The translations under genes and the position numbers were made by a program. The notes below the pieces were generated by a model, which saw only the letters and a list, made by a program, of their open reading frames with translations, made no database searches and was not told the DNA's origin. A stretch of DNA of 64,000 nt from Solirubrobacterales bacterium (GTDB lineage: Bacteria > Actinomycetota > Thermoleophilia > Solirubrobacterales > 70-9), in NCBI GenBank assembly GCA_020438355.1, contig JAGQUT010000003.1, positions 84,414-148,413 of the forward strand, read 5' to 3'. Below are positions 1-64,000 of this stretch, one piece after another. Position 1 is the first letter of the stretch, and every line of letters begins with the position of its first letter.

Positions 1-1
1 C

Positions 2-1624
2 TCGGCCGAGACGACCTCGATGGTCAAGGAGCACGCGATCGAGGAGATGGGCCGCCCCGATGTCTGGACCGCCGGCGAGGGCGGCTCAGGCGGATCGGTC
101 CAGATCCAGATGATCTCCCAGAACTACCCCGGACTCCTCGACGGCATCACCCCCGGAGCAAGCTTCCCGGACAACTCCTCTCCCGATTACGCCGATTGCC
201 GCCTGCTTCAGAACTACTTCGACAACACGACGACAGGACAGAACCTCTCTGAAGCGCAACGCGCGTCGATCACCGGGATGGAATCGACCGTCAACGGTGG
301 CTGCAACCCGCTGGGCGCCGGCGCGGATGTCGTCAACGCGAGCGAGGGATGCGACGAAAACGTGGTCCCCGTATCGGTGATCTTCGACCCCGTAACCAAC
401 CCCGAGGGTGTCCGATGCACCATCTGGGACAACATGATCAACATCTACGGCCCGGACCCCCAGACCGGATACGCCAGGCGGACCTACGACAACACCGGCA
501 TCCAGTACGGGCTCCAGTCTTACCTCGACGGTGACATCAACATGAAGAGGTTCCTCGACCTGAACGAGTTCATCGGGGGCTACGACAACAACGGAATCCT
601 GCAGCCCGCCCGCTCGGTCGCCAACCAGGACGCTCTGAACATCGCCTACAAGACGGGGCGCTTCAACACGGGTGCCGGAAACTGGGCCTCCGTCCCGGTC
701 ATCGACCGCCGTACCTACCAGGACGTCTCCGCCAACGGCAACGTCCACCAGTTCGTCAACACTTACCGGTTGCGGGCCCGGCTGGATCTCTACAACGGCA
801 ACCACGACAACCACGTGATGTTCAGGGCACAAGGCACCGCGAACGTGAACGCCATGAACACCACCGCAATCGACTTGCTCTCCGACTGGCTCGACGCGAT
901 CGCCGCCGATGACTCATCGAAATCCCTGCCCCAAAAGGTCGTCGACAACAAACCCGCAGATGCAGTGGATGCCTGCTGGATCAACGGCAGCCGTGTGAAC
1001 GGAGTGGCCGAGATCGGCAATGACAACCCCTGCGAGAACACGTACCCGCCCCACTCTCTGCCCGCGAACCGGGCCGGCAAGCCGCTCAACTCGATCGCCG
1101 GCAAATGCACCCTGGCGCCAGTCGATCCCGCCGATTACGGATCACCCACACCCGACCAGATCGCCCGCCTGAACGCAATCTTCCCCAACGGCGTCTGCGA
1201 CTGGTCACAGCCCGGTCCCGGCCAGGGTCGCCTCACATCCAACAACCTGAACCGCTCTTTCGGCCCTGGCCAAAACCTCACAACCGCCAACCGGAGGCTG
1301 GGCCTGGTTCTGGACAGATACAGGGTGAACCAGAGCCGCCGTGGCGCGACCGTCAGAATGACTGCGTCGCTCTCCCCCTGCCCCGCGGTGACCTGGCAGA
1401 CCGTCCGCTTTGAACGCCGCGTGAAACAGGGCAGGAATTGGGTCTGGAGGCAAGTAGCCTCGCGGATGGCCACCGGCAATCGATGCCAGGCCAATTTCCG
1501 GGTTGAACGGATACGGCGTCAAACCCGACTGCGGGCCCGCGTTGTATCCATCGATGGCTTCCGGTGGGCTGCTTCCCCGGTCCGTACGGTCCGGATCAAC
1601 CCGGTCCGGCGTGACCGCAGATAG
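2..1624 (+). CDS. Secreted DUF6351-family hydrolase (5' end outside window)
   Basis: The frame is open from the window edge, so the start and any signal peptide are missing. The visible part resembles DUF6351 proteins, a tannase-like alpha/beta-hydrolase group. GEGGSGGSVQ, about 25 residues from the left edge, looks like the nucleophile elbow with serine in GGSGG, followed by NYPGLLDGITPGASFPD, typical of that family. Many paired cysteines suggest an exported, disulfide-bonded enzyme. After about residue 430 the protein changes to an Arg-rich, beta-strand-like tail with two cysteines, which may be a wall-binding or Ig-like module (inference). The substrate is unknown. Two tRNA genes follow on the same strand. 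The family call is fairly firm, the tail function is not. Confidence 0.7.
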   Translation, partial: SAETTSMVKEHAIEEMGRPDVWTAGEGGSGGSVQIQMISQNYPGLLDGITPGASFPDNSSPDYADCRLLQNYFDNTTTGQNLSEAQRASITGMESTVNGGCNPLGAGADVVNASEGCDENVVPVSVIFDPVTNPEGVRCTIWDNMINIYGPDPQTGYARRTYDNTGIQYGLQSYLDGDINMKRFLDLNEFIGGYDNNGILQPARSVANQDALNIAYKTGRFNTGAGNWASVPVIDRRTYQDVSANGNVHQFVNTYRLRARLDLYNGNHDNHVMFRAQGTANVNAMNTTAIDLLSDWLDAIAADDSSKSLPQKVVDNKPADAVDACWINGSRVNGVAEIGNDNPCENTYPPHSLPANRAGKPLNSIAGKCTLAPVDPADYGSPTPDQIARLNAIFPNGVCDWSQPGPGQGRLTSNNLNRSFGPGQNLTTANRRLGLVLDRYRVNQSRRGATVRMTASLSPCPAVTWQTVRFERRVKQGRNWVWRQVASRMATGNRCQANFRVERIRRQTRLRARVVSIDGFRWAASPVRTVRINPVRRDRR

Positions 1625-1638
1625 TTCCGGGCGCGGGA

Positions 1639-1644
1639 TATACT
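1639..1644 (+). promoter_or_regulatory. Probable -10 element of the tRNA-Gly/tRNA-Cys unit
   Basis: TATACT lies 11 bases before the first tRNA base, which would place the transcription start about 5 bases upstream of the mature tRNA. I see no convincing -35 element at the expected spacing. Confidence 0.45.
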
Positions 1645-1655
1645 CCGCCGACTTC

Positions 1656-1729
1656 GCGGCTGTAGCTCAGTTGGCTAGAGCGTCTGCTTGCCATGCAGAA
1701 GGTCGAGGGTTCGAATCCCTTCAGCCGCT
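1656..1729 (+). tRNA. tRNA-Gly (GCC)
   Basis: A full cloverleaf can be drawn. The 7-bp acceptor stem GCGGCTG pairs with CAGCCGC. The D arm is GCTC/GAGC. The anticodon stem TCTGC/GCAGA holds loop TTGCCAT with anticodon GCC. The T arm has GTTCGAATC. Discriminator base U and a GCGG start fit bacterial tRNA-Gly. CCA is not encoded. Confidence 0.96.
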
Positions 1730-1760
1730 TCCGGGAGACCCTGCGAGGGCAATCCCATCC

Positions 1761-1831
1761 GGCGCCTTGGCGGAGTGGCTACGCAGCGGCCTGCAAAGCC
1801 GTTTACACCGGTTCGACTCCGGTAGGCGCCT
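1761..1831 (+). tRNA. tRNA-Cys (GCA)
   Basis: The acceptor stem GGCGCCT pairs with AGGCGCC. The anticodon stem GCGGC/GCCGT holds loop CTGCAAA, giving anticodon GCA. The T loop is GTTCGACTC and the discriminator base is U, as expected for tRNA-Cys. It lies 31 bases after tRNA-Gly, so the two are probably co-transcribed. Confidence 0.96.
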
Positions 1832-1873
1832 TTCCGCGCCGCACCCCGAGTAATGAAGTCTGATTCCGGGGAT

Positions 1874-2275
1874 TCAGAATGATGCGTCGAGGGCCTGGTT
1901 TACCAGGGCGTCGGCTTCGGAGTTCTGTTCCCGCCGCACGTGAGTGATTGACCAGTCTGAAAGGCCGGAGAGAGCTTCCCGGGCTTCGGCGTAAAGGGGC
2001 TTCATGTCCGGATGCTTGACCTTGTACTGCCCGAGCATCTGTTTGACCACGAGTTCGGAATCTCCACGGATCTCCAACTCGTCGGCCCCAAGCTCGACAG
2101 CCATCCTGATGCCCCTGATGAGGGCCTTGTACTCGGCGACGTTGTTGGTCGCATCGCCAATGGTCTCGCCAAGATCGGTGATCACCTCCCCCTCCGGGTC
2201 ACGGACGACAATTCCGATTGCTGCCGGACCGGGGTTGCCCCTGGCCCCGCCGTCAACGTTGATGGTCAGCTTCAT
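1874..2275 (-). CDS. Ribonuclease HI-like protein (reverse-transcriptase-like RNase H fold)
   Basis: A 133-aa single-domain RNase H of the short type common in Actinobacteria, expected to cut the RNA strand of RNA-DNA hybrids. The acidic catalytic set is visible: D8 in INVDGGARGNPG, E48 in NVAEYKAL, D72 in RGDSELV and D122 in SEADALVN. The start at MKLTINVDGG is chosen because it begins directly at the first beta strand and has a TAGTTT hexamer 7 bases upstream, which suggests a leaderless mRNA. An upstream in-frame extension would overlap the neighbouring recombinase gene and looks non-coding. An RNase HII is also encoded in this window (14902-15564). Confidence 0.88.
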   Translation of the reverse strand: MKLTINVDGGARGNPGPAAIGIVVRDPEGEVITDLGETIGDATNNVAEYKALIRGIRMAVELGADELEIRGDSELVVKQMLGQYKVKHPDMKPLYAEAREALSGLSDWSITHVRREQNSEADALVNQALDASF

Positions 2276-2282
2276 TGACTGG

Positions 2283-2288
2283 AAACTA
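2283..2288 (-). promoter_or_regulatory. Putative leaderless -10 (TAGTTT) for the RNase H-like gene
   Basis: On the minus strand TAGTTT ends 7 bases before the ATG. This is one of about a dozen TANNNT hexamers at this spacing in the window. No clear -35 is visible. Confidence 0.4.
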
Positions 2289-2363
2289 TCCGGACCGGCC
2301 TTACGGGCGGCATCAGCCGTTCCCGCCTGCGAGAAGATCCCCGCCCTTCCTGGCGGGCAGCCC

Positions 2364-3260
2364 TCAGGCACGCGGGTGGCTGCCCGCGTAGGCATCGCGA
2401 AGGCGGGCTGCGTCGAGATGGGTGTAGACCTGGGTCGTCGAGATCGATGCATGCCCGAGCAGCTCCTGGATCGATCTCAGGTCGGCGCCTCCCTCGAGCA
2501 GATGGGTCGCGAACGAGTGCCTCAAGGCATGTGGTGAAACCCCTCCCGCAGCGGCGGCCTCCCTCATGCGGATCGCCAGACGCCGCGAAAGGTCGGATGC
2601 CGAAAGCGGCCTGCCGTTCCGGGAAAGGAAGAGCACCCGTTCGGCGGGATCGACCACGAGGCTCGGTCGCGCCTTCTCGAGGTACAGCTCGACGGCCTTT
2701 CTGGCCGGTTCACCAACCGGAACCAGGCGGTGCTTGGAACCCTTGCCGAGAACCCTGATCAGTTCGTCGTCGAAGTCGATCGAGTCGGTGGTGAGGGTGA
2801 GCACTTCCTCGCTGCGCAAGCCACACGAGTAGGTCAGTTCGAACATGGCCCGGTCACGAATCTCGAGAGGAGAGCCGGAAGGAACCGAGTCGAGCAGCGA
2901 GGACATCTGCTCGATCGTCAGGACCTGAGGCAGCTTCGACTTGCGCCGCGGCGCCGAGACGAGATCGGCCGGATTCTGTCCGACCCGGCCGGTCCGAAGC
3001 AGGAAGCCGTAGAAGCCCCGGATCGCGGCCAGTTTCCTCGCGACAGTCGCCGGTGCGCGCCCCGCCGCGGAAAGTGACGCAGCGTAGCGGCGCAGGTCCC
3101 GGTGCCCGATGTCTCCAGGCTGCTGCCCGGAAGCCGAGGCCCATTCCCGAAGCTGGCCGAGGTCCCGCTCGTAGGCCGCGATGCTGCGCGGTGCCGTGCC
3201 CGCCGCAACGAGGTCGCGACGATAAAGGTCAAGGGCTTCATCCCAGCCCGGGCAGCCCAT
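2364..3260 (-). CDS. xerD: Tyrosine recombinase XerC/XerD
   Basis: 298 aa, the normal Xer length. An N-terminal SAM-like core-binding domain (about 1-105) precedes the catalytic domain. The active-site set is complete: R149 (CGLRSEE), K173 (LGKGSKHR), H244 and R247 (HALRHSFATHL), H270 (LLGHASISTTQ) and the nucleophile Y279 (VYTH). Xer proteins resolve chromosome dimers at dif sites. The ATG start has GGAGG about 8 bases upstream. The surroundings are housekeeping genes with no phage or integron signs, so a chromosomal Xer is more likely than an element integrase. Whether it is XerC or XerD cannot be decided from the sequence alone. Confidence 0.9.
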   Translation of the reverse strand: MGCPGWDEALDLYRRDLVAAGTAPRSIAAYERDLGQLREWASASGQQPGDIGHRDLRRYAASLSAAGRAPATVARKLAAIRGFYGFLLRTGRVGQNPADLVSAPRRKSKLPQVLTIEQMSSLLDSVPSGSPLEIRDRAMFELTYSCGLRSEEVLTLTTDSIDFDDELIRVLGKGSKHRLVPVGEPARKAVELYLEKARPSLVVDPAERVLFLSRNGRPLSASDLSRRLAIRMREAAAAGGVSPHALRHSFATHLLEGGADLRSIQELLGHASISTTQVYTHLDAARLRDAYAGSHPRA

Positions 3261-3287
3261 GGTCAGCCTCCGGTACCTGTCCGGGGT

Positions 3288-4328
3288 CTACCCGATGTAG
3301 ACGGGAGTGCCAACTTCGACCCGGTCGTAGAGGTCGATCACGTCATCAACGCTCATGCGGATGCAGCCGTGAGAGGCGGCGCTGCCCAGCGAGTAATCCT
3401 CCGACGTACCGTGAAAGCCAACCGAACCGTTGACGCCGAGCCAGCGGGCCTTGAGGGGATTCTCGGGAACTCCGCCGGGGATGACCTGCCCGGCCTGGTC
3501 ACCGGCCCAGTCCGAATTGGGGACGGTCCAGACCGGATCGACCTGCTTGGACTGGATCGAGTAGAGGCCGCTGGGAGTCTCGTAGCCTGCCGCACCCACC
3601 GCCACCGTGTAGGTCTTGACCAGTTCAAGGTTCTTCCAAAGCTTGACCTGGAACGTGCTTCGGTCAACGGTGAGGTAGGTCGGATATTGCTCCGCCACCT
3701 CGCTGGTGGTCACGGAAGGTTTGGTCACGTTGACCTTGGCCACGAGAGTGCGGGTGCCCCGTCCGCTGTCCAGCAGACCATGGAGCTGCTCGGAGAGCAG
3801 GTTGTCTCGAAGCTTGTAACCGTTCTCGGCCTTCACGACCGTGAGAGATGACGGTCCGGCGGATACCGAGGCGTCGACCGGTTCCTTGACGATGCCGTCA
3901 GCTACTTCCTTGACGAAGCGGTTGACCGACTTCTCGGAGTACGCCACATTGACCGGAATGGCGGCGTTGACTTCGCCGCCGGTCACCTCACGGATGACCC
4001 GGGTCGGGAGTGAGCCCTCACGGCTCTCTTCGAATGCCCGGTCAATGGCAGCGTTCACGTTCGCCCGGATCTTCAATTCCTTTGCGGGCAGAGTGAAGGT
4101 CTCCTTCTTGAACTTCACCTTGACGGGCTTCCGCTGCGGAGCCAGAACCTGGTTGGAGAGTGCCTGCGTCGCCTGTTCACGGGTCATGCCGCTCAGATCG
4201 ACTCCGGCCACAGTAACCCCGTTGGCGATCGTGTCCTTCTGCGAACCGTCATAGGCGTACGCGGCCACGGCTCCGCCAAGGAGGAGTACTACGACGGCAA
4301 TTATCGCTACCTGGGTCTTGCGCCCCAC
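3288..4328 (-). CDS. L,D-transpeptidase (YkuD domain) with peptidoglycan-binding-like N-terminus
   Basis: 346 aa with a GTG start and AGGA just upstream. One membrane-spanning segment at about residues 6-26 is followed by an extracellular region resembling the PG_binding_4/VanW-associated module, then a YkuD catalytic domain. The catalytic motif SHGCIRMS is near the C-terminus with Cys322 and His320. Such enzymes make 3-3 peptidoglycan cross-links or attach proteins to the wall, outside the membrane. TACAAT at 4368-4373 could be the -10 for a transcript with a short leader. The gene ends 27 bases before the recombinase gene start and probably shares a transcript with it. Confidence 0.88.
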   Translation of the reverse strand: MGRKTQVAIIAVVVLLLGGAVAAYAYDGSQKDTIANGVTVAGVDLSGMTREQATQALSNQVLAPQRKPVKVKFKKETFTLPAKELKIRANVNAAIDRAFEESREGSLPTRVIREVTGGEVNAAIPVNVAYSEKSVNRFVKEVADGIVKEPVDASVSAGPSSLTVVKAENGYKLRDNLLSEQLHGLLDSGRGTRTLVAKVNVTKPSVTTSEVAEQYPTYLTVDRSTFQVKLWKNLELVKTYTVAVGAAGYETPSGLYSIQSKQVDPVWTVPNSDWAGDQAGQVIPGGVPENPLKARWLGVNGSVGFHGTSEDYSLGSAASHGCIRMSVDDVIDLYDRVEVGTPVYIG

Positions 4329-4367
4329 TTCAATCCTGCTCTCTGATCCGCTGGAATTCCTCTACCG

Positions 4368-4373
4368 ATTGTA
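4368..4373 (-). promoter_or_regulatory. Possible -10 (TACAAT) upstream of the L,D-transpeptidase gene
   Basis: Minus-strand TACAAT lies 39 bases before the GTG start in an otherwise AT-richer stretch between two minus-strand genes. The -35 is weak. Confidence 0.35.
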
Positions 4374-4433
4374 GATACCACGACAGTCGGGCATTTCCCT
4401 CTACAGGAACGAAATTGCCGTTGCAGCCGGAAT

Positions 4434-5561
4434 TCAGTCCTGGACAGGCGGTGACGGGTCAAACAGGGCAGCATCTTCCCGCCCCAGGTCCTTCCTCGAG
4501 CGGTCCACGTGAGGGCTGTGCCGAAGGAAGTCCTCGACTGCCGGTTCGTAGCTGTACTTGACCTCGTCCCGGGCGGAAACCGGGTCCAGACGGAGGCGAT
4601 CACGAAGGTGGAGAACCGTTTCCCTGGAGGTGTACCTGAAGTGAAACCCGGTCGCCTTGAACTTGCGGTTGTCGATGCCCCGGCCGAAACGGAGTTGCTT
4701 CACCATCTCTGGAGGCAGGGTCAACCCCAGCCGGCGGTACCCGGCCATGGCGAGCGAGGTACCCCAGGGCGGAATCACAGGGAGGGGATGTTTGCCTAGC
4801 AGGGAGATCACCTCGGAAAGGGTCAGGACCCCGTCTCCGGCGACATTGAAGACACCCGGGAAGTCACGGACTGTCACGTGTTCGAGGGCGTGGACGACAT
4901 CGACCTCGTCGACGAACTGGTAGCGGGGATCGAATCCGGCGATCATCGGCACCGCAGGGAGCGCGAGAAACTGGACATGTGATGTATCGACTTCGGCCCC
5001 GAGGACGTTCGCGAACCGGAGCACCGAAACCGTTACTCCCGGTCGCTGACTGCGGAACTCTTCGACTGCCGCCTCGGCTTCGACCACGTCCCGCTCGACC
5101 CTGGTCCCCGGCTCGTGTCGCCTCGGCATGTCCTCCGTGAAGTAGGCGGGGTCGTCCTGTTCGCACCCGTACCAGTGGGCGGAGCTCTTGAAGACCAGCT
5201 TCCGGACCGGCGAGTCGCCAGCGGCACAGGCAGCAAGGATGTTGAGGGTGCCGATGACGTTGTTCTCGTGGATCGCGTCGGGACGCCGGCCGTCAGGTCC
5301 TCTGACCGAGTCGACCATGAGCCGCGAGTCGATAACAGTGTCGATCCGGGCGGCCCTGACGATCTTCTCGATCAGCCCGTGCTGAACGCCTACCTTGACG
5401 TACTCGGTGCGGCTCAGCTCACGGGTGGGCTCGTTGGGATCCACCCCGATGATCGCCTCGATCTCCGGATTAGTCTCCAGGGCCGCCGCCAGCCTCCCGC
5501 CCCAATAGGTCGAGAGCCCGGTCACCAGAACCCGGCGGGCACCTTTCAGCTCGTCCGGCAT
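4434..5561 (-). CDS. NAD-dependent epimerase/dehydratase-like SDR (Rv0501-like)
   Basis: About 375 aa with an N-terminal Rossmann signature VLVTGLSTYWGGRLA and the core of an extended SDR: FKSSAHWYG, then VSVLRFANVLG, then FVDEVDVVHALEHV and GVFNVAGDGVL. This pattern matches the actinobacterial SDR group that includes M. tuberculosis Rv0501. The usual catalytic YxxxK is replaced by a region reading VERDVVEAE, so simple sugar-epimerase chemistry is doubtful. The start may be ATG 5561 or ATG 5570; neither has a good Shine-Dalgarno. It is divergent from an alpha/beta hydrolase gene. Substrate unknown. Confidence 0.72.
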   Translation of the reverse strand: MPDELKGARRVLVTGLSTYWGGRLAAALETNPEIEAIIGVDPNEPTRELSRTEYVKVGVQHGLIEKIVRAARIDTVIDSRLMVDSVRGPDGRRPDAIHENNVIGTLNILAACAAGDSPVRKLVFKSSAHWYGCEQDDPAYFTEDMPRRHEPGTRVERDVVEAEAAVEEFRSQRPGVTVSVLRFANVLGAEVDTSHVQFLALPAVPMIAGFDPRYQFVDEVDVVHALEHVTVRDFPGVFNVAGDGVLTLSEVISLLGKHPLPVIPPWGTSLAMAGYRRLGLTLPPEMVKQLRFGRGIDNRKFKATGFHFRYTSRETVLHLRDRLRLDPVSARDEVKYSYEPAVEDFLRHSPHVDRSRKDLGREDAALFDPSPPVQD

Positions 5562-5601
5562 CCTGCGCATTGTGTCAGGCGGAATGGTCACGGCGGAGGT
5601 A

Positions 5602-5607
5602 TAGAGT
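5602..5607 (+). promoter_or_regulatory. Putative leaderless -10 (TAGAGT) for the alpha/beta hydrolase
   Basis: TAGAGT ends 7 bases before the GTG start at 5615, within TATAGAGT. A GGAGG at 5595-5599 is too far from the start to be an ideal ribosome site, so leaderless translation is plausible. Confidence 0.4.
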
Positions 5608-5614
5608 CGTTTTC

Positions 5615-6571
5615 GTGACCGAGCTGGTTTCAGACAACGACGGCCTTCTGAACGAAGCCCCGCCGCCCGCACCGGTTCACGACGACTACGGAGTGTCCGA
5701 CGGCCGATGGCTGGAGATCAACTGGGCCGAACGGATTCGGGAAGTCACGGTTGATTCGGTTTTGGGACGGACCCCGGTCAGCTATGTCGATCAGGGAGAA
5801 GGCCCGCCAATTCTGCTGGTTCACGGGCTGGGAGGCAGCTGGAGAAACTGGCTGGAGAACATCCCCGCGCTCTCCGATGACCACCGGGTGGTGGCACTCG
5901 ACCTTCCGGGGTTCGGTCTCAGTCCCATGCCGGAGGGTGAAATCTCGATGCCTGCCTTCGGCGACTTTCTCCTGAGTTTCGTCGACGCCGTAGGACTCGG
6001 CCCGGAGACCTTCCTGGTCGGCCACTCGATGGGCGGCTTCATCTCGACCGAGGCCGTGACCAGCCGTCCCGAGAGGTTCGCCCGTATGAGCCTGGTCTCT
6101 GCGGCCGGAATCAGCTTCGCAAGGATCTCCGGCACCCGGAAGTCGGTGACCGCCGTGATCGTCAAGGCGATGATCCCGATAGCCGCGAGCAGGGCCGAGC
6201 GGAACCTGAGCCGCAAACGACTTCGGACGGCATCTTTCGCGGGCGTTATCGCTCACCCGAGCATGATCGGCCACGAAATTCTCTGGGAGCTCGGGACCTA
6301 CGCGGCCTTGAGGTCCCCCGCCCTGTTCCCTGCTGCTTACGCGCTGGGGGGCTACGACAACCGCGAGGCGCTGAGCGACATCGAGATTCCGACCCAGATC
6401 GTCTGGGGCCAGCAGGATCGGCTCGTGCCGGTCGGGGCGGCCTACTCCTATGCCCGCCGGATCAGGGACTCGGAACTGTCCCTGGTCGACGACTGTGGTC
6501 ACATGGTCCAGATGGAACGGCCGGCCAGGTTCAACAGCGAGATCAGCCGCTTCGGCTCCGAAGCCGGCTGA
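5615..6571 (+). CDS. Alpha/beta-fold hydrolase
   Basis: 318 aa from the chosen GTG. The hydrolase core starts at about residue 45. LLVHGLGG forms the oxyanion strand. S138 in VGHSMGG is the nucleophile, D268 in WGQQDRLVP the acid and H296 in DDCGHMVQMERP the general base, so the triad is complete. No signal peptide is seen, hence cytosolic. An upstream ATG (5570) is rejected because it overlaps the divergent SDR gene. The overall pattern resembles lipase/epoxide-hydrolase-type enzymes, but the substrate cannot be named. Confidence 0.85.
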   Translation: MTELVSDNDGLLNEAPPPAPVHDDYGVSDGRWLEINWAERIREVTVDSVLGRTPVSYVDQGEGPPILLVHGLGGSWRNWLENIPALSDDHRVVALDLPGFGLSPMPEGEISMPAFGDFLLSFVDAVGLGPETFLVGHSMGGFISTEAVTSRPERFARMSLVSAAGISFARISGTRKSVTAVIVKAMIPIAASRAERNLSRKRLRTASFAGVIAHPSMIGHEILWELGTYAALRSPALFPAAYALGGYDNREALSDIEIPTQIVWGQQDRLVPVGAAYSYARRIRDSELSLVDDCGHMVQMERPARFNSEISRFGSEAG

Positions 6572-6595
6572 TCCCGCCGTCGGTTCAGGTTCTGT

Positions 6596-7945
6596 TCAGG
6601 GAAGCTGCTTCTTCAGCTTCGCGATCTGGCTGGTCAGCGACCCCACCCGCTGACGATCACTCGCGGCCTTGCGCCTGGCAGCTTTCGCCTTGCGGACCAA
6701 AGCGGCTTTCCGCTTGCCGCTGGCCTTCCGGGACTGCTTCGAGAGCTTCGCGGCCTTCTTCTGGCTGCTGGCAGCGTTCTTTTTCGCCTTCGCCAGGTCG
6801 CCGTTCAGCTTCGCGATCCGGGCCTTGAGCCGGACCACCTTGGTGTAGCTGTCGCTCTGGAGCTTCGCGATCTGGACCAGGTTGTTCTCGGCCACATTCA
6901 CCTCGGGCACGTGCCAGTTGTTGCCGGAGGCAACGATCGGAATCACGCTGGCCAGCAACGGGTCGGCCTCGGCGGTGAAACTGACGTTCAGCCAGTGCTT
7001 GGTCCCTTCCCTGTCGCAGGATGCGGCGACACCATCCGGGGACGCGGTCCAGAAGGCCTTCTCCACGCCATCGGCTGGCGGGGACAGCAGGTAGTCCATG
7101 TTGACCAGCGGCGTGAGGAATTGCTCACCGCTCAGTTCGGCCGGATTGGTGCACACCACCTCGAACTGGTTGCGGTCCGGCCGCGGCATGTCATAGGCCC
7201 AGTAGCCGGAGCCGACATCAGCGAACGGTGGATCATCCGCGGGGGTTCCGTTGAACATCGAGTAGGCGACGAGGCAGCCGTACTGTCCGACTTCCGAGCA
7301 GGCCGGAACGTTGGAGAACATGCCCCCGACCAGTTCGTTCTTCGGCACGTGGATGTTGGCTCCAGGCAGGATTGCCCCGACCAGCTGCTTGCGAACCGCC
7401 GGCTTCGGGTCGATCTCCTCGTCAACGAGCCGGGCAAGGGTCGCCGAGCCCTGGGAGTGGCCGACGAGAATCACGCCACGACCGTCGTTGTAATTGGCCA
7501 GATAGTCCTTCCAGGCCGAAAGGGCACTCTGGTAAGCCACCTCTGTGCGTTCGGTGTAGACCCCCGGGTTCGTGTCCTGGCGGTACATGGGTGCATAGAC
7601 GTCGCAGACACGGGAGAACATCCGCGCCTGCTGGACGACCACCCGCTTGACTTCCGGGTCCTTGTCGAGGTTCGCGTTGGGAGTGGCCTGCTCGCTGACG
7701 GTCGGGTACACGTAAAAGCAGTCGACCGGCGGATTGTCCGGCCTCGTGAAGCCGATAGTGGCTGGCGGGTTGCCGGCCTTCGTGCTGATCGAGCCTGCGC
7801 AAAGGTCGTCACTCTGACCTGGCTTGCAGATCCAGACCGTGTCCTCGGCCTGGGCCGTGGACGGCTGCGAGATGGCCAGCAGGCCGATGAACATCGTCAG
7901 GCAGGCCAGGGCCAGCCAGGTACTGCGAGCAGAAACTCTTGACAC
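6596..7945 (-). CDS. Secreted DUF3089 lipase-like protein with Lys-rich coiled-coil tail
   Basis: 449 aa from a GTG with GGGAGGAG 7 bases upstream. A signal peptide covers about 1-33 (cleavage near AQA-ED). The DUF3089 alpha/beta-hydrolase core includes DCFYVYPTVS, VYAPMYRQ and the nucleophile S164 in LVGHSQGS. Several cysteines fit an exported fold. Unlike its neighbour at 8031-9188, it has about 80 extra residues at the C-terminus forming a Lys/Ala-rich coiled coil, which may bind anionic wall polymers (inference). The two genes are tandem paralogues in the same orientation. Members of this family are presumed lipases or esterases with unknown substrates. Confidence 0.8.
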   Translation of the reverse strand: MSRVSARSTWLALACLTMFIGLLAISQPSTAQAEDTVWICKPGQSDDLCAGSISTKAGNPPATIGFTRPDNPPVDCFYVYPTVSEQATPNANLDKDPEVKRVVVQQARMFSRVCDVYAPMYRQDTNPGVYTERTEVAYQSALSAWKDYLANYNDGRGVILVGHSQGSATLARLVDEEIDPKPAVRKQLVGAILPGANIHVPKNELVGGMFSNVPACSEVGQYGCLVAYSMFNGTPADDPPFADVGSGYWAYDMPRPDRNQFEVVCTNPAELSGEQFLTPLVNMDYLLSPPADGVEKAFWTASPDGVAASCDREGTKHWLNVSFTAEADPLLASVIPIVASGNNWHVPEVNVAENNLVQIAKLQSDSYTKVVRLKARIAKLNGDLAKAKKNAASSQKKAAKLSKQSRKASGKRKAALVRKAKAARRKAASDRQRVGSLTSQIAKLKKQLP

Positions 7946-8030
7946 GATCAGACTCCTCCCAGAGAGATTGACTTCAGCATCATCCACCATCGCAAACACC
8001 GGGGTAGTTCCGATGGAGCGGTTGGGCGCT

Positions 8031-9188
8031 TCAGCGGCGGGCGATCTTCTTCAGATAGGCCTTCTCCTGGGTGGTCACGACGCTGACCAGATTGCCGGCC
8101 GCATCGTTGACTTCGGTCAGGTGGGTTCCCCAGGTGCGACCTAGTGGTTCGCCAATCCGGGGGCGGGTGTCAGGTCCGGCCGTGGTGTCCTCGACCCTCA
8201 GCCAGCTTGCGCCCCCGGCTTTGCGGCAGCTGGCCCGGTAGATGCCGGGGAAGCTGACCCAGGGCGAGTCGAAAGGAGTCAGGTCAGGGAGCAGGGGTCC
8301 GTAGACGCCGGCGAAGGGAACAGTGTTGTAAAGCGGCTTCAGTGCGCCGCCCGATCCATCCAGCCGGGCCGGGTTCACGCAAAGGACCTCATGGGTTTCG
8401 GGTGTGAACCCGGCTTCGGTCAGTGCCCCGCCGACCCGACCGAAAAGCGCATCGGCCGGGGGCGCATCTTCGAGGAAGCCCGAGTAGGCGATCACGCAGG
8501 CAAGCTGACTCGCCTTCTGACACGCGGGGATCTTCTTGAAGTTGCCACCCACCATCCTGCCCTTCGGAACGATCACGTTACCGCCGATCAGCACGGCTGA
8601 AACGAGACGCTTTCGGAGAGCCGGTTTACGATCAAAGGTTTCAGCGATCAGGCGCTTCAGGTGGCCAGTGCCCTGGGAGTGGCCGATCAGGACTATGCCC
8701 CTGCCCTTGTTGTATTTGCCCAGGTACTCGTTCCAGGCAGCCTTGACACCTCCGTAAGCCTTCTCGGCGACTTCCGCGGTGATCTTCATGCCGAGGATCG
8801 CCGGCACGGTGTACTGCGGGTAGATCGGGGCAAACATTCGGCATCCCGGCGTGAACCGCGAGGCCTGCTGCTCGGCAATGCCCGCGATTTCTGGGTCTTC
8901 AGCCAGCGTCGCGTTTGGACCTGTCTGACCACTCACGGTCGGGTAGACGTAGAAGCAGTCGATCCGGTTCCTCAGCTTCGAAAGCACGCGCGGTGTGCTT
9001 GAACCGGTTGGCCCGTCAGCGGTGATCCGCGCGGTTGCGAGGCTGCGCTGGCAGGGGTCGTTGGCACGGCTTGGCTTGCAGAGCCACTTGAACTGCGGCT
9101 CAGCGGCACCAGCCGGGGTGGCCGAGGCACCCCCGGCCAGCAGAACGGCAAGCAGCAGAATGGCTCCCGCTCCGGACAGCTTCTTCAA
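8031..9188 (-). CDS. Secreted DUF3089 lipase-like protein (paralogue)
   Basis: 385 aa with a clear signal peptide (about 1-29, AGA-AEP). The DUF3089 core aligns end to end with the neighbour at 6596-7945: DCFYVYPTVSGQ, the MFAPIYPQ segment, GRGIVLIGHSQG with nucleophile S171, and the downstream LIGGNV and cysteine pattern. It lacks the Lys-rich coiled-coil tail of its paralogue. It precedes that gene in the transcription direction by 85 bases, so both could be on one mRNA. The tandem arrangement indicates local duplication followed by divergence. Confidence 0.8.
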   Translation of the reverse strand: MKKLSGAGAILLLAVLLAGGASATPAGAAEPQFKWLCKPSRANDPCQRSLATARITADGPTGSSTPRVLSKLRNRIDCFYVYPTVSGQTGPNATLAEDPEIAGIAEQQASRFTPGCRMFAPIYPQYTVPAILGMKITAEVAEKAYGGVKAAWNEYLGKYNKGRGIVLIGHSQGTGHLKRLIAETFDRKPALRKRLVSAVLIGGNVIVPKGRMVGGNFKKIPACQKASQLACVIAYSGFLEDAPPADALFGRVGGALTEAGFTPETHEVLCVNPARLDGSGGALKPLYNTVPFAGVYGPLLPDLTPFDSPWVSFPGIYRASCRKAGGASWLRVEDTTAGPDTRPRIGEPLGRTWGTHLTEVNDAAGNLVSVVTTQEKAYLKKIARR

Positions 9189-9216
9189 TTCGACCCTCTC
9201 CCTCCGCCGCCTGTTG

Positions 9217-10905
9217 TCAGGTGACCGCTCCCTTGGACGCCGAACTCACTCCCGCGGCGTACTTGGCCATTACGCCCCGATCATAGAGCGGAGGTGGCGG
9301 TGAGTAGCCCTTCAGTCGCTCGTCGATCTGTTCGGGTGTAAGTGCGACTTCGAGCCTTCTGTTGTCGATGTCCACGGTGATCTCGTCTCCGTCGTGGATC
9401 GCACCGATCGGCCCACCTTTGACTGCTTCCGGGGCGACGTGACCGATCATCAGCCCACGGGTCGCACCGGAGAATCGACCGTCGGTGAGCAGGGCCACAT
9501 GTTCGCCCAGCCCTTCACCCACGAGAGCAGCCGTAACCTGGAGCATTTCCCTCATCCCCGGTCCACCCGATGGACCTTCGTTCCGGATCACGATCACGTC
9601 ACCCTTCTCGATTTCCTTCCGCTTGACTGCGGCAAAGCAGTCTTCCTCCCGCTCGAAGACCCGGGCCGGGCCGACGTGAAGGCGACGTTCGGTGCCCGCG
9701 ACTTTGACCACGGCGCCGTCGGGACAGATGTTGCCCCGGAGAATTGCCAGTCCACCCTGAGCCTTGAGTGGCGAATCGACTGGCAGGACCACGTCCTGGC
9801 CCGGCTCCTCGACTGCTCCTTCGACTTCCTCGCCGATCGTCCGGCCGGTAACCGTGATCTCGTCTTCGTGGAGCAGACCCCCCTGCTTCAGGTTTCGAAG
9901 GATGAGCGGTACTCCTCCGGCCCGGTGAAGATCTGTTGCGACGTACCTTCCCCCGGGCTTGAGGTCGGCGAGAAGAGGTGTGCGTCGCGAGACTTCCTCG
10001 AAAGCATCAATGTCGAGATCCACGCCTGCCTCATTGGCGACAGCGAGGAGATGGAGCACCCCGTTGGTGGAGCCGCCGGATGCGCACACCGCAGCTATCG
10101 CGTTCTCGAGGGACCGGCGGGTGATGATGCGGCTCGGCCGGAGGTCTTCCGCCAGAACCTTGAGGATCAGTTCGCCGATCCGCTCCGCGACCGCGCCCTT
10201 TTCTTCGTCTTCGGCGGGAACCATGGCCGAGAAGGCTGGTGATATCCCCAATGCCTCAAATGCACAGGCCATCGTGTTGGCGGTGAACTGGCCGCCGCAG
10301 GCACCGTAGCCGGGACTCGCCACGTTTTCGATTTCGGTGAGTTCTTCTTCGGTGATCTTGCCGGCGATGTGGGCGCCGACGGCCTCGAACACTTCGAGGA
10401 TGCTGACGTCCTTGCCCTTGTAGTTGCCGGGCTTGACTGATCCTCCGTAAAGCACGATCGATGGAACGTCGATCCGGGCCACGCCCATCACGGCACCGGG
10501 GATGGTCTTGTCGCAGGCAGCGAGGGCGATGATCGCGTCGAACTGGTAGCCGCGAGCCATCAGTTCGATCGAATCGGCGACGACTTCCCGGCTGACCAGC
10601 GAGGACTTCATGCCCTGTGTGCCCATCGTGATGCCATCCGAGACGGCAACCGTGTTGAACTCCATGGGCGTGCCGCCGGCTGCCTTCACGCCTTCCTTCA
10701 CGTGGGCAGCCAGGTCACGAAGTCCGTAGTTGCACGGCATCGCGTCGGTCCAGGTGTTGGCGATCCCGATCGTCGGCTTCTTGAGGTCCGCGTCACTCAG
10801 ACCGATGCCTTTCATGTAGGCCCGGGCGGCGGCCCGGTCCGGTCCGTCAAAGACGGCGGCCGATCGTGGTCGGGGCAGGTTTGATGCGGCGTCGTTCCCG
10901 GTCAT
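9217..10905 (-). CDS. ilvD: Dihydroxy-acid dehydratase
   Basis: 562 aa, full length. IlvD converts 2,3-dihydroxy-isovalerate and its methyl homologue to the keto-acid precursors of valine, isoleucine and pantothenate. The three cysteines that hold the Fe-S cluster are present: C58 (DAMPCNYG), C131 (LAACDKTIPG) and C203 (GYGACGGQFTANTM). The ATG has no Shine-Dalgarno but TAAGAT lies 6 bases upstream, suggesting a leaderless mRNA. No other branched-chain genes are adjacent; the neighbour in the transcription direction is a DUF3089 gene. Confidence 0.97.
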   Translation of the reverse strand: MTGNDAASNLPRPRSAAVFDGPDRAAARAYMKGIGLSDADLKKPTIGIANTWTDAMPCNYGLRDLAAHVKEGVKAAGGTPMEFNTVAVSDGITMGTQGMKSSLVSREVVADSIELMARGYQFDAIIALAACDKTIPGAVMGVARIDVPSIVLYGGSVKPGNYKGKDVSILEVFEAVGAHIAGKITEEELTEIENVASPGYGACGGQFTANTMACAFEALGISPAFSAMVPAEDEEKGAVAERIGELILKVLAEDLRPSRIITRRSLENAIAAVCASGGSTNGVLHLLAVANEAGVDLDIDAFEEVSRRTPLLADLKPGGRYVATDLHRAGGVPLILRNLKQGGLLHEDEITVTGRTIGEEVEGAVEEPGQDVVLPVDSPLKAQGGLAILRGNICPDGAVVKVAGTERRLHVGPARVFEREEDCFAAVKRKEIEKGDVIVIRNEGPSGGPGMREMLQVTAALVGEGLGEHVALLTDGRFSGATRGLMIGHVAPEAVKGGPIGAIHDGDEITVDIDNRRLEVALTPEQIDERLKGYSPPPPLYDRGVMAKYAAGVSSASKGAVT

Positions 10906-10911
10906 TGCCCC

Positions 10912-10917
10912 ATCTTA
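10912..10917 (-). promoter_or_regulatory. Putative leaderless -10 (TAAGAT) for ilvD
   Basis: Minus-strand TAAGAT ends 6 bases before the ilvD ATG, in the 39-base gap after thiD. No leader peptide or attenuator fits here. Confidence 0.45.
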
Positions 10918-10944
10918 CGACCGTTTCGTCAGGGGTTCGGTCGT

Positions 10945-11760
10945 TCAGCCGTCCTGCGGCTGGAGGCCGAGAGCGTTGACCGGCCCTGGCCCGGACCCGA
11001 TCCCCTCAAGGCTGTCTGCGACAGCCCTGGAAGCGACTTCTCTTGCCTTCTTCGCCGCCTCAAGAGGTTCGACACCTCGGGCGATGAACGCGGCCAGGGC
11101 AGATGAGTGGGTGCAGCCTGATCCGTGCGCCGAGCGCCCGGGATGGATTTCACCGGTGATCTCCACCTCCCGTTCTCCGTCGAAGAAAAGGTCGACCAGC
11201 CTTTCGCTGTGTCCGCCGGTCACTACCGCGGACCGGGCCCCGAGACCGAACACCGCCCTGACGAGCGCCTTCTGACCGGTACCCGGGTCGCCATCCGGTT
11301 CGATTCCGGTTATCGCCTGTGCTTCGGGAATGTTGGGGGTCACCACCGTCGCCCTCGGCAGGATTTCGCTGACCAGAGCGTCGCGGGCTTCCGGCTCGAG
11401 CAGGTCCGCCCCGCTTTCCGAAACCATCACTGGATCGAGCACAACCGGCACGCCTTCGAGCAATTCCAGTCCGCGGGAGACGGCCTCGATCGTCTCTCGG
11501 TCTCCGAGCATGCCGATCTTGACCGCGTCAACCCCGATGTCCGCTGCGACAGACCGAATCTGGGCAACGATCATCTCAGGACTGACCGGCTCGATCAGGT
11601 CGACCCCGACCGTGTTCTGTGCCGTGATCGCCGTTACTGCGGTCATCCCGTGGACGCCACAGGCGGCGAAGGCCTTCAGGTCGGCCTGGATTCCGGCCCC
11701 GCCGCCGGAGTCCGATCCGGCGATCGAAAGCACCTTGGGAATCTCGTTCTCAGTCGTCAC
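10945..11760 (-). CDS. thiD: Hydroxymethylpyrimidine (phosphate) kinase
   Basis: 271 aa from a GTG whose frame begins [20 protein letters not shown]. ThiD phosphorylates HMP and HMP-P for thiamine synthesis. The glycine-rich [16 protein letters not shown] near the N-terminus binds substrate, and [15 protein letters not shown] near the C-terminus carries the anion-hole cysteine of the ribokinase-like fold. The start overlaps the end of dprA by 11 bases, so the two are co-transcribed. No other thi gene and no TPP riboswitch are visible nearby. Confidence 0.93.
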
Positions 11761-12874
11761 GAGGCGAAGGATAGGCGGCGAGCGAGGTGCGCGACCAGCT
11801 CCCGGTCGGGGCTGCCCTGAGGTATCCCGCGATCTCGAGCCGGGCCAGTTCGCCAGCGACCCGGGCGGGATCCCGGTCGACGGCCATGGCAATTTCGTCG
11901 ACGGTCCCATAACCGGCTTCGACCGCCTCGAGGAGTTCGACTGCTGAGGCATCGATCTCGGGGCCGAAGAGCCGGCTGACCGCGCCGGCACCCAGCATCC
12001 GGTCCAGTACGTCCTGACCTCCCCGAATGACCGCCGCCCCGCTCGCGATCAGTTCGTTCGTGCCGGCGGCAGCTCCGGCGGTAACCGGACCGGGTACTGC
12101 CCCCACGTCCCTGCCTGCGTCATACGCCATCTCGGCGGTGATCAGTGAACCAGAGCGCCACGCCGCTTCCACCACCACTGTCATTGCCGAAAGGGCCGCC
12201 ATGATCCGGTTCCTCGCCGGAAAGCTCCACCGCCAGGCATCGGCCCCCGGGGGAACCTCGGAGATCACCAGACCCCGTTCGAGAATCTGCCTGTATAGCC
12301 GGGTGTGGGTTGCCGGGTAGGGCCGGTCGGGACCGCAGCCAAGTACCGCCACCGTCCTTCCCCTCTCCAGTGCGCCCCGGTGGGCCGCCCCGTCGATGCC
12401 AAGTGCCATCCCGCTGACTACGTTCAAACCTGAGGCAGCGACATCGCGACCGATCGTTGCGGCAACCTCAAGTCCGTAGCCGGTCGCCCTCCGGGCCCCG
12501 ACCACGGTCACCGAGTTCCCCAGTGCCAGGTCCCCCGGCTTCACCCCTCTGCCCTTGTAGATCAGGGCGGCTGGAGCATCCGCCCCGTCACGGAGGCCTT
12601 CCGGAAAATCGTCCTCGTGCCTGCAGCAGGCCCAGCATCCCGCATCCGCCAGGGCGGCACGCATCTCGCCCTCGGAAAGGTCGTCGTTCCAGGTGAGAAA
12701 CTCGTCCGCCCGTTTCGATGCGACCGCCTCGACCAGTTGTTCCCTTCCCAGTCGAAGCAGTTCAGGTGTCCTTCGACCGTCCCGGTCATCGACGACATTC
12801 TGTATCCAGGGCCCGAGCCGACCGATCAGCCAGCTGCGCCGAAGGCAATCCGGGCATCCAGCCGGGGAGTTCAC
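11750..12874 (-). CDS. dprA: DNA-processing protein DprA with N-terminal cysteine motif
   Basis: 374 aa. DprA loads RecA on incoming single-stranded DNA during transformation. The Rossmann-like core has [43 protein letters not shown] and [14 protein letters not shown]-terminal winged-helix region (about 300-360) is of the DML1-like type. Unusually, the N-terminus carries CPDC and a second cluster CWACC at about residue 80, which could form a small zinc site (inference). The GTG start overlaps the comM stop as GTGA, indicating translational coupling. No competence pilus genes are visible in this window. Confidence 0.92.
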
Positions 12875-14358
12875 GCTTCCCTCCGGCGGAACTGGATCGC
12901 GGCCGCCATGTGCTTCTCACCGATCGCCAGGGACCCCGCCAGATCAGCGACCGTCCTGGCGACCCGAAGGATGCGACCGTGAGCCCGTCCGCTCAGTTGA
13001 CATGACCGGTGGGCATCCGCCAGCAGACCGGCAGCGGCGGCATTCACCTCGAAACCTGAGACCTCCGCTGGTTCAGCTTCCGCGTTGGTTCGCCCCGGAC
13101 CCAGCCGCGCTGCCATCAGTTCCCTGGCGGCCAGCACCCGGCTCCTGACGGATGCCGAACTCTCCCCCTCCGGTCCGTCCAAGGCCACGGCAGAGGGCTG
13201 ACTGACGGCCACAACAAGATCGATCCGGTCCACAAGGGCACCGCTAAGGGCAGCGCGATATCGCCGCGCGGAGGCCTCCGAACAACGACAGCGGGGATCG
13301 TCCTCTCCCCGCCCGCAGGGACAAGGATTCGCGGCGGCAACCAGCGTGAACCGGCTGGGCAGAGTCTGACGACCCCGCGCGCGGGAGATGGTCACGAAAC
13401 CGGCCTCCAGGGGCTCCCGAAGGGCTTCAAGTGCCGGGCGGCTGAATTCGCAGAGTTCGTCGAGAAACAGAACGCCCCGGTGGGCGAGGGTTATCTCACC
13501 GGGTCTCGGCGGGCTCCCTCCGCCGACCAGACCGGCAGCCGAAACCGTGTGATGAGGGGCCCGAAACGGTCGGACCGTGCTGATCCTGCCATCACCCAGA
13601 CCGCAGGCACTGGCGATCCGGGCGACGTCTAGCACCTCTTCACCTTCCAGCGGTGGCAGCACCGAGGGCAAACGGCGAGCCGCCAGCGACTTTCCGGCAC
13701 CCGGAGGCCCGATCATGAGCAGACCGTGGCCGCCCGCCGCGGCAATCTCGACCGCCATCCGGAGATGCCCCTGACCCCGCAGATCGGCAAGATCCGGCAA
13801 GTCGGCAGGAGGGCCAAGGGGCGCCGGGGCGGCCGGCAGACCCGGAATCCTTCCTTCTTTCAGGCATCCAAGCTCCGAGAAGTGACCCACCTCCATCACA
13901 GCGATTCCCTCCGCGAGTGCCGCCTCGGGACCGTTGGCCGACGGGACCAGAATGCCCCGCTTTCCGTTCTCCCTTGCCTCCTCGGCCATCGCCAACGCAC
14001 CCCTGACCGGACGCACCGACCCGTCCAGGGCAAGTTCTCCGACCAGCGACCAGTCGGCCAGCGGGCCGATCGAGAGCTCGCCGGCGGCGCCCAAAAGGGC
14101 GGTCGCGAGGGCCAGATCCATGGCCGGTCCCGCCTTCCTCAGGTCGGCTGGCGCGAGACTGGCCGTGATCCGCTGAAGTGGAAAATCAAAGCCGCAATTG
14201 ACCACCGCCGCCCTGACCCTTTCCCGGGCTTCCCGAACCGCGGCATCCGGAAGTCCGACGATCTGGAAGTTGGGCAGGCCCCTGTGAACGTCAACCTCGA
14301 CCCGGATCATTCGGGCGGAGATCCCGTCGAGGGTGAAGGAAGTCGTTTCCGCGAGCAT
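12871..14358 (-). CDS. comM: ComM/YifB-type AAA+ ATPase (Mg-chelatase-like)
   Basis: 495 aa, full length. ComM is a hexameric helicase that helps branch migration during natural transformation. An N-terminal Lon-like S5 domain (about 1-170) precedes the Mg-chelatase AAA domain with Walker A GPPGAGKSLAARRLP and Walker B FLDELCEF. The C-terminal Mg_chelatase_C region ends with SGRAHGRILRVARTVADLA. It is first in a comM-dprA-thiD run. TAGCTT ends 6 bases before the ATG. The divergent yraN gene is 164 bases away. Confidence 0.93.
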   Translation of the reverse strand: MLAETTSFTLDGISARMIRVEVDVHRGLPNFQIVGLPDAAVREARERVRAAVVNCGFDFPLQRITASLAPADLRKAGPAMDLALATALLGAAGELSIGPLADWSLVGELALDGSVRPVRGALAMAEEARENGKRGILVPSANGPEAALAEGIAVMEVGHFSELGCLKEGRIPGLPAAPAPLGPPADLPDLADLRGQGHLRMAVEIAAAGGHGLLMIGPPGAGKSLAARRLPSVLPPLEGEEVLDVARIASACGLGDGRISTVRPFRAPHHTVSAAGLVGGGSPPRPGEITLAHRGVLFLDELCEFSRPALEALREPLEAGFVTISRARGRQTLPSRFTLVAAANPCPCGRGEDDPRCRCSEASARRYRAALSGALVDRIDLVVAVSQPSAVALDGPEGESSASVRSRVLAARELMAARLGPGRTNAEAEPAEVSGFEVNAAAAGLLADAHRSCQLSGRAHGRILRVARTVADLAGSLAIGEKHMAAAIQFRRREA

Positions 14359-14364
14359 GCGGAA

Positions 14365-14370
14365 AAGCTA
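14365..14370 (-). promoter_or_regulatory. Putative leaderless -10 (TAGCTT) for comM
   Basis: Minus-strand TAGCTT ends 6 bases before the comM ATG. The 164-base divergent region (14359-14522) also holds a small GAGCG-TTT-CGCTC hairpin and otherwise no recognisable structure. Confidence 0.4.
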
Positions 14371-14510
14371 GGAGCGTTTCGCTCACAGGTGTCGCCCTTG
14401 GCCTGACGATCCGGCACACCATTTTGACTCTTTCGACCGCTGCCTAACGAACACAGAAAGCAAGTGCAACACCCCACCTGATTTTCCCCCTGAACCCCTC
14501 CGGGACGGCG

Positions 14511-14516
14511 TACGTT
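14511..14516 (+). promoter_or_regulatory. Putative leaderless -10 (TACGTT) for yraN
   Basis: TACGTT ends 6 bases before the yraN ATG. A TTGACT at 14424-14429 is too far away to be its -35. Confidence 0.38.
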
Positions 14517-14522
14517 CGCTGG

Positions 14523-14897
14523 ATGGACCATCGCATCGGGATCGGAAGAGCAGCAGAGGATCTATGCGCGACGAGGCTGAGCCGGCAGGGCTGGCTCGTC
14601 CTGTCCAGAAACTGGAGGATCAAGGCGGGGGAGCTTGACATCGTGGCCCTCGAAGGGACCGTGCTCGTGATCATCGAGGTCAAGTCACAGCGGGCTGGCT
14701 CAAGGCGTGGGCCGACCGCGCCTGTCCTGGCGGTCGGACCTTCCAAGCAGCGTCGTATCCGGCGCCTGGCTGGTGCCTGGGTAGCCGCCAACGCCCAGCG
14801 GGTCCGCTTCGACCAGATCCGCTTCGACGTGGTCGGCATCACCTTCGACCGCCAGGGCGGCATCCTCGAATACGACCATGTGAAGGATGCCTTCTAG
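14523..14897 (+). CDS. yraN: UPF0102 (YraN) family nuclease-fold protein
   Basis: 124 aa, the usual length. It has the restriction-endonuclease-like core of UPF0102: GRAAEDLCATRLSRQGW, then GELDIVALEG and VIIEVKSQ, which supply the acidic and Lys residues of a PD-(D/E)XK-type site. Its biochemical role is not established. YraN genes are typically found between comM/dprA and rnhB, as here, but in this genome it is on the opposite strand to both neighbours. Confidence 0.9.
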   Translation: MDHRIGIGRAAEDLCATRLSRQGWLVLSRNWRIKAGELDIVALEGTVLVIIEVKSQRAGSRRGPTAPVLAVGPSKQRRIRRLAGAWVAANAQRVRFDQIRFDVVGITFDRQGGILEYDHVKDAF

Positions 14898-14901
14898 GAA
14901 C

Positions 14902-15564
14902 TCAGGCGGCGTAGGCGTCCGAATCGAAGGAGAGCCGGTGGATCGGCGACGGCCCCAGCAGGCGAATTGCATCCCGATGTCCGGGTGACGCGTATCCCTT
15001 GTGGCCCTCGAATCCGTAGCCCTCGTACTGAATGCCTGCCCTGGCCATGCAGCGGTCCCTCGTCACCTTGGCGATCACCGAGGCTGCCGCGACCGCGGCG
15101 GAGGTGTTGTCGCCCTTGACGAGTTTGCGATGGGGCACCTGACAGTCCTTCAGGGCGAAGCCGTCAACCAGGGTCACCGCCTCCGGCCCGGCGCCCAGCC
15201 CCTCAATGGCCTTGGCCAGACACTCGATATTGCTGACATGCAGGCCGTGCGCGTCGATATAGCGCGCCGACCGCATGACCACCACCACCCTGACGGCGCA
15301 AGTCAGGACCTCCGGATAGAGCCTTTCACGCGCCTTCGCCGTGAGCTTCTTGGAGTCACCGATTCCGCTCAGCCGCCCGTTTCCCTCGCTCTCGAGACAG
15401 GCGCGATCAAGCAGGACGGCTGCTGCCACTATCGGGCCGGCAAGACAGCCCCGGCCCGCCTCGTCGGCACCGGCGACCAGATCGCAGTCCAGACCCAGGT
15501 CATGGGTGAAGAGCGCGCCGGACCCGTCCGTCGCGCGCGGCTTGCCTTTGCGGCTAGAGGCCAC
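14902..15564 (-). CDS. rnhB: Ribonuclease HII
   Basis: About 220 aa. RNase HII cuts at ribonucleotides embedded in DNA. The signature GADEAGRGCLAGP contains the first catalytic Asp-Glu pair; IGDSKKL, TLVDGFAL and NTSAAVAAASVIAKVTRDR follow in the normal order. The start is uncertain: GTG at 15564 overlaps lepB by 11 bases, while TTG at 15594 overlaps by 41 bases; neither has a strong Shine-Dalgarno. It is the last gene of the ffh-rpsP-khpA-trmD-rplS-lepB-rnhB run and converges on yraN. Confidence 0.95.
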   Translation of the reverse strand: MASSRKGKPRATDGSGALFTHDLGLDCDLVAGADEAGRGCLAGPIVAAAVLLDRACLESEGNGRLSGIGDSKKLTAKARERLYPEVLTCAVRVVVVMRSARYIDAHGLHVSNIECLAKAIEGLGAGPEAVTLVDGFALKDCQVPHRKLVKGDNTSAAVAAASVIAKVTRDRCMARAGIQYEGYGFEGHKGYASPGHRDAIRLLGPSPIHRLSFDSDAYAA

Positions 15565-16186
15565 CGATGCGGTTCGGGGGCCAGTAAGTAGCAAAGGCCT
15601 TGCCGATCAGCTGATCTTCAGGGAGCGGGCCCCAGAAGCGACTGTCGTCACTGTGACCACGGTTGTCGCCCATCATGAAGAAGTGGCCTTCGGGAATCGT
15701 TATCTCTCGCGGCATGTTGCAGCCGGACCCCGCGGGACCGCAGGGGATGATCTCGTACCCGTCGGGTTCGGTCACCTCGCCGTTGATTACCGGCAAACCG
15801 TTCTTGATCGAGATGGTGTCTCCGGGCCCGGCGACGATTCGCTTGATGAATGTCTCGCTCGACTCCTCGGGCGTAGGCTCGGGACAGGGCTGGTCGGGTG
15901 CATGAGCGGCGCCGCATTCGGCCGAACCACCGCGATCGACACCGGCAGGCGGATGGAAGACGACCACATCACCGGGCTTGGGATCGGTGAAGTGATAGAC
16001 GAAGCGATTGACCAGGATCCTCTGGTTGATGTCCAGGGTCGGTTCCATCGACCCCGACGGGATCTGGTACGGCTTGATCAGGAATGCCTGGATCAGCAGC
16101 GCCAGCCCGAGGGCCAGTGCCACGATCACGACCAGTTCGACGAAGCTCCCCCCGGCCGTTTTCGGCTTGGGGATCTTCGGGCTCAG
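15554..16186 (-). CDS. lepB: Signal peptidase I, probable CTG start
   Basis: 210 aa from a CTG at 16186. LepB cleaves signal peptides outside the membrane. A short basic N-terminus is followed by one membrane helix (about 15-36), the catalytic Ser46 in [10 protein letters not shown], the Lys in [11 protein letters not shown], and box [17 protein letters not shown]. The first in-frame ATG/GTG/TTG is the GTG at 16129, which would remove the family-like stretch GGSFVELV just before the helix. CTG at 16186 overlaps the rplS stop as CTGA and has AAGGA 6 bases upstream. A 25-residue Pro/Glu insertion lies between the Ser and Lys regions. Confidence 0.88.
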
Positions 16187-16866
16187 GCTTCTTCCTTCTT
16201 GCCCTGCTCGCCGTCTTCGGCGGGCTCTTCAGAGTTTTCGGCTTCAGCGGGAGCTTCGGCTTCTGCCTCGGGCTCATCCGCAGCCTCGGGGGCCTCTTCA
16301 GCTTCGGGGGCCTCGGCTTCTTCAGCCGGCGCGGCCTCGGTTTCTACGGCAGCCTCGGCCTCCGGTGCTTCAGCAGCGTCGGTCGACTCGGCCTCGGTGG
16401 TCTCGGCGCCTTCAGCAGTTTCCGCCTCGGTTGCTTCGACCTCGGTCGGTTCGAGCTCCTCAAGGGACTCGCCGGCTGCGTCTTGCGCTTCCGAAGTTCC
16501 GACCATGTCCTCGTCGATACCCCAGCGACGCTCGGCGACCCTGGCGGCCTTGCCTACCCTGCCACGCAAGTAGTAGAGCTTGGCCCGGCGCACGCGGCCG
16601 CGGGAAGCAACTTCAAGCTTCTCGATCTTCGGCGAGTGGAGCGGGAAGGTTCGCTCGACGCCTACTCCGAACGACTGCTTCCGCACGGTGAAGGTTTCGC
16701 GGACACCGGAACCCTGGCGCTTGATCACCACGCCTTCGAATACCTGCGGGCGTTTGCGGTTACCCTCGATGACGAGGAAGTGAACGCGAACGCGGTCTCC
16801 CGGGGCAAAGGACGGAAGTCCTTTCCTCAGCTGGCTGTTTTCGATGTCCTGGATTACGGTGCTCAT
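16183..16866 (-). CDS. rplS: 50S ribosomal protein L19 with long acidic C-terminal tail
   Basis: 227 aa, about twice the normal 115. Residues 1-118 are a standard L19, ending in [19 protein letters not shown]19 sits at the 30S-50S interface. The remaining 109 residues are almost only Glu, Ala, Pro and Thr, strongly acidic and probably disordered, ending GKKEEA. The reading frame is uninterrupted and lepB follows with a CTGA overlap, so the tail looks genuine. The ATG has no clear Shine-Dalgarno and is preceded by a terminator-like hairpin. Confidence 0.93.
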
Positions 16867-16871
16867 TGCTC

Positions 16872-16900
16872 AAAAACGCGGGCCCGGTTGAAGGCCCGCG
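16872..16900 (-). terminator. Terminator-like hairpin directly upstream of rplS (possible attenuator)
   Basis: On the minus strand CGCGGGCC, an 8-base loop and GGCCCGCG form a perfect 8-bp GC stem followed at once by TTTTT. Only 5 bases (GAGCA) then separate it from the rplS ATG. It has the form of an intrinsic terminator for trmD, but no promoter could fit between it and rplS. It could be an attenuator in the rplS leader or end most trmD transcripts. Confidence 0.6.
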
Positions 16901-16908
16901 GACGCGCA

Positions 16909-16914
16909 ATCCTA
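16909..16914 (-). promoter_or_regulatory. Possible rplS -10 (TAGGAT)
   Basis: Minus-strand TAGGAT lies just upstream of the rplS hairpin, so a transcript starting here would carry a leader that is mostly that hairpin. The -35 position reads AGACGC, which is weak. Confidence 0.3.
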
Positions 16915-17002
16915 CCGAAGGAAGGCGGGTCGCGTCTTTCGGGGCTGTGAGGGACCGCCCGCGACCACCGGCGGGGCCGTCACAGCACCCTCCAAACCAC
17001 CC

Positions 17003-17028
17003 CGCGAGACGGAACGTTCCGTCTCGCG
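17003..17028. repeat. 26-bp perfect palindrome between trmD and rplS
   Basis: Half-site CGCGAGACGGAAC is followed immediately by its exact reverse complement. On the plus strand it is followed by a T6 run (17033-17038), so it has terminator form only against the direction of the surrounding genes. Zero-spacer symmetry also fits a dimeric regulator site. Confidence 0.7.
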
Positions 17029-17041
17029 AGAGTTTTTTCGG

Positions 17042-17701
17042 CTATCCCAAGCCCCGGCGTCGGCTCTGCTCCAGCCGCCACTCCCGAACCCTCGCATGGT
17101 CCCCGGAAACCAGCACCTCCGGAATCCCCCAGCCCCTGTATTCCGGTGGCCGGGTGTAATGCGGATATTCTGGCAGGCCATCGAGCGCTTCCGACCAGGA
17201 TTCCTCGATCGCGCTGTCCTCGTCTCCGAGCGCTCCCGGCTGGCGCCGCATGATCGTGTCGGCGACGACCATTGCCGGCAGCTCTCCGCCGGCCAGCACA
17301 TAGCGACCTATCGAAATCTCGTCGTCGGCGAGGTGATCGTGGACCCGATGATCGAATCCCTCATAGCGGCCACAGAGCAGAGCCAGCGCGGGCTCGGCCG
17401 CCAGTTCGCTCACCAGCGAGTCATCGAGAACCCTGCCAGCGGGCGAAAGGACGACGGTGCGGGGACGGTCGTTCTCCCCATATACGCCCTGAAGGGCGGC
17501 ATCGACCACGTCCACCCGAAGCACCATGCCGGCACCGCCGCCATACGGGGCATCGTCGACCCGTCCACCCTTGAGGGGCGTCCAGTCACGGTAGTCACGG
17601 AGATTCAGCTCGGAGCCGTTCTCGATCGCCTTGCGAACCGGCCGTTGCTGCCGAAACCAGTCGAAAGCCTCGGGAAAGAGAGTGAAAATGTCGAGTTTCA
17701 T
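17042..17701 (-). CDS. trmD: tRNA (guanine-N1)-methyltransferase
   Basis: 219 aa from the ATG of MKLDIFTLFPEAFDWF. TrmD makes m1G37 next to the anticodon, using SAM bound in a trefoil knot. Visible motifs are GGRVDDAPYGGGAGMV, LLCGRYEGFDHRV and the knot strand EISIGRYVLAGGELPA. A Solirubrobacter-like C-terminal part reads YPHYTRPPEYRGWGIPEVL. It starts 27 bases after khpA. The rimM gene usually found between KH protein and trmD is absent. Confidence 0.96.
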   Translation of the reverse strand: MKLDIFTLFPEAFDWFRQQRPVRKAIENGSELNLRDYRDWTPLKGGRVDDAPYGGGAGMVLRVDVVDAALQGVYGENDRPRTVVLSPAGRVLDDSLVSELAAEPALALLCGRYEGFDHRVHDHLADDEISIGRYVLAGGELPAMVVADTIMRRQPGALGDEDSAIEESWSEALDGLPEYPHYTRPPEYRGWGIPEVLVSGDHARVREWRLEQSRRRGLG

Positions 17702-17728
17702 CCGGTGCCAGTCTCCGGCCCGGTCCAC

Positions 17729-17959
17729 TCAGTCGAGTATGTCGACCAGAACGCGGCGCTCCTCACGCACCGCGGCAGCCTTGGCCACCGTGCGGATCGC
17801 GTTCGCGACCCTGCCGCCCCTGCCGATCACCCGGCCGAGGTCATCTTCGCCGACCGTGATCTCGAAGACCAGGTCACCATCCTCCTCGAGTTCCTCGACC
17901 TCAACTGCGTCGGGGTCCTCGACCAGGGCCCGCGTGATGTAGAGAAGCATCTCCTGCAT
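17729..17959 (-). CDS. khpA: KH-domain RNA-binding protein KhpA
   Basis: 76 aa, single type II KH domain with the RNA-contact loop LGRVIGRGGRVANAIR. KhpA (YlqC) works with KhpB in Gram-positive bacteria, binding many RNAs and affecting cell-division control. It lies between rpsP (15 bases away) and trmD, its standard place. Its N-terminal half is acidic (EVEELEEDGD). Confidence 0.93.
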   Translation of the reverse strand: MQEMLLYITRALVEDPDAVEVEELEEDGDLVFEITVGEDDLGRVIGRGGRVANAIRTVAKAAAVREERRVLVDILD

Positions 17960-17974
17960 CGGCGGGGAGCAGCC

Positions 17975-18229
17975 TCAGCTGCCGGAAGCCTTGATGCCCT
18001 TGATCCGGAGCAGGCCGGCGACCCGCTCGGAGGGCTGGGCGCCCTTTTCGAGCCAGTAATTGGCCCGTTCCTCGTCGATCACGATCGTCGAAGGATCGGT
18101 CTGGGCGTTGTACTGGCCGATCGTCTCGATGGTGCGGCCATCGCGGGGCGCACGCTTGTCGGCGACGACGATTCGCCAGATCGGGTTCTTCTTGGAACCA
18201 ACTCTTCTAAGTCTGATGCGGACTGCCAT
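17975..18229 (-). CDS. rpsP: 30S ribosomal protein S16
   Basis: 84 aa, normal length. MAVRIRLRRVGSKKNPIWRI is the classic S16 N-terminus, followed by RDGRTIETIGQYNA and WLEKGAQPSERVAGLL. It follows ffh by 30 bases and starts the ribosome and tRNA-modification part of the operon. It has a good upstream purine-rich site (TAAGGAGGG overlapping the ffh end). Confidence 0.97.
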   Translation of the reverse strand: MAVRIRLRRVGSKKNPIWRIVVADKRAPRDGRTIETIGQYNAQTDPSTIVIDEERANYWLEKGAQPSERVAGLLRIKGIKASGS

Positions 18230-18259
18230 TGGACGCGGAATCGTACAGGTTAAGGAGGG

Positions 18260-19624
18260 CTAGCGTCTTCTGATCTTCGGCCGCTGGGTCTGGCCCATCA
18301 TCTTCGCCAGCTGGTTCTGATCGGGCATCTGTCCGCTGGCCATGTGCTTCATCAGTTTTTTCATCTGGTCGAACTGTTTGACCAGGTTGTTGACCTGCTG
18401 GATCTTCGTTCCCGACCCTTCCGCGATGCGGCGGCGCCGGGATCCCTTGATGATCTGCGGCATTGCCCGTTCGTGCGGGGTCATCGAGAGGATGATCGCC
18501 TCTACCCGGTCGAGTTCACCGTCGTCGACCTCGACGTCCTTCATCTTCTTCATTGCCCCCATGCCGGGCATCATTCCCAGCAGGTTGCCGATCGGGCCCA
18601 TCTTGCGGATCTGCCGCATCTGCTTGAGGAAATCCTCGAGCGTAAACTGGCCCTCCTCCATCTTGCGCTGGAGTTCCTCGGCCTCTTCCTCGGAAACCTG
18701 CTCCTCGGCCTTCTCGATCAGGCTGAGCACGTCACCCATTCCGAGGATGCGGCTCGCCATACGGTCAGGATGGAAGTGCTCGAAATCGCCCAGTTTCTCG
18801 CCGGTCGAGGCGAAGAGGATCGGCTTGCCGGTCACCGCCTTGACCGAGAGGGCCGCGCCGCCACGGGCGTCGCCGTCGAGCTTGGAGATGATCACGCCAT
18901 CGAACTCGGCCGCTTCCGAGAACGACTCGGCCACACCGACCGCGTCCTGACCGGTCATCGCGTCGACGACCAGGAGGACGTTGTGGGGCTTGACCGTCTT
19001 GCGGATCTTCGCCAGCTCGTCCATCAGCTCGGAGTCGATGTGGAGGCGGCCGGCGGTGTCGACGATCAGGACGTCCCGTCCCTCGTCCTGCGCCTTGCCG
19101 AGCGCCCACTTGGCGATCTCGACCGGATCGGCGTCAGTCCCCTGCTGGTAGACCACCGCTCCGGCTCGCTGTCCGACAGTCTCGAGCTGCTTGATCGCCG
19201 CTGGACGGTAGACGTCGCATGCGGCGAGAGCTACCGACTTGCCTTCCTTCTTGAGCAGCTGCGCAAGCTTGGCTGTGGCTGTCGTCTTGCCCGATCCCTG
19301 GAGGCCGGCCATCAGGATCACGGTGGTGCCACGGTTGGAGAAGACGAGGTCGCGCCCGGCACCCCCCATCAGCTCGGTCAGTTCCTCGTTGACGATTTTG
19401 ACGACCTGCTGGCCCGGGTTCAGGGACCCGAGAACGTCGGCACCAAGGCAGCGTTCCTTCACCTTCGCAGTGAAGGCCTTGACCACCTTGAAGTTGACGT
19501 CCGCCTCGAGCAGAGCGAGGCGGATTTCACGCATCGCCTTGTCGACATCGTCCTCGGTCAGCTTTCCGCGGTTGCGGACGTCGGAAAGCGTGGACTGCAG
19601 GCGTTCTGAAAGCTGGTCGAACAT
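18260..19624 (-). CDS. ffh: Signal recognition particle protein Ffh
   Basis: 454 aa. Ffh binds signal sequences on nascent chains and, with FtsY, delivers ribosomes to the membrane. N domain (about 1-90), G domain with Walker A GLQGSGKTTATAKLA, DTAGRLHID and TKLD-type element ISKLDGDARGGAAL, then the Met-rich M domain from about 300 with GNLLGMMPGMGAMKKM. The partner FtsY is encoded at 21456-22466. Divergent from the kelch gene with only a short gap. Confidence 0.97.
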   Translation of the reverse strand: MFDQLSERLQSTLSDVRNRGKLTEDDVDKAMREIRLALLEADVNFKVVKAFTAKVKERCLGADVLGSLNPGQQVVKIVNEELTELMGGAGRDLVFSNRGTTVILMAGLQGSGKTTATAKLAQLLKKEGKSVALAACDVYRPAAIKQLETVGQRAGAVVYQQGTDADPVEIAKWALGKAQDEGRDVLIVDTAGRLHIDSELMDELAKIRKTVKPHNVLLVVDAMTGQDAVGVAESFSEAAEFDGVIISKLDGDARGGAALSVKAVTGKPILFASTGEKLGDFEHFHPDRMASRILGMGDVLSLIEKAEEQVSEEEAEELQRKMEEGQFTLEDFLKQMRQIRKMGPIGNLLGMMPGMGAMKKMKDVEVDDGELDRVEAIILSMTPHERAMPQIIKGSRRRRIAEGSGTKIQQVNNLVKQFDQMKKLMKHMASGQMPDQNQLAKMMGQTQRPKIRRR

Positions 19625-19651
19625 TGGTCAGTCAGCCTACAGACGATAGGT

Positions 19652-21382
19652 TTGTTCAAGAGTCTGCGGGCTTCCAGGAAGCTCAAGGAAGATTTGGGAG
19701 GCAAGGAAAGGACATCCGGAAGCAGCAAGGTCAGGGTCCTCCTGGGGATTCTGGCCACCCTCGTCCTCCTGCTGGCACCGGCACAGCTGACACCGGCAGA
19801 TCCGGGCATATCAGCGCCGAACTGGGCAGAGCAGTTTCCAACCCACAGCCCAGTCGCAAGGGAAGCTGCGGCCATGGCCTATGACTACGCGAACCAGGAG
19901 ATGGTTCTTTTCGGCGGAAGAACCGGCGCGGGTCTTCATCTCGGGGACACCTGGACCTGGGACGGAGACAATTGGCGTCAATTCGCTCCCGCGCATAGTC
20001 CGTCTCCGCGCTCCGACGCCAAGATGGCGTTCGATCCCGTGACTGAGCAACTCATTCTGGTAGGCGGAACTACGAACGATGGCGCCACGGATGAGACCTG
20101 GACCTGGGACGGCAACGATTGGACTCGGCTTACACCAGCCACCCCTGCTCCTGCCCTGTTCGTGCCGAGCATTGCTACCGATTTCGCGTCGGGAAACGTG
20201 ATCCTTTTCGGCGGCAGTTCTGCCGGCACCGGAACCATGAGGAACTGGACCTGGGTCTGGGACGGCAGTACCTGGTCCGAGCTCTCACCGGCTTCGAGTC
20301 CGCCCGCCCGGTTCGGCGCAGCGATGGCATATGACCAGGAAAACCAGGAAATCGTACTTTTCGGCGGCGGAACCATGACCTCGATTTTCGACGACACCTG
20401 GATTTGGGATGGCTCGAACTGGACTCAGAAGCTGCCCCTGCGGAGCCCTCCCTTTTTCGGGGGCGGGTCGATGGCATTCAGCCCCGCCACCAACACTCTC
20501 ATTCACGTAATGGGGTCGACATGGTCATGGGACGGATCGATCTGGAGCGCACTGAATACCTGGGCGCAACCCCGAGGCCGATTCAATGCTTCGCTGGAAC
20601 TGGATCCGACCAGCGGGAAGCTTCTCTTGTTCGGAGGAAACGATGCTCAGAGCATCCGAGGTGACACCTGGACATTCGGATTCCAGAGCGACCAGGACCC
20701 CGTGACGGAGATCACCTCTCCCGCGCCGGGCGGGACTTACGAGATCGGCGAATCCGTCCCCGTGAGCTTCAGTTGCGAGGCAGCGCCCGACGGACCACCT
20801 GTGTCCACCTGCCTGGGATCGGATGGAAGTCCGGCGCCGCGAGGCTTTCTCGACACTTCGAAGCCCGGACCGGGCACCTTTACGGTCATCGCCACCGCAA
20901 GTGACGGTCAGACCGGCAGCGCCTCGATTTTTTATGAGGTCAGGAAGCCCACGCCCGAGCCGGTCTGCAGGGCGGTTCCGGGGGGCCTCACGCTGCAGAG
21001 CTTCGCGCTTCGGCCTCCTCTCGGCGATGGCCGGCAGGTTCCCGGCCTGCGGGTACGGCTGTCCGCCACCGGGCGAGTCGACGCCGAGATCGCCCCGCGG
21101 ATCGCCTATGGCTCCCCGAACGGGAGAAAGTCGTTCCGATACCGCGCGAGGACGGTTAGGGTGAACCGCGTCCGCAAGCTCCGCTACCGGCTTCCGGCAA
21201 AGGTCCGGCGGGAAATGCTCCGCTCGCAGGGAGCCGTGTACGGCAACCGGGTCACCTTCCGGCTGCGGGCAAGGATCAAGGCGCGGGGCGATCGGCCCGC
21301 TTGCTACAAGCGGCCCGAGAGTCTTGCCTACGAGCTTCCCGTGGTTGCCGTCTCGAGCCGGGTCGCGCTTCGCCGGCGGTAG
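19652..21382 (+). CDS. Secreted kelch-repeat beta-propeller protein
   Basis: Up to 576 aa. An N-terminal signal segment (VRVLLGILATLVLLLAPAQL) is followed by about six kelch-type repeats with the recurring motifs M-AYD---QE-VLFGG and DTWTWDG-NW, forming a probable beta-propeller (about residues 60-350). An Ig-like domain follows (ITSPAPGGTYEIGESVPVSF). The last 150 residues are Arg-rich, with a character like the tail of the protein at 2-1624. The TTG start at 19652 lacks a ribosome site; TTG at 19694, with AAGGA just upstream, is an alternative that still keeps the signal peptide. Function unknown, probably binding at the cell surface. Confidence 0.8.
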   Translation: MFKSLRASRKLKEDLGGKERTSGSSKVRVLLGILATLVLLLAPAQLTPADPGISAPNWAEQFPTHSPVAREAAAMAYDYANQEMVLFGGRTGAGLHLGDTWTWDGDNWRQFAPAHSPSPRSDAKMAFDPVTEQLILVGGTTNDGATDETWTWDGNDWTRLTPATPAPALFVPSIATDFASGNVILFGGSSAGTGTMRNWTWVWDGSTWSELSPASSPPARFGAAMAYDQENQEIVLFGGGTMTSIFDDTWIWDGSNWTQKLPLRSPPFFGGGSMAFSPATNTLIHVMGSTWSWDGSIWSALNTWAQPRGRFNASLELDPTSGKLLLFGGNDAQSIRGDTWTFGFQSDQDPVTEITSPAPGGTYEIGESVPVSFSCEAAPDGPPVSTCLGSDGSPAPRGFLDTSKPGPGTFTVIATASDGQTGSASIFYEVRKPTPEPVCRAVPGGLTLQSFALRPPLGDGRQVPGLRVRLSATGRVDAEIAPRIAYGSPNGRKSFRYRARTVRVNRVRKLRYRLPAKVRREMLRSQGAVYGNRVTFRLRARIKARGDRPACYKRPESLAYELPVVAVSSRVALRRR

Positions 21383-21431
21383 ATCTGGGTTCGATCTGTA
21401 TGGGTATAACCCACAAGATTTGAACCCAGAT
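21383..21431. terminator. Nested inverted repeat between convergent genes
   Basis: ATCTGGGTTC (21383-21392) is the exact reverse complement of GAACCCAGAT (21422-21431), and inside lies TGGGT-ATA-ACCCA. It separates the convergent kelch and ftsY genes, so a bidirectional terminator is likely, although no long T run follows either side. Confidence 0.55.
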
Positions 21432-21455
21432 TGACTCACACCGGATCTGGTGGGG

Positions 21456-22466
21456 CTACTCGTCGTCGAGCAGGGCGCGGCTGAAGTCTTCGGGATCGAA
21501 GGGCCGCAGGTCCTCAAGCCCCTCTCCCACACCGATCAGCTTGACCGGAATCCCGAGCTCGGTGGCAATCGCGAGGGTGATTCCGCCTTTCGCAGTGCCG
21601 TCAAGCTTGGTCAGGACCACTCCGGATACGTCGGTCGCTTCAGCGAAAGCCTTGGCCTGACGCAAACCGTTCTGCCCTGTGGTCGCGTCAATCGAGATAA
21701 GGGTTTCGTGTGGTGCGCCGGGGATCTGCTTGTCGATTACCCGCCGGACCTTTCCGAGCTCGTCCATGAGGTTCGACTGGGTGTGGAGACGGCCGGCGGT
21801 ATCGATGATCACCACATCCGAGCCTCGGGCCTTGGCAGCGCTGATCGCATCGAAAGCAACCGAGCCCGGGTCGGCACCCTCGTTGGACCGAACGAGGTCC
21901 GCCCCGGCACGATCAGCCCAGGTCGCGAGCTGTTCTGCGGCCGCTGCCCGGTAAGTGTCGGCCGCCCCGAGAAGTACCGAGAGCCCGAACTCGTTTTTGA
22001 GATGCCAGGCGATCTTTCCGATCGAGGTGGTCTTGCCGGTTCCGTTTACCCCGGTCATCAGCACGATCGCGGGGTCCTGGGTCAGATTGATCGGAGCACG
22101 ATTGGTCGAAGCGATCTCGGTCAGAAGCCCGATAAGACGCTCCTTGATCGCCGCACCGTCGGGTGGCACCGCACCCGAGTCAACTTCGTACTCGAGCTTC
22201 TCGACAACCTGGGCCGTGGTCGTGGCGCCGGCGTCGGCGAGAATCAATGCTTCCTCCAGCCGCTCCCACGTCTCGTCATCGATCCGGTCGAAGAGGCTTG
22301 AACCGATCTCCTCGGTCAGTGCCCGGCGGCTCTTGGAGAGGCTCTCTCGCAGACGCCGGAATGCGCCGACCTTCTTCGGAGCTTCCTCCTCGGCGGCGGG
22401 TGGCGGCGCTGTGTCCGGGACCACACGGTCACCGAGATCGAGAATGTCGTTCCAGGTCGTACTCAT
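21456..22466 (-). CDS. ftsY: SRP receptor FtsY
   Basis: 336 aa. FtsY is the membrane-associated receptor for SRP. A short acidic N-terminal region (AAEEEAPKK) stands in for the long A domain of enterobacteria. The N domain is followed by the G domain with Walker A GVNGTGKTTSIGK, AADTYRAAAAEQL, DTAGRLHTQ and LTKLDGTAKGG. It follows smc by about 44 bases; the order rnc-smc-ftsY is conserved in many Gram-positive bacteria. Confidence 0.97.
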   Translation of the reverse strand: MSTTWNDILDLGDRVVPDTAPPPAAEEEAPKKVGAFRRLRESLSKSRRALTEEIGSSLFDRIDDETWERLEEALILADAGATTTAQVVEKLEYEVDSGAVPPDGAAIKERLIGLLTEIASTNRAPINLTQDPAIVLMTGVNGTGKTTSIGKIAWHLKNEFGLSVLLGAADTYRAAAAEQLATWADRAGADLVRSNEGADPGSVAFDAISAAKARGSDVVIIDTAGRLHTQSNLMDELGKVRRVIDKQIPGAPHETLISIDATTGQNGLRQAKAFAEATDVSGVVLTKLDGTAKGGITLAIATELGIPVKLIGVGEGLEDLRPFDPEDFSRALLDDE

Positions 22467-22510
22467 CGAGACGCATCTTGCCGGATAAGGCAGTCCGACG
22501 CTTCAGGGAC

Positions 22511-24856
22511 TCAGGCCGCTTCGAGCGCGGTGCCTTCGAGGGCGGTTACGCCCTTGGGAAGGCGGCGCGAAATCACCTTGGTGACACCATCCCCGCCCAT
22601 GCTTACGCCGTAGAGGACATCGGCCGCGTCCATGGTCAGCTTCTGGTGGGTGACGATCACGAACTGGGTCCGGTCGGAGAACCGCCGGACGAGTTCAAGG
22701 AAGCGGTTGATGTTCGCGTCGTCGAGCGCGGCCTCAACCTCGTCGAGGATGTAGAACGGGCAGGGACGGGCCAGGAACACGGCGAAGACGAATGCGAGCG
22801 CCGTCATCGCCTTCTCGCCGCCGGATAGCAGGCTCATCTGGCGCATCCTCTTGCCCTGCGGAGTCACCTCAAGTTCGACCCCGAAATCAGACTCATGGGG
22901 ACGCCGTGGATCCTCTTCGTCCTCCATGTCCTCATCTTCGACTTCGGCCTCCTCGCCCTCGGCGGCCGGCTTCGGTACCGGGCGGAGGTCAACCGAGCGC
23001 AGTCGGCCGGTACCGCCCGGGAATAGCTGGGCGATCATCTCCTCGAAGTTCTTCGCGGTGGCCTCGAAAGTCTCGTCGAATGAACGCTTGATCTCGGCGT
23101 CGATGTCGCGGATCACGCCTTCGAGCTCGCGCATCGCGCGCTCGGTGTCTTCACGCTGTGAGACCAGCTGCTCGACGTGCTCGAGGGCCTCCTCGTACTC
23201 CTTCTGGGCCAGCGGATTCACGGGGCCGAGCCTCTCGCGCCTTGCCCGGAGGTTGTGGAGGCGCTTCTCGATCTGTTCGCGCTCCTCCTCTTCCAGTTCC
23301 TCTTCGGGTTCGGGTATCTCGACCTGGAGCTTCTCGGCGATACGCGCGAGCTCGCCGGCTGCCTCGGCCCGGCGGTCACCCAGGTGGGCCGCCTCGACCT
23401 CGGCGCTGGTCACCTGCTCGGCAACCGCCCGCAGCTTGCCCTGTATCTCGACTTCGGAATCTGAGCAGGCCTTGAGTTCGGCCGAGATCTCGTCGGCATC
23501 GCCCTGGTCACCGATTACCGTTCGCTCGGCGCGGGAGACCCGCTCGCGGATCGCAAGGGCGGTCTGGCCAGCCGCGGTCTCGATCGTTGCGATCAGTCCG
23601 GCCAGGCTTTCGACCTCGGCCATCTTCTCTCCGAGCCGTTCACGATGCCTTTCGCCAAGCAGGCTTTCGGCCCGGCGGGCATGGGTCGTAGCCCTCTCGG
23701 CACCCTTGTGAACATCGGCCAGTGCTTCCAGACGCTTCGACTCCGGTCCTTCGCCCTTGGCCTGCCGCAGGCCTTCCGCCGCAGTCGCCAGTCCGGCATC
23801 GACCTCGGCGAGTTCCTGCACAAGGTGCTTGGCCCTCTCGGACGCGCTGCCGCTGCTGCCCAGGTCCAGGGTCAGGGGTGCCAGTTCAAGCCGCAGCTCC
23901 TCGAGGCGACTGCCCAGCCGGCGTCCCTGCTCGGCAATCCTGGAGGCCTCGATCGAGACTTTCTCGGAACCTGATCTGAGCCCGTTCAGGATCCCCCAGA
24001 TCGCAGTGCGTTCCCGGTCGCGTTCGGCGAACCTTTCCTCGGCAGCCCGGCGGCGTTCCGAGACGGCCGACAGTTCTTTCTCTAGCCCGTCGCGCACCTT
24101 CCTGGCCTTGTCTGCTGAAGCTCTGGCCTGTTCGAGTCGTGCCTCACCGAAGCGAAGTTCCTCGGCGACCAGCCGGCTTTTCAGCTCGAGCTCCTGTTTC
24201 TCGATCCGCGCGCCGATCTCGGCCGAGTTGGCCTGTTGCTTCAGCGGCCGGAGTGCCTTCCGGGCCTCCCGCTCCACATCGAGGGCACGATCGAGGTTGT
24301 CCCTTGTGGCCAGCAACTTCAACTCCGCTCGGCGGCGGCGCTTTCGGTACTTGCCGAGACCGGCCGCTTCCTCGATCAGCATCCGCCGCTCGCGAGGCTT
24401 GGAGTGGACGATCGAGTCGACCCGCCCCTGACTGATGACCGAATGCATCTCGCGGCCCAGGTTGGCGTCGGAGAGCAGTTCGATGATGTCTGAAAGCCGG
24501 CACCTGGCACCGTTCATCCAGTACCCGCCGTCACCGTTCCGGTCGAGTTTCCGGGTGATCGCGATCTCGGTGAAGTCATCACCCAGGTGGCCTTCGGAAT
24601 TGTCGATGACCACTTCAACTTCGGCTTCGGAGCGGGCACCGACGTTCTTGCCGCCAACCGAGATCACATCCTGCATCGAGGTTCCGCGGATCGCGCCGGG
24701 ACTCTGCTCGCCGAGTGCCCAGAGCACGGCGTCCGTGATGTTCGACTTGCCTGAGCCGTTCGGGCCCACGATCACGCTGACCCCAGGCGAGAACGCCAGT
24801 TCAGTCTTCTCCGGGAAGGACTTGAAGCCCTTCATGGTCACCGAGCGAAGGTACAT
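22511..24856 (-). CDS. smc: SMC chromosome-segregation ATPase, short form without a recognisable hinge
   Basis: 781 aa, against about 1150-1200 for bacterial SMC. The head is complete: Walker A GPNGSGKSN (31-39), Q-loop ISQGRVDSIV (Q143), signature LSGGEKAMTALAF (from 677), Walker B FYILDEVEAAL (D705, E706) and H-loop VIVTHQ. The C-terminal arm carries family landmarks LGPVNPLAQKEYEE and FDETFEATAKNFEE. Between about 170 and 620 everything is charged, coiled-coil-like sequence; the glycine-rich globular hinge is absent, and there is no CxxC zinc hook. An acidic insert (EGEEAEVEDEDMEDEED) lies before the signature. The frame is unbroken. The start MYLRSVTMKGFKSF is chosen; a GTG at 24907 would add 17 residues. 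Confidence 0.9.
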   Translation of the reverse strand: MYLRSVTMKGFKSFPEKTELAFSPGVSVIVGPNGSGKSNITDAVLWALGEQSPGAIRGTSMQDVISVGGKNVGARSEAEVEVVIDNSEGHLGDDFTEIAITRKLDRNGDGGYWMNGARCRLSDIIELLSDANLGREMHSVISQGRVDSIVHSKPRERRMLIEEAAGLGKYRKRRRRAELKLLATRDNLDRALDVEREARKALRPLKQQANSAEIGARIEKQELELKSRLVAEELRFGEARLEQARASADKARKVRDGLEKELSAVSERRRAAEERFAERDRERTAIWGILNGLRSGSEKVSIEASRIAEQGRRLGSRLEELRLELAPLTLDLGSSGSASERAKHLVQELAEVDAGLATAAEGLRQAKGEGPESKRLEALADVHKGAERATTHARRAESLLGERHRERLGEKMAEVESLAGLIATIETAAGQTALAIRERVSRAERTVIGDQGDADEISAELKACSDSEVEIQGKLRAVAEQVTSAEVEAAHLGDRRAEAAGELARIAEKLQVEIPEPEEELEEEEREQIEKRLHNLRARRERLGPVNPLAQKEYEEALEHVEQLVSQREDTERAMRELEGVIRDIDAEIKRSFDETFEATAKNFEEMIAQLFPGGTGRLRSVDLRPVPKPAAEGEEAEVEDEDMEDEEDPRRPHESDFGVELEVTPQGKRMRQMSLLSGGEKAMTALAFVFAVFLARPCPFYILDEVEAALDDANINRFLELVRRFSDRTQFVIVTHQKLTMDAADVLYGVSMGGDGVTKVISRRLPKGVTALEGTALEAA

Positions 24857-24977
24857 ACGACCTACAGGGTGCCGATTCCGCCGGACGGATGTTTTCCCAC
24901 TAACCACCCCCTGGATTCGGCATTAGGAGTGGAAAAACCTAATTCCCGCAAAGTGCAGGGCAAAGCTACGGGAGGCT

Positions 24978-25721
24978 TCACCCGTCGAGGGTTCGAAGCG
25001 CGACCTCGGCGGCCGCCTGTCCCGCCGCCTTCTTGCTGCGGCCCTCACCCCTGCCGATCTCGGAATCCCGGTAGATGACCGCCACCTCGTAAGTCCTCTG
25101 GTGTGCCGGCCCTCGAGCGCTGACGACCTCGTAGGAAACCGTCTCACCATGACGGGCAGCCGTTTCCTGGAGTGCCGACTTGAAGTCCGTCTGGTTCTCC
25201 CTGACCTCGCTGATGCGGGGCCTGAAAGCAGCCACGACAGCTGATGCGGTGACTCCGAAGCCGTAGTGGAGATAGCAGGCACCGATCAGCGCCTCGGTGA
25301 TCTCGGGCAGCGGCCTTTCGCCTTCGAGCAGGAGCCGGGCAGGGGTCTGCTTGCCGTCCGGCTGTCCCGGGTCCGCTTCCAGCAACATTTCGGGGATACC
25401 AAGCTCGCGGCCGACCTCGGCGCATGAGGTGCCACTGACGGCCTGGTTGAGGATCTTGGTCAGGGCCCCGGCGTTCTTGTCAGGCAGGCTCCTGTACAGC
25501 TCGTCTGCGACAGCGAGCCCCAGGACGCTGTCCCCGAGCAGGGCGAGCCGCTCGTAGGAATCGGTCCGGTCCGCCGTCCACGACGAGTGAGTGAGGGCGG
25601 GGCCTCTGAGTTCGTCCGGCAGGCCTTCGATCAGGGAGGAGAGATCTCCGCCATCGGAGGCGTCACCTGAACCCGCGCCTGCGGCGCGATCACGCGACCG
25701 CTTTAGCCACGACAAAGTCAA
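24978..25721 (-). CDS. rnc: Ribonuclease III with altered active-site residues
   Basis: 247 aa. RNase III cuts double-stranded RNA. The N-terminal nuclease domain has YERLALLGDSVL (57-68) and EITEALIGACYL; the C-terminal dsRNA-binding domain runs from about 177 (DFKSALQETAARHG) to GEGRSKKAAGQAAAEVAL. Compared with E. coli, the residue for E41 is Ala60, the D114 position is Glu140, and the E65 region reads KNAGALTK; D45 (Asp64) and E117 (Glu143) are kept. The TTG start overlaps the end of acpP by 32 bases; a second TTG is two codons later. Confidence 0.88.
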   Translation of the reverse strand: MTLSWLKRSRDRAAGAGSGDASDGGDLSSLIEGLPDELRGPALTHSSWTADRTDSYERLALLGDSVLGLAVADELYRSLPDKNAGALTKILNQAVSGTSCAEVGRELGIPEMLLEADPGQPDGKQTPARLLLEGERPLPEITEALIGACYLHYGFGVTASAVVAAFRPRISEVRENQTDFKSALQETAARHGETVSYEVVSARGPAHQRTYEVAVIYRDSEIGRGEGRSKKAAGQAAAEVALRTLDG

Positions 25722-25935
25722 CCGCGTCCCCCACGGTCTTGATCTCTGCTGCTTCCTGTTCGGAAACGGAGATTCCGTATTGGTCCTCGAGCTCCATCAC
25801 GAGTTCGTAGAGATCCAGCGAGTCGGCATCAAAGTCTTCTTTGAAGCGGGCGGTCTCGGTGACCTGATCGGGGTTGAGTTCAAGCTCGGTGACCAGATGG
25901 TTTCGCACCAGGTCCATGACTTCGTCGCGATTCAT
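25690..25935 (-). CDS. acpP: Acyl carrier protein
   Basis: 81 aa from MNRDEVMDLV. ACP carries fatty acyl chains on phosphopantetheine attached to Ser39 in the motif DADSLDLYELV. It is acidic and helical as usual. Located between plsX and rnc, the standard fatty-acid/phospholipid neighbourhood. Confidence 0.96.
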   Translation of the reverse strand: MNRDEVMDLVRNHLVTELELNPDQVTETARFKEDFDADSLDLYELVMELEDQYGISVSEQEAAEIKTVGDAVDFVVAKAVA

Positions 25936-25948
25936 TACCCGTTTCCTA

Positions 25949-26968
25949 TCAGACGTCCGGGACGACCGCGCCCCGGTTGGCACCTACCCGGTGAAGCATC
26001 TCCTCGGTCAGTCCGGGAGCATCGACCCGGGCCGAGCGGGCAGCAAGACGGACCGCATTGGCTACCCCTTCGGGGCCTGAGGATCCGTGGCCGACAACTG
26101 TGGTCCGGCGAAGACCAAGCAGGATCGCCCCGCCCGTGGTGTCCGGGTGAAGGTCACGCCTGAGGCCACCCAGGGCCGGCTTCAGCATGAGGCCCCCGGC
26201 TGCGGAAAGAGGATTCTTCCGGGCCGCGTCAGAAATTCCGCCCACCACGGTCTTCACGGTGCCTTCCATCGCCTTCAGCACGATGTTTCCGGTGAACCCG
26301 TCGGTCACGATCACGTCAGCCCCCGCGCCCGGGACGTCCCTCCCCTCGACGTTGCCGATGAAGCTGAACTCTGAAGCACCCTCAAGAGCCTGATGGGCTT
26401 CGACGACTTCCTCCTTGCCCTTGCCGGCTTCCTCGCCGACCGACAGGATGCCGATCTCGGGGTTCTCGATTCCCATCACCGACTTCGAGAAGGCCGCCCC
26501 CAGCCACGCAAACTGCACCAGGTGCTGGGCCCTGACGTCAAGGTTCGCCCCGACATCGAGGAACAGGACGGTTCGGCCCGGCAGCGGCACCTGAGCGGCG
26601 AGAGCTGGCCGCTTCACCCCGCGTGAGCGCTTCAGACCAAAGGTCGCGGCGGCCATCGTGGCCCCGGTCGAACCGAGACTCACGACCGCCTCGGAATTTC
26701 CGGCGGAAACGTCGGCGACGGCCCTTACGATCGAGGAGTCCGGCCGGGACCTGACCGAGGGGACCGGGTCATCTTCATTGGTGATCTGGTCCGTGGTGTC
26801 GATTACCTCGACACCCTCCAGGCCCTTCGTGTCAATTTCCGCCTGAGGCCCGAAAACCCTGATCCGGATTCCGTCGGCCGCGGCGAGACGAATGCCTTCT
26901 GACAGCACGTCGAAGCCGTTCTCGACTCCGAGACCGTCCAGCGCGACCGTAGTCCCGCCTGAATTCAA
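25949..26968 (-). CDS. plsX: Phosphate acyltransferase PlsX
   Basis: 339 aa from a TTG. PlsX converts acyl-ACP to acyl-phosphate for phospholipid synthesis and works with ACP encoded 13 bases downstream. Family landmarks are LDVGANLDVRAQHLVQFA, GILSVGEE, FIGNVEGRDV, VIVTDGFTGNIVLKAMEG and HGSSGPEG. The normally invariant N-terminal DAMGGD reads DGLGVE, and the usual GNTGA reads GSTGA. The start has only a weak upstream purine site. Confidence 0.93.
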   Translation of the reverse strand: MNSGGTTVALDGLGVENGFDVLSEGIRLAAADGIRIRVFGPQAEIDTKGLEGVEVIDTTDQITNEDDPVPSVRSRPDSSIVRAVADVSAGNSEAVVSLGSTGATMAAATFGLKRSRGVKRPALAAQVPLPGRTVLFLDVGANLDVRAQHLVQFAWLGAAFSKSVMGIENPEIGILSVGEEAGKGKEEVVEAHQALEGASEFSFIGNVEGRDVPGAGADVIVTDGFTGNIVLKAMEGTVKTVVGGISDAARKNPLSAAGGLMLKPALGGLRRDLHPDTTGGAILLGLRRTTVVGHGSSGPEGVANAVRLAARSARVDAPGLTEEMLHRVGANRGAVVPDV

Positions 26969-26977
26969 GACTTACCG

Positions 26978-27187
26978 CTAGGCGTCCGGGGTGACGGCGC
27001 CGAAGGGCTGCTCTTTGGGAGCGATGACCTCACGGCCCTTGTAGAAACCGCAGCTCGGGCAGACCCGGTGCGGAAGACGCGGGTGATGGCACTGCGGGCA
27101 GTGATTGACGCGGGCCTTGGCGGCCTTGTGGGTGGCGCGCCGCTTGTCCCGGCGGGTCCTTGAGGTTCGTTTCTTCGGTACGGCCAT
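26978..27187 (-). CDS. rpmF: 50S ribosomal protein L32 (zinc-ribbon form)
   Basis: 69 aa. MAVPKKRTSRTRRDKRRA is the standard L32 start. CPQC and CPSC form a four-cysteine zinc ribbon, the zinc-containing version of L32. The C-terminus is slightly longer than usual. Placed between yceD and plsX as in many bacteria. Confidence 0.96.
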   Translation of the reverse strand: MAVPKKRTSRTRRDKRRATHKAAKARVNHCPQCHHPRLPHRVCPSCGFYKGREVIAPKEQPFGAVTPDA

Positions 27188-27230
27188 AAGGAGCAGCAGT
27201 CTAGAGGAAGATCGCCTGAAGCGCCCCCTC

Positions 27231-27797
27231 CTACTCGAGTTCGCGCAGCTTCGCCCATCGAGGATCGATGTTCTGGCCGTGATCGTGTTCAGCGGGGTCA
27301 GCGCCGTTGAGCGACTCGCCGCAAACCGGGCAGAGTCCCAGGCAGTCCTCCCGGCAGAGAATCTGCTCGGGAAGCGAGAGGATCAGTGCGTCGTGAGTCC
27401 AGGCTTTCACGTCGAGAGTGCCCTCGTCAACGTACGGGCTGACCAACTCGGCTGCGCTCGTCTCGTCCTCCTCTTCCTCCTCGTCGAAGCGGCTGGCGCC
27501 CTGGACGTGGATCGGTTCAACCGGCTGGTCGACTTCTCTGGCGTCCACCGAGACCGTGGCCGTCGCATCCTCCAGACAGCGGAAGCATGGGCCGTGAAGT
27601 CCGACCTCGAAGCGCAGCCGCAGGGCGTATCCCGAGCTTGTCCGGGACACATCAAGAATGAAGGAGGGCTCCGCCGGAACCGGCGCGTACTCCTGCCCAC
27701 CGAGCATGACCGGCTCCGGGGCCACCTCGCCGGTGATCCGCGTCGCAACTCCGTGGCTCAGGCCGATTGCATCTAGGTCAACCTTTTCGATCAGCAT
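27231..27797 (-). CDS. yceD: DUF177 (YceD) family protein
   Basis: 188 aa from MLIEKVDLDA. YceD proteins are tied to large-subunit rRNA metabolism in E. coli and plants; precise activity is not known. The C-terminal cysteine motif CREDCLGLCPVCGESLN is diagnostic, with another pair, CFRC, in the middle. An acidic DEEEEEDE run separates them. It heads the yceD-rpmF-plsX-acpP-rnc-smc-ftsY series. A longer in-frame start would overlap the divergent methyltransferase gene and is not used. Confidence 0.9.
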   Translation of the reverse strand: MLIEKVDLDAIGLSHGVATRITGEVAPEPVMLGGQEYAPVPAEPSFILDVSRTSSGYALRLRFEVGLHGPCFRCLEDATATVSVDAREVDQPVEPIHVQGASRFDEEEEEDETSAAELVSPYVDEGTLDVKAWTHDALILSLPEQILCREDCLGLCPVCGESLNGADPAEHDHGQNIDPRWAKLRELE

Positions 27798-27820
27798 CTG
27801 GTTCCAGCATGGCAGACGAC

Positions 27821-27826
27821 TACGAT
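27821..27826 (+). promoter_or_regulatory. Putative leaderless -10 (TACGAT) for the methyltransferase
   Basis: TACGAT ends 7 bases before ATG 27834. The same string with the same following bases (GAACCG) precedes the acyltransferase gene at 55626. Confidence 0.4.
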
Positions 27827-27833
27827 GAACCGG

Positions 27834-28370
27834 ATGAGCCGCTCCGACCAGCCCGGATACCTCGACCTCATGCGTGGCCAGGTGCCGCACTACGACGAGC
27901 TTCAGGACGCTGCGATAGCGGCGGTCCCGTTTGAACCGTCAACCGTTCTCGAATTGGGGGTCGGTACCGGCGAGACCACTTCAAGGTTGCTTCGAAGGTT
28001 TCCCGAGGCTCATGTCACAGGTCTCGATTCCGACCCCGACATGCTCTTTCAGGCCCGGGAAATCGCCAGCGAGGTATCACTTGCGCGGATGGAGGACCCT
28101 CTCCCTGACGGCCCTTGGGATCTGGTCCTTTCAGTGCTCTCGGTTCACCGGCTCACTGACGAACAGAAGCGAAACCTTTTCCGCAGGGTCCGCGAACAGG
28201 CGAAGTCCCTGGTTATCGGCGACTTCGTAACGATCGGCGAGGACCGCGGCAAGACCCGGGTTCCCGGTGCTGCCTACCCCGACACTGCCGAACAGCTGGC
28301 GAACTGGTGCGATGGAGAGATCGCCTGGAAACAAGACGACCTGGTCGTAATCGTCGCCGACTACCGATAA
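27834..28370 (+). CDS. Class I SAM-dependent methyltransferase
   Basis: 178 aa. Motif I VLELGVGTGETTSRLL and the acidic ribose-binding LDSDPDM are clear, followed by PWDLVLSVLSVHRL, so this is a Rossmann-fold methyltransferase of the methyltransf_25/11 type. The substrate is unknown; the domain pattern resembles trans-aconitate or small-molecule methyltransferases. An upstream ATG at 27825 is in frame, but ATG 27834 is preferred because a TACGAT lies 7 bases before it. The gene is alone between two minus-strand operons. Confidence 0.82.
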   Translation: MSRSDQPGYLDLMRGQVPHYDELQDAAIAAVPFEPSTVLELGVGTGETTSRLLRRFPEAHVTGLDSDPDMLFQAREIASEVSLARMEDPLPDGPWDLVLSVLSVHRLTDEQKRNLFRRVREQAKSLVIGDFVTIGEDRGKTRVPGAAYPDTAEQLANWCDGEIAWKQDDLVVIVADYR

Positions 28371-28400
28371 CCGCAGGCCGGTATCACCACAAACGGAGCC

Positions 28401-28456
28401 GGCTCAACCATTCTTGAGCCCTATGGGCCGGCGGGTTCAGTTTGGAGGCCCGCCGG
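28401..28456. terminator. Two hairpins between convergent genes
   Basis: GGCTCAA/TTGAGCC (28401-28420) and CCGGCGGG/CCCGCCGG (28428-28456) lie between the methyltransferase and the SepIVA-like gene, which converge here. No long T run is seen, so efficiency is uncertain. Confidence 0.5.
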
Positions 28457-28482
28457 AGGCGGTGCCGACTTGCGGTTGAGCC

Positions 28483-28953
28483 TTACTCTTCGATTTCGTC
28501 GAGCGGCTCGTCGCGGCCGGCAAGCCGGTCTCGACCCCGCTGGACGGCGGCGGTGAACTTCTGGAGGTTGACCTCGAGGGTGTTGAGGATCTCGTCGGCG
28601 TAATCCTCGGCGCCGAGCCTGATCTCCCTTTCCCTGGCCCTCGCGTCTTCGACGATTTCGTCGGCGGCGCGTTCAGCCTGCTTGGTCACTTCTTCGTCGG
28701 AAACCAGGCGGGCCTGCTGCTCCCGCGCTTCACGGACCACGCGCTCTGATTCGCGCTTGGCCTCTTCGAGCATTTCCTGGCGCTCCTTGACGATCCAGCG
28801 TGCCTGCTTGATCTCTTCCGGAATTGTCGCCCGCATCTGATCGAGGAGGTCATAAATCTCTTCACGATCGACGCGCACCTGGTCCGTAAGCGGAACAGGA
28901 CGGGCGTTGTGGACGAGGTCGTCGAGCTTGTCTATTAGAACGAGGACATCCAT
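28483..28953 (-). CDS. SepIVA/DivIVA-like coiled-coil protein
   Basis: 156 aa, almost entirely charged coiled coil after residue 30. The N-terminal VLIDKLDDLVHNARPVPLTD followed by VDREEIYDLLDQMR resembles the actinobacterial family that includes mycobacterial SepIVA (Rv2927c), a septum and cell-envelope factor. There is no membrane segment. It lies after coaD, as in other Actinobacteria. The role in this organism is inferred from family only. Confidence 0.75.
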   Translation of the reverse strand: MDVLVLIDKLDDLVHNARPVPLTDQVRVDREEIYDLLDQMRATIPEEIKQARWIVKERQEMLEEAKRESERVVREAREQQARLVSDEEVTKQAERAADEIVEDARAREREIRLGAEDYADEILNTLEVNLQKFTAAVQRGRDRLAGRDEPLDEIEE

Positions 28954-29058
28954 GTGTGGAGGGAACCCTATGCGTCTCCGTCGATTTGCGGGGGAAAAGT
29001 GGCTATGTGGTGGAGATTCTGCATGGAATCTTCCATTCCTCTTTGTGCCTGTCTGACA

Positions 29059-29562
29059 CTAGTCGCGACCAAGTCTATCCGCCAGTGCGGCTGCCACCGG
29101 GGCCGGGACCAGATCCCCCACGTCGCCGTTGAAAGTCGCCATCTCCTTCACTCCCGTCGAGGAAAGGAAGCTGTACTCCGGCCGGGCGAACACGTAGAAG
29201 CTCTCGATCTCCGAATCAAGCTTCGAATTGAGCTGGGCCATCTCGTTCTCGTATTCGAAGTCCGAGATCGCGCGAAGGCCCTTGACTATCGCCTGGGCTC
29301 CGTTGTCCCTGGCGAATTCGACCAGCAGCGTGTAGAAGGCCTGTACCTCGACGTTGCCGAGGTGGGCGGTCGCTTCCTCGATGAAAGAGATCCGCTCGTC
29401 TGCCGTGAAGAGGGTCTTCTTCTTGCGGATCGGCTGGTTCACGACGCCGACCACAACCCGGTCGAAGATGTGGGAAGCGCGGGTGATGATGTCGAGGTGG
29501 CCGTTGGTGACCGGGTCATAGCTCCCGGGACAGACGGCGACCCTCTCGGCTTTCTGGTTCAT
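29059..29562 (-). CDS. coaD: Phosphopantetheine adenylyltransferase
   Basis: 167 aa from MNQKAERVAVCPGSYD. CoaD makes dephospho-CoA from phosphopantetheine and ATP. The nucleotidyltransferase motif GSYDPVTNGHLDII (TxGH-type NGH), KGLRAISDFEYENEMA and the ISSTxVKE-like SFLSSTGVKEMA are visible. It starts 4 bases after the rsmD stop, so the two are coupled. Confidence 0.96.
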   Translation of the reverse strand: MNQKAERVAVCPGSYDPVTNGHLDIITRASHIFDRVVVGVVNQPIRKKKTLFTADERISFIEEATAHLGNVEVQAFYTLLVEFARDNGAQAIVKGLRAISDFEYENEMAQLNSKLDSEIESFYVFARPEYSFLSSTGVKEMATFNGDVGDLVPAPVAAALADRLGRD

Positions 29563-29566
29563 ACGT

Positions 29567-30115
29567 TCAGGTCTCTTGCGGGGACGGGGACGGGACTCGA
29601 TGGAATGTAACCACCGTGCGCCCGTAGCGTCGTTCACGCACAGTTTCGAGGGACGGAAATTCCAGCGGGCCCCGGTTGTCCGACTCGGCGATCACGCGTC
29701 CTCCGGGGGCGAGAACGCGGGTCAGGCTTTGGTCCAGTTTGGCGGCCACCTCCCTCGCCTCACGGTAGGGCGGGTCGAGGAAGACAAGGTCGAAACGCCC
29801 CTCCGGCGCCGACCTTATCCAGTCGGTGGACTCTGCCCGGATCAGGTCTATCTCCTCGGTCAGGCCGAGGTTGTGGACGTTGCCCATTGCCGGCCTCGTA
29901 TCCCGGTCGACAAGCACCGCCGCTTCGGCACCCCGCGAGATCGACTCGATCCCGAGTGCCCCGGTGCCGCAGTAGAGGTCTAGAACCTTCATTCCCTTGA
30001 GATCACCGAGCGCGGAGAAGATTGCTTCCCGGACCCGCTCGGATGTGGGCCTGACCTTCCAGCCTTTCGGGGCCAGCAGCTGCCGGCCGCCCAGGGTTCC
30101 TGCGATGACTCTCAT
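29567..30115 (-). CDS. rsmD: 16S rRNA (guanine-966-N2)-methyltransferase RsmD
   Basis: 182 aa. MRVIAGTLGGRQLLAPKG and VRPTSERVREAIFSAL are typical. Motif I is VLDLYCGTGALGIES and the catalytic motif IV is FLDPPY. It methylates G966 of 16S rRNA. The start overlaps the recG stop (ATGA). Confidence 0.95.
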   Translation of the reverse strand: MRVIAGTLGGRQLLAPKGWKVRPTSERVREAIFSALGDLKGMKVLDLYCGTGALGIESISRGAEAAVLVDRDTRPAMGNVHNLGLTEEIDLIRAESTDWIRSAPEGRFDLVFLDPPYREAREVAAKLDQSLTRVLAPGGRVIAESDNRGPLEFPSLETVRERRYGRTVVTFHRVPSPSPQET

Positions 30116-32286
30116 GAGCTCAGCATCTCCAGTTCATTCTGATCCATCGAATTCAGGTCCTGACGCGCCACCTCAAGCAGGTCCAGATCCCGTGGCAGGC
30201 TGGCGACACGAAAGCGTGGGAGCCCGTGCTGCCTGGTCCCTGCGATCTCGCCTTCACCCCGCATTTCCAGGTCCATCTCCGCGAGCTCGAATCCGTCCCG
30301 GGTGGATGCCAGCGCGGCCAGCCGCTTCGCAGCGCGCGGCCCTGAACTCTCGCTGAAAACAAGGCAGGTTCCGCCATGGCTGCCCCTGCCGATGCGCCCG
30401 CGGAGCTGATGGAGCTGCGATAGCCCGAACCGGTCGGCGCCTTCGATCACCATCACCGTGGCGTTCGGAACATCGATTCCGACCTCGATCACCGTGGTCG
30501 ACACGAGAACGTCTGTCCTTCCGTCCGCGAAGGCGGCCATCGCGACTTCCTTCTGGGCGGGCTTCATCTGCCCGTGAAGCAGACCGACCTCGTAACCGGC
30601 CAGCTCTTCAGAACCCAGCCGTTCTGCTTCGGCGGCAGCGGCCCTGGCTTCGATCTCCTCCGACTCATCGACCAGAGGACAGACCACGAAGGCCTGTCTG
30701 CCCTGGTCTAGTTCAACCTTCAGCTTCTCGAAGGCTGACTTCCTCCCCGCTTCGGAGACCACCTCGGTGGTGACCTCCGCTCGCCCTGCCGGGAGCTCCC
30801 TCAGTGCGGTGACGTCAAGGTCACCGTACGCAGTCAGCGCGAGGGTCCGGGGAATCGGCGTCGCGGACATGTGAAGCAGATGGGCCGCATGACCCTTCGG
30901 CGCCTTTGAGTCGAGGCGATCGCGCTGCCTGACGCCGAATCTGTGTTCCTCGTCGATGACCGCCAGTCCCAGCCGGGAGAAAATGACCGGATCCTCGAGG
31001 AGTGCATGGGTTCCGATCACAATCCCGATGCTCCCGTCGGCGAGGCCGGCAAGGATCCGCTTCCTCTCACGGGCAGGTGTGGATCCGGTCAGCAGAGCCA
31101 TACCCGCCGGTGCCTGACCCAGCATTCCACTCAGGGTCAGAAAGTGCTGCGTCGCCAGAACCTCCGTCGGAGCCATGAACGCGGCCTGCGCTCCGCTGTC
31201 AACTACCTGGAGCATCGCGAAGATCGCGACCACGGTCTTGCCGGAGCCGACCTCGCCCATCAGAAGCCGGCCCATCGGCACCTGGCCGGCCAGTTCTCTC
31301 CTGATTGTCCGGATTGCCTCCAGCTGATCTCCAGTGGGCGTGAACGGCAGGCCCTCAAGCCATCCCGAGGCCAGGCCGGAATCCCCCTCGAGCGCAATCG
31401 CCGGACCGTTGACTCTGCGATGGCGCCGGCGGCCCTCCAAAATGGCCGCCTGGTTTTCAAGCAGTTCCTGGTAAGCCAGGCGTCGGATCGCTTCGGTGGC
31501 CGCATCTTCCCCGGATGGAAAATGGGCTTCTCGAAAAGCAGAACCGATCCCGGGAAGCCGGTCAATGCCGGCGTGAGGGGCCAGCAGGCGGGAAGGCAGT
31601 GGTTCCGGGAGCCTGGCGGCCATCCGACATGCCTCGAAGGCCCAGCGTCGCCATCTGCCCGGGCCGATCTCTCCACCCGACGAATGGGTCGCCCGGGGAG
31701 ACTCGTCCGCAAGACCCGGCGGCTTCGCCGCGCCGGATTGCCAGGCGATCCCCCCCGATGGCGCCACTTCTGCCGCGAGGCCGGAGAGTGGCTCCGAGGC
31801 CGATATGACGAAGCCCCCCTTCTCGAGGCGACCTTCCAGATACCAGGCACTGTCGACCGTCAGTTTCTCCGCCATCCAGGGCTGGTTGAACCAGACCGCC
31901 TTGCGGGCACCGGAGTCGTCGGCGACTCTCGCCTCCACGACGCTGAAACGCCGGCGCCTGGTCCTGACCCGCCTCGAACGCAGCACCCTTACCTCGACCG
32001 CGGCGCTCTCGCCCGGCTCAAGTTCACCGAGCAGGCTTGTTCCCGGGCGATGGCCGTAGGCCCTGGGGAGCCGCCAGAGCAGGTCACCGACCGTCTCGAT
32101 GCCGGCCTCCGCAGCCCGGGCGGCAAAGGTTGACCCGACTCCCGGGAGTGCTGTCAGGTCATTGGATGCCAGATCAGGGTCCGGCCATCGGACCGGGGCA
32201 TCCAGGAGGGATTTGTGGTCTGGAAGCTCGCCCGCACCCCCCGCGAAGAACGGTGGAGGCCCGGAATCGTTGATCCCGGAACTCAC
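30112..32286 (-). CDS. recG: ATP-dependent DNA helicase RecG
   Basis: 724 aa. RecG remodels stalled forks and branched DNA. An N-terminal HhH/wedge OB-fold region (about 40-250, with LPGVGSTFAARAAEAGIETVGDLLWRLP split as two segments) precedes two helicase domains: Walker A LMGEVGSGKT, DEEH-type box IDEEHRFG, then STTVIEVGIDVPNATVMVIE and QLRGRIGRG. The GTG start overlaps the fakA-like stop as GTGA. Confidence 0.94.
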   Translation of the reverse strand: MSSGINDSGPPPFFAGGAGELPDHKSLLDAPVRWPDPDLASNDLTALPGVGSTFAARAAEAGIETVGDLLWRLPRAYGHRPGTSLLGELEPGESAAVEVRVLRSRRVRTRRRRFSVVEARVADDSGARKAVWFNQPWMAEKLTVDSAWYLEGRLEKGGFVISASEPLSGLAAEVAPSGGIAWQSGAAKPPGLADESPRATHSSGGEIGPGRWRRWAFEACRMAARLPEPLPSRLLAPHAGIDRLPGIGSAFREAHFPSGEDAATEAIRRLAYQELLENQAAILEGRRRHRRVNGPAIALEGDSGLASGWLEGLPFTPTGDQLEAIRTIRRELAGQVPMGRLLMGEVGSGKTVVAIFAMLQVVDSGAQAAFMAPTEVLATQHFLTLSGMLGQAPAGMALLTGSTPARERKRILAGLADGSIGIVIGTHALLEDPVIFSRLGLAVIDEEHRFGVRQRDRLDSKAPKGHAAHLLHMSATPIPRTLALTAYGDLDVTALRELPAGRAEVTTEVVSEAGRKSAFEKLKVELDQGRQAFVVCPLVDESEEIEARAAAAEAERLGSEELAGYEVGLLHGQMKPAQKEVAMAAFADGRTDVLVSTTVIEVGIDVPNATVMVIEGADRFGLSQLHQLRGRIGRGSHGGTCLVFSESSGPRAAKRLAALASTRDGFELAEMDLEMRGEGEIAGTRQHGLPRFRVASLPRDLDLLEVARQDLNSMDQNELEMLSS

Positions 32287-33920
32287 TGACCGGCCAGCAA
32301 CCACCACCAGCTCGGCTGCCCGCCCTCGTGAAGTTCAAGCTCGACTCCGTTCGGACTGTGGTCGTCGATCTCGTCGAGGGGAATCGGAGCGCCGTCACCG
32401 GCGATGACCGTGACCAGCTCGGCTCCGTCGGCGAGACGCTCGATGGTCGATGCCAGTGCGGAACCTGCCCCACCCCACGCGACAATCTCACCGTCGATGA
32501 AGCCGACAGCATCACCGCGACGGAAGCGTCCCTGGGCGTCATCACGGGCCGCCGGCGCAATGCCGCCTACGGTCACGCCTTCAACGGCCTCCTCCAGCCG
32601 CTTGCGGTTGGTGTCGAGGTCGGCTTCGCCGTTGAACTCGACCAGGGCCAGAAGACCTTCCTGCTGGGTCCGGGTCGGCAGTACCAAGGCCTTCTTCTCG
32701 GAGAGTTCGCAGGCCCTCTCGGCCGCCATGATCACGTTCGAGGAGTTCGGCAGGACGATCACGTCATCGACCGGCACAGCCCTGATCCCGGCGAGGAGTT
32801 CTGCGGTGGAGGGGTTGAGCGTCTCGCCACCGGGAACCACGGTCGCACCCATCTCGCTGAAAAGCGCTTCAAGCCCGTCGCCACTCCCGACCACCACGAC
32901 CCCGGTCCGGTGATCCGCGCTCATCCGGGCCTCGCGTTCGGCGATCTGCTTTCGCATGTCCGCCACATCCAGGTTCGTAACCTCCCCCGCGTCCTCGAAT
33001 ACCGCCATCGCAGCTTCGGGGTCATCGGTGTGGACGTGGACCTTCAGGGTGGCTTCGTCACCGACCACCAGCACCGAATCTCCCAACTCCTCGAGCCGAG
33101 GGATGAACTGGCGAGAGCTGAGCCCGCTTCCGGAGACGATGAAGTTCGTGCAGTACTGGAAACGGCTGTCCTCGTGGTGGGGCTGGGTGAGCTGCGCAGC
33201 CGAATGGTGCTGGATCTCCGGCAGGTCACCGTCTTCTCCCCGGAGAGCAGCCAGCACACCGGCCAGGATCAGCACCAGCCCGTAACCGCCCGCATCGACG
33301 ACCCCGGACTGGGCCAGAACCTCGAGCTGTTCGGGGGTGCGCTCGACCGCTTTCTGGCCGTCGGCGATGGCCTGCTCGAGGACGTCGGCGAGGACCTTGT
33401 CCTGTTCTGCCGGGGTAGCGTCCTGGGAAAGGCGCTGCCGTTCCGGTTCGATGTGGGCAAGCTGGCGCGATACCGAATGGGCGATCTCGCGGAAAACGGT
33501 GAGCATCGTCCCTTCGGCCGGATTCCGCACCGAGGAGTACGCCGCATCGGCCGCCTTGGCGAAGGCCGAAGCGACCAGTACCGGGTCGACCAGCTCACCC
33601 GGCCGGGAGGCGAGTTCTTCCGCTGCTCCCCTGACGATCTGGCTGAGAATCACTCCGCTGTTGCCGCGAGCCCCCATCAGGGCAGCCCTGGCAAGGGCGG
33701 AGACGAGCTGGGTGCGTCCGATTTCGTCCAGCGACTGGCCGTTGTCGAAGCTGTCGAGCTCCTCCATTACGGCTTTCATGGTCATCGCCATGTTGTCCCC
33801 GGTATCGCCGTCGGCAACCGGGAACACGTTCAGGTCGTTGACCTCCTGACGGCGAGCCTCCAGCGAACCGTACGCAGCGGCAACGACCCGCTTGAATCTC
33901 TCAATACTCGGATCGGACAC
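32283..33920 (-). CDS. DAK2/FakA-type fatty acid kinase family protein
   Basis: 545 aa. The N-terminal DhaL-type kinase domain has NVFPVADGDTGDNMAMTM (metal and nucleotide site) and MGARGNSGVILSQIVRG; the middle and C-terminal parts match the FakA layout with SGVVDAGGYGL and NFIVSGSGL. In Firmicutes FakA phosphorylates fatty acids bound by FakB. A DegV-type FakB is not visible in this window. The GTG has TAGGCT 8 bases upstream. Order rpmB-fakA-recG is a common one. Confidence 0.87.
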   Translation of the reverse strand: MSDPSIERFKRVVAAAYGSLEARRQEVNDLNVFPVADGDTGDNMAMTMKAVMEELDSFDNGQSLDEIGRTQLVSALARAALMGARGNSGVILSQIVRGAAEELASRPGELVDPVLVASAFAKAADAAYSSVRNPAEGTMLTVFREIAHSVSRQLAHIEPERQRLSQDATPAEQDKVLADVLEQAIADGQKAVERTPEQLEVLAQSGVVDAGGYGLVLILAGVLAALRGEDGDLPEIQHHSAAQLTQPHHEDSRFQYCTNFIVSGSGLSSRQFIPRLEELGDSVLVVGDEATLKVHVHTDDPEAAMAVFEDAGEVTNLDVADMRKQIAEREARMSADHRTGVVVVGSGDGLEALFSEMGATVVPGGETLNPSTAELLAGIRAVPVDDVIVLPNSSNVIMAAERACELSEKKALVLPTRTQQEGLLALVEFNGEADLDTNRKRLEEAVEGVTVGGIAPAARDDAQGRFRRGDAVGFIDGEIVAWGGAGSALASTIERLADGAELVTVIAGDGAPIPLDEIDDHSPNGVELELHEGGQPSWWWLLAGQ

Positions 33921-33987
33921 AACGAGTGAGCCTATAGGTCAGCTCGGCGCTTCGACTTCAGAACTCGGTCGGGCGCGTTGCCCGGAG

Positions 33988-34179
33988 CTAGGCTGCTTTG
34001 GTGACCTTGTTGGCCTTGAGGCAACGGGTGCAGACGAGCACGCGCTTCTTTGATCCGCCTTCGAGAATGCGGACCTTCTGGAGGTTCGGGTCGAAGCGGC
34101 GCCGGGTGGCGACCATCGAGTGACTACGGGAATTCCCGAAGCCGGGACCCTTTCCACAGGTGTGACATACGCGAGCCAT
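33988..34179 (-). CDS. rpmB: 50S ribosomal protein L28 (zinc-binding form)
   Basis: 63 aa from [16 protein letters not shown] and CTRC supply four cysteines for zinc; [18 protein letters not shown] is the L28 core. TAGGAT lies 10 bases before the ATG, so its mRNA leader would be only a few bases long. Confidence 0.96.
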
Positions 34180-34251
34180 AGGACGGAGCATCCTAGCCGA
34201 TTCCTTCTGCGGATGGCTTTGTGAGCCATCGCCGGTCGGGAACGGGCTATC

Positions 34252-34701
34252 TCAGGAGGAAAGGTCCCAGCGCATCTGGTTCATGCGGAGTACGGCACGG
34301 GCCGCGTTGGCTCCGGAATCACGCTTTCCGCCGCCTCCGGCGCGGGCCAGTGCCTGGTCCATGTTGTCGACCGTGAGGACTCCGAAACCGCAGGGAACAC
34401 CTGTCTCGAGCTGGACGTTCTGAATTCCCCGTGCCGCTTCGTTGCAGACGAACTCGTAATGGTCGGTTTCACCCCGGATCACGGCGCCAAGGCAGGCGAC
34501 GCCGTCGTAGCGACCCGACCTTGCCGCGTAGCTCGCGGCCAGGGGCAGTTCGAACGCTCCGGGAACCTCGAATACATCGATGTCATGTTCGCCGATTCCG
34601 TCGCGGGCGAACTCTTCCTTCGCGCCTCCGACCAGCCGGTCGGCCAGGTCCCCGTAGAAGTTGCCGACGGCGATCGCGAACCTTCCGGTCGGTTCAGCCA
34701 C
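34252..34701 (-). CDS. ribH: 6,7-dimethyl-8-ribityllumazine synthase
   Basis: 149 aa. RibH condenses the ribityl uracil with dihydroxybutanone phosphate. Motifs are [39 protein letters not shown] and [13 protein letters not shown]. Overlaps the end of ribBA by 8 bases and is last in the riboflavin operon. Confidence 0.96.
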
Positions 34702-36010
34702 CCTGGCTCTTCTCGCTGTCGTGGATCTGTTCGTCGAGGATCATCTCCTCGTCCAGCGCGAGCCCCTGGTGATGGAGGATGTGGCCCATCCGGTCACGCT
34801 TGGTCTTCAGGTAAGCCTCGTTGTGCATGTTCGGCGGAGCTTCAATCTTGATCTGTTCGGTCACTTCGAGGCCGTGACCTTCGAGCCCGATGATCTTTTT
34901 CGGGTTGTTGGTCAGGATCTTGATCTTGCTGAGGCCGAGGTCCCGAAGGATCTGGGCACCGATGCCGTAATCCCTCAGGTCGGCCGGGAGGCCGAGTTCG
35001 AGGTTGGCGTCGACGGTGTCGAGTCCTTCTTCCTGGAGCTTGTAGGCACGGAGCTTGTTCAGCAGGCCGATTCCCCTGCCTTCCTGCGACAGGTAGAGCA
35101 GAACCCCCTGGCCTTCTTCCTCGATCATCGCCATCGCTGCTGCGAGCTGCTCGCCGCAGTCGCATCGCATCGAGTGGAATACATCGCCGGTGAGACACTC
35201 GGAGTGGACCCTGACAAGCACGGGCTCGCCGGTGTCGACTTCGCCCTTGACCATCGCGACATGGTGCTTGTCGTCGACGAGAGAACGGAAGCCAACTGCG
35301 CGAAAGTCACCGAAGCTGGTCGGGAGCGCAGTCGAGACGACCCTCTCCACCAGCTTCTCGTTCTCGCGCCTGTACGCGATCAGGTCGGCGATGGTGATCA
35401 TCTTCAGGCCGTGCTTGGTGGCGTATCCGACCAGATCGTCGACTCTGGCCATGGTGCCGTCCTCGTTCATGACCTCGCAGATGACTCCGGCGGGAGATAC
35501 GCCGGCTAGCCGGGAAAGGTCGACCGCAGCTTCGGTGTGTCCGGTGCGCTCCAGGACTCCGCCGTCCTTCGCCTTGAGAGGGAAGACATGCCCGGGAACC
35601 ACGATGTCGCGCGGCGTAGCGTCGGGATCGATCGCGGTCTGGATCGTGTGGGCGCGGTCGTGAGCCGAAATGCCGGTCGTCACGCCTTCGGCCGCTTCGA
35701 TCGAAACCGTGAAGGCGGTCTCCAGCGGCGCTTCGTTCTTGGCGGTCATCAGACGAAGCCCGAGCTGGTCACAACGCTGTGCGGTCAGAGAAAGACAGAT
35801 CAGCCCGCGCCCTTCCTTGGCCATGAAGTTGATCGCTTCGGGCGTCGCGAACTGGGCCGCCATCACGAGGTCCCCCTCGTTCTCGCGATCTTCGTCATCG
35901 GTGACGATGATCATGCGACCGGCCCGGATCTCCTCAAGGGCCTCCTCGATCGTGGCGAAAGGGGTTTCTTCCGCCGCGCTCACGCTGCCGCGCTCTTCTG
36001 CAGTTGCCAT
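34694..36010 (-). CDS. ribBA: Bifunctional DHBP synthase / GTP cyclohydrolase II
   Basis: 438 aa. The N-terminal domain (about 20-215) makes 3,4-dihydroxy-2-butanone 4-phosphate: [29 protein letters not shown] and [14 protein letters not shown]. The C-terminal domain opens GTP; its zinc cysteines are in [18 protein letters not shown] and the catalytic region is [15 protein letters not shown]. It has an extra N-terminal 18 residues rich in Glu. It follows ribE by 29 bases. Confidence 0.97.
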
Positions 36011-36039
36011 GGTCTTTTCAAACTTTCTATCTGGATTTC

Positions 36040-36657
36040 TCAGCGGTCCGTGTGGCTGTCGGAACCTCGGACATATGGTGACACCATTCGTTCGACGTAT
36101 TTGGCGATTACGTCACACTCGATGTTGACGGTTGTGCCGGTTTCAAGCGTCCCGAGGTTCGTCCGCTCGCGGGTCTCGGGGATCAGTGCCACTTCGGCCC
36201 AGCCTTCGTCGCAGTCTGCCACCGTCAGGCTGACCCCCTCGATCGTGATCGATCCTTGCGGAATCACGTATCGGCCGAGGTTCTCCGGAACTGAAATCCG
36301 AAGGCGGCGCGAGAATCCGTCTGGGCGTTCGGCGATCACCTCGGCGGTCCCGTCTACGTGACCCTGGACGATGTGGCCGCCGAGCCGCTGATCGGCCCGC
36401 AGGGCTAGTTCCAGGTTCACCTGTGCTCCGTCGTCGAGCCCACCGAGCGAAGTCAGGTCGAGCGTCTGCTGCATGGCATCGGCTGTGAAGCCGGAATCAT
36501 CGACCGTCGTCGCGGTGAGACAGCAGCCATTCACCGCAACCGAGTCGCCAAGTGAGATCTGCGAAGCGAGTTTCGTCGCGATGCGGATCCGCGCGCCATC
36601 GTCGCCGACCTCGATACGTTCGACCCGGCCGAGGTCCTGAACCAGTCCGGAGAACAT
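36040..36657 (-). CDS. ribE: Riboflavin synthase, alpha subunit type
   Basis: 205 aa made of two repeated lumazine-binding domains: [15 protein letters not shown] and [25 protein letters not shown]. It dismutates lumazine to riboflavin. ATG 36657 overlaps the ribD stop by one base (TGATG); a GTG one codon upstream would give a 4-base overlap. Confidence 0.95.
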
Positions 36658-37787
36658 CACCAGGTCCTGATCGTTGAAGTCATGAGTACATCTTGACCGA
36701 CCCGGCCCACCCGCATCTCGGGAACCCGGGTCGCCCCCTCCATCAGCTCGGGACCATCTCCCTCGGTGGCGGATCGTCCCCCTCCGAGGATCAGGGGCGC
36801 CACGAAGATCTCGGTCCGGTCGACTTCTCTGGCCGAAACGGCAGTACCGGCCAGAGAAGGCCCGCCTTCGAGGAGCACCGAGCCGATTTCCCGCTCGCCG
36901 AGCGCGAGCATCGCGTTGCCGAAGCGCCGACCTGAATCTTCACCTTCGACCGGGATCACTTCAGCACCCGAACGTTCGAGAGAAGCCACTTTCTCCAGGT
37001 CCGGTTCGGGACCGCTGATGATCAGGATCGGAGCTTCCTCCACATCCTCGAAGAGTGCCGCGTCAGGGGTCGTGCGAAGCCTGGAATCGAAGATGACCCG
37101 GGCGGGCTGCCGCACCGGATCGCCATCGGTGTGCCGGGCAGTCAGGCGGGGATCGTCCGCGAGGACCGTTCCGGAGCCGACCGCGACCGCATCCATCTCG
37201 GCCCGCCAGCGGTGCACAAGAGCCCTGCTTTCCTCTCCCGAGATCCACTTCGAGTCCCCGGTCCTGGTTGCGACCTTCCCGTCCAGGCTCATCGCCATCT
37301 TCAGAGTCACGAGAGGTTTGCCTGTGATCGCCCGTTTACGAAAGTCCTGAATCAACCCCACCGCTGCGTCCGCCACCCGCTGGTCTGCCCAGCGAACCCT
37401 GACCCCCGCCTCCTCGAGTCGTCCGGGACCCTTGCCCCTCGTTTTCGCGGTCGGGTCCTCCGCGGCGATCACGACTTCCGCGATGCCGGCTTCGATCAGG
37501 CCGTCGGCGCAAGGGGGCTGACTGCCGTGGTGGGCGCAGGGTTCGAGAGTGACGTAGATCGTTGCGCCGGACACGTCGTTACCTCGCCGCGAAGCGTCGG
37601 CCAGGGCTTCCCGTTCTGCGTGAAGTTCGCCGTGGCGGTGGTGCCAGCCTTCACCGATGACTTTTCCGTCCTGGACCAGTACGGCCCCGACCGCGGGATT
37701 GGGCGAAGTCCAGCCGATGCCGTGACCAGCCAACTGGATGGCCCTTTGCCAGATGTCGGCCTCGAAGGTGGGTTGCCCGTCGCTCAT
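36657..37787 (-). CDS. ribD: Bifunctional riboflavin deaminase-reductase
   Basis: 376 aa from MSDGQPTFEADIW. The N-terminal cytidine-deaminase-like domain has HAEREAL and EPCAHHGSQPPC zinc ligands; the C-terminal reductase domain starts at VTLKMAMSLDGKVATRTG. It is the first gene of ribD-ribE-ribBA-ribH. Only 19 bases separate it from the divergent glycosyltransferase, so there is no room for an FMN riboswitch; CAAGAT 6 bases before the ATG hints at a leaderless mRNA. Confidence 0.95.
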   Translation of the reverse strand: MSDGQPTFEADIWQRAIQLAGHGIGWTSPNPAVGAVLVQDGKVIGEGWHHRHGELHAEREALADASRRGNDVSGATIYVTLEPCAHHGSQPPCADGLIEAGIAEVVIAAEDPTAKTRGKGPGRLEEAGVRVRWADQRVADAAVGLIQDFRKRAITGKPLVTLKMAMSLDGKVATRTGDSKWISGEESRALVHRWRAEMDAVAVGSGTVLADDPRLTARHTDGDPVRQPARVIFDSRLRTTPDAALFEDVEEAPILIISGPEPDLEKVASLERSGAEVIPVEGEDSGRRFGNAMLALGEREIGSVLLEGGPSLAGTAVSAREVDRTEIFVAPLILGGGRSATEGDGPELMEGATRVPEMRVGRVGQDVLMTSTIRTW

Positions 37788-37806
37788 GGGAGAATCTTGA
37801 CGACTA

Positions 37807-38802
37807 ATGAAGGTAATCATCCAGATCCCCTGCCTGAACGAGGAGGAGACCCTCCCCGCGACGCTTGCCGACCTGCCTCGTGAAATCGCCGGTGTGGACG
37901 AGATCGAGACCCTCGTGATCGATGACGGGTCGACCGATCGCACGGTGGAAGTCGCGATGGAATGCGGGGTTGACCACATCGTCAGGCTTCCGAACAACCG
38001 GGGTCTGGCGACCGGTTTCCAGGCCGGACTCGACGCCTGTCTGAAGCTTGGCGCGGACATAATCGTCAACACCGATGCCGACAACCAGTACTCGGGAAGC
38101 GACATCCCGAAACTGGTCGGACCAATCCTCGCCGGCCAGGCGGAGATGGTCGTTGGCGACCGGGAAGTCACCGGAATCGACCATTTCTCGCCTGCCAAGA
38201 AGGGGCTCCAGAAGTTCGGCAGCTGGGTCGTGAGGCAACTTTCGGACACCGAGGTCACCGACGCCACCTCCGGTTTTCGAGCTTACAACCGTGAGGCTGC
38301 GCTGCAGCTTCTGGTGGTCGACAACTTCACCTACACGCTCGAGAGCCTGATCCAGGCAGGCAAGGGGAGCGTCGCCGTCGACGAAGTCAAGATCGCGACC
38401 AATCCCAAGACCCGCGAGTCCAGGCTTTTCGGTTCCACCTCCACCTACGTGCGTCGCAACGGCCTGGCGATCCTCCGGATCTACACCCGTTACGAGCCGC
38501 TCAAGGTCTTTTCGCTGCTCGGCTTCATCGCGGCGATCGCCGCCTTCGGTGCCTGGATGCCTTTCCTGACCGACTGGATACTCAACGGCGACCGTGACGG
38601 TCACCTCCAGTCGCTGCTTCTCGGCGCGATGCTTTTCATCATCTCGATCCAGCTCTTCGCCCTCGGGATCATCGGCGACCTGCTGGCCGGACAGCGCGTC
38701 ATGACCCAGCGCGTGTATGAGAGGGTCAGGCGAATCGAGCTCGAACTCGACGTCGAGCCGAGTCACCGCGTCGAACCGCCGCGGGATCGAAGCGCCGTCT
38801 AG
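37807..38802 (+). CDS. Membrane-anchored family 2 glycosyltransferase (DPM1-like)
   Basis: 331 aa. A GT-A domain (about 1-225) has IIQIPCLNEEETL, VIDDGSTDRT, and the metal-binding DADNQYSG. Two C-terminal membrane helices (about 240-262 and 277-300) anchor it. The type resembles polyprenyl-phosphate mannosyl/glucosyl transferases or LPS/teichoic glycosyltransferases. It precedes a flippase by 14 bases, so both probably build and export a surface polysaccharide or lipid-linked sugar (inference). Confidence 0.88.
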   Translation: MKVIIQIPCLNEEETLPATLADLPREIAGVDEIETLVIDDGSTDRTVEVAMECGVDHIVRLPNNRGLATGFQAGLDACLKLGADIIVNTDADNQYSGSDIPKLVGPILAGQAEMVVGDREVTGIDHFSPAKKGLQKFGSWVVRQLSDTEVTDATSGFRAYNREAALQLLVVDNFTYTLESLIQAGKGSVAVDEVKIATNPKTRESRLFGSTSTYVRRNGLAILRIYTRYEPLKVFSLLGFIAAIAAFGAWMPFLTDWILNGDRDGHLQSLLLGAMLFIISIQLFALGIIGDLLAGQRVMTQRVYERVRRIELELDVEPSHRVEPPRDRSAV

Positions 38803-38816
38803 TCCTACCAGTCCCT

Positions 38817-40244
38817 TTGAGCGACTCCCCCGAAAAAACCGAATCCTCGACCCGTGCATACGGGAGGTCGGTCGGGCTGCTGACCATCGGGGTCGGACTG
38901 ACGGGAATCTTCACCTACGCCTACTTCCTGATCGCCTCGCATGACCTGAGCAAGGACAGCTACGGCGAGATAACCGTTCTGTGGTCGGCGGTCTTCATCA
39001 CCGTGTCGACGCTCTACAGGCCGGTCGACCAGTTGCTGTCGCGTCACATCTCGGAGCACATCGAGCGGGGCGAGACCGACGTCGGACCGGTCCGGGTCGC
39101 AGCGAAGATCCAGGCTGTCCTGGCCCTGGCATTCGCCGTCCTCGCGCTGATCTTCAAAGGTCCCCTCGAGAACGGGCTCCTCGACGGCAACGAGGTCCTC
39201 TACTGGGTCTTCTTCTCCTCGGTCCTCTTCTACGCGGCCAGCTACTACGCCCGTGGCTACCTGGCCGGGCACCAGCAGTTCGGCCTGTTCACCACCCTGA
39301 TCCTCTCCGAATCGGTTTTCCGGACGCTCTTCGCGGCCCTGGTCGCCTTCGGTCTGCTTTCCGGCCAGTCCTGGGTGGCGATGGGAATCGTCGCGGCCCC
39401 GTTGCTCAGCCTGATGGTGGTCCCCGTCGCGATCACCCGACGCAGCCGGCGCGAAGCGGAGGAGCGTGCCAGGTACGCAGAGGCGCATGGCGAGTCGCCG
39501 GAGGATGTCGATCAAGAGGAGAAGGAGGCCCGGGAAGAGTTTTCGATGTCCCACGGTGCGGGCTTCGTAGGCTCGGTCTTCCTGATCATGTTCAGCGAGC
39601 AGGTTTTCCTCAACGCCGGTCCGTTGGTGGTGAGCAGCGTCGAGGGCGCGGCCGCAGCCGGTTTCATCTTCAACGTTCTGATGATCGCCCGGGCCCCGCT
39701 CCAGCTCTTTCAGGCGGTCTCCACGTCGATCCTGCCCCACCTGACCGCCCTTCATTCGAGCAAGGACCCTGACGCCGAGAAGGAGTTCCATCACTCCGTC
39801 CGGATGGTGCTGCTCGGAATCACTGCCTTCACGGCGTTCACAGCCGCGGTCGTGATCATCGCCGGACCGAAGCTGATGCAGATCGCCTTCTCCGACAAGT
39901 TCACCTACGACCGCACCGGCCTGCTGCTGATTACCGCAGGCATGGGCCTGTATCTGGCAGCGGTCACGATCAACCAGGCCTGCCTGGCCCAGGGTCAGGC
40001 CCGCCGCGCCTCGATCCGCTGGATCTCTTGCGCCGCCTTCTTTCTCGTCTGGACCCTGCTGCCCTTCATCAGTGACGCCAACCTGCGGGTCGAAATCGGC
40101 TTCGCGCTTACAGCCCTGCTACTGCTTCTGCTGCTCTTCGTGATCTACCTGCGACCGAAGGGAATCGAGGAAGACATCCCGGTCGAGGGCTCATCCGAAG
40201 CAATCGAGGCCAGACTGGCCGGCCTCGAAGACGCCTCTCCCTAA
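38817..40244 (+). CDS. Polysaccharide flippase-like membrane protein (MOP superfamily)
   Basis: 475 aa from a TTG, with about 12 hydrophobic helices and the Wzx/MurJ-like layout. A charged cytoplasmic loop near residues 210-240 (RRSRREAEERARYAEAHGE) breaks the helices into two halves. It presumably moves lipid-linked sugars made by the upstream glycosyltransferase. Its TAA stop shares bases with the stop of the convergent rpe gene. Confidence 0.8.
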   Translation: MSDSPEKTESSTRAYGRSVGLLTIGVGLTGIFTYAYFLIASHDLSKDSYGEITVLWSAVFITVSTLYRPVDQLLSRHISEHIERGETDVGPVRVAAKIQAVLALAFAVLALIFKGPLENGLLDGNEVLYWVFFSSVLFYAASYYARGYLAGHQQFGLFTTLILSESVFRTLFAALVAFGLLSGQSWVAMGIVAAPLLSLMVVPVAITRRSRREAEERARYAEAHGESPEDVDQEEKEAREEFSMSHGAGFVGSVFLIMFSEQVFLNAGPLVVSSVEGAAAAGFIFNVLMIARAPLQLFQAVSTSILPHLTALHSSKDPDAEKEFHHSVRMVLLGITAFTAFTAAVVIIAGPKLMQIAFSDKFTYDRTGLLLITAGMGLYLAAVTINQACLAQGQARRASIRWISCAAFFLVWTLLPFISDANLRVEIGFALTALLLLLLLFVIYLRPKGIEEDIPVEGSSEAIEARLAGLEDASP

Positions 40245-40951
40245 CCCGATTCGGCTGCGGAGTGAATGTCCGCGTAGGCCTGGGCCGGGTCGTCGGCACC
40301 GAAGATTGCCGACCCGGCGACCAGCAGGGTGGCACCCGCGGCGGCCATGGGGCCGGCCGTCTTCGTTCCAATGCCGCCGTCGACTTCGATCAGAACGTCC
40401 TCGCCGAGAAGGGACCGCATCCGCCTGACCTTGTCCGGCGAGCTTTCGATGAAGGGCTGACCTCCCCAGCCGGGGTTGACGGTCATGACGAGAACCTCGT
40501 CGACCATTCCACCCAGCTCCGAGAGCGTTTCGACCGGGGTGCCGGGGTTGATCGCGACCCCGGCCAGACAGCCGAGTTCTCGAATGGCGTGGCAGCAGCG
40601 GTGCGCATGCGGAGTCGCTTCCTCGTGGAAAACGATCGAGTCGGCGCCGGCCTTCGCGAAGTCCTCGAACTGGCGGTCAGGGTCCTCGATCATCAGGTGC
40701 ACGTCCACCACGCCACCGGCGTCATGAACCTGGTCGGCAATCCCCGAGAGAACCAGGGGACCGATGGTTATGGGCGGAACGAACTGGCCGTCCATGACGT
40801 CGAAGTGGATCACCCTCGCTCCGGCATCCATCACTTCGGCGATCTGGGCGCCGAGCCTCCCGAAATCAGAGGAAAGAATCGAAGGGGCGATGCGGATTCC
40901 CTTGAAGGCATCCGGCACTGGTGTTTCCGCGGTTCGGGGCTGGTTGGTCAT
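40241..40951 (-). CDS. rpe: Ribulose-phosphate 3-epimerase
   Basis: 236 aa. Rpe interconverts ribulose- and xylulose-5-phosphate in the pentose phosphate pathway. APSILSSDFGRLG, HFDVMDGQFVPPITIG, VDVHLMIEDP, MTVNPGWGGQPFI and EVDGGIG are the full TIM-barrel set. The start region has CGGAAA 5 bases upstream. It ends on the flippase with a 4-base convergent overlap (CTAA). Confidence 0.97.
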   Translation of the reverse strand: MTNQPRTAETPVPDAFKGIRIAPSILSSDFGRLGAQIAEVMDAGARVIHFDVMDGQFVPPITIGPLVLSGIADQVHDAGGVVDVHLMIEDPDRQFEDFAKAGADSIVFHEEATPHAHRCCHAIRELGCLAGVAINPGTPVETLSELGGMVDEVLVMTVNPGWGGQPFIESSPDKVRRMRSLLGEDVLIEVDGGIGTKTAGPMAAAGATLLVAGSAIFGADDPAQAYADIHSAAESG

Positions 40952-40970
40952 CGTTTCCGGTGGTTGTATT

Positions 40971-41210
40971 TCAGATCGGCTGGAGCATCGAGGCGCCGCA
41001 ACTCTGGCAGCTCATGTCCTCGGTGGTGCTCATTCTGGCGATCGTCTGGTGTTCGCCGCAGTTCGGGCACTGGGACACCAGCTCGTATCGGGAGAGGCAG
41101 TAGACGCAGCGAAACCTCCCTGGCAGCTGGGTTGGCCTGAGCCATGGTTCTCCGCAACCGGGGCATGGTGGACGGCGGTCGACCGTTGTCTTCTCTGACT
41201 CTGTCGCCAT
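40971..41210 (-). CDS. Small double zinc-ribbon protein
   Basis: 79 aa with four CxxC pairs (CPGC, CVYC, CPNC, CQSC), which would build two zinc ribbons like those of YfgJ (zinc-ribbons_6). No other domain. GATAAT, one base from the consensus -10, ends 6 bases before the ATG. It lies between rsmB and rpe on the same strand. Function unknown; a nucleic-acid or ribosome role would fit the neighbours (inference). Confidence 0.75.
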   Translation of the reverse strand: MATESEKTTVDRRPPCPGCGEPWLRPTQLPGRFRCVYCLSRYELVSQCPNCGEHQTIARMSTTEDMSCQSCGASMLQPI

Positions 41211-41216
41211 GGGGCG

Positions 41217-41222
41217 ATTATC
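41217..41222 (-). promoter_or_regulatory. Putative leaderless -10 (GATAAT) for the zinc-ribbon gene
   Basis: Minus-strand GATAAT ends 6 bases before the ATG, the best -10 match among the leaderless candidates here. Confidence 0.42.
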
Positions 41223-41256
41223 CCCGACCGTCCGGCTGTCAGAGGCGAACGGACGC

Positions 41257-42603
41257 TCAGACCGTGAATCGGGCGATGAAGAAGCCGGTCGTTCGGTCCC
41301 GGTCCGGCATCAGCTGGATGAACCTTGTGTCATGAGGATCGGCAAGACCGGGCGCCCGGGAGCCGAGATCATCGATGGTCAGTCCATGCCTCTCGGCAAG
41401 CTCGATTGCCTGGCTTGAGTTCTCCCGCCGGGAGATCGTGCAGGTCGAGTAAACGAGGCTCCCACCCTCCCTGATGAACGCGACGGCACGATCGAGGATC
41501 TCCGACTGGAGCCTGGCGACCCTCTCGATCAGCGCCGGAGATTTACGCCAGCGCGCGTCCGGCCTTGACGAGAGCGCCCCGAGATCGGAGCAGGGGGCAT
41601 CGACCAGGACCCGGTCGAAATCACTGAGGATCTCGCTTTCCCGGGCGTCCGCCTCGACCACCAGGCCGTGATGGAAGCCGAGGCGCTCCAGTTGCAGGGC
41701 GACTTCCGCTGCCCTTTCCTCGACCGGCTCGATCGACACCATGTTGCCCATCCGCCCCACCCTTGCGGCGATCTGTCCTGTCTTTATTCCCGGCCCGGCG
41801 CAAAGGTCAAGGACCCTCTCTTCCGGCATCGGGTCGAGCACCTCGACCACTGCGGCGGATCCGCGGGACTGCGAAACGACCAGACCTTCGCCGGTCGCTT
41901 CCTCGATCGCGGCGAGGCTGCCGCGGGCGATCAGCAACTCGGCTGGCGCCAGGGGCCATGGTCCGGCGGCGGGAGTCAGCTCGAGGTCCGGTCCGGAGAA
42001 GCGTTCGATCGCCTCCTCGACAGTGATCCGGGCGGTGTTGACCCGGACAGCTTTCTCGGCCGGCAGGTTGGCGGCCTTCATCAGGGCCCTGGCCCTCTCA
42101 GGTCCGAGTTCTTCCCACCAGAGACGGGCGAGCCAGTCAGGGAAGGAGTGCGAGACGGCTGCCTCCTCCGGGGTGGATTCGAGTACGAGCCTTTTCAGGA
42201 GCGAATCGCGTTCCCGGAGCGTGCGCCGGAGAAGTGCGTTACAGAACCCGGCTGCGTGGTCGGCTCCCGCCTCCCTGACAAGACTCACCGCCTGGTCGAC
42301 CGCGGCGTGGTCAGGGGTGCCGTCGGCATAGAGCAATTCGAAGATCCCGAGCCTGAGTGCCGCGACGACCGGCGGGTCGGGGCGTCTTCCCTTCTGCTTC
42401 ATGAAGGAGGCCACAACCCAGTCGGTCGTCCCCTTGCGCTGAACTGCGCCGAAAGCGAGGCGCTGGGCCTGCGAGCGGATGCGGCCGGAAATCCCCGCCT
42501 GAACGGCCTCTTCCCGAAACGCCGACTCGGTGTGTTCGTCGTCCTCGAAGGTGCGGCGAAGGACCGCGAACGCAACCTGCCGCTCGGGCGTGACCCGACT
42601 CAA
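41257..42603 (-). CDS. rsmB: 16S rRNA (cytosine-967-C5)-methyltransferase RsmB
   Basis: 448 aa from TTG 42603. An N-terminal NusB-like helical domain (about 1-130, with DHAAVDQAVSLVREAG and FCNALLRRTLRE) precedes the Rossmann methyltransferase with VLDLCAGPGIKTGQIAA, the cysteine motif VDAPCSDLGALSSRPD and YSTCTISRREN. Normal family length supports the TTG; the in-frame open stretch upstream to 42957 overlaps fmt and has no homologous features. Confidence 0.93.
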   Translation of the reverse strand: MSRVTPERQVAFAVLRRTFEDDEHTESAFREEAVQAGISGRIRSQAQRLAFGAVQRKGTTDWVVASFMKQKGRRPDPPVVAALRLGIFELLYADGTPDHAAVDQAVSLVREAGADHAAGFCNALLRRTLRERDSLLKRLVLESTPEEAAVSHSFPDWLARLWWEELGPERARALMKAANLPAEKAVRVNTARITVEEAIERFSGPDLELTPAAGPWPLAPAELLIARGSLAAIEEATGEGLVVSQSRGSAAVVEVLDPMPEERVLDLCAGPGIKTGQIAARVGRMGNMVSIEPVEERAAEVALQLERLGFHHGLVVEADARESEILSDFDRVLVDAPCSDLGALSSRPDARWRKSPALIERVARLQSEILDRAVAFIREGGSLVYSTCTISRRENSSQAIELAERHGLTIDDLGSRAPGLADPHDTRFIQLMPDRDRTTGFFIARFTV

Positions 42604-42739
42604 GGGAGACCGTTGCCCTTCGGGGTCGTGGTCAAGACGTCCCGAAGGTATGGGGCCGTGAGCTGCCGGGAGGCGAGGAGAGCGGCGAAAGACGGGCTGG
42701 TTGCCCGGCGTTGCCGTTCGACGAAGAAGTCCCGGCCGC

Positions 42740-43660
42740 TCACGGATCCAGACCGAGGACAGAGTCTTGACCACGGCCCCTAAACCAGGCGTCGCCGTCC
42801 ATCTCTTTCTTTCCGGGGGGCTGCACACGGTCGAGGCGGACGGCACCATCGCCGCATCCCAGAACCGGCCACCCCTCGAGTTCGGCGAACTCGCCGCTGC
42901 CGGGCCCCGATTCGAGCACCGTCGTGGCACGCACCCCGAGGCGTTCCTCCTCACCAAGGGGCAACCATGCGCCGATATGAGGGGTCAGCCCGCGGACCTG
43001 GTCGTGGACGCTCCCCGCGCTGTTTGAGGGGTCGATCTCCCTGTCCGGGCCGGTGATCTTTTCGGCGTAGGTGACGCCTTCTTCCCCCTGTTCCACCCAA
43101 TCGATTTCTCCGGACCGGGCTGCCCTGAGTCCTTCCACCAGCAGTCGGCCACCGATCTCGGCGAGGCGGGCGGAAAGGTCGCCAAAGTTTTCGTCGGGGC
43201 CGATTGGTGTCTTTTCCCTTAGAGCGACCGGGCCGGAGTCGAGGCCGGCGACCAGTCGCATCACGCAGACCCCGGTTTCCCTGTCGCCCTCCATGATCGC
43301 CCTCTCCACGGGGGCGGCTCCCCGCCAGCGGGGCAGAAGCGATGGATGCACGTTCAGCATTGGCAGTTCGGTCAGAAGCGGTTCCTTGATCAGCTGGCCA
43401 AATGCGCAAATGGAAGCCCAATCGCCCCCGGCCTCGAGAATCCGGGCGCGGTCTTCCTCCTCGTTCACGTTGCCGGACTTGAGAACGGCAATGCCCAGCT
43501 CATCGGCTCGCTGGGCTACCGGCGAGGGCTGTTCCTTCCTTCCCCGTCCGCGTTTGCGGTCAGGCAGAGTCACGACAAGGTCGGGCTTCTGCTCGGATGC
43601 CGCGAGGATTCCCAGCACGGTCGCAGCAAAGTCCGATGTTCCAAGGTAGACGCCGGGCAT
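42740..43660 (-). CDS. fmt: Methionyl-tRNA formyltransferase
   Basis: 306 aa. Fmt formylates initiator Met-tRNA. YLGTSDFAATVL begins the catalytic domain; NVHPSLLPRWRGAAPVERAI holds the catalytic Asn/His region, and GLDSGPVALREKTPIG follows. The C-terminal OB domain is shorter but present. It follows def by 5 bases; formylation and deformylation are thus co-transcribed. Confidence 0.95.
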   Translation of the reverse strand: MPGVYLGTSDFAATVLGILAASEQKPDLVVTLPDRKRGRGRKEQPSPVAQRADELGIAVLKSGNVNEEEDRARILEAGGDWASICAFGQLIKEPLLTELPMLNVHPSLLPRWRGAAPVERAIMEGDRETGVCVMRLVAGLDSGPVALREKTPIGPDENFGDLSARLAEIGGRLLVEGLRAARSGEIDWVEQGEEGVTYAEKITGPDREIDPSNSAGSVHDQVRGLTPHIGAWLPLGEEERLGVRATTVLESGPGSGEFAELEGWPVLGCGDGAVRLDRVQPPGKKEMDGDAWFRGRGQDSVLGLDP

Positions 43661-43665
43661 CGCGG

Positions 43666-44352
43666 TCAGTCGTCGTGCGGCGAGTAGCTCTCGCCTCGAC
43701 GGAGAGCCTTGAGGGCTCCCTTGCGCTGCTTCTTCTCGGTCCGGTCGAGGATCAGGACACCGTCAAGGTGATCGATCTCGTGCTGAAGAACCCTGGCCTC
43801 GTGTCCGGATGCCTCGATCAGCACTTCCGCCCCGGTCCGGTCCTGGCCTCTGACCCGCGCGTACAGGGGACGGTCTACCTCGACGATCACACGGGGAATG
43901 CTTAGACAGCCTTCAGGTGAGCTCTCCGTTTCCTCCGAAAGCCACTCGATAACCGGGTTCACAAGTTCCTGCGGGGTCGCGTCACCGTTGGTCTGGAAGA
44001 CGAGAAGCCGGCGCAGTTTGCCGACCTGGGTTGCGGCGAGCCCGACGCCGAGACCGTCCTTCATGAGTTCGACCATCCGCTCGATCTCGTCGGAGAGAGC
44101 CTGGTCGAACTCGGTCACGGCGGATGCCTTGCTCTTCAGCACCGGATCGCCGAACTGGACGATCTGCGCCAGGGCGGCCTCGCGTCGCCTGAGGGTTTCC
44201 TCGTCATATCCCCGAACCGGCTCTTCGCCACCTTCGGGTTCGACCTCGACCTCGGCCGCTTCGGCAGAGAGGGCCTCTTCCGCCCGCGCCATTCCTTCGG
44301 CGTAGGCGGCCGCTTCTTCGCTCAGGGTCGCTGTTTCTTCCTCGGAAGCCAT
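43666..44352 (-). CDS. def: Peptide deformylase with acidic N-terminal extension
   Basis: 228 aa from MASEEETATLSEEAAA. The catalytic domain begins at about residue 65 and shows motif 1 GVGLAATQVG, motif 2 EGCLSIP (metal Cys) and motif 3 QHEIDHLDG (metal His pair). The N-terminal 60 residues are Glu/Ala-rich and not part of the known fold; a later ATG (MARAEEAL) would trim 20 of them. It deformylates new proteins; located next to fmt. Confidence 0.93.
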   Translation of the reverse strand: MASEEETATLSEEAAAYAEGMARAEEALSAEAAEVEVEPEGGEEPVRGYDEETLRRREAALAQIVQFGDPVLKSKASAVTEFDQALSDEIERMVELMKDGLGVGLAATQVGKLRRLLVFQTNGDATPQELVNPVIEWLSEETESSPEGCLSIPRVIVEVDRPLYARVRGQDRTGAEVLIEASGHEARVLQHEIDHLDGVLILDRTEKKQRKGALKALRRGESYSPHDD

Positions 44353-44374
44353 CGCCGCCGAGTTTACGGACTTG

Positions 44375-44926
44375 TCAATCGGGACCGGAGAACATCTGGT
44401 CCAGACACACCTTGTCTCCGTAGCGCTTTTTCGCCCACTTGCGAAAGGATTTCTCGAGCGGACCCTTCTCCAGAACAAGGCAATCCCTTTCCGGTGACGG
44501 GTAGCTCCCTACCTCCCATGGACGAAAACCAGGAGCCTTGAGTTCGCCCTGCCTGATCTTCTGAAGGTCGCGGCCAACCTGGCGCTGGAAACGAAGCAGG
44601 AAAGACCAGGTGTAGGTCCGACGCTCGATCACGTACCTGCCACGGTTGAGCGGGAACAGGTCTTCCAGCCTCTGCTCCCACAGGTCCTGACCGCGGGTGA
44701 AGGCGAAGTGAAATGTGAAGGGACCCTGGAATGCGACTGGCGTAACCCAATAGCCGCCATATGAACCGGGCCAGAATTCGGCTGCGTGTTTGTCCGCCTT
44801 TCCTCCGGTTCGAATGTCAGCAGCGTCCAGAGGATCCCTCCCCTTCGCGTCCGCCGCGCTCGAAAGCCCAAAGCTAATGATGAAAGTGGCCAGCAAGGCC
44901 ACTACCGAGATCCTCACGATTCTCAT
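44375..44926 (-). CDS. Secreted protein of unknown function
   Basis: 183 aa with a signal peptide (about 1-27, ADA-KGR). The mature part is basic and aromatic-rich, with WPGSYGGYWVTPVAF, a run of strands, and two cysteines near the C-terminus (DCLVLEKG and DKVCLDQM). I do not recognise the family. It sits between priA and def in a conserved housekeeping row, on the same strand, ending 22 bases before def. Confidence 0.6.
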   Translation of the reverse strand: MRIVRISVVALLATFIISFGLSSAADAKGRDPLDAADIRTGGKADKHAAEFWPGSYGGYWVTPVAFQGPFTFHFAFTRGQDLWEQRLEDLFPLNRGRYVIERRTYTWSFLLRFQRQVGRDLQKIRQGELKAPGFRPWEVGSYPSPERDCLVLEKGPLEKSFRKWAKKRYGDKVCLDQMFSGPD

Positions 44927-45001
44927 GTATCCCCTTCCCTAGGTGACTGGTCTTCATTCAACCCTCGCGTCGATCGCTAGTTGCGCCCGCGAGTCCCCGC
45001 C

Positions 45002-47191
45002 CTATTGCGGGTCGACGTCTATCGAGATGGTCATTCCGTTCAGGGACCGGTCGGCGATCAGGGACTCGATGGTCCCGTGGACGGCCTCGATCGACTCGTT
45101 GCGGGTGCCGGAACGGATCAGGATCCGTCGACGGAACCGATTGCGAGCCCTGAACATGGGCGCTGGCCCCAGCATTTCCGCTCCGGGAGGAAGGGATGAA
45201 TCGAGCTTGCCGGCAACAAGGTTGGCTGCCTGTTCCACGTCCGGCTCGCCTTCGGCCGCGAGCTGGATCCGGATCAGGTGGGAGAAGGGCGGGTAGCCGA
45301 GCTCCCGCCGCCGCTCGAGCTCACCGGTCAGGAAGCCGGTCGAGTCATGAGTGGCTGCGTGACTGATCGCAGGGTTGTGCGGCGCCAGGGTCTGCACAAT
45401 GACCTTTCCTCCAGCTTTGCTGCGACCGCTCCGGCCGGCCAGCTGCGTGACCAGCGAGAAGGTTCTCTCCTCGGCGCGGAAGTCAGGAAACCGGAGCGTT
45501 GCGTCGGCGTCGAGGATCGCCGCAAGCGTCACTTCCGGGAAGTCGTGCCCCTTGGCGACCATCTGGGTCCCGACCAGTACCGCGCTCTCTTCCCTGTCGA
45601 AGGCCGAAAGGATGCGGGCATGACCGCCCGGTCCGGCGCTGGTGTCGGCGTCGAGCCTGAAAACCGGCATCGGAGCGAGCTGCTCGGCCAGAAGCCTTTC
45701 GATCCTCTGGGTTCCGGCTCCGGTCTGCGAAAGGGTCGTGCCCCCGCATTCGGAGCAGTTTCTGGCCAGCGGTTCGGCGTGGTTGCAGTGATGACAGATC
45801 AATTGATCCGATTCGCGGTGGACGATCAGGGAGACGTCACAGTTCGGGCATCCCCAGTGGTGACCGCAGGTCTGGCATGTAAGCCACGGTGCGAAACCGC
45901 GACGGTTGATCATCACGATCGCCTTCTCTCCCCGGTCGCGAACCTCCGAGAGTGCTTCCCAGGTTCGCCGGTGGATCGGCCCCTGGCGCGGGTCCGAGTC
46001 CCGCATGTCCACCAGCTCGACCGGGGGCATTGCCTGACCGTCGACCCTTGAAGGCAGGTCTATGCGATCCAGCCGCTCCCAGCTCTCGGGCCGGGGCGTG
46101 GCGGTGCCGAGAACCAGCAGGGCGCCGGAATCAATAGCCCGCCTTCGAGCAACATCTCGCGCGTCGTATCTGGGGTCGCCCTCCTGCTTGTAGGAAGGGT
46201 CGTGCTCCTCATCGATCACGATGAGGCCGAGGTTCCCGAGGGGCGCGAAGACGGCGGAGCGCGGACCAACGCAGACGGTTGCTTCACCCGACCGGAGTCT
46301 TTGCCACTCATCGAATCTCTGGCCTGCCGTCAGGGCCGAGTGAAGGACGGCGACCCTGTCCCCGAGCCTGGCCTGGAACCTGCCGACCGCCTGCGGGGTG
46401 AGACCGATCTCCGGCACGAGCACGATCGCCGTCCGACCCCGGGAAAGCACCTCCTCCACCACTGCGAGATATACCTCGGTCTTGCCGGAGCCGGTCACTC
46501 CGGCAAGCAGGACGCCCTCACCTGCCCCCGGGTCCTCAAGCTTCCCGACCAGATCCGCCACCGCAGCGGCCTGTGCCCCTGTCAGCTCTGGGGCCGCCCC
46601 GGGTGCCGTTCCCACGGAAGCGCCCTCGGGCCTCCTGCGAACGTTCACCTCGCGGCGCTCGATCAGCCCGCGATTGGCCAGGCGCCGCAGGGTCGATGAG
46701 TCCACGCCGGCCCGCGCTGCCAGTTGCCGGCCAGTGAGGTCGCCTTCGAGCAGCTGCTGAAGGGCCAACTGCTGCTTTGCCCCGAGCCGTTCGCTCCCAT
46801 CAAGCACTTCCCGCCCTGCGGCGGTGATCGAGTTGAGCTTCTCGACCCGGAATCTCGTTCGCTCTCCGCCCGTCCCGGTGCCTGGCGGCAACACCAGGCC
46901 GAGCCCGCGTGCCGGAGTCGAGCAGTACTCGGCCGCGATCCATCGACCAAGTTCGATCAGCTCCGGACTGGTACCCGTGCCCAGCACCCGGACAGGCTCC
47001 GCCAGCTTCTCGGGAGGGAACTCCGAATCCTCTGCGATCTCGACGACCACGCCGGTGATCCGACGCCTGCCGAATGGAACCTCCAGCACGGTGCCAACCG
47101 TCACCTCGCCGAGCCGCTCCGGGATCAGGTAGTCGAACGGACCCCGCAGAGCGCGGGCCGTCGTCAGCGGCTCGACCCTGGCGATGGACAC
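45002..47191 (-). CDS. priA: Primosomal protein N' (PriA)
   Basis: 729 aa. PriA restarts stalled replication forks. The N-terminal DNA-binding domain (about 1-110, 3' BD) is followed by a winged-helix part and the helicase core: Walker A GVTGSGKTEVYLAVV and VIDEEHDPSYKQ. The zinc-binding loop has CQTC, CPNC, CHHC and CSEC pairs. The conserved GTQMVAKGHDFPEV follows. TATCTT ends 6 bases before the GTG start. Confidence 0.95.
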   Translation of the reverse strand: MSIARVEPLTTARALRGPFDYLIPERLGEVTVGTVLEVPFGRRRITGVVVEIAEDSEFPPEKLAEPVRVLGTGTSPELIELGRWIAAEYCSTPARGLGLVLPPGTGTGGERTRFRVEKLNSITAAGREVLDGSERLGAKQQLALQQLLEGDLTGRQLAARAGVDSSTLRRLANRGLIERREVNVRRRPEGASVGTAPGAAPELTGAQAAAVADLVGKLEDPGAGEGVLLAGVTGSGKTEVYLAVVEEVLSRGRTAIVLVPEIGLTPQAVGRFQARLGDRVAVLHSALTAGQRFDEWQRLRSGEATVCVGPRSAVFAPLGNLGLIVIDEEHDPSYKQEGDPRYDARDVARRRAIDSGALLVLGTATPRPESWERLDRIDLPSRVDGQAMPPVELVDMRDSDPRQGPIHRRTWEALSEVRDRGEKAIVMINRRGFAPWLTCQTCGHHWGCPNCDVSLIVHRESDQLICHHCNHAEPLARNCSECGGTTLSQTGAGTQRIERLLAEQLAPMPVFRLDADTSAGPGGHARILSAFDREESAVLVGTQMVAKGHDFPEVTLAAILDADATLRFPDFRAEERTFSLVTQLAGRSGRSKAGGKVIVQTLAPHNPAISHAATHDSTGFLTGELERRRELGYPPFSHLIRIQLAAEGEPDVEQAANLVAGKLDSSLPPGAEMLGPAPMFRARNRFRRRILIRSGTRNESIEAVHGTIESLIADRSLNGMTISIDVDPQ

Positions 47192-47197
47192 CGACTG

Positions 47198-47203
47198 AAG
47201 ATA
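47198..47203 (-). promoter_or_regulatory. Putative leaderless -10 (TATCTT) for priA
   Basis: Minus-strand TATCTT ends 6 bases before the priA GTG; the divergent PH-domain gene has its own -10 41 bases away. Confidence 0.4.
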
Positions 47204-47243
47204 CGAGACGGACCGGCCTCAACACGGGTCCGCCCCGGTCGAT

Positions 47244-47249
47244 TATGCT
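47244..47249 (+). promoter_or_regulatory. Putative leaderless -10 (TATGCT) for the PH-domain gene
   Basis: TATGCT ends 6 bases before the GTG start at 47256. Confidence 0.4.
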
Positions 47250-47255
47250 CGCGCC

Positions 47256-47762
47256 GTGTCGTTCAACCCCAGTCCCGGCGAACAGATCATCTTCCAGGGC
47301 CACCCTTCCTGGCGCTCGATTATGGCCTTCTACCTGAAGGGCCTGCTGATCGGCGTGATCATCGCCGTGATCGCCGCACTGCTCGGTGACGGCTTCATCC
47401 TGCCCTTCGTGATCGTGCTGGCGGCCCTCGCTGTCGCGGTCGTGATCGGTTTCATCAGGCGCATGGCGACCGTCTACACGATCACCAACCGCCGACTGAA
47501 CATCAAACGGGGGATCTTCGCCCGCGACATCCAGGAGACCCGACTCGAGAGGGTCCAGAACGTCAACTACAGCCAGACCGTCTTCCAGCGTCTGCTTCAG
47601 GTCGGCGACGTCGACTTCGACACCGCGGCCTCGGACGCGGACAACCTCTTCGTCTTCAATGGTGTCGCCAACCCTCAGGAAGTGGTAACCCAGGTCGACC
47701 GGGCCACCTCGCTCGGGGCCGGCGGATCCCACGGCCTCGGCGAACCGAGCCAGACCTACTAG
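47256..47762 (+). CDS. Bacterial PH-domain membrane protein
   Basis: 168 aa from a GTG. Two hydrophobic helices (about 22-42 and 46-66) are followed by a bacterial PH-like (bPH2/YdbS) domain with VYTITNRRLNIKRGIFARDI and ERVQNVNYSQTVFQRLL. The C-terminal 30 residues are Gly/Ser-rich. Such proteins are found in many Actinobacteria; role unknown, presumably scaffold or signalling at the membrane. Ends about 80 bases before the tkt start. Confidence 0.82.
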   Translation: MSFNPSPGEQIIFQGHPSWRSIMAFYLKGLLIGVIIAVIAALLGDGFILPFVIVLAALAVAVVIGFIRRMATVYTITNRRLNIKRGIFARDIQETRLERVQNVNYSQTVFQRLLQVGDVDFDTAASDADNLFVFNGVANPQEVVTQVDRATSLGAGGSHGLGEPSQTY

Positions 47763-47832
47763 ATCGATTGTCGCTACCCCGCTGCGACTGCGGGCCGACG
47801 GGAACCAATCCGTGAGGTGCTGCGGTTTTTCA

Positions 47833-47838
47833 TAGGAT
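47833..47838 (+). promoter_or_regulatory. Putative leaderless -10 (TAGGAT) for tkt
   Basis: TAGGAT ends 7 bases before GTG 47846; the alternative start ATG 47837 lies inside this hexamer, which favours the GTG. Confidence 0.42.
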
Positions 47839-47845
47839 GGCGAGC

Positions 47846-49888
47846 GTGACCGACTCCCTCGATTCCCAGACGCCCGAACTCCGCGCAATCAACACGATCC
47901 GGACCCTTTCGATCGACGCGATCGACAAGGCCAACTCGGGTCACCCCGGGACGGCGATGGCCCTCGCCCCGCTTGCCTACAAGATCTGGCAGGACTATCT
48001 GCGCTACGACCCGGCCGACCCCTTCTGGCCGAACCGTGACCGCTTTGTGCTCTCGGCCGGTCACGCCTCGATGCTGATCTACTCGGTCCTTCACCTGGCT
48101 GGCGTCCGCAAGGTTGAACATGACGGGCAGATCACCGACCGGCTCTCCGTCACCCTTGAGGACATCGAAAACTTCCGCCAGCTCGGGTCCTCCACCCCCG
48201 GCCACCCGGAGTCCCACCTGACCACCGGTGTCGAGACGACCACCGGCCCGCTCGGACAGGGTGTCGCGACATCGGTCGGAATGGCGATCGCCGGACTCTG
48301 GAAGCGCGAGGCCTTCGGCGAAGAGCTCTTCGATTACGACGTCTACACGATCTGTGGTGACGGTGACCTGATGGAGGGCGTCTCCCAGGAGGCCGCTTCG
48401 CTGGCCGGCCACCAGAAGCTTCACAACCTCTGCTGGATCTACGACTCGAACCGGATCACGATCGACGGTTCGACCGATCTGACCTTCACCGAGGACGTCG
48501 AAGCCCGGTTCGCCGCCAACGGCTGGGCCGTGCACCATGTCAATGATGCCAATGACCTCGACGAGATCGGCGCCGCACTCGACAGGTTCAAGGCCGAGAA
48601 GGACAAACCGACCTTCATCCTGCTTCACAGCCACATCGGCTACGGATCCCCGAACAAGGTCGACACCGCCGACGTCCACGGCAACCCGCTCGGGGCCGAA
48701 GAGACGAAGCTGACCAAAGAGGCATACGGCTGGCCCGCCGACGAGCACTTCCTCGTGCCCGATGGTGTCTACGACACCTGGGCCGAAGGGGTCGGCAAGC
48801 GGGGAGCAGAACTGAACGAAGCCTGGAAGGCGCGCTTCGACTCCGCCCCGGACGAGACGAAGAACCTGGTCAACACGATGCTTTCCGGTGACCTGCCGGA
48901 AGGCTGGGATTCAGAGCTGCCCAGCTTCGAAGCCGGCGAGCAGGTGGCCACCCGCTCCGCCGCCCAGAAGACCCTTCAGGCGATCGCCCCGAAGGTCCCG
49001 TGGCTGATCAGCGGCTCGGCTGACCTGACCGGCTCCGCTTCAAGTGGCCTGAAGGAAGAGGTCGCCGGTGTGTTTGAACCGGGCAACCGCTCCGGCCACA
49101 TGCTCCACCTCGGGGTACGCGAGCACGAGTCCGCGGCCGCCTCGAACGGCATGGCCCTCAGTTCGCTGCGTCCGGTCTGGTCGACCTATCTGATCTTCTC
49201 CGACTACGCCCGGCCCGCGATCCGCCTCTCCGCGCTGATGGAGCAGCCGGTCGTTCACTGGCTCACCCACGACTCGATCGGACTCGGCGAGGACGGCCCC
49301 ACCCATCAGCCAGTCGAGCAGCTGGCCTCACTCAGGGCGATGCCGAACCTGGACGTGATCCGTCCGGCCGACGCGGCCGAAGTCGCCGAAGCCTGGCGCG
49401 TGATCATGCCCCGGAAGGATCACCCCACTGCCCTGGTCCTTACCCGCCAGAAGGTTCCGGTCATCGACCGGAGCAAGTACGCCGACGCGTCGGGGCTGGC
49501 GAGAGGCGGCTACGTGATCGCTGACAGCGAGGGCGAGCCCGAGCTGATCCTGATCGCGACCGGTTCCGAGGTCCACATCGCCCTTGAGGCCTACGAGACG
49601 CTGACCATCGAAGGCGTCAAGGCCAGGGTCGTGTCGCTGCCCTCGTGGCACATCTTCGAGAACGAGGACGAGGAGTACCGTGAGTCGGTCCTGCCGTCCT
49701 CCGTGACGAAGCGGGTCTCGATCGAGCAGGCCTCCACCTTCGGCTGGGAGCGATTCATCGGCGAGGAAGGCGTCGCGATCGGAATGACGACTTTCGGCGC
49801 CTCGGCACCCTTCCCCGACCTCCAGAAATATTTCGGCTTCACCCCTGACCGGGTGGTCGAGGAAGCCAGGAAGCTTCTCGGGAGCTGA
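47846..49888 (+). CDS. tkt: Transketolase
   Basis: 680 aa from GTG. Transketolase moves two-carbon units between pentose-phosphate sugars with thiamine diphosphate. [18 protein letters not shown], the TPP motif [18 protein letters not shown], and the pyrimidine-domain [20 protein letters not shown] are present. ATG 47837 would add three residues. First gene of a tkt-pgi-HAD row. Confidence 0.97.
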
Positions 49889-49890
49889 CC

Positions 49891-51522
49891 ATGAGCGCGC
49901 TCCGGGACTCAGACGCATTCAAGACCCTGGAGCGCCATCACCAAGATGTCGGTGACCTCCATCTGAGGGACCTTTTCGCCGACGACCCGGATCGGGGAAT
50001 GGACCTGGTCGCGGAAGCCTGCGGCCTCTACTTCGACTACTCGAAGAACCGCATCAGCCGGGAGACCGTCGGCCTGCTCGCCGCACTGGCCCGGGAGATG
50101 CGGATGCCCGAACGCCGCGATGCGATGTTCCGTGGCGAACACATCAACACTTCCGAGGACAGGGCCGTACTTCATGTCGCCCTGCGGATGCCCCGCAGCC
50201 GTTCGCTGGTGGTCGATGGCGTCGACGTCGTCCGTGAAGTCCATGAGGTCCTCGACCGGATGGCTGCCTTCTCAGAGTCGGTCCGCTCGGGCGAATGGAA
50301 AGGACACACCGGCAAGCCGATCAGACGGGTGATCAACATCGGGATCGGCGGGTCGGACCTCGGCCCGGTCATGGCCTACGAGGCTCTCAAGGATTACTCC
50401 CGGCGCGACATCGAATTCCGTTTCGTCTCGAATGTAGACGGAACGGACTTCTACGAGGCCACGCTTGATGCCGACCCGGCCGAGACCCTCTTCGTCGTTT
50501 CGTCGAAGACCTTCACCACCCTCGAAACCATGACCAACGCGCACACGGCCCGCCAGTGGCTGCTCGACGGTCTTGGCGGTGACGAGTCTGCGATCGCCCG
50601 CCACTTCGTCGCGGTTTCGACCAACGCTGAAGGGGTCAGCGAGTTCGGTATCGACACCGACAACATGTTCGGCTTCTGGGAGTGGGTCGGAGGCCGATAC
50701 TCGATGGATTCGGCGATCGGCCTCTCGACCATGCTGGCGATCGGCCCCGACCGTTTCAGCGAGATGCTCGACGGATTTCACGCCATGGACGAGCATTTCC
50801 TGGAGACCGGACTCGAAACGAACCTTCCGGCTATCCACGGCCTGCTCACCGTCTGGTACCGGAATTTCTTCGGCGCCGAGACCCACGCCGCATTCCCTTA
50901 CAGCGAGTACCTGCACCGGTTCCCCGCGTACCTCCAGCAGCTGACGATGGAGTCGAACGGCAAGGGAGTGACGCTCGACGGGGAGAGAGTCGACTACGGG
51001 ACCGGCGCGATCTTCTGGGGTGAGCCCGGCACCAATGGCCAGCATTCCTTCTACCAGCTGGTTCATCAGGGAACGGAGCTGATCCCGGCCGACTTCATCG
51101 GTTTCAACCGCGCCCTCAACCCGCTCGGCAATCACCAGGATCTGCTGGTCTCCAATGTCTTCGCCCAGACCGAAGCCCTCGCCTTCGGCAAAACCGTCGA
51201 GCAGCTCCAGGAGGAGGGTGTCGACGAACGGCTGATCCCCCACAAGACCTTCCTCGGCAACCGCCCCACCTCGACGATCATGGCTGACCGGCTGACGCCT
51301 AAGACGCTGGGCAGCCTGGTTGCCTTCTACGAGCATTCGGTTTTCACCCAGGGGGCGATCTGGCAGATCGATTCCTTCGACCAGTGGGGTGTTGAACTTG
51401 GAAAGGCCCTTGCCCAGGCGATCATCCCCGAGCTTGAATCCGAGCAGGCACCCGAGCTGAAGCACGACAGTTCGACCTCCACCCTGATCCGCCGGTACCG
51501 CGAAGCGAACGGCCGCCGTTGA
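49891..51522 (+). CDS. pgi: Glucose-6-phosphate isomerase
   Basis: 543 aa. Interconverts glucose-6-phosphate and fructose-6-phosphate. [16 protein letters not shown] binds phosphate; [18 protein letters not shown] contains the catalytic His/Glu region and [11 protein letters not shown] the signature. Starts 2 bases after the tkt stop. Confidence 0.97.
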
Positions 51523-52235
51523 GCCCCGCTCCCGTCGACGCGCCGATCCGGGCGGTCATCTTTGATGTTGACGGCACCTTGCTGACCACCGGCGGGGCCG
51601 GAGCCGTCGCCTGGGATAAGGCCTTTCAGGAGGTTTTCGGCAAGTCGGTCGATATCGCGAAGGTGACCGAGTCCGGCATGACCGACCACGACGTCGCCTT
51701 CGCCGCCCTCCGCACCGTCCTCGACCGTGAACCGACCCATGCCGACATCGAGCAGCTCACACCCATCTATATCCGGGAGTTGCCGGAAGCGGTGGCGAAC
51801 TCGGAGAAGTACCGGATCGAACCGGGAATCGTCGAGCTTCTCGAACGGCTTGCCGCCGAAGGAGTTCCGATGGGGATGACCACCGGGAACATCGAACCGG
51901 CGGCGAAGATCAAGCTGGAACGCGGTGATCTCAACCGGTTCTTTGCCTTCGGTGGATACGGCTCCGATTCAGCCAACCGGGCCGAGCTGACCCTTCATGC
52001 GATCAAGCGCGGCATCGTCACCTGCGCCACCGGCAATTACCCGGACGGACGGCCCCAGGTGCTCTCGAAGGACGACTTCATCGCGGTCGGCGACACCCCC
52101 AGGGATGTCGAGGCAGCCCACGAATGCGGGATACGCATCGTCAGCGTCGCCACAGGCCTCTTCGACCTGGAGACCCTCAGCTCCGCCGAACCAGACTGGC
52201 TGCTCCCCACAGTCGAATCAGGCTTTCCCGTCTGA
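51519..52235 (+). CDS. HAD-family hydrolase (phosphoglycolate phosphatase-like)
   Basis: 238 aa. Motif [14 protein letters not shown] with two Asp nucleophile residues, motif II MTTGN, motif [12 protein letters not shown]. Cap insertion fits subclass I (phosphoglycolate phosphatase type). The TTG start overlaps the pgi stop as TTGA, so it is coupled to sugar metabolism. A role in removing phosphoglycolate or another sugar phosphate by-product is inference. Confidence 0.85.
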
Positions 52236-52248
52236 ATTAACTGCAAGT

Positions 52249-52270
52249 CGGGCGGGGTCGGACCCGCCCC
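52249..52270. terminator. Hairpin between HAD gene and metK
   Basis: CGGGCGGGGTC faces GACCCGCCCC with one bulged G and almost no loop, located between two convergent genes. No long T run. Confidence 0.45.
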
Positions 52271-52273
52271 GGG

Positions 52274-53503
52274 CTAAATGCCGGCGGCTTCCTTCAACTC
52301 CTCAGCCCTGTCCGTGCGCTCCCAGGTGAAGTTCTCGTTCGACCGCCCGAAGTGCCCGTAGGCGGCGGTGTCCTTGTAGATCGGCCGGTGAAGGTCGAGG
52401 TACTGGCGGAAGGCGCCGGGACGGAGGTCGAAGTTGTCGGCGACCAGCTGGGATATCTCCCAGTCGCTCTTCTTGCCGGTGCCGTATGTCTCCGCCATGA
52501 TGGAGACCGGGTGAGCCACGCCGATCGCGTATGCGACCTGAACCTCGCAGCGGTCGGCGAGGCCGGAGGCGACGACATTCTTGGCGGCGTAGCGGGCAGC
52601 GTAGGCGGCTGAGCGGTCCACCTTCGACGGGTCCTTGCCGGAGAAGGCACCTCCACCGTGACGTGCGGCTCCACCGTAGGTGTCGACGATGATCTTCCGG
52701 CCGGTCAGGCCGGCGTCACCGACGGGTCCGCCGATCACGAAGATGCCGGTCGGATTGATCAGCAGCGACTCGTAAAGGGCGTTCTCGTCGAGCAGTTCGC
52801 TGTACTCCTCGCGAAGCACCGGCAGGATCACGTTCTCCCAGAGGTCTGGACGGATCGTGCTCTCGTTGTCGACGTCCGGCGCGTGCTGGGTCGAGATCAG
52901 GACTCTCTCGATCGCGACCGGCCGGCCGTCGGCGTAGCGAACCGTGACCTGGGTCTTGCCGTCGGGCCGCAGGTAATCGAGAGTGCCGTTCTTGCGAACC
53001 ATCGATAGGCGCTCGGAAAGCCTGTGGGCGATCTGGATCGGCATCGGCATCAGGGCTTCGGTTTCGTTGGTCGCGTAACCGAACATCATTCCCTGGTCAC
53101 CCGCACCGTCGAGGTCGAACTGGTCCGATGATCCACCTGTTCGGGCCTCAATGCCGGTATCTACTCCCTGGGCGATGTCAGGGGACTGCTTGTCCATCGA
53201 GACGAGGACCGAGATGTTGTTGCCGTCGTATCCGTACTCGCCCTTGTCGTAGCCGATCTTGCAGACCGTCTCGCGCACGAGGTCGGTGATGTCGATCTGG
53301 GCGGTGGTGCTGAGCTCACCGGAGATGACTGCCATGCCGGTGTTGACCAGCGTCTCGCAGGCAACACGGGAGTTGGGATCCTGGCTGAGGCAGGCGTCGA
53401 GGACGGCGTCCGAGATCTGGTCGGCGATCTTGTCGGGATGGCCTTCGGTCACAGACTCGGATGTGAAGAGGTGTTCCCCCTCGGCAAGCTTCAGCTGGGT
53501 CAT
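52274..53503 (-). CDS. metK: S-adenosylmethionine synthetase
   Basis: 409 aa. Makes SAM from methionine and [25 protein letters not shown] split here as the ATP site [16 protein letters not shown], then [10 protein letters not shown], and the [15 protein letters not shown] loop. AAAGGAGA lies 11 bases before the ATG, a clear ribosome site. The upstream 80 bases to der are too short and unstructured for a SAM riboswitch. Confidence 0.98.
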
Positions 53504-53583
53504 TCGTGCAGTTTCTCCTTTGGGTGAATCCTTGAATCCTTCAATTCTGATCCGGAAGCCTAGTCATCCGGCTCTTGCGGGGT

Positions 53584-54930
53584 CTATTCATCCCCCCGGC
53601 CCTTGCGGGGTATGTAATCGATGACCAGGGGCACGCCGTCGAGACCCCACTGGTCACGGAGACGGTTTTCGAGGTGGTATGCCCAGTCGCGGACGATCAA
53701 ACGACGGTCGTTGACCTGAAGGGCGAAATGAGGCGGCGATACGCCAGTCTGCGCTCCGTAAAGGATTTTCAGGCGCCGGCCCCTTCGCGAGGGAGGCGGA
53801 GTGGTGGTCTGGACCTCGGAAAGGAACCGGTTGAGCTGGGGAGTCGGGATCCTCTCCGCGGCACGATCGGCGAGCGCCACCGCGCGGGAGATCAGCCCGG
53901 CAACGTTGCGACCCGACTTCGCTGAACAGGTGACCACTTCCGGCCGGAGCCTCAACTTGCGGCCCACCCTGGCCCTGGTGTCGTCGATGTCGGTCTCGGT
54001 GATGTCCCACTTGTTCATCACGATCATCGTGGCGCAGCCGGCTCTCATTGCCACTTCGCCGACCTTGAGGTCCTCTGAACGAACGCCCTCCTGCGCGTCA
54101 CAGACGATGATCGCGACGTCGGCCCTCTCGATCGCCCGTTCCGATCGGAGCTGGGCGTAATGATCGACCGAACCGGCTACCTTCGATTTGCGCCTCAGTC
54201 CCGCCGTGTCAACCAGGGTGACCCGGCGGCCGTCGACCTCGATCTCGGTGTCAATCGTGTCCCGGGTCGTGCCGGCAACCGGGGAGACGATCACCCGGTC
54301 ATCACCGAGGATCCGGTTTACCAGCGAAGACTTTCCGACGTTCGGACGGCCGATCATCGCGATCCGGACCGAGTCCGAGTCGTCGACTCTTGCCGGCCTG
54401 TCGCCCAGGGCATCGGTGATCCGGTCGAGCAGGTCTCCCGTGCCGATCCCGTGAGTTGCCGAGACCGGGGTCGGGTCCCCCAGCCCGAGCGCGTGAAACT
54501 CGGCTGCGGCGAACTCGTCGTCGGGCCGGTCGGACTTGTTGACCGCGACCAGAACGGGAACCGGGGAAGTGCGGAGTTCCCGGGCCAGATCGGTGTCGCC
54601 GGTCCTGAGGCCTGCCTGTCCGTTGACCACCAGCACGACCACATCGGCCTCGGCCATCCCGAGCCTGGCCTGACGCTGTATGTCGGCAGCCATCTCGGAC
54701 TCGTCGTCGAGGTCGATGCCTCCGGTATCGAGCAGGTCGAACTCCCGGCCGTTCCATTCGCATCGCACCCGTTTGCGGTCCCTGGTGACGCCCGCCTCCG
54801 AATGAACGACGGCTTCGCGCCCACCGGCCAGGCGATTGACAAGAGTCGACTTGCCGACGTTCGGGAAACCTACGATGGCAACGGTCGGAACCGCACCCGT
54901 GGGCGCGGAGGATCCAGCTGAAGATTCCAT
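53584..54930 (-). CDS. der: Ribosome-assembly GTPase Der (EngA)
   Basis: 448 aa with two tandem GTPase domains: [14 protein letters not shown] / DTGGIDLDD / NKSD and [15 protein letters not shown] / [10 protein letters not shown] / NKWD, followed by the C-terminal KH-like domain with [18 protein letters not shown]. Der is needed for 50S assembly. Its ATG overlaps the cmk stop by one base (TGATG). Confidence 0.97.
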
Positions 54931-55568
54931 CAGGCCAGTCCCCGCTCGCGGGCGAGCCCGGCGATCCGGCTGATCACTTCGTCCGGGGTCAGTCCGGTCG
55001 AGTCGATGGTCACCGCGTCATCGGCAACCAGAAGTGCTCCATGCTCGCGCTCCGAGTCCCGCCGGTCGCGATCCTCCTGGGCGGCCAGTACTTCGGAGAC
55101 ATCGGCCCCGGTCTGGGCGGCGCGGCGTTCGGCCCTCTCCTCGGGTGATGCGGTGAGGAAGATCTTGAGTGGTGAGTCGGGGGAAACGACGGTGGCGATG
55201 TCCCGGCCCTCGGCGACAAACGGTCCGGCCGCGATCAGGCGGCGCTGTTCGGTGACCATCGCCTCACGAACGCCCGGGTGGACCGAGACCTGCGATGCCG
55301 CCTCGGTCACCTCGGGAGTGCGGATCTCGTCGGTCACGGGCACACCGTCGATCAGCACTTCGCCATCGTCGAATCCGATCTCGATCGATTCGGCAGTCGA
55401 GGTTGCCTCTCCCGATGCGTTCGGGTCAGCGCCCCACTCGAGACAGGTCAGCGCGACACAGCGGTACATCGCACCGGAGTCCAGATAGGTGAAGCCGAGC
55501 TCTTCGGCCAGCCCCCTGGCCACGGTTGACTTCCCCGCTCCCGCGGGGCCGTCTATCGCGATCACCAT
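54930..55568 (-). CDS. cmk: Cytidylate kinase
   Basis: 212 aa from [15 protein letters not shown]. Phosphorylates CMP and dCMP. P-loop [29 protein letters not shown] and EGRDIATVV are standard. The longer in-frame open region upstream, to 56495, is antisense to the acyltransferase gene and not used. Confidence 0.96.
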
Positions 55569-55613
55569 GTCGGTCCGCCATTCATCGGACGTCCATCCTA
55601 CGGCCCGGGCAAA

Positions 55614-55619
55614 TACGAT
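55614..55619 (+). promoter_or_regulatory. Putative leaderless -10 (TACGAT) for the acyltransferase
   Basis: TACGAT ends 6 bases before ATG 55626, in the 57-base region divergent from cmk. Confidence 0.42.
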
Positions 55620-55625
55620 GAACCG

Positions 55626-56699
55626 ATGCGAGTCCAGACCCCAGGCCGGGGCCCCCTCTTTCCCGACCAGGGCCCGCTCGGTGCCCGCATCAGGCGAAGG
55701 GTGATCGGCGCAACCGCCGAGATCACCGGATTCGTACTGCTTACTGTCCTTTCGCCCCTGCTGATGCTGGTCGGCTTCATTGTCGATCTGGTGCTCTGGA
55801 TGAAGAACCGAAGGCCCTTCGTGAACATCAGGGTGATTCCAGCTGTCTGGTGGTTCCTTTTCGGAGAGATGAAGGCCTATCTCAAGCTGATCTTCATCTA
55901 CATATTCACCGGCGGGCCCTGGGGCCGTGGATCGATCCGGCGACGCCGCTGGATCTACGCCCTTCGTATCGCCTGGGCACGAAACCACCTGATTGCGATC
56001 CGCATCCTCTTCGGGCTGAAGTTCGAGATTGAAGGTGGTGAGGTCACTGGTCCCGGCGGCTATGTGCTGATGCCCCGGCACGTGAGCATCCTCGACAACC
56101 TGATCGGCGACGTCTTCATCGGCCACCCGCGAGGCATCGGCGTCCGGTATGTGATCAAGGAGGAGATCCGGGCCCTGACCCCGATCGACATCGGTGGCCG
56201 CTGGATCCCGACCGTCTTCGTCAAGCGTGGATCGCTGGACCCGGACACCGAGATCGCCGCCGTTCGGGCCCTCACTCATGACATGAGCGAGGGCGAGATC
56301 ATGGCGATCTATCCGGAAGGTACGAGGCCCACACCCAGGAAGATCGCCCGGGCCCAGGAAGTGATCTCCGAAAAACAGCCCGAGATCGCACCGCTCGCGG
56401 CCCGGCTCAAACACCTTCTGCCACCGCGCCTTGGAGGCCCGCTGGCGATCCTTGACGAGGCAAGCGCGGGAACCGACATCGTCTTCTGCGGTCATGTGGG
56501 CTTCGAGGGAATCAGGACGGTCGGCGATGTCTTCGCAGGCGTGCTGGTTGGCCGCCAGATCAAGATCCGTTTCTGGAGGTTTGACGGTCGCGAGATCCCG
56601 GAAGGCGAGATGGCCCGCACGGAGTGGCTTTACGACAAATGGCAGATGGTGGATGACTGGGTCGGTGCCGAACTCGACGCCCGGGGCGAAACCGACTAG
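55626..56699 (+). CDS. PlsC-like lysophospholipid acyltransferase
   Basis: 357 aa. A membrane segment near residues 28-60 is followed by an LPLAT domain with the HX4D box as MPRHVSILDNLIGD and the motif YPEGTRPTPRK. The C-terminal 100 residues contain a further hydrophobic/charged part. Such enzymes acylate lysophosphatidate or related acceptors. In related genomes similar genes lie near cmk-der, but here it is inverted between aroA and cmk. Confidence 0.86.
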   Translation: MRVQTPGRGPLFPDQGPLGARIRRRVIGATAEITGFVLLTVLSPLLMLVGFIVDLVLWMKNRRPFVNIRVIPAVWWFLFGEMKAYLKLIFIYIFTGGPWGRGSIRRRRWIYALRIAWARNHLIAIRILFGLKFEIEGGEVTGPGGYVLMPRHVSILDNLIGDVFIGHPRGIGVRYVIKEEIRALTPIDIGGRWIPTVFVKRGSLDPDTEIAAVRALTHDMSEGEIMAIYPEGTRPTPRKIARAQEVISEKQPEIAPLAARLKHLLPPRLGGPLAILDEASAGTDIVFCGHVGFEGIRTVGDVFAGVLVGRQIKIRFWRFDGREIPEGEMARTEWLYDKWQMVDDWVGAELDARGETD

Positions 56700-56708
56700 C
56701 TACCCGGG

Positions 56709-58037
56709 TTAACCCTGGAGGCGGGCCAGGTCCTGCTGGAAGTTCGGGTAGCTGACCGCGGCCGCGTCCATTCCGTCAACCGTTACGCCTTCCTGGCTCG
56801 CTATCCCGGCGATCGCGCCGAGCATCGCGATGCGGTGGTCGCCGTGGGAGTCGACACTTCCGCCCCGAAGGCCTCCGGTGCCGATGACCCTCATCCCGTC
56901 ATCACGGGCCTCTATGTTCGCCCCGAACCCGGCGAGCGCTCCGACGACTACGGCTATCCGGTCGGACTCCTTCGCTTTCAGCTCCTCGGCGTCAGCGATC
57001 ACCGTCTCTCCCTCGGCGAAGCAGGCGGCGAGGGCGATTATCGGAAGCTCGTCGATCGCGAGGGGTATTTCCGCGCCCTCGATCCGGGTTCCGGTGAGTG
57101 GAGCTGCGGTGATGGTGATGCGGGCGATCGGCTCTCCCTTCCCGTCCGAAAGAGGTTCGACCTCGATATCAGCGCCCATTCGACGCAGAATGTCGATGAT
57201 CCCGGTACGGGTCGGATTCACCCCGCAGCGATCGATGACCACGCGGGACCCTTCGACGATCGAAGCGGCGACGATGAAGAAGGCCGCAGAGGAGATGTCA
57301 GCAGGCACCTCTACCTCGTCCAGCTCGAGCTGGGCGCCGGGGTTGATCGTGACCCGGCCGGGTGACCGTTCGATGTCGGCCCCGGCTGCGGCCAGCATCA
57401 CCTCCGTGTGGTCACGAGTCGCTACCGGCTCGATGACCGTGGTCGGTCCCTCGGCGGAAAGTCCGGCCAGGAGGACACAGGACTTGACCTGCGCCGAGGC
57501 GACCGGAAGCTCATAGGTGATGCCATGGAGCCGGTGGCCATCGATCCTGATCGGTGGAAAGCGCTCGCCGGTTACCTCGATTTCCGCGCCCATCTCCCGG
57601 AGGGGTATCGCCACGCGGTCGACCGGGCGCTTCCTGATCGATGCATCGCCGTCCATCCGCCAGAGACCGCCATCGCATCCGGCGAGCCAGCCGGGAAGGA
57701 GTCGCATCAGCGTGCCCGCGTTTCCCACATCGATCCGGCCCAGGCTCCTCGGACCGGTTGGTCCGACCCCTTCGATCGTGAACTGCTCGGGCATTGCATT
57801 CAATGGCTCGGGGTTGACCATCGCACCGAGACCGGCAACCGCGCTCAGTGTCGAGCGGGTGTCATCGGAATCAAGGTAGTTGACCACCAAGGTGGGTCCG
57901 TCAGCGATCGCGCCGATGATCGCGGCCCGGTGGGATATCGACTTGTCCGCCGGGGGTACGAGGCTGCCGGTCAAGGGACCGGCGGGACGGAAGACCGCCC
58001 TCTCGCCGTCGTCCAGGCCGATCTCGTGTCCGCTCAC
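56709..58037 (-). CDS. aroA: 3-phosphoshikimate 1-carboxyvinyltransferase (EPSP synthase)
   Basis: 442 aa from a GTG overlapping the tyrA stop as GTGA. Enzyme of the shikimate pathway. PADKSISHRAAIIGAIADG binds substrates; GNAGTLMRLLPG and the region ELKAKESDRIAVV are diagnostic; the C-terminal half repeats the domain. Last of the hisC-aroF-tyrA-aroA run. Confidence 0.96.
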   Translation of the reverse strand: MSGHEIGLDDGERAVFRPAGPLTGSLVPPADKSISHRAAIIGAIADGPTLVVNYLDSDDTRSTLSAVAGLGAMVNPEPLNAMPEQFTIEGVGPTGPRSLGRIDVGNAGTLMRLLPGWLAGCDGGLWRMDGDASIRKRPVDRVAIPLREMGAEIEVTGERFPPIRIDGHRLHGITYELPVASAQVKSCVLLAGLSAEGPTTVIEPVATRDHTEVMLAAAGADIERSPGRVTINPGAQLELDEVEVPADISSAAFFIVAASIVEGSRVVIDRCGVNPTRTGIIDILRRMGADIEVEPLSDGKGEPIARITITAAPLTGTRIEGAEIPLAIDELPIIALAACFAEGETVIADAEELKAKESDRIAVVVGALAGFGANIEARDDGMRVIGTGGLRGGSVDSHGDHRIAMLGAIAGIASQEGVTVDGMDAAAVSYPNFQQDLARLQG

Positions 58038-59107
58038 TGCGCGCTTTCCTGAAGGCTCACCGAGTGGCCAAGACCGGCAATGCATTCCTCGGCCTTGGCT
58101 GCCTCTTCCGCTCCGGCCACCCAAAGAGAGATGGCGCCCGAGCTCATGTCGGGAGCGGGGTCGAGTGACATGTCGCTGATGTTGACCCCGGCCCGGCCGA
58201 GTGCCAGGGCCAGTTCGGCCAGCACGCCGGGCTGGTTGGGTACCAGCACTCGCAGTTCGTGGGTCGCCCCGGCTTCGGACTCGGTAGCCGAGAGCGCCGC
58301 ACGATCCTCCCCGACAGCGGCCTGCCAGGAAGCAATCCGCTCGGGATCAGCCGACGAAATGACTTCGCGGGCCCGCTTCAGCCCCTCGATCGAATCGTCG
58401 ATCGCAGCAGCTACCGCCTCGTGGTTGGTCGCGAATATCTCGCCCCAGATCGCCGGGTTCGAGCCGGCCACGCGGGTTCCGTCGCGGAGGCTCGGAGCCA
58501 GAGCCCCGAGGCGTTCGGTGCCGTTCCTTCCCTGGGCCGCCAGCTGGTTGGCGAACACATGTGGGAGGTGGCTGACCACAGCCATCGCCTGGTCGTGCTC
58601 TGCGGCGTCGATCGCAACCGGCTTCGCGCCCAGTCCCTTGATCAGCTTCTGGAGCCTGTCGAGGAGCACACCCTCCGACTCGGTGGTTGGTGTGACGTAC
58701 CAGCGTGCGCCCTCATAGAGATCGGCCCGGGCATTCATGACACCGGCCGTCTCTGCGCCGGCCAGGGGATGACCTCCGATGAACCGGCGATCCGACCCGA
58801 GCGCCTCAACCAGTTCCTGCTTGGTCGACCCGACATCGGTCACCACACAATCCGACGGTGCTGCCTCTAGGGCTTTACGGCCCATCTCGATCAGGCTGCC
58901 GACCGATGCGCAGCAGACCACTACGTCGGCATCCGCGCAGGCCTCCTCGACCGTCGAGACCATCTGGTCGACGGCCCCGACCCTGAGGCAATCTTCGACC
59001 CGGTCCGGGTTCCTGACCCAGCCGGTGACTTCGGCCAGGCCCCGGTCCCGGGCTGCGAGGCCGATCGAGCCTCCGATCAGCCCGACTCCGAGGACGGCCA
59101 GCTTCAT
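58034..59107 (-). CDS. tyrA: Prephenate dehydrogenase with C-terminal ACT domain
   Basis: 357 aa. NAD-binding GVGLIGGSIGLAARD, then GGHPLAGAETAG and a helical domain with VSHLPHVFANQLA. After about residue 283 an ACT domain (LRVLVPNQPGVLAELALAL) suggests feedback control by tyrosine (inference from family). Makes 4-hydroxyphenylpyruvate. Starts right after aroF (1-base gap). Confidence 0.94.
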   Translation of the reverse strand: MKLAVLGVGLIGGSIGLAARDRGLAEVTGWVRNPDRVEDCLRVGAVDQMVSTVEEACADADVVVCCASVGSLIEMGRKALEAAPSDCVVTDVGSTKQELVEALGSDRRFIGGHPLAGAETAGVMNARADLYEGARWYVTPTTESEGVLLDRLQKLIKGLGAKPVAIDAAEHDQAMAVVSHLPHVFANQLAAQGRNGTERLGALAPSLRDGTRVAGSNPAIWGEIFATNHEAVAAAIDDSIEGLKRAREVISSADPERIASWQAAVGEDRAALSATESEAGATHELRVLVPNQPGVLAELALALGRAGVNISDMSLDPAPDMSSGAISLWVAGAEEAAKAEECIAGLGHSVSLQESAQ

Positions 59108-59108
59108 C

Positions 59109-60137
59109 TCAGCCCCGCGAGATCGTCTTGCCGACCACCGAGGTAATCGTCTCGAGCTTGTCGGTCAGCTGCTGAAACTCCGTGGTGGGAACCTGCTGGG
59201 CCGCGTCACAGATCGCCTTCTCCGGCTCGTTGTGAACCTCGATGATGATCCCGTCAGCTCCCGCAGCGGCCGCGGCAAGCGACATCGACTCGACCCAGTC
59301 GCGACGTCCGGGAGCGTGGCTCGGATCGATGATCACTGGCAGGTGGGTCTGTTCCTTGAGTGCTGGCACCGCAAGCAGGTCGAGGGTGAAGCGGTAGGCG
59401 GTCTCGTAGGTCCGGATCCCGCGCTCACAGAGCATCACGTTCTCGTTGCCCTCCTTGAGGATGTACTCGGAGGCCATCAGCAGTTCCTCGATGGTCGCCG
59501 AGAGGCCACGCTTGAGCAGCACTGCCTTGCCCGACTTGCCGGCTTCGGAGAGCAGTGCGTAGTTCTGCATGTTGCGGGCGCCAATCTGGATCACGTCCGC
59601 GACCTCGACCACATCGTCGATGTCACGCAGATCGAGCAGTTCGGTCACGATCGGCAGGCCGGTTCGTTCGCGGGCCTCGTCGAGCAGGCGCAGGCCTTCG
59701 CGACCGAGTCCCTGGAAGCTGTAGGGAGAGGTACGCGGCTTGTAGGCACCGCCACGAAGCATCGTCGCACCGGCGGCAGCCACCGCGTCTGCGGAATCAA
59801 GCATCTGGTCACGGTTCTCGACCGTGCAGGGCCCCGCCATCAAGGCGAAGTTCGTGCCCCCGACTTTTCGTCCACCGATCTCAAGGACCGAATCAGCACC
59901 ATCCTTGAACTGCCTGGAAGCCAGCTTGTACGGCTTCATGATCGGAACCACCTGGTCCACTCCAGGGGTTCCCTCGAGGCCGAGGTCCGCGACCCGGTCC
60001 TCGCGCTCGCCGATGGCTCCGATCACGGTCAGCAACTCGCCCTCCGAGATGTGAGCCGTGCAGCCGACGCTTTCGACCCGCTCGACAACGTGGGCGATCT
60101 CATCTGCGCTCGCCCCTTCTTTCATCACGATCATCAT
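59109..60137 (-). CDS. aroF: 3-deoxy-7-phosphoheptulonate (DAHP) synthase
   Basis: 342 aa. First enzyme of aromatic amino acid synthesis. An N-terminal ACT-like regulatory domain (about 1-70, MMIVMKEGASADEIAHVV) is as in the Thermotoga-type AroF; the TIM barrel has ALMAGPCTVENRDQM, LRGGAYKPRTSPYSFQG and HAPGRRDWV. AAAGGAAAGG (60149-60158) is the ribosome site, 11 bases before ATG 60137. It is preceded by a leader region with an aromatic leader peptide. Confidence 0.96.
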   Translation of the reverse strand: MMIVMKEGASADEIAHVVERVESVGCTAHISEGELLTVIGAIGEREDRVADLGLEGTPGVDQVVPIMKPYKLASRQFKDGADSVLEIGGRKVGGTNFALMAGPCTVENRDQMLDSADAVAAAGATMLRGGAYKPRTSPYSFQGLGREGLRLLDEARERTGLPIVTELLDLRDIDDVVEVADVIQIGARNMQNYALLSEAGKSGKAVLLKRGLSATIEELLMASEYILKEGNENVMLCERGIRTYETAYRFTLDLLAVPALKEQTHLPVIIDPSHAPGRRDWVESMSLAAAAAGADGIIIEVHNEPEKAICDAAQQVPTTEFQQLTDKLETITSVVGKTISRG

Positions 60138-60178
60138 TTTTGTTCAAACCTTTCCTTTACTGCCCAAGACTTTACTTT

Positions 60179-60271
60179 CGTCCGGTTCCAGAGGAACGCG
60201 AACGAGCTCAACTGACACGGCGCCCGGCGGCTTTTCAATTCAGTGGCGGGCAAGAACCCGCGTACCGGACG
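60179..60271 (-). promoter_or_regulatory. Inverted repeats of the aroF leader (possible attenuator)
   Basis: On the minus strand, CGTCCGGT lies 5 bases after the leader-peptide stop and pairs exactly with ACCGGACG just upstream of the aroF ribosome site, enclosing two smaller hairpins (GCGGG/CCCGC at 60246-60261 and ACTGA/TCAGT at 60211-60244). TTCCT at 60192-60196 is complementary to part of the aroF Shine-Dalgarno. A T-run terminator is not seen, so a translational or Rho-dependent mechanism is more likely. The whole 296-base gap 60138-60433 otherwise holds only the leader ORF and its promoter. Confidence 0.45.
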
Positions 60272-60276
60272 GACGC

Positions 60277-60378
60277 CTAGCTAAATCGCCAATAGGAATA
60301 AAAGGCAGCACCGGAGTTTCCGCGGTCGCGGACGGCCGTGCCCGTACGGGCGATGCGGCTGTCGGTCTGCTGCTCCAT
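60277..60378 (-). CDS. Aromatic-amino-acid leader peptide upstream of aroF
   Basis: 33 codons, ATG 60378 to TAG 60277. The last codons read F-Y-S-Y-W-R-F-S, a cluster of five aromatic residues directly before the stop. Phe is written TTT and Tyr TAT there, while the neighbouring genes almost always use TTC and TAC, which would make the ribosome slow at low aminoacyl-tRNA levels. Hairpins lie inside (GCCCGTACGGGC) and just after the ORF. No ribosome site is visible; TACAAA 7 bases upstream and TTGTGG further up suggest a leaderless transcript. It is a typical arrangement for attenuation by aromatic amino acids. Confidence 0.65.
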   Translation of the reverse strand: MEQQTDSRIARTGTAVRDRGNSGAAFYSYWRFS

Positions 60379-60385
60379 CGCGTGT

Positions 60386-60412
60386 TTTGTATCAGTTGGC
60401 GATGCCCGGCGC
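60386..60412 (-). promoter_or_regulatory. Candidate promoter of the aroF leader transcript
   Basis: On the minus strand TTGTGG is followed after about 17 bases by TGATAC, and TACAAA ends 7 bases before the leader ATG, so the transcript would start at or very near the leader peptide start. Confidence 0.4.
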
Positions 60413-60433
60413 CACAAATGGCCCCTACACGGT

Positions 60434-61546
60434 TCAACCGTGACGCTTGATTGCCTCACCCAGCGCGTCGATGAAGCGGTCGTTCTCCTCCGGGGTTCCA
60501 TAGGAGACCCGAAGCCATCCGGGTCCGCCCAGGAGCTTGCCGGCCCGGACCACGATGTCCGCTTCGGCCAGGGTGCCCATCACGGCGTCTTCGATCTCGG
60601 CGCCATTCTCACCGAGCGAAATCCATGAGAAGTTCGCCTGGCTGTCGGTGGCGGTGAGGCCGAGGTCAGCCACAGCGGATTCGACCCTCACCCGTTCCGC
60701 GATCTGGGTCTCTATCTGGCGCTGAATGACATCGCCGTGCTCGAGCGCCTCCACTGCGGCAGCTTGGGCGAGCGCGTTGACGCTGAATGGCTGGCGCACG
60801 GCGTTCACGGCAGCCCCGAAGGCGGGAGAGCCGAGCGCGTAGCCGACCCGGAGGCCGGCGAGGGAGTGCGTCTTGCTGAAAGTCCGGAGCAGCACGAGAT
60901 TGGGGAAGTCCTTGAGCAGGTCGATCGACTCGGCCGGGTCGTCGTAAACCTGGAACTCGATGTAGGCCTCGTCAAGAATCACCTGTACGTGATCGGGGAC
61001 CCTCGATACGAAGTCGGCGATCTCGCGTGAGCGCAGATAGGTGCCGGTCGGATTGTTCGGGTTGCAGACGATCACGATCTGGGTCGCGGCAGTGATCTCG
61101 TCGAGCATCGCTTCCAGGTCATGGCTCTGGTCGCCCTTGAGATCCACCTGGATCTCCCGCGCCCCGGTCATCGCTGCCATGTTCGGATACATCGAGAAGG
61201 AGGGCCACGCGTAAACGACCTCGGCCCCGGGTTCGAGCAGAGCTTCGGCTGCCGCGAGCAGAAACTCGCAGGAACCATTGGCCACCGTCACCTGGCCCGG
61301 CTCGATCTCGTGCCGGTCCGCCAGCCGTTGCCGGAGCCTGGTCGCGGCAGGGTCGGGATAGCGGTTCATTGCCCCTGCGGCCCTGGTGATCGCCTCGACA
61401 ATTTCCGGCAACGGCGCGAATGGTGACTCGTTCGAGGCGAGCTGGGCAATGTCGGAGCTGGCGACGTCCTCGGCACTGTGCCCCTTGGGCACGCCAGGCG
61501 TATATCCGGGAATCGAAGAAAGGTGGTCGTTGAAACGGACGGTCAT
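60434..61546 (-). CDS. hisC: Histidinol-phosphate / aromatic aminotransferase
   Basis: 370 aa, fold type I PLP enzyme of the HisC family. ASNESPFAPLPEIVEA, VIVCNPNNPTGTYL, DEAYIEF and the PLP lysine in RTFSKTHSLAGLRVGYA are visible. Between aroH and the aroF leader, it probably transaminates aromatic keto acids as well as (or instead of) histidinol phosphate; the sequence alone does not decide. Confidence 0.88.
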   Translation of the reverse strand: MTVRFNDHLSSIPGYTPGVPKGHSAEDVASSDIAQLASNESPFAPLPEIVEAITRAAGAMNRYPDPAATRLRQRLADRHEIEPGQVTVANGSCEFLLAAAEALLEPGAEVVYAWPSFSMYPNMAAMTGAREIQVDLKGDQSHDLEAMLDEITAATQIVIVCNPNNPTGTYLRSREIADFVSRVPDHVQVILDEAYIEFQVYDDPAESIDLLKDFPNLVLLRTFSKTHSLAGLRVGYALGSPAFGAAVNAVRQPFSVNALAQAAAVEALEHGDVIQRQIETQIAERVRVESAVADLGLTATDSQANFSWISLGENGAEIEDAVMGTLAEADIVVRAGKLLGGPGWLRVSYGTPEENDRFIDALGEAIKRHG

Positions 61547-61567
61547 GGGTTCTCGCTGTTCAGACGG

Positions 61568-61954
61568 TTACTGGGCGGCGTCGAGATCGGCCCGCAGGTT
61601 GCGGGTGTCGCCGAGGTAGACATGACGAACCTTCCGATCAACCGGAACATAGGTGTGAAGCATCACCCGGATCACTCCTGGCATCGCACCGGGCACAGGG
61701 ATCTCCCGAGCACACATCAGCGGCACGTCATTCAGGCCCATCCGTCGGGCGGCAGCGGCCGGGAACTCGGCATCGAGGTCCTCGGTCGTCGTGAAGATCG
61801 CGCTGATCATCAGCCCCGGGTCGAGCTCGTTGGCTTCGATGATTTCGTGCATCAGCTGCTCGGTCGCAGAAAGAACCGCCTCGGAGCTGTTCTCGGCCTG
61901 CACCGCACCGCGGATCGCGGCAACCCTCATCCCGTTTGCGTCTGGGTCAGTCAT
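61568..61954 (-). CDS. aroH: Chorismate mutase, AroH type
   Basis: 128 aa. Converts chorismate to prephenate. The monofunctional AroH trimer family is recognised by RGAVQAENSSEAVLSAT, ISAIFTTTEDLDAEFPA, DVPLMCAREIPV and VIRVMLHTY. The ATG overlaps the rluB end by 8 bases. Feeds tyrA and the downstream Phe/Tyr genes. Confidence 0.94.
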   Translation of the reverse strand: MTDPDANGMRVAAIRGAVQAENSSEAVLSATEQLMHEIIEANELDPGLMISAIFTTTEDLDAEFPAAAARRMGLNDVPLMCAREIPVPGAMPGVIRVMLHTYVPVDRKVRHVYLGDTRNLRADLDAAQ

Positions 61955-62645
61955 TGCCTGCATCTTTCCAGAGCCGCTCGACCTCGCGTTCGTCGAGCAA
62001 CCGGCACTTGCCTGTACCAAGCCTTCCGAGCTTCAGGGAACCCATAGAAATCCGCTGCAGGCTGACCACCTCGTTGCCGACGGCTTCGGCCATCCTGCGA
62101 ACCTGGCGGTTTCTTCCCTCGCGGATCGTGATGTCGATCTCGCGTTCCCCCATGCGCTTGACCGTGGCTGGCGCAGTCATGCCGTCCTCCAGCCTGACCC
62201 CGCTTCGAAGCTGCTCGATCACTTCGTCCTTCACGGGCTTCTTCAATTTCACCCGGTAGGTCTTTTCGACCTCGTAGCGGGGGTGGGTCAATCGGTTCGC
62301 GAGTTCTCCGTCGTTGCTGAGGAGAATCAGTCCGGTCGAGTCGGCGTCCAGTCTTCCGACCGGGTACAGACGCGCCGTGCTGTTGACCAGTTCGACCACT
62401 GCCACCCGCTTCCCGGGCTCGTCGGCAGTCGAGATCACATCGAGTGGCTTGTTGACCATCCAGACCTCGCGACCCTCCGGCTCGATCTGGTGCCCGTCAA
62501 CGCGGATGTCCTCTCCGCCTTCGACCCCGTAGGCGGGGTCGGTCACCACCTTGCCGCCGACCCTGACGCGGCCGGAGGCGATGATTTCCTCCGACTTGCG
62601 CCTGGAGGCCACCCCCGCGTGAGCCAGGTACTTGGCGAGTCTCAT
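61947..62645 (-). CDS. rluB: Ribosomal large-subunit pseudouridine synthase (RluB/RsuA type)
   Basis: 232 aa. An N-terminal S4 domain (RLAKYLAHAGVASRRKSEEI) and the catalytic domain with the Asp in YPVGRLDADSTGLILLSNDG. It modifies 23S or 16S rRNA; which uridine is unclear. Precedes aroH. TAGATT ends 6 bases before the ATG. Confidence 0.93.
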   Translation of the reverse strand: MRLAKYLAHAGVASRRKSEEIIASGRVRVGGKVVTDPAYGVEGGEDIRVDGHQIEPEGREVWMVNKPLDVISTADEPGKRVAVVELVNSTARLYPVGRLDADSTGLILLSNDGELANRLTHPRYEVEKTYRVKLKKPVKDEVIEQLRSGVRLEDGMTAPATVKRMGEREIDITIREGRNRQVRRMAEAVGNEVVSLQRISMGSLKLGRLGTGKCRLLDEREVERLWKDAGND

Positions 62646-62651
62646 TCGTTC

Positions 62652-62657
62652 AATCTA
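62652..62657 (-). promoter_or_regulatory. Putative leaderless -10 (TAGATT) for rluB
   Basis: Minus-strand TAGATT ends 6 bases before the rluB ATG, 41 bases after the lipoprotein gene. Confidence 0.42.
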
Positions 62658-62698
62658 CGCCAGCGAGGTCGAGTCAACCCGCGCCGACGAATCTCTGA

Positions 62699-63856
62699 CT
62701 AGGCCTTGGGGACAGGCCAGTAGCCGTTGAACCCGTAGTCGCCGCCTATCCCTGGAACATGAATCGTGGTCAGCACCCAGTCGTTGTCGCTGCCCTCGTA
62801 GAAATAGAAGCCGTAGGTGGAGTTGAGTCCCAACTGGACGGGCTCACCCTCGCCGTCCCGAACATCGGCAACGAAGGATTTCGAGTACTTGCCGTCGCTG
62901 AACGATTCGACGTCAGCGCCTTCCTTTAGCTGGAACGCACTGCCCTCGTCCGAGAGAGCGTCGTTGAACGCTGCGGCGTCGTTCTCACGGATTGCCGCGA
63001 AAGTCGCGTCGATCGTGTCCTGGGAGTCATTGCCCTCGGGGGCCGGTCGCAGCCCGCCGTTGTCGTTGATGGCGTCTCCCCCGTATCGGAGCACGTTGTC
63101 GGTGTCCTCGACAAAGAAGGTCGGATAATTGACCCCCTTGGCGACGATTTCGGCCTGCCCGACCGGTCCGTAGCTCTCGGTACCCGCCACTGTTGCGTTG
63201 GCCAGCAGCGACGACACCTGCTTGCAGGTGGCCGGGTTCATCTCGCCAGCATCGGAGTGGCGGTTGGCGTTGATGCCGTCGCAATCGCCGGCCTTCATCG
63301 CCTTCAGGTAACCGTCGGCAGCTTCCTCGACGGTGTTCGAGGGCTGCGCGTAGGAAAGGTCATCGGGAGGCTCCGTCCCGGAAGGCTCGACTTCGGTCTT
63401 GACCGGAGCCCCACATACCTCGGTGCCGATCTTCTTTGCCGCTTCGTCCCGCTTCTGGAAGGCCTTCCCCTGCTGGGCGAAGGCCGCGTTCAGAGCCTGG
63501 GTGTCGTCCTCGGAAGCAGCCTTGGCGATCGCCTTGTCGGACGCGATCACTTCTTCCGAGGCCTCGACGTATGGCTGGAGCTCCGCCTTCGCCTCGTCGG
63601 TGAGGTTCAGTTCGTTGAAGCCGTCGACGACCGCCTGCCTGACCACGGCGGTGCCTTCGAATTCTCTGACCAGCTGCGGATTGGTCAAGCCGCGGGTTCC
63701 CATCGCCTCGAAGTCCTGTTCGGCGTCCGAGCAGACCTGATCCATTGACGATGCCAGGTTGTCGGGGGTCACCTCGGGATTGCTGTTGTTGCTGCCACAT
63801 GCCGCGAGAGTGAAAGCAGACAGGATCAGGGCGAACAAGGCAGCAATCTTTTTCAA
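62699..63856 (-). CDS. Lipoprotein of unknown function
   Basis: 385 aa from a TTG with AGGAG 6 bases upstream. A lipoprotein signal ends in TLAAC (Cys20), so the mature protein is anchored outside the membrane. The first part (about 25-150) is helical with two cysteines; the rest has a ketosteroid-isomerase/NTF2-like character (EEAADGYLKAMKAGDCDGI) ending in strands near FYFYEGSDNDWVLTTIH. I do not recognise a specific family. It separates rluB from the gene fragment at the right end. Confidence 0.75.
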   Translation of the reverse strand: MKKIAALFALILSAFTLAACGSNNSNPEVTPDNLASSMDQVCSDAEQDFEAMGTRGLTNPQLVREFEGTAVVRQAVVDGFNELNLTDEAKAELQPYVEASEEVIASDKAIAKAASEDDTQALNAAFAQQGKAFQKRDEAAKKIGTEVCGAPVKTEVEPSGTEPPDDLSYAQPSNTVEEAADGYLKAMKAGDCDGINANRHSDAGEMNPATCKQVSSLLANATVAGTESYGPVGQAEIVAKGVNYPTFFVEDTDNVLRYGGDAINDNGGLRPAPEGNDSQDTIDATFAAIRENDAAAFNDALSDEGSAFQLKEGADVESFSDGKYSKSFVADVRDGEGEPVQLGLNSTYGFYFYEGSDNDWVLTTIHVPGIGGDYGFNGYWPVPKA

Positions 63857-63919
63857 GGAGACTCCTGGGGAAAGTCGGTTACCGGGCGTCGCGGAAACTA
63901 CCAGCGTCAGGGGCGCGGC

Positions 63920-64000
63920 TCAGGCTTCGGAGCGCTGTTCGCCGGCTGCCAGCAGTCGTTCCCGGATCTCCCGCTCGTCGTCGGGAGTCGGATCGAAGCG
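63920..64000 (-). CDS. C-terminal end of an unassigned gene (continues outside window)
   Basis: The last 26 codons of a minus-strand frame that is open to the right edge, ending EQRSEA. They are charged and too few to assign a family. In related bacteria scpB often precedes rluB, but nothing here proves that identity. Confidence 0.4.
   Translation of the reverse strand, partial: RFDPTPDDEREIRERLLAAGEQRSEA

What the first reader, a model, noticed from the sequence alone, without database searches (positions are those of the whole stretch)
22511..24856. SMC without a hinge at the conserved rnc-smc-ftsY locus
The only SMC in this window has intact Walker A, Q-loop, signature, Walker B and H-loop, plus the C-terminal arm landmarks. 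Yet it is about 781 aa and has no globular hinge between the arms, and no CxxC hook. Canonical SMCs dimerise through the hinge; without it this protein would need another way to pair, or work with a different partner. The reading frame is intact and the genomic place is that of the housekeeping SMC, which argues against a decayed copy.
Basis: partly seen in the sequence, partly recalled or inferred. Interest (0 to 1): 0.75.

Follow-up and report, generated by a model that had tools for sequence, protein, structure and literature searches.

The report
Chromosome condensin that lost its hinge
In a family of soil and freshwater actinobacteria the protein that organises the chromosome, SMC, has lost the hinge by which its two halves are normally joined, while its partner proteins and its place in the genome stay the same; similar losses happened several times in the phylum, which makes it possible to ask whether the hinge is needed at all.

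Summary
The ORF at 22511-24856 (-) is the only SMC in its genome, an above-cut-off SMC_prok_B equivalog of 781 aa between rnc and ftsY, with a complete ATPase head, no hinge and no CxxC hook. It is not an assembly collapse. In this family (Solirubrobacterales, probably GTDB '67-14') 46 of 50 genomes have no hinge anywhere, including a single-contig genome. Only genera g3, g8 and g10 keep a ~1080-aa hinged SMC. In 24 complete hingeless orthologues the arm landmarks are spaced within 3 residues, and dN/dS is 0.04-0.06. AlphaFold2 gives a helical arm ending in a short turn (residues 367-371). ScpA, ScpB and, in most genomes, ParB are kept. Hinge loss recurs in Actinomycetota: the head tree needs 7 changes (5 forced by strong branches), and one Thermoleophilia family shows graded erosion (128, ~100, ~50 hinge residues). 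One oceanic actinobacterial hinge-less clade was published in 2025 (PMC12153180), so the kind is not wholly new. Host lineage, intact partners, recurrence and intermediates are what this adds. Best explanation: a working Smc-ScpAB condensin held together by kleisin, head engagement and arm or tip contacts. How the tips pair, if they do, is untested.

The parts
22511..24856 (-). hinge-less smc, 781 aa (ATG start; GTG-started frame reaches 24907)
   Evidence: SMC_N, SMC_prok_B equivalog above cut-off; no SMC_hinge
24359..24856 (-). N-terminal half of the ATPase head (residues 1-166; Walker A, Q-loop)
   Evidence: model, motif positions
23870..24358 (-). ascending arm helix (residues 167-329)
   Evidence: AlphaFold2 model m133374eeb7d7
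23846..23869 (-). break in the ascending arm (residues 330-337), aligned with a likely break in the arm of hinged relatives
23759..23845 (-). tip helix, N side (residues 338-366)
   Evidence: pLDDT above 90 over most of it
23744..23758 (-). turn that stands where the hinge and distal arms should be (residues 367-371)
   Evidence: variable, with a small indel, in the alignment
23513..23743 (-). tip helix, C side (residues 372-448), conserved RRxExLLGxR
23024..23512 (-). descending arm (residues 449-611) with the GPVNP joint at 23213-23227
22514..23023 (-). C-terminal half of the ATPase head (residues 612-781; signature, Walker B, H-loop)
24978..25721 (-). rnc, ribonuclease III, upstream neighbour
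   Evidence: Pfam
21456..22466 (-). ftsY, downstream neighbour
   Evidence: Pfam SRP54
25949..26968 (-). plsX (FA_synthesis)
   Evidence: Pfam

Best explanation
This is the housekeeping chromosome-organising SMC of a Solirubrobacterales family, descended from a normal hinged SMC by removal of the hinge together with the distal part of both arms, most simply once in the ancestor of nine genera. It still works with the ordinary kleisin ScpA and with ScpB, and is probably still loaded by ParB. Inferred mechanism: two hinge-less subunits are held together by ScpA (one end on the neck of one subunit, the other on the cap of the second), by ATP-dependent engagement of the heads, and by side-by-side packing of the shortened arms or their helical tips, so the complex acts as a two-armed clamp rather than a ring locked by a hinge. 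Shown: hinge absent, deletion boundaries, partners encoded, purifying selection, fixed arm length. Inferred: that the protein pairs through arms or tips, and that it still organises DNA.
For: No hinge by Pfam or by the relatives' hinge profile in 46 of 50 family genomes, against 4 hinged at E about 1e-44 to 1e-49. Only SMC in the genome, at the rnc-smc-ftsY locus; same locus in the single-contig genome G020. ScpA and ScpB in 43 of 43 relatives at least 90% complete, and in this genome next to each other just beyond the window's right edge. ParB in 38 of 41 relatives. dN/dS 0.04-0.06 overall and 0.07-0.11 in the tip; landmark spacing 226-229 and 146-148 residues in all 24 sequences. The model has no globular domain in the arm and aligns to SMC heads with Z about 24. 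Published precedent: in B. subtilis the Smc hinge can be replaced by the unrelated Rad50 zinc hook with normal growth, so the hinge fold itself is not required (PMC5344682).
Against: In that experiment a dimerisation module was still present; nothing here shows that the hinge-less protein pairs at its tip. The tip matches no solved fold significantly, has no profile similarity to the hinge, and its conserved motif partly pre-exists in the arm of hinged relatives, so it need not be a new dimerisation site. Dimers could not be predicted with the tools. ParB was not found in this particular draft genome.
Confidence: 0.6

Rival explanations
1. The arm tip has become a new dimerisation module: the helical hairpin around residues 338-448 packs with its copy in the second subunit, so a closed tripartite ring is kept without a hinge fold.
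For: The tip is predicted with high confidence (pLDDT 87, above 90 over most of 340-400). Residues 395-408 are strongly conserved across both hinge-less subclades. Arm length is fixed within a few residues. The hinge fold is replaceable in B. subtilis (PMC5344682).
Against: The conserved motif aligns with an arm segment already conserved in hinged relatives; tip conservation is lower than that of the heads and tip dN/dS is higher; no known dimerisation fold matched.
Confidence: 0.35
2. The protein has left the condensin role and works as a repair ATPase in the manner of Rad50/SbcC or RecN.
For: Those proteins also have SMC-like heads and no SMC hinge; Rad50 head structures are among the structural matches.
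Against: Equivalog-level SMC score, SMC heads rank above Rad50, no CxxC hook, ScpA and ScpB retained, smc locus retained, no other SMC to do the housekeeping job.
Confidence: 0.07
3. Artefact or decaying gene: assembly collapse, or pseudogene of a hinged SMC.
For: The genome is a draft in 133 contigs.
Against: Same architecture in 24 complete sequences from independent genomes, one a single contig; dN/dS 0.04-0.06.
Confidence: 0.01

Closest known systems
Bacterial Smc (Smc-ScpAB condensin; TIGR02168)
   Same: ATPase head, arm, GPVNP joint, single copy, rnc-smc-ftsY locus, ScpA and ScpB encoded
   Different: no hinge; both arms shortened (781 aa against about 1080 in hinged relatives of the same family)
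Oceanic 'hinge-less SMC' clade in Actinobacteria (PMC12153180, 2025)
   Same: actinobacterial SMC without hinge and without CxxC, not found beside a normal SMC
   Different: that clade comes from ocean metagenomes, host lineage unresolved, partners and intermediates not described in the passages read; whether it equals any lineage seen here could not be tested
Rad50/SbcC
   Same: SMC-like head and arm without an SMC hinge
   Different: Rad50 pairs through a CxxC zinc hook and works with Mre11/SbcD; no CxxC here, and ScpA/ScpB are encoded
RecN
   Same: short SMC-like protein without the canonical hinge (from general knowledge)
   Different: a separate protein family with a repair role, other locus and no kleisin (general knowledge)
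B. subtilis Smc with shortened arms or zinc hook (engineered; PMC5344682)
   Same: hinge fold not essential; shorter arms can work
   Different: engineered, and always with some dimerisation domain

Membership tests
Bacterial Smc (SMC_prok_B) | equivalog model above cut-off | tested here: met
   TIGR02168 628.9 bits, cut-off 567.35
Bacterial Smc (SMC_prok_B) | Walker A, Q-loop, signature, Walker B, H-loop in one chain | tested here: met
Bacterial Smc (SMC_prok_B) | hinge domain PF06470 between the arms | tested here: not met
   this is the point of the finding, so it is filed as a hinge-less variant and not as a canonical member
Bacterial Smc (SMC_prok_B) | kleisin ScpA and ScpB encoded in the genome | tested here: met
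Bacterial Smc (SMC_prok_B) | homodimer that binds ScpAB and organises DNA | not testable with these tools
   needs biochemistry or dimer prediction
Rad50/SbcC | CxxC zinc hook at the arm tip | tested here: not met
   no CxxC in any of the 24 sequences
Rad50/SbcC | best model of the chain is a Rad50/SbcC model | tested here: not met
   Rad50 models score at most 95.7 bits, far below their cut-offs
Oceanic hinge-less SMC clade (PMC12153180) | belongs to the published cluster 9 clade | not tested

The most novel reading that the evidence does not exclude
Several actinobacterial lineages independently gave up the hinge and with it the locked tripartite ring, and run a condensin whose two SMC subunits are joined only at the heads and by the kleisin, so a closed hinge is not required for chromosome organisation.
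Probability: 0.35. Interest if true: 0.9.

Novelty: new variant of a known kind. Interest (0 to 1): 0.7.

Why it matters
Models of SMC action assume that two subunits are locked together by the hinge. Natural condensins that kept kleisin, ScpB and locus but dropped the hinge, repeatedly and in one family by visible steps, let one test whether ring closure at the hinge is needed for loading and loop formation.

Tried and rejected
Assembly collapse, pseudogene and second SMC were tested and rejected. A free-standing hinge protein elsewhere in the genome: none in 46 family genomes. Tip as a hinge remnant: weak HMM echoes (at most 6.5 bits) were not borne out by profile-profile comparison (probability 0.2%). 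Known fold for the tip: Foldseek on the tip alone gave nothing at E <= 0.001 and the sequence profile hit mainly designed helical proteins, which is uninformative. Zinc hook: no CxxC. PF06470 alone is not proof of absence: G214 and G309 are PF06470 misses that carry a hinge by the relatives' profile, so the wider counts rest on that profile. Several hinge-negative genomes in the phylum sample have fragmentary SMCs and were not counted. Phrase searches for hinge-less SMC found one relevant paper.

Full report
Observation. It scores above the equivalog cut-off for chromosome segregation protein SMC (628.9 against 567.35 bits), carries every head motif and the GPVNP joint, and lacks PF06470 and any CxxC. 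It lies between rnc and ftsY, with plsX and ffh nearby. The genome (2.62 Mb in 133 contigs, 96.7% complete) has no hinge hit at all, while 10 of 14 control genomes ring, and no second full-length SMC; one suspicious contig-edge fragment reads as the start of RecF.

Not an artefact. In 61 genomes (this one and 60 relatives) the same ~780-aa protein recurs throughout the genus and in most other genera of the family. A hinge profile built from 17 close relatives finds a hinge in only 4 of 50 family genomes, all in genera g3, g8 and g10 (three in ~1080-aa frames, the fourth in a contig-broken frame; E 1e-44 to 1e-49), and none elsewhere, free-standing copies included. G020 is a single 3.42-Mb contig with the hinge-less gene in the canonical place. 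In 24 complete sequences (this one and 23 orthologues 52-95% identical to it) the spacing from EEAAGLG to LLG is 226-229 residues and from LLG to GPVNP 146-148; dN/dS to the three nearest relatives is 0.04-0.06 overall and 0.07-0.11 in the tip. The gene is under purifying selection.

Anatomy. Aligned with hinged relatives of its own family, the protein lacks the whole hinge and the distal part of both arms. AlphaFold2 on the 24-row alignment (mean pLDDT 74.8) gives helices 167-329, 338-366, 372-448, 451-510, 523-543 and 550-611, with no globular domain in the arm. The tip alone (residues 300-480) is predicted at pLDDT 87 with the same helices and a turn at 367-371. Breaks near 330-337 and 449-454 align with gap- and glycine-rich spots in the arms of hinged relatives. 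The tip has no significant structural match and no profile similarity to the hinge. Whole-model matches are SMC heads (Z about 24). I therefore read the tip as a plain arm hairpin; pairing of the helices is inferred, since no coordinates were available.

Partners. ScpA and ScpB are found in 43 of 43 relatives that are at least 90% complete, hinge-less or not. In this genome they lie in the order trpS-scpA-scpB-rluB just right of the window (trpS and rluB named from sequence by eye). ParB is found in 38 of 41 relatives; the three without it, G000 included, are drafts in over 100 contigs. The loading and kleisin system is kept; only the hinge is gone.

Origin and recurrence. On a tree built without the arm-tip and hinge columns, the hinge-less proteins of the family need two changes, but the three hinged genera branch with weak support (83/70) and one clade of all hinge-less proteins is not rejected (p-AU 0.25). 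Since both hinge-less subclades share the same gap and spacing, one loss is the simpler reading. Across the phylum 58 of 396 genomes have no PF06470 hit. SMC frames were checked and 104 proteins scored with a hinge profile: hinged proteins score 38 bits or more, hinge-less ones 6.5 or less (the profile was built from the hinged set, so its high scores there are partly by construction). Hinge-less SMCs occur in families f1, f10 (~1018 aa), f13 (736-790), f31 (885-893), f38 (916), part of f8 (722), f54 and one f39 genome. A head-only tree needs 7 changes, at least 5 forced by strong branches; it is a quick tree with some long branches (f39, f54), so 5 is the safer number. In f8 (same class as the window) one sees steps: 1172 aa with a 128-residue hinge, 826-890 aa with short arms and ~100 hinge residues, then 722 aa with 51-58 residues left. 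ScpA is present in nearly all these lineages too; the f39 genome G136, a single contig, shows none.

Mechanism. Shown: absence of hinge and hook, partners encoded, selection, fixed arm length. Known: in B. subtilis the hinge fold can be swapped for the Rad50 zinc hook with normal growth, whereas arm length is critical (PMC5344682); a hook can also be replaced by the MukB hinge in yeast Rad50 (PMC6969161). Inferred: kleisin bridging, head engagement and arm or tip packing hold the two subunits together. Whether the tips pair (closed ring without a hinge) or not (open clamp) cannot be settled here; I give 0.35 to a genuine tip dimer.

Comparison and novelty. One hinge-less actinobacterial clade from ocean metagenomes was published in 2025, with lineage unresolved (PMC12153180); phrase searches found no other report. 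The present case is a new variant of a known kind: it fixes the trait in identified genomes, shows intact partners and locus, a hinged sister group, several independent losses and intermediate stages.

Noticed in passing
L196, L115, L197, L216-L220 (family f8): Graded shortening of the arms and erosion of the hinge within one Thermoleophilia family: 1172 aa with full hinge, 826-890 aa with ~100 hinge residues, 722 aa with 51-58.
   Followed up: yes
L209-L211 (family f10): SMCs of about 1018 aa without a detectable hinge: arms seem to keep near-normal length, so here perhaps only the hinge was lost.
   Followed up: partly
L214 (G136, single-contig genome, family f39): 1115-aa SMC without hinge in a genome that also shows no ScpA, on a very long branch; may be a different SMC system.
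   Followed up: partly
L198-L208 (families f13, f31, f38): Hinge-less SMCs in small, low-GC (0.27-0.44) actinobacterial genomes; could include the lineage of the published oceanic clade, not tested.
   Followed up: partly
window 19652-21382 (+): Gene with Kelch-like repeats (FGG...DTWTWDG) on the opposite strand between ffh and ftsY.
   Followed up: no
L124, L134: Records titled Bifidobacterium breve (CAMDBT010000009.1, CAMCVN010000038.1) carry SMCs that match Solirubrobacterales ones; probably mislabelled MAGs.
   Followed up: no
L212 (G214), L213 (G309): Hinges missed by PF06470 but found by a profile from relatives; PF06470 alone undercounts hinges in Actinomycetota.
   Followed up: yes
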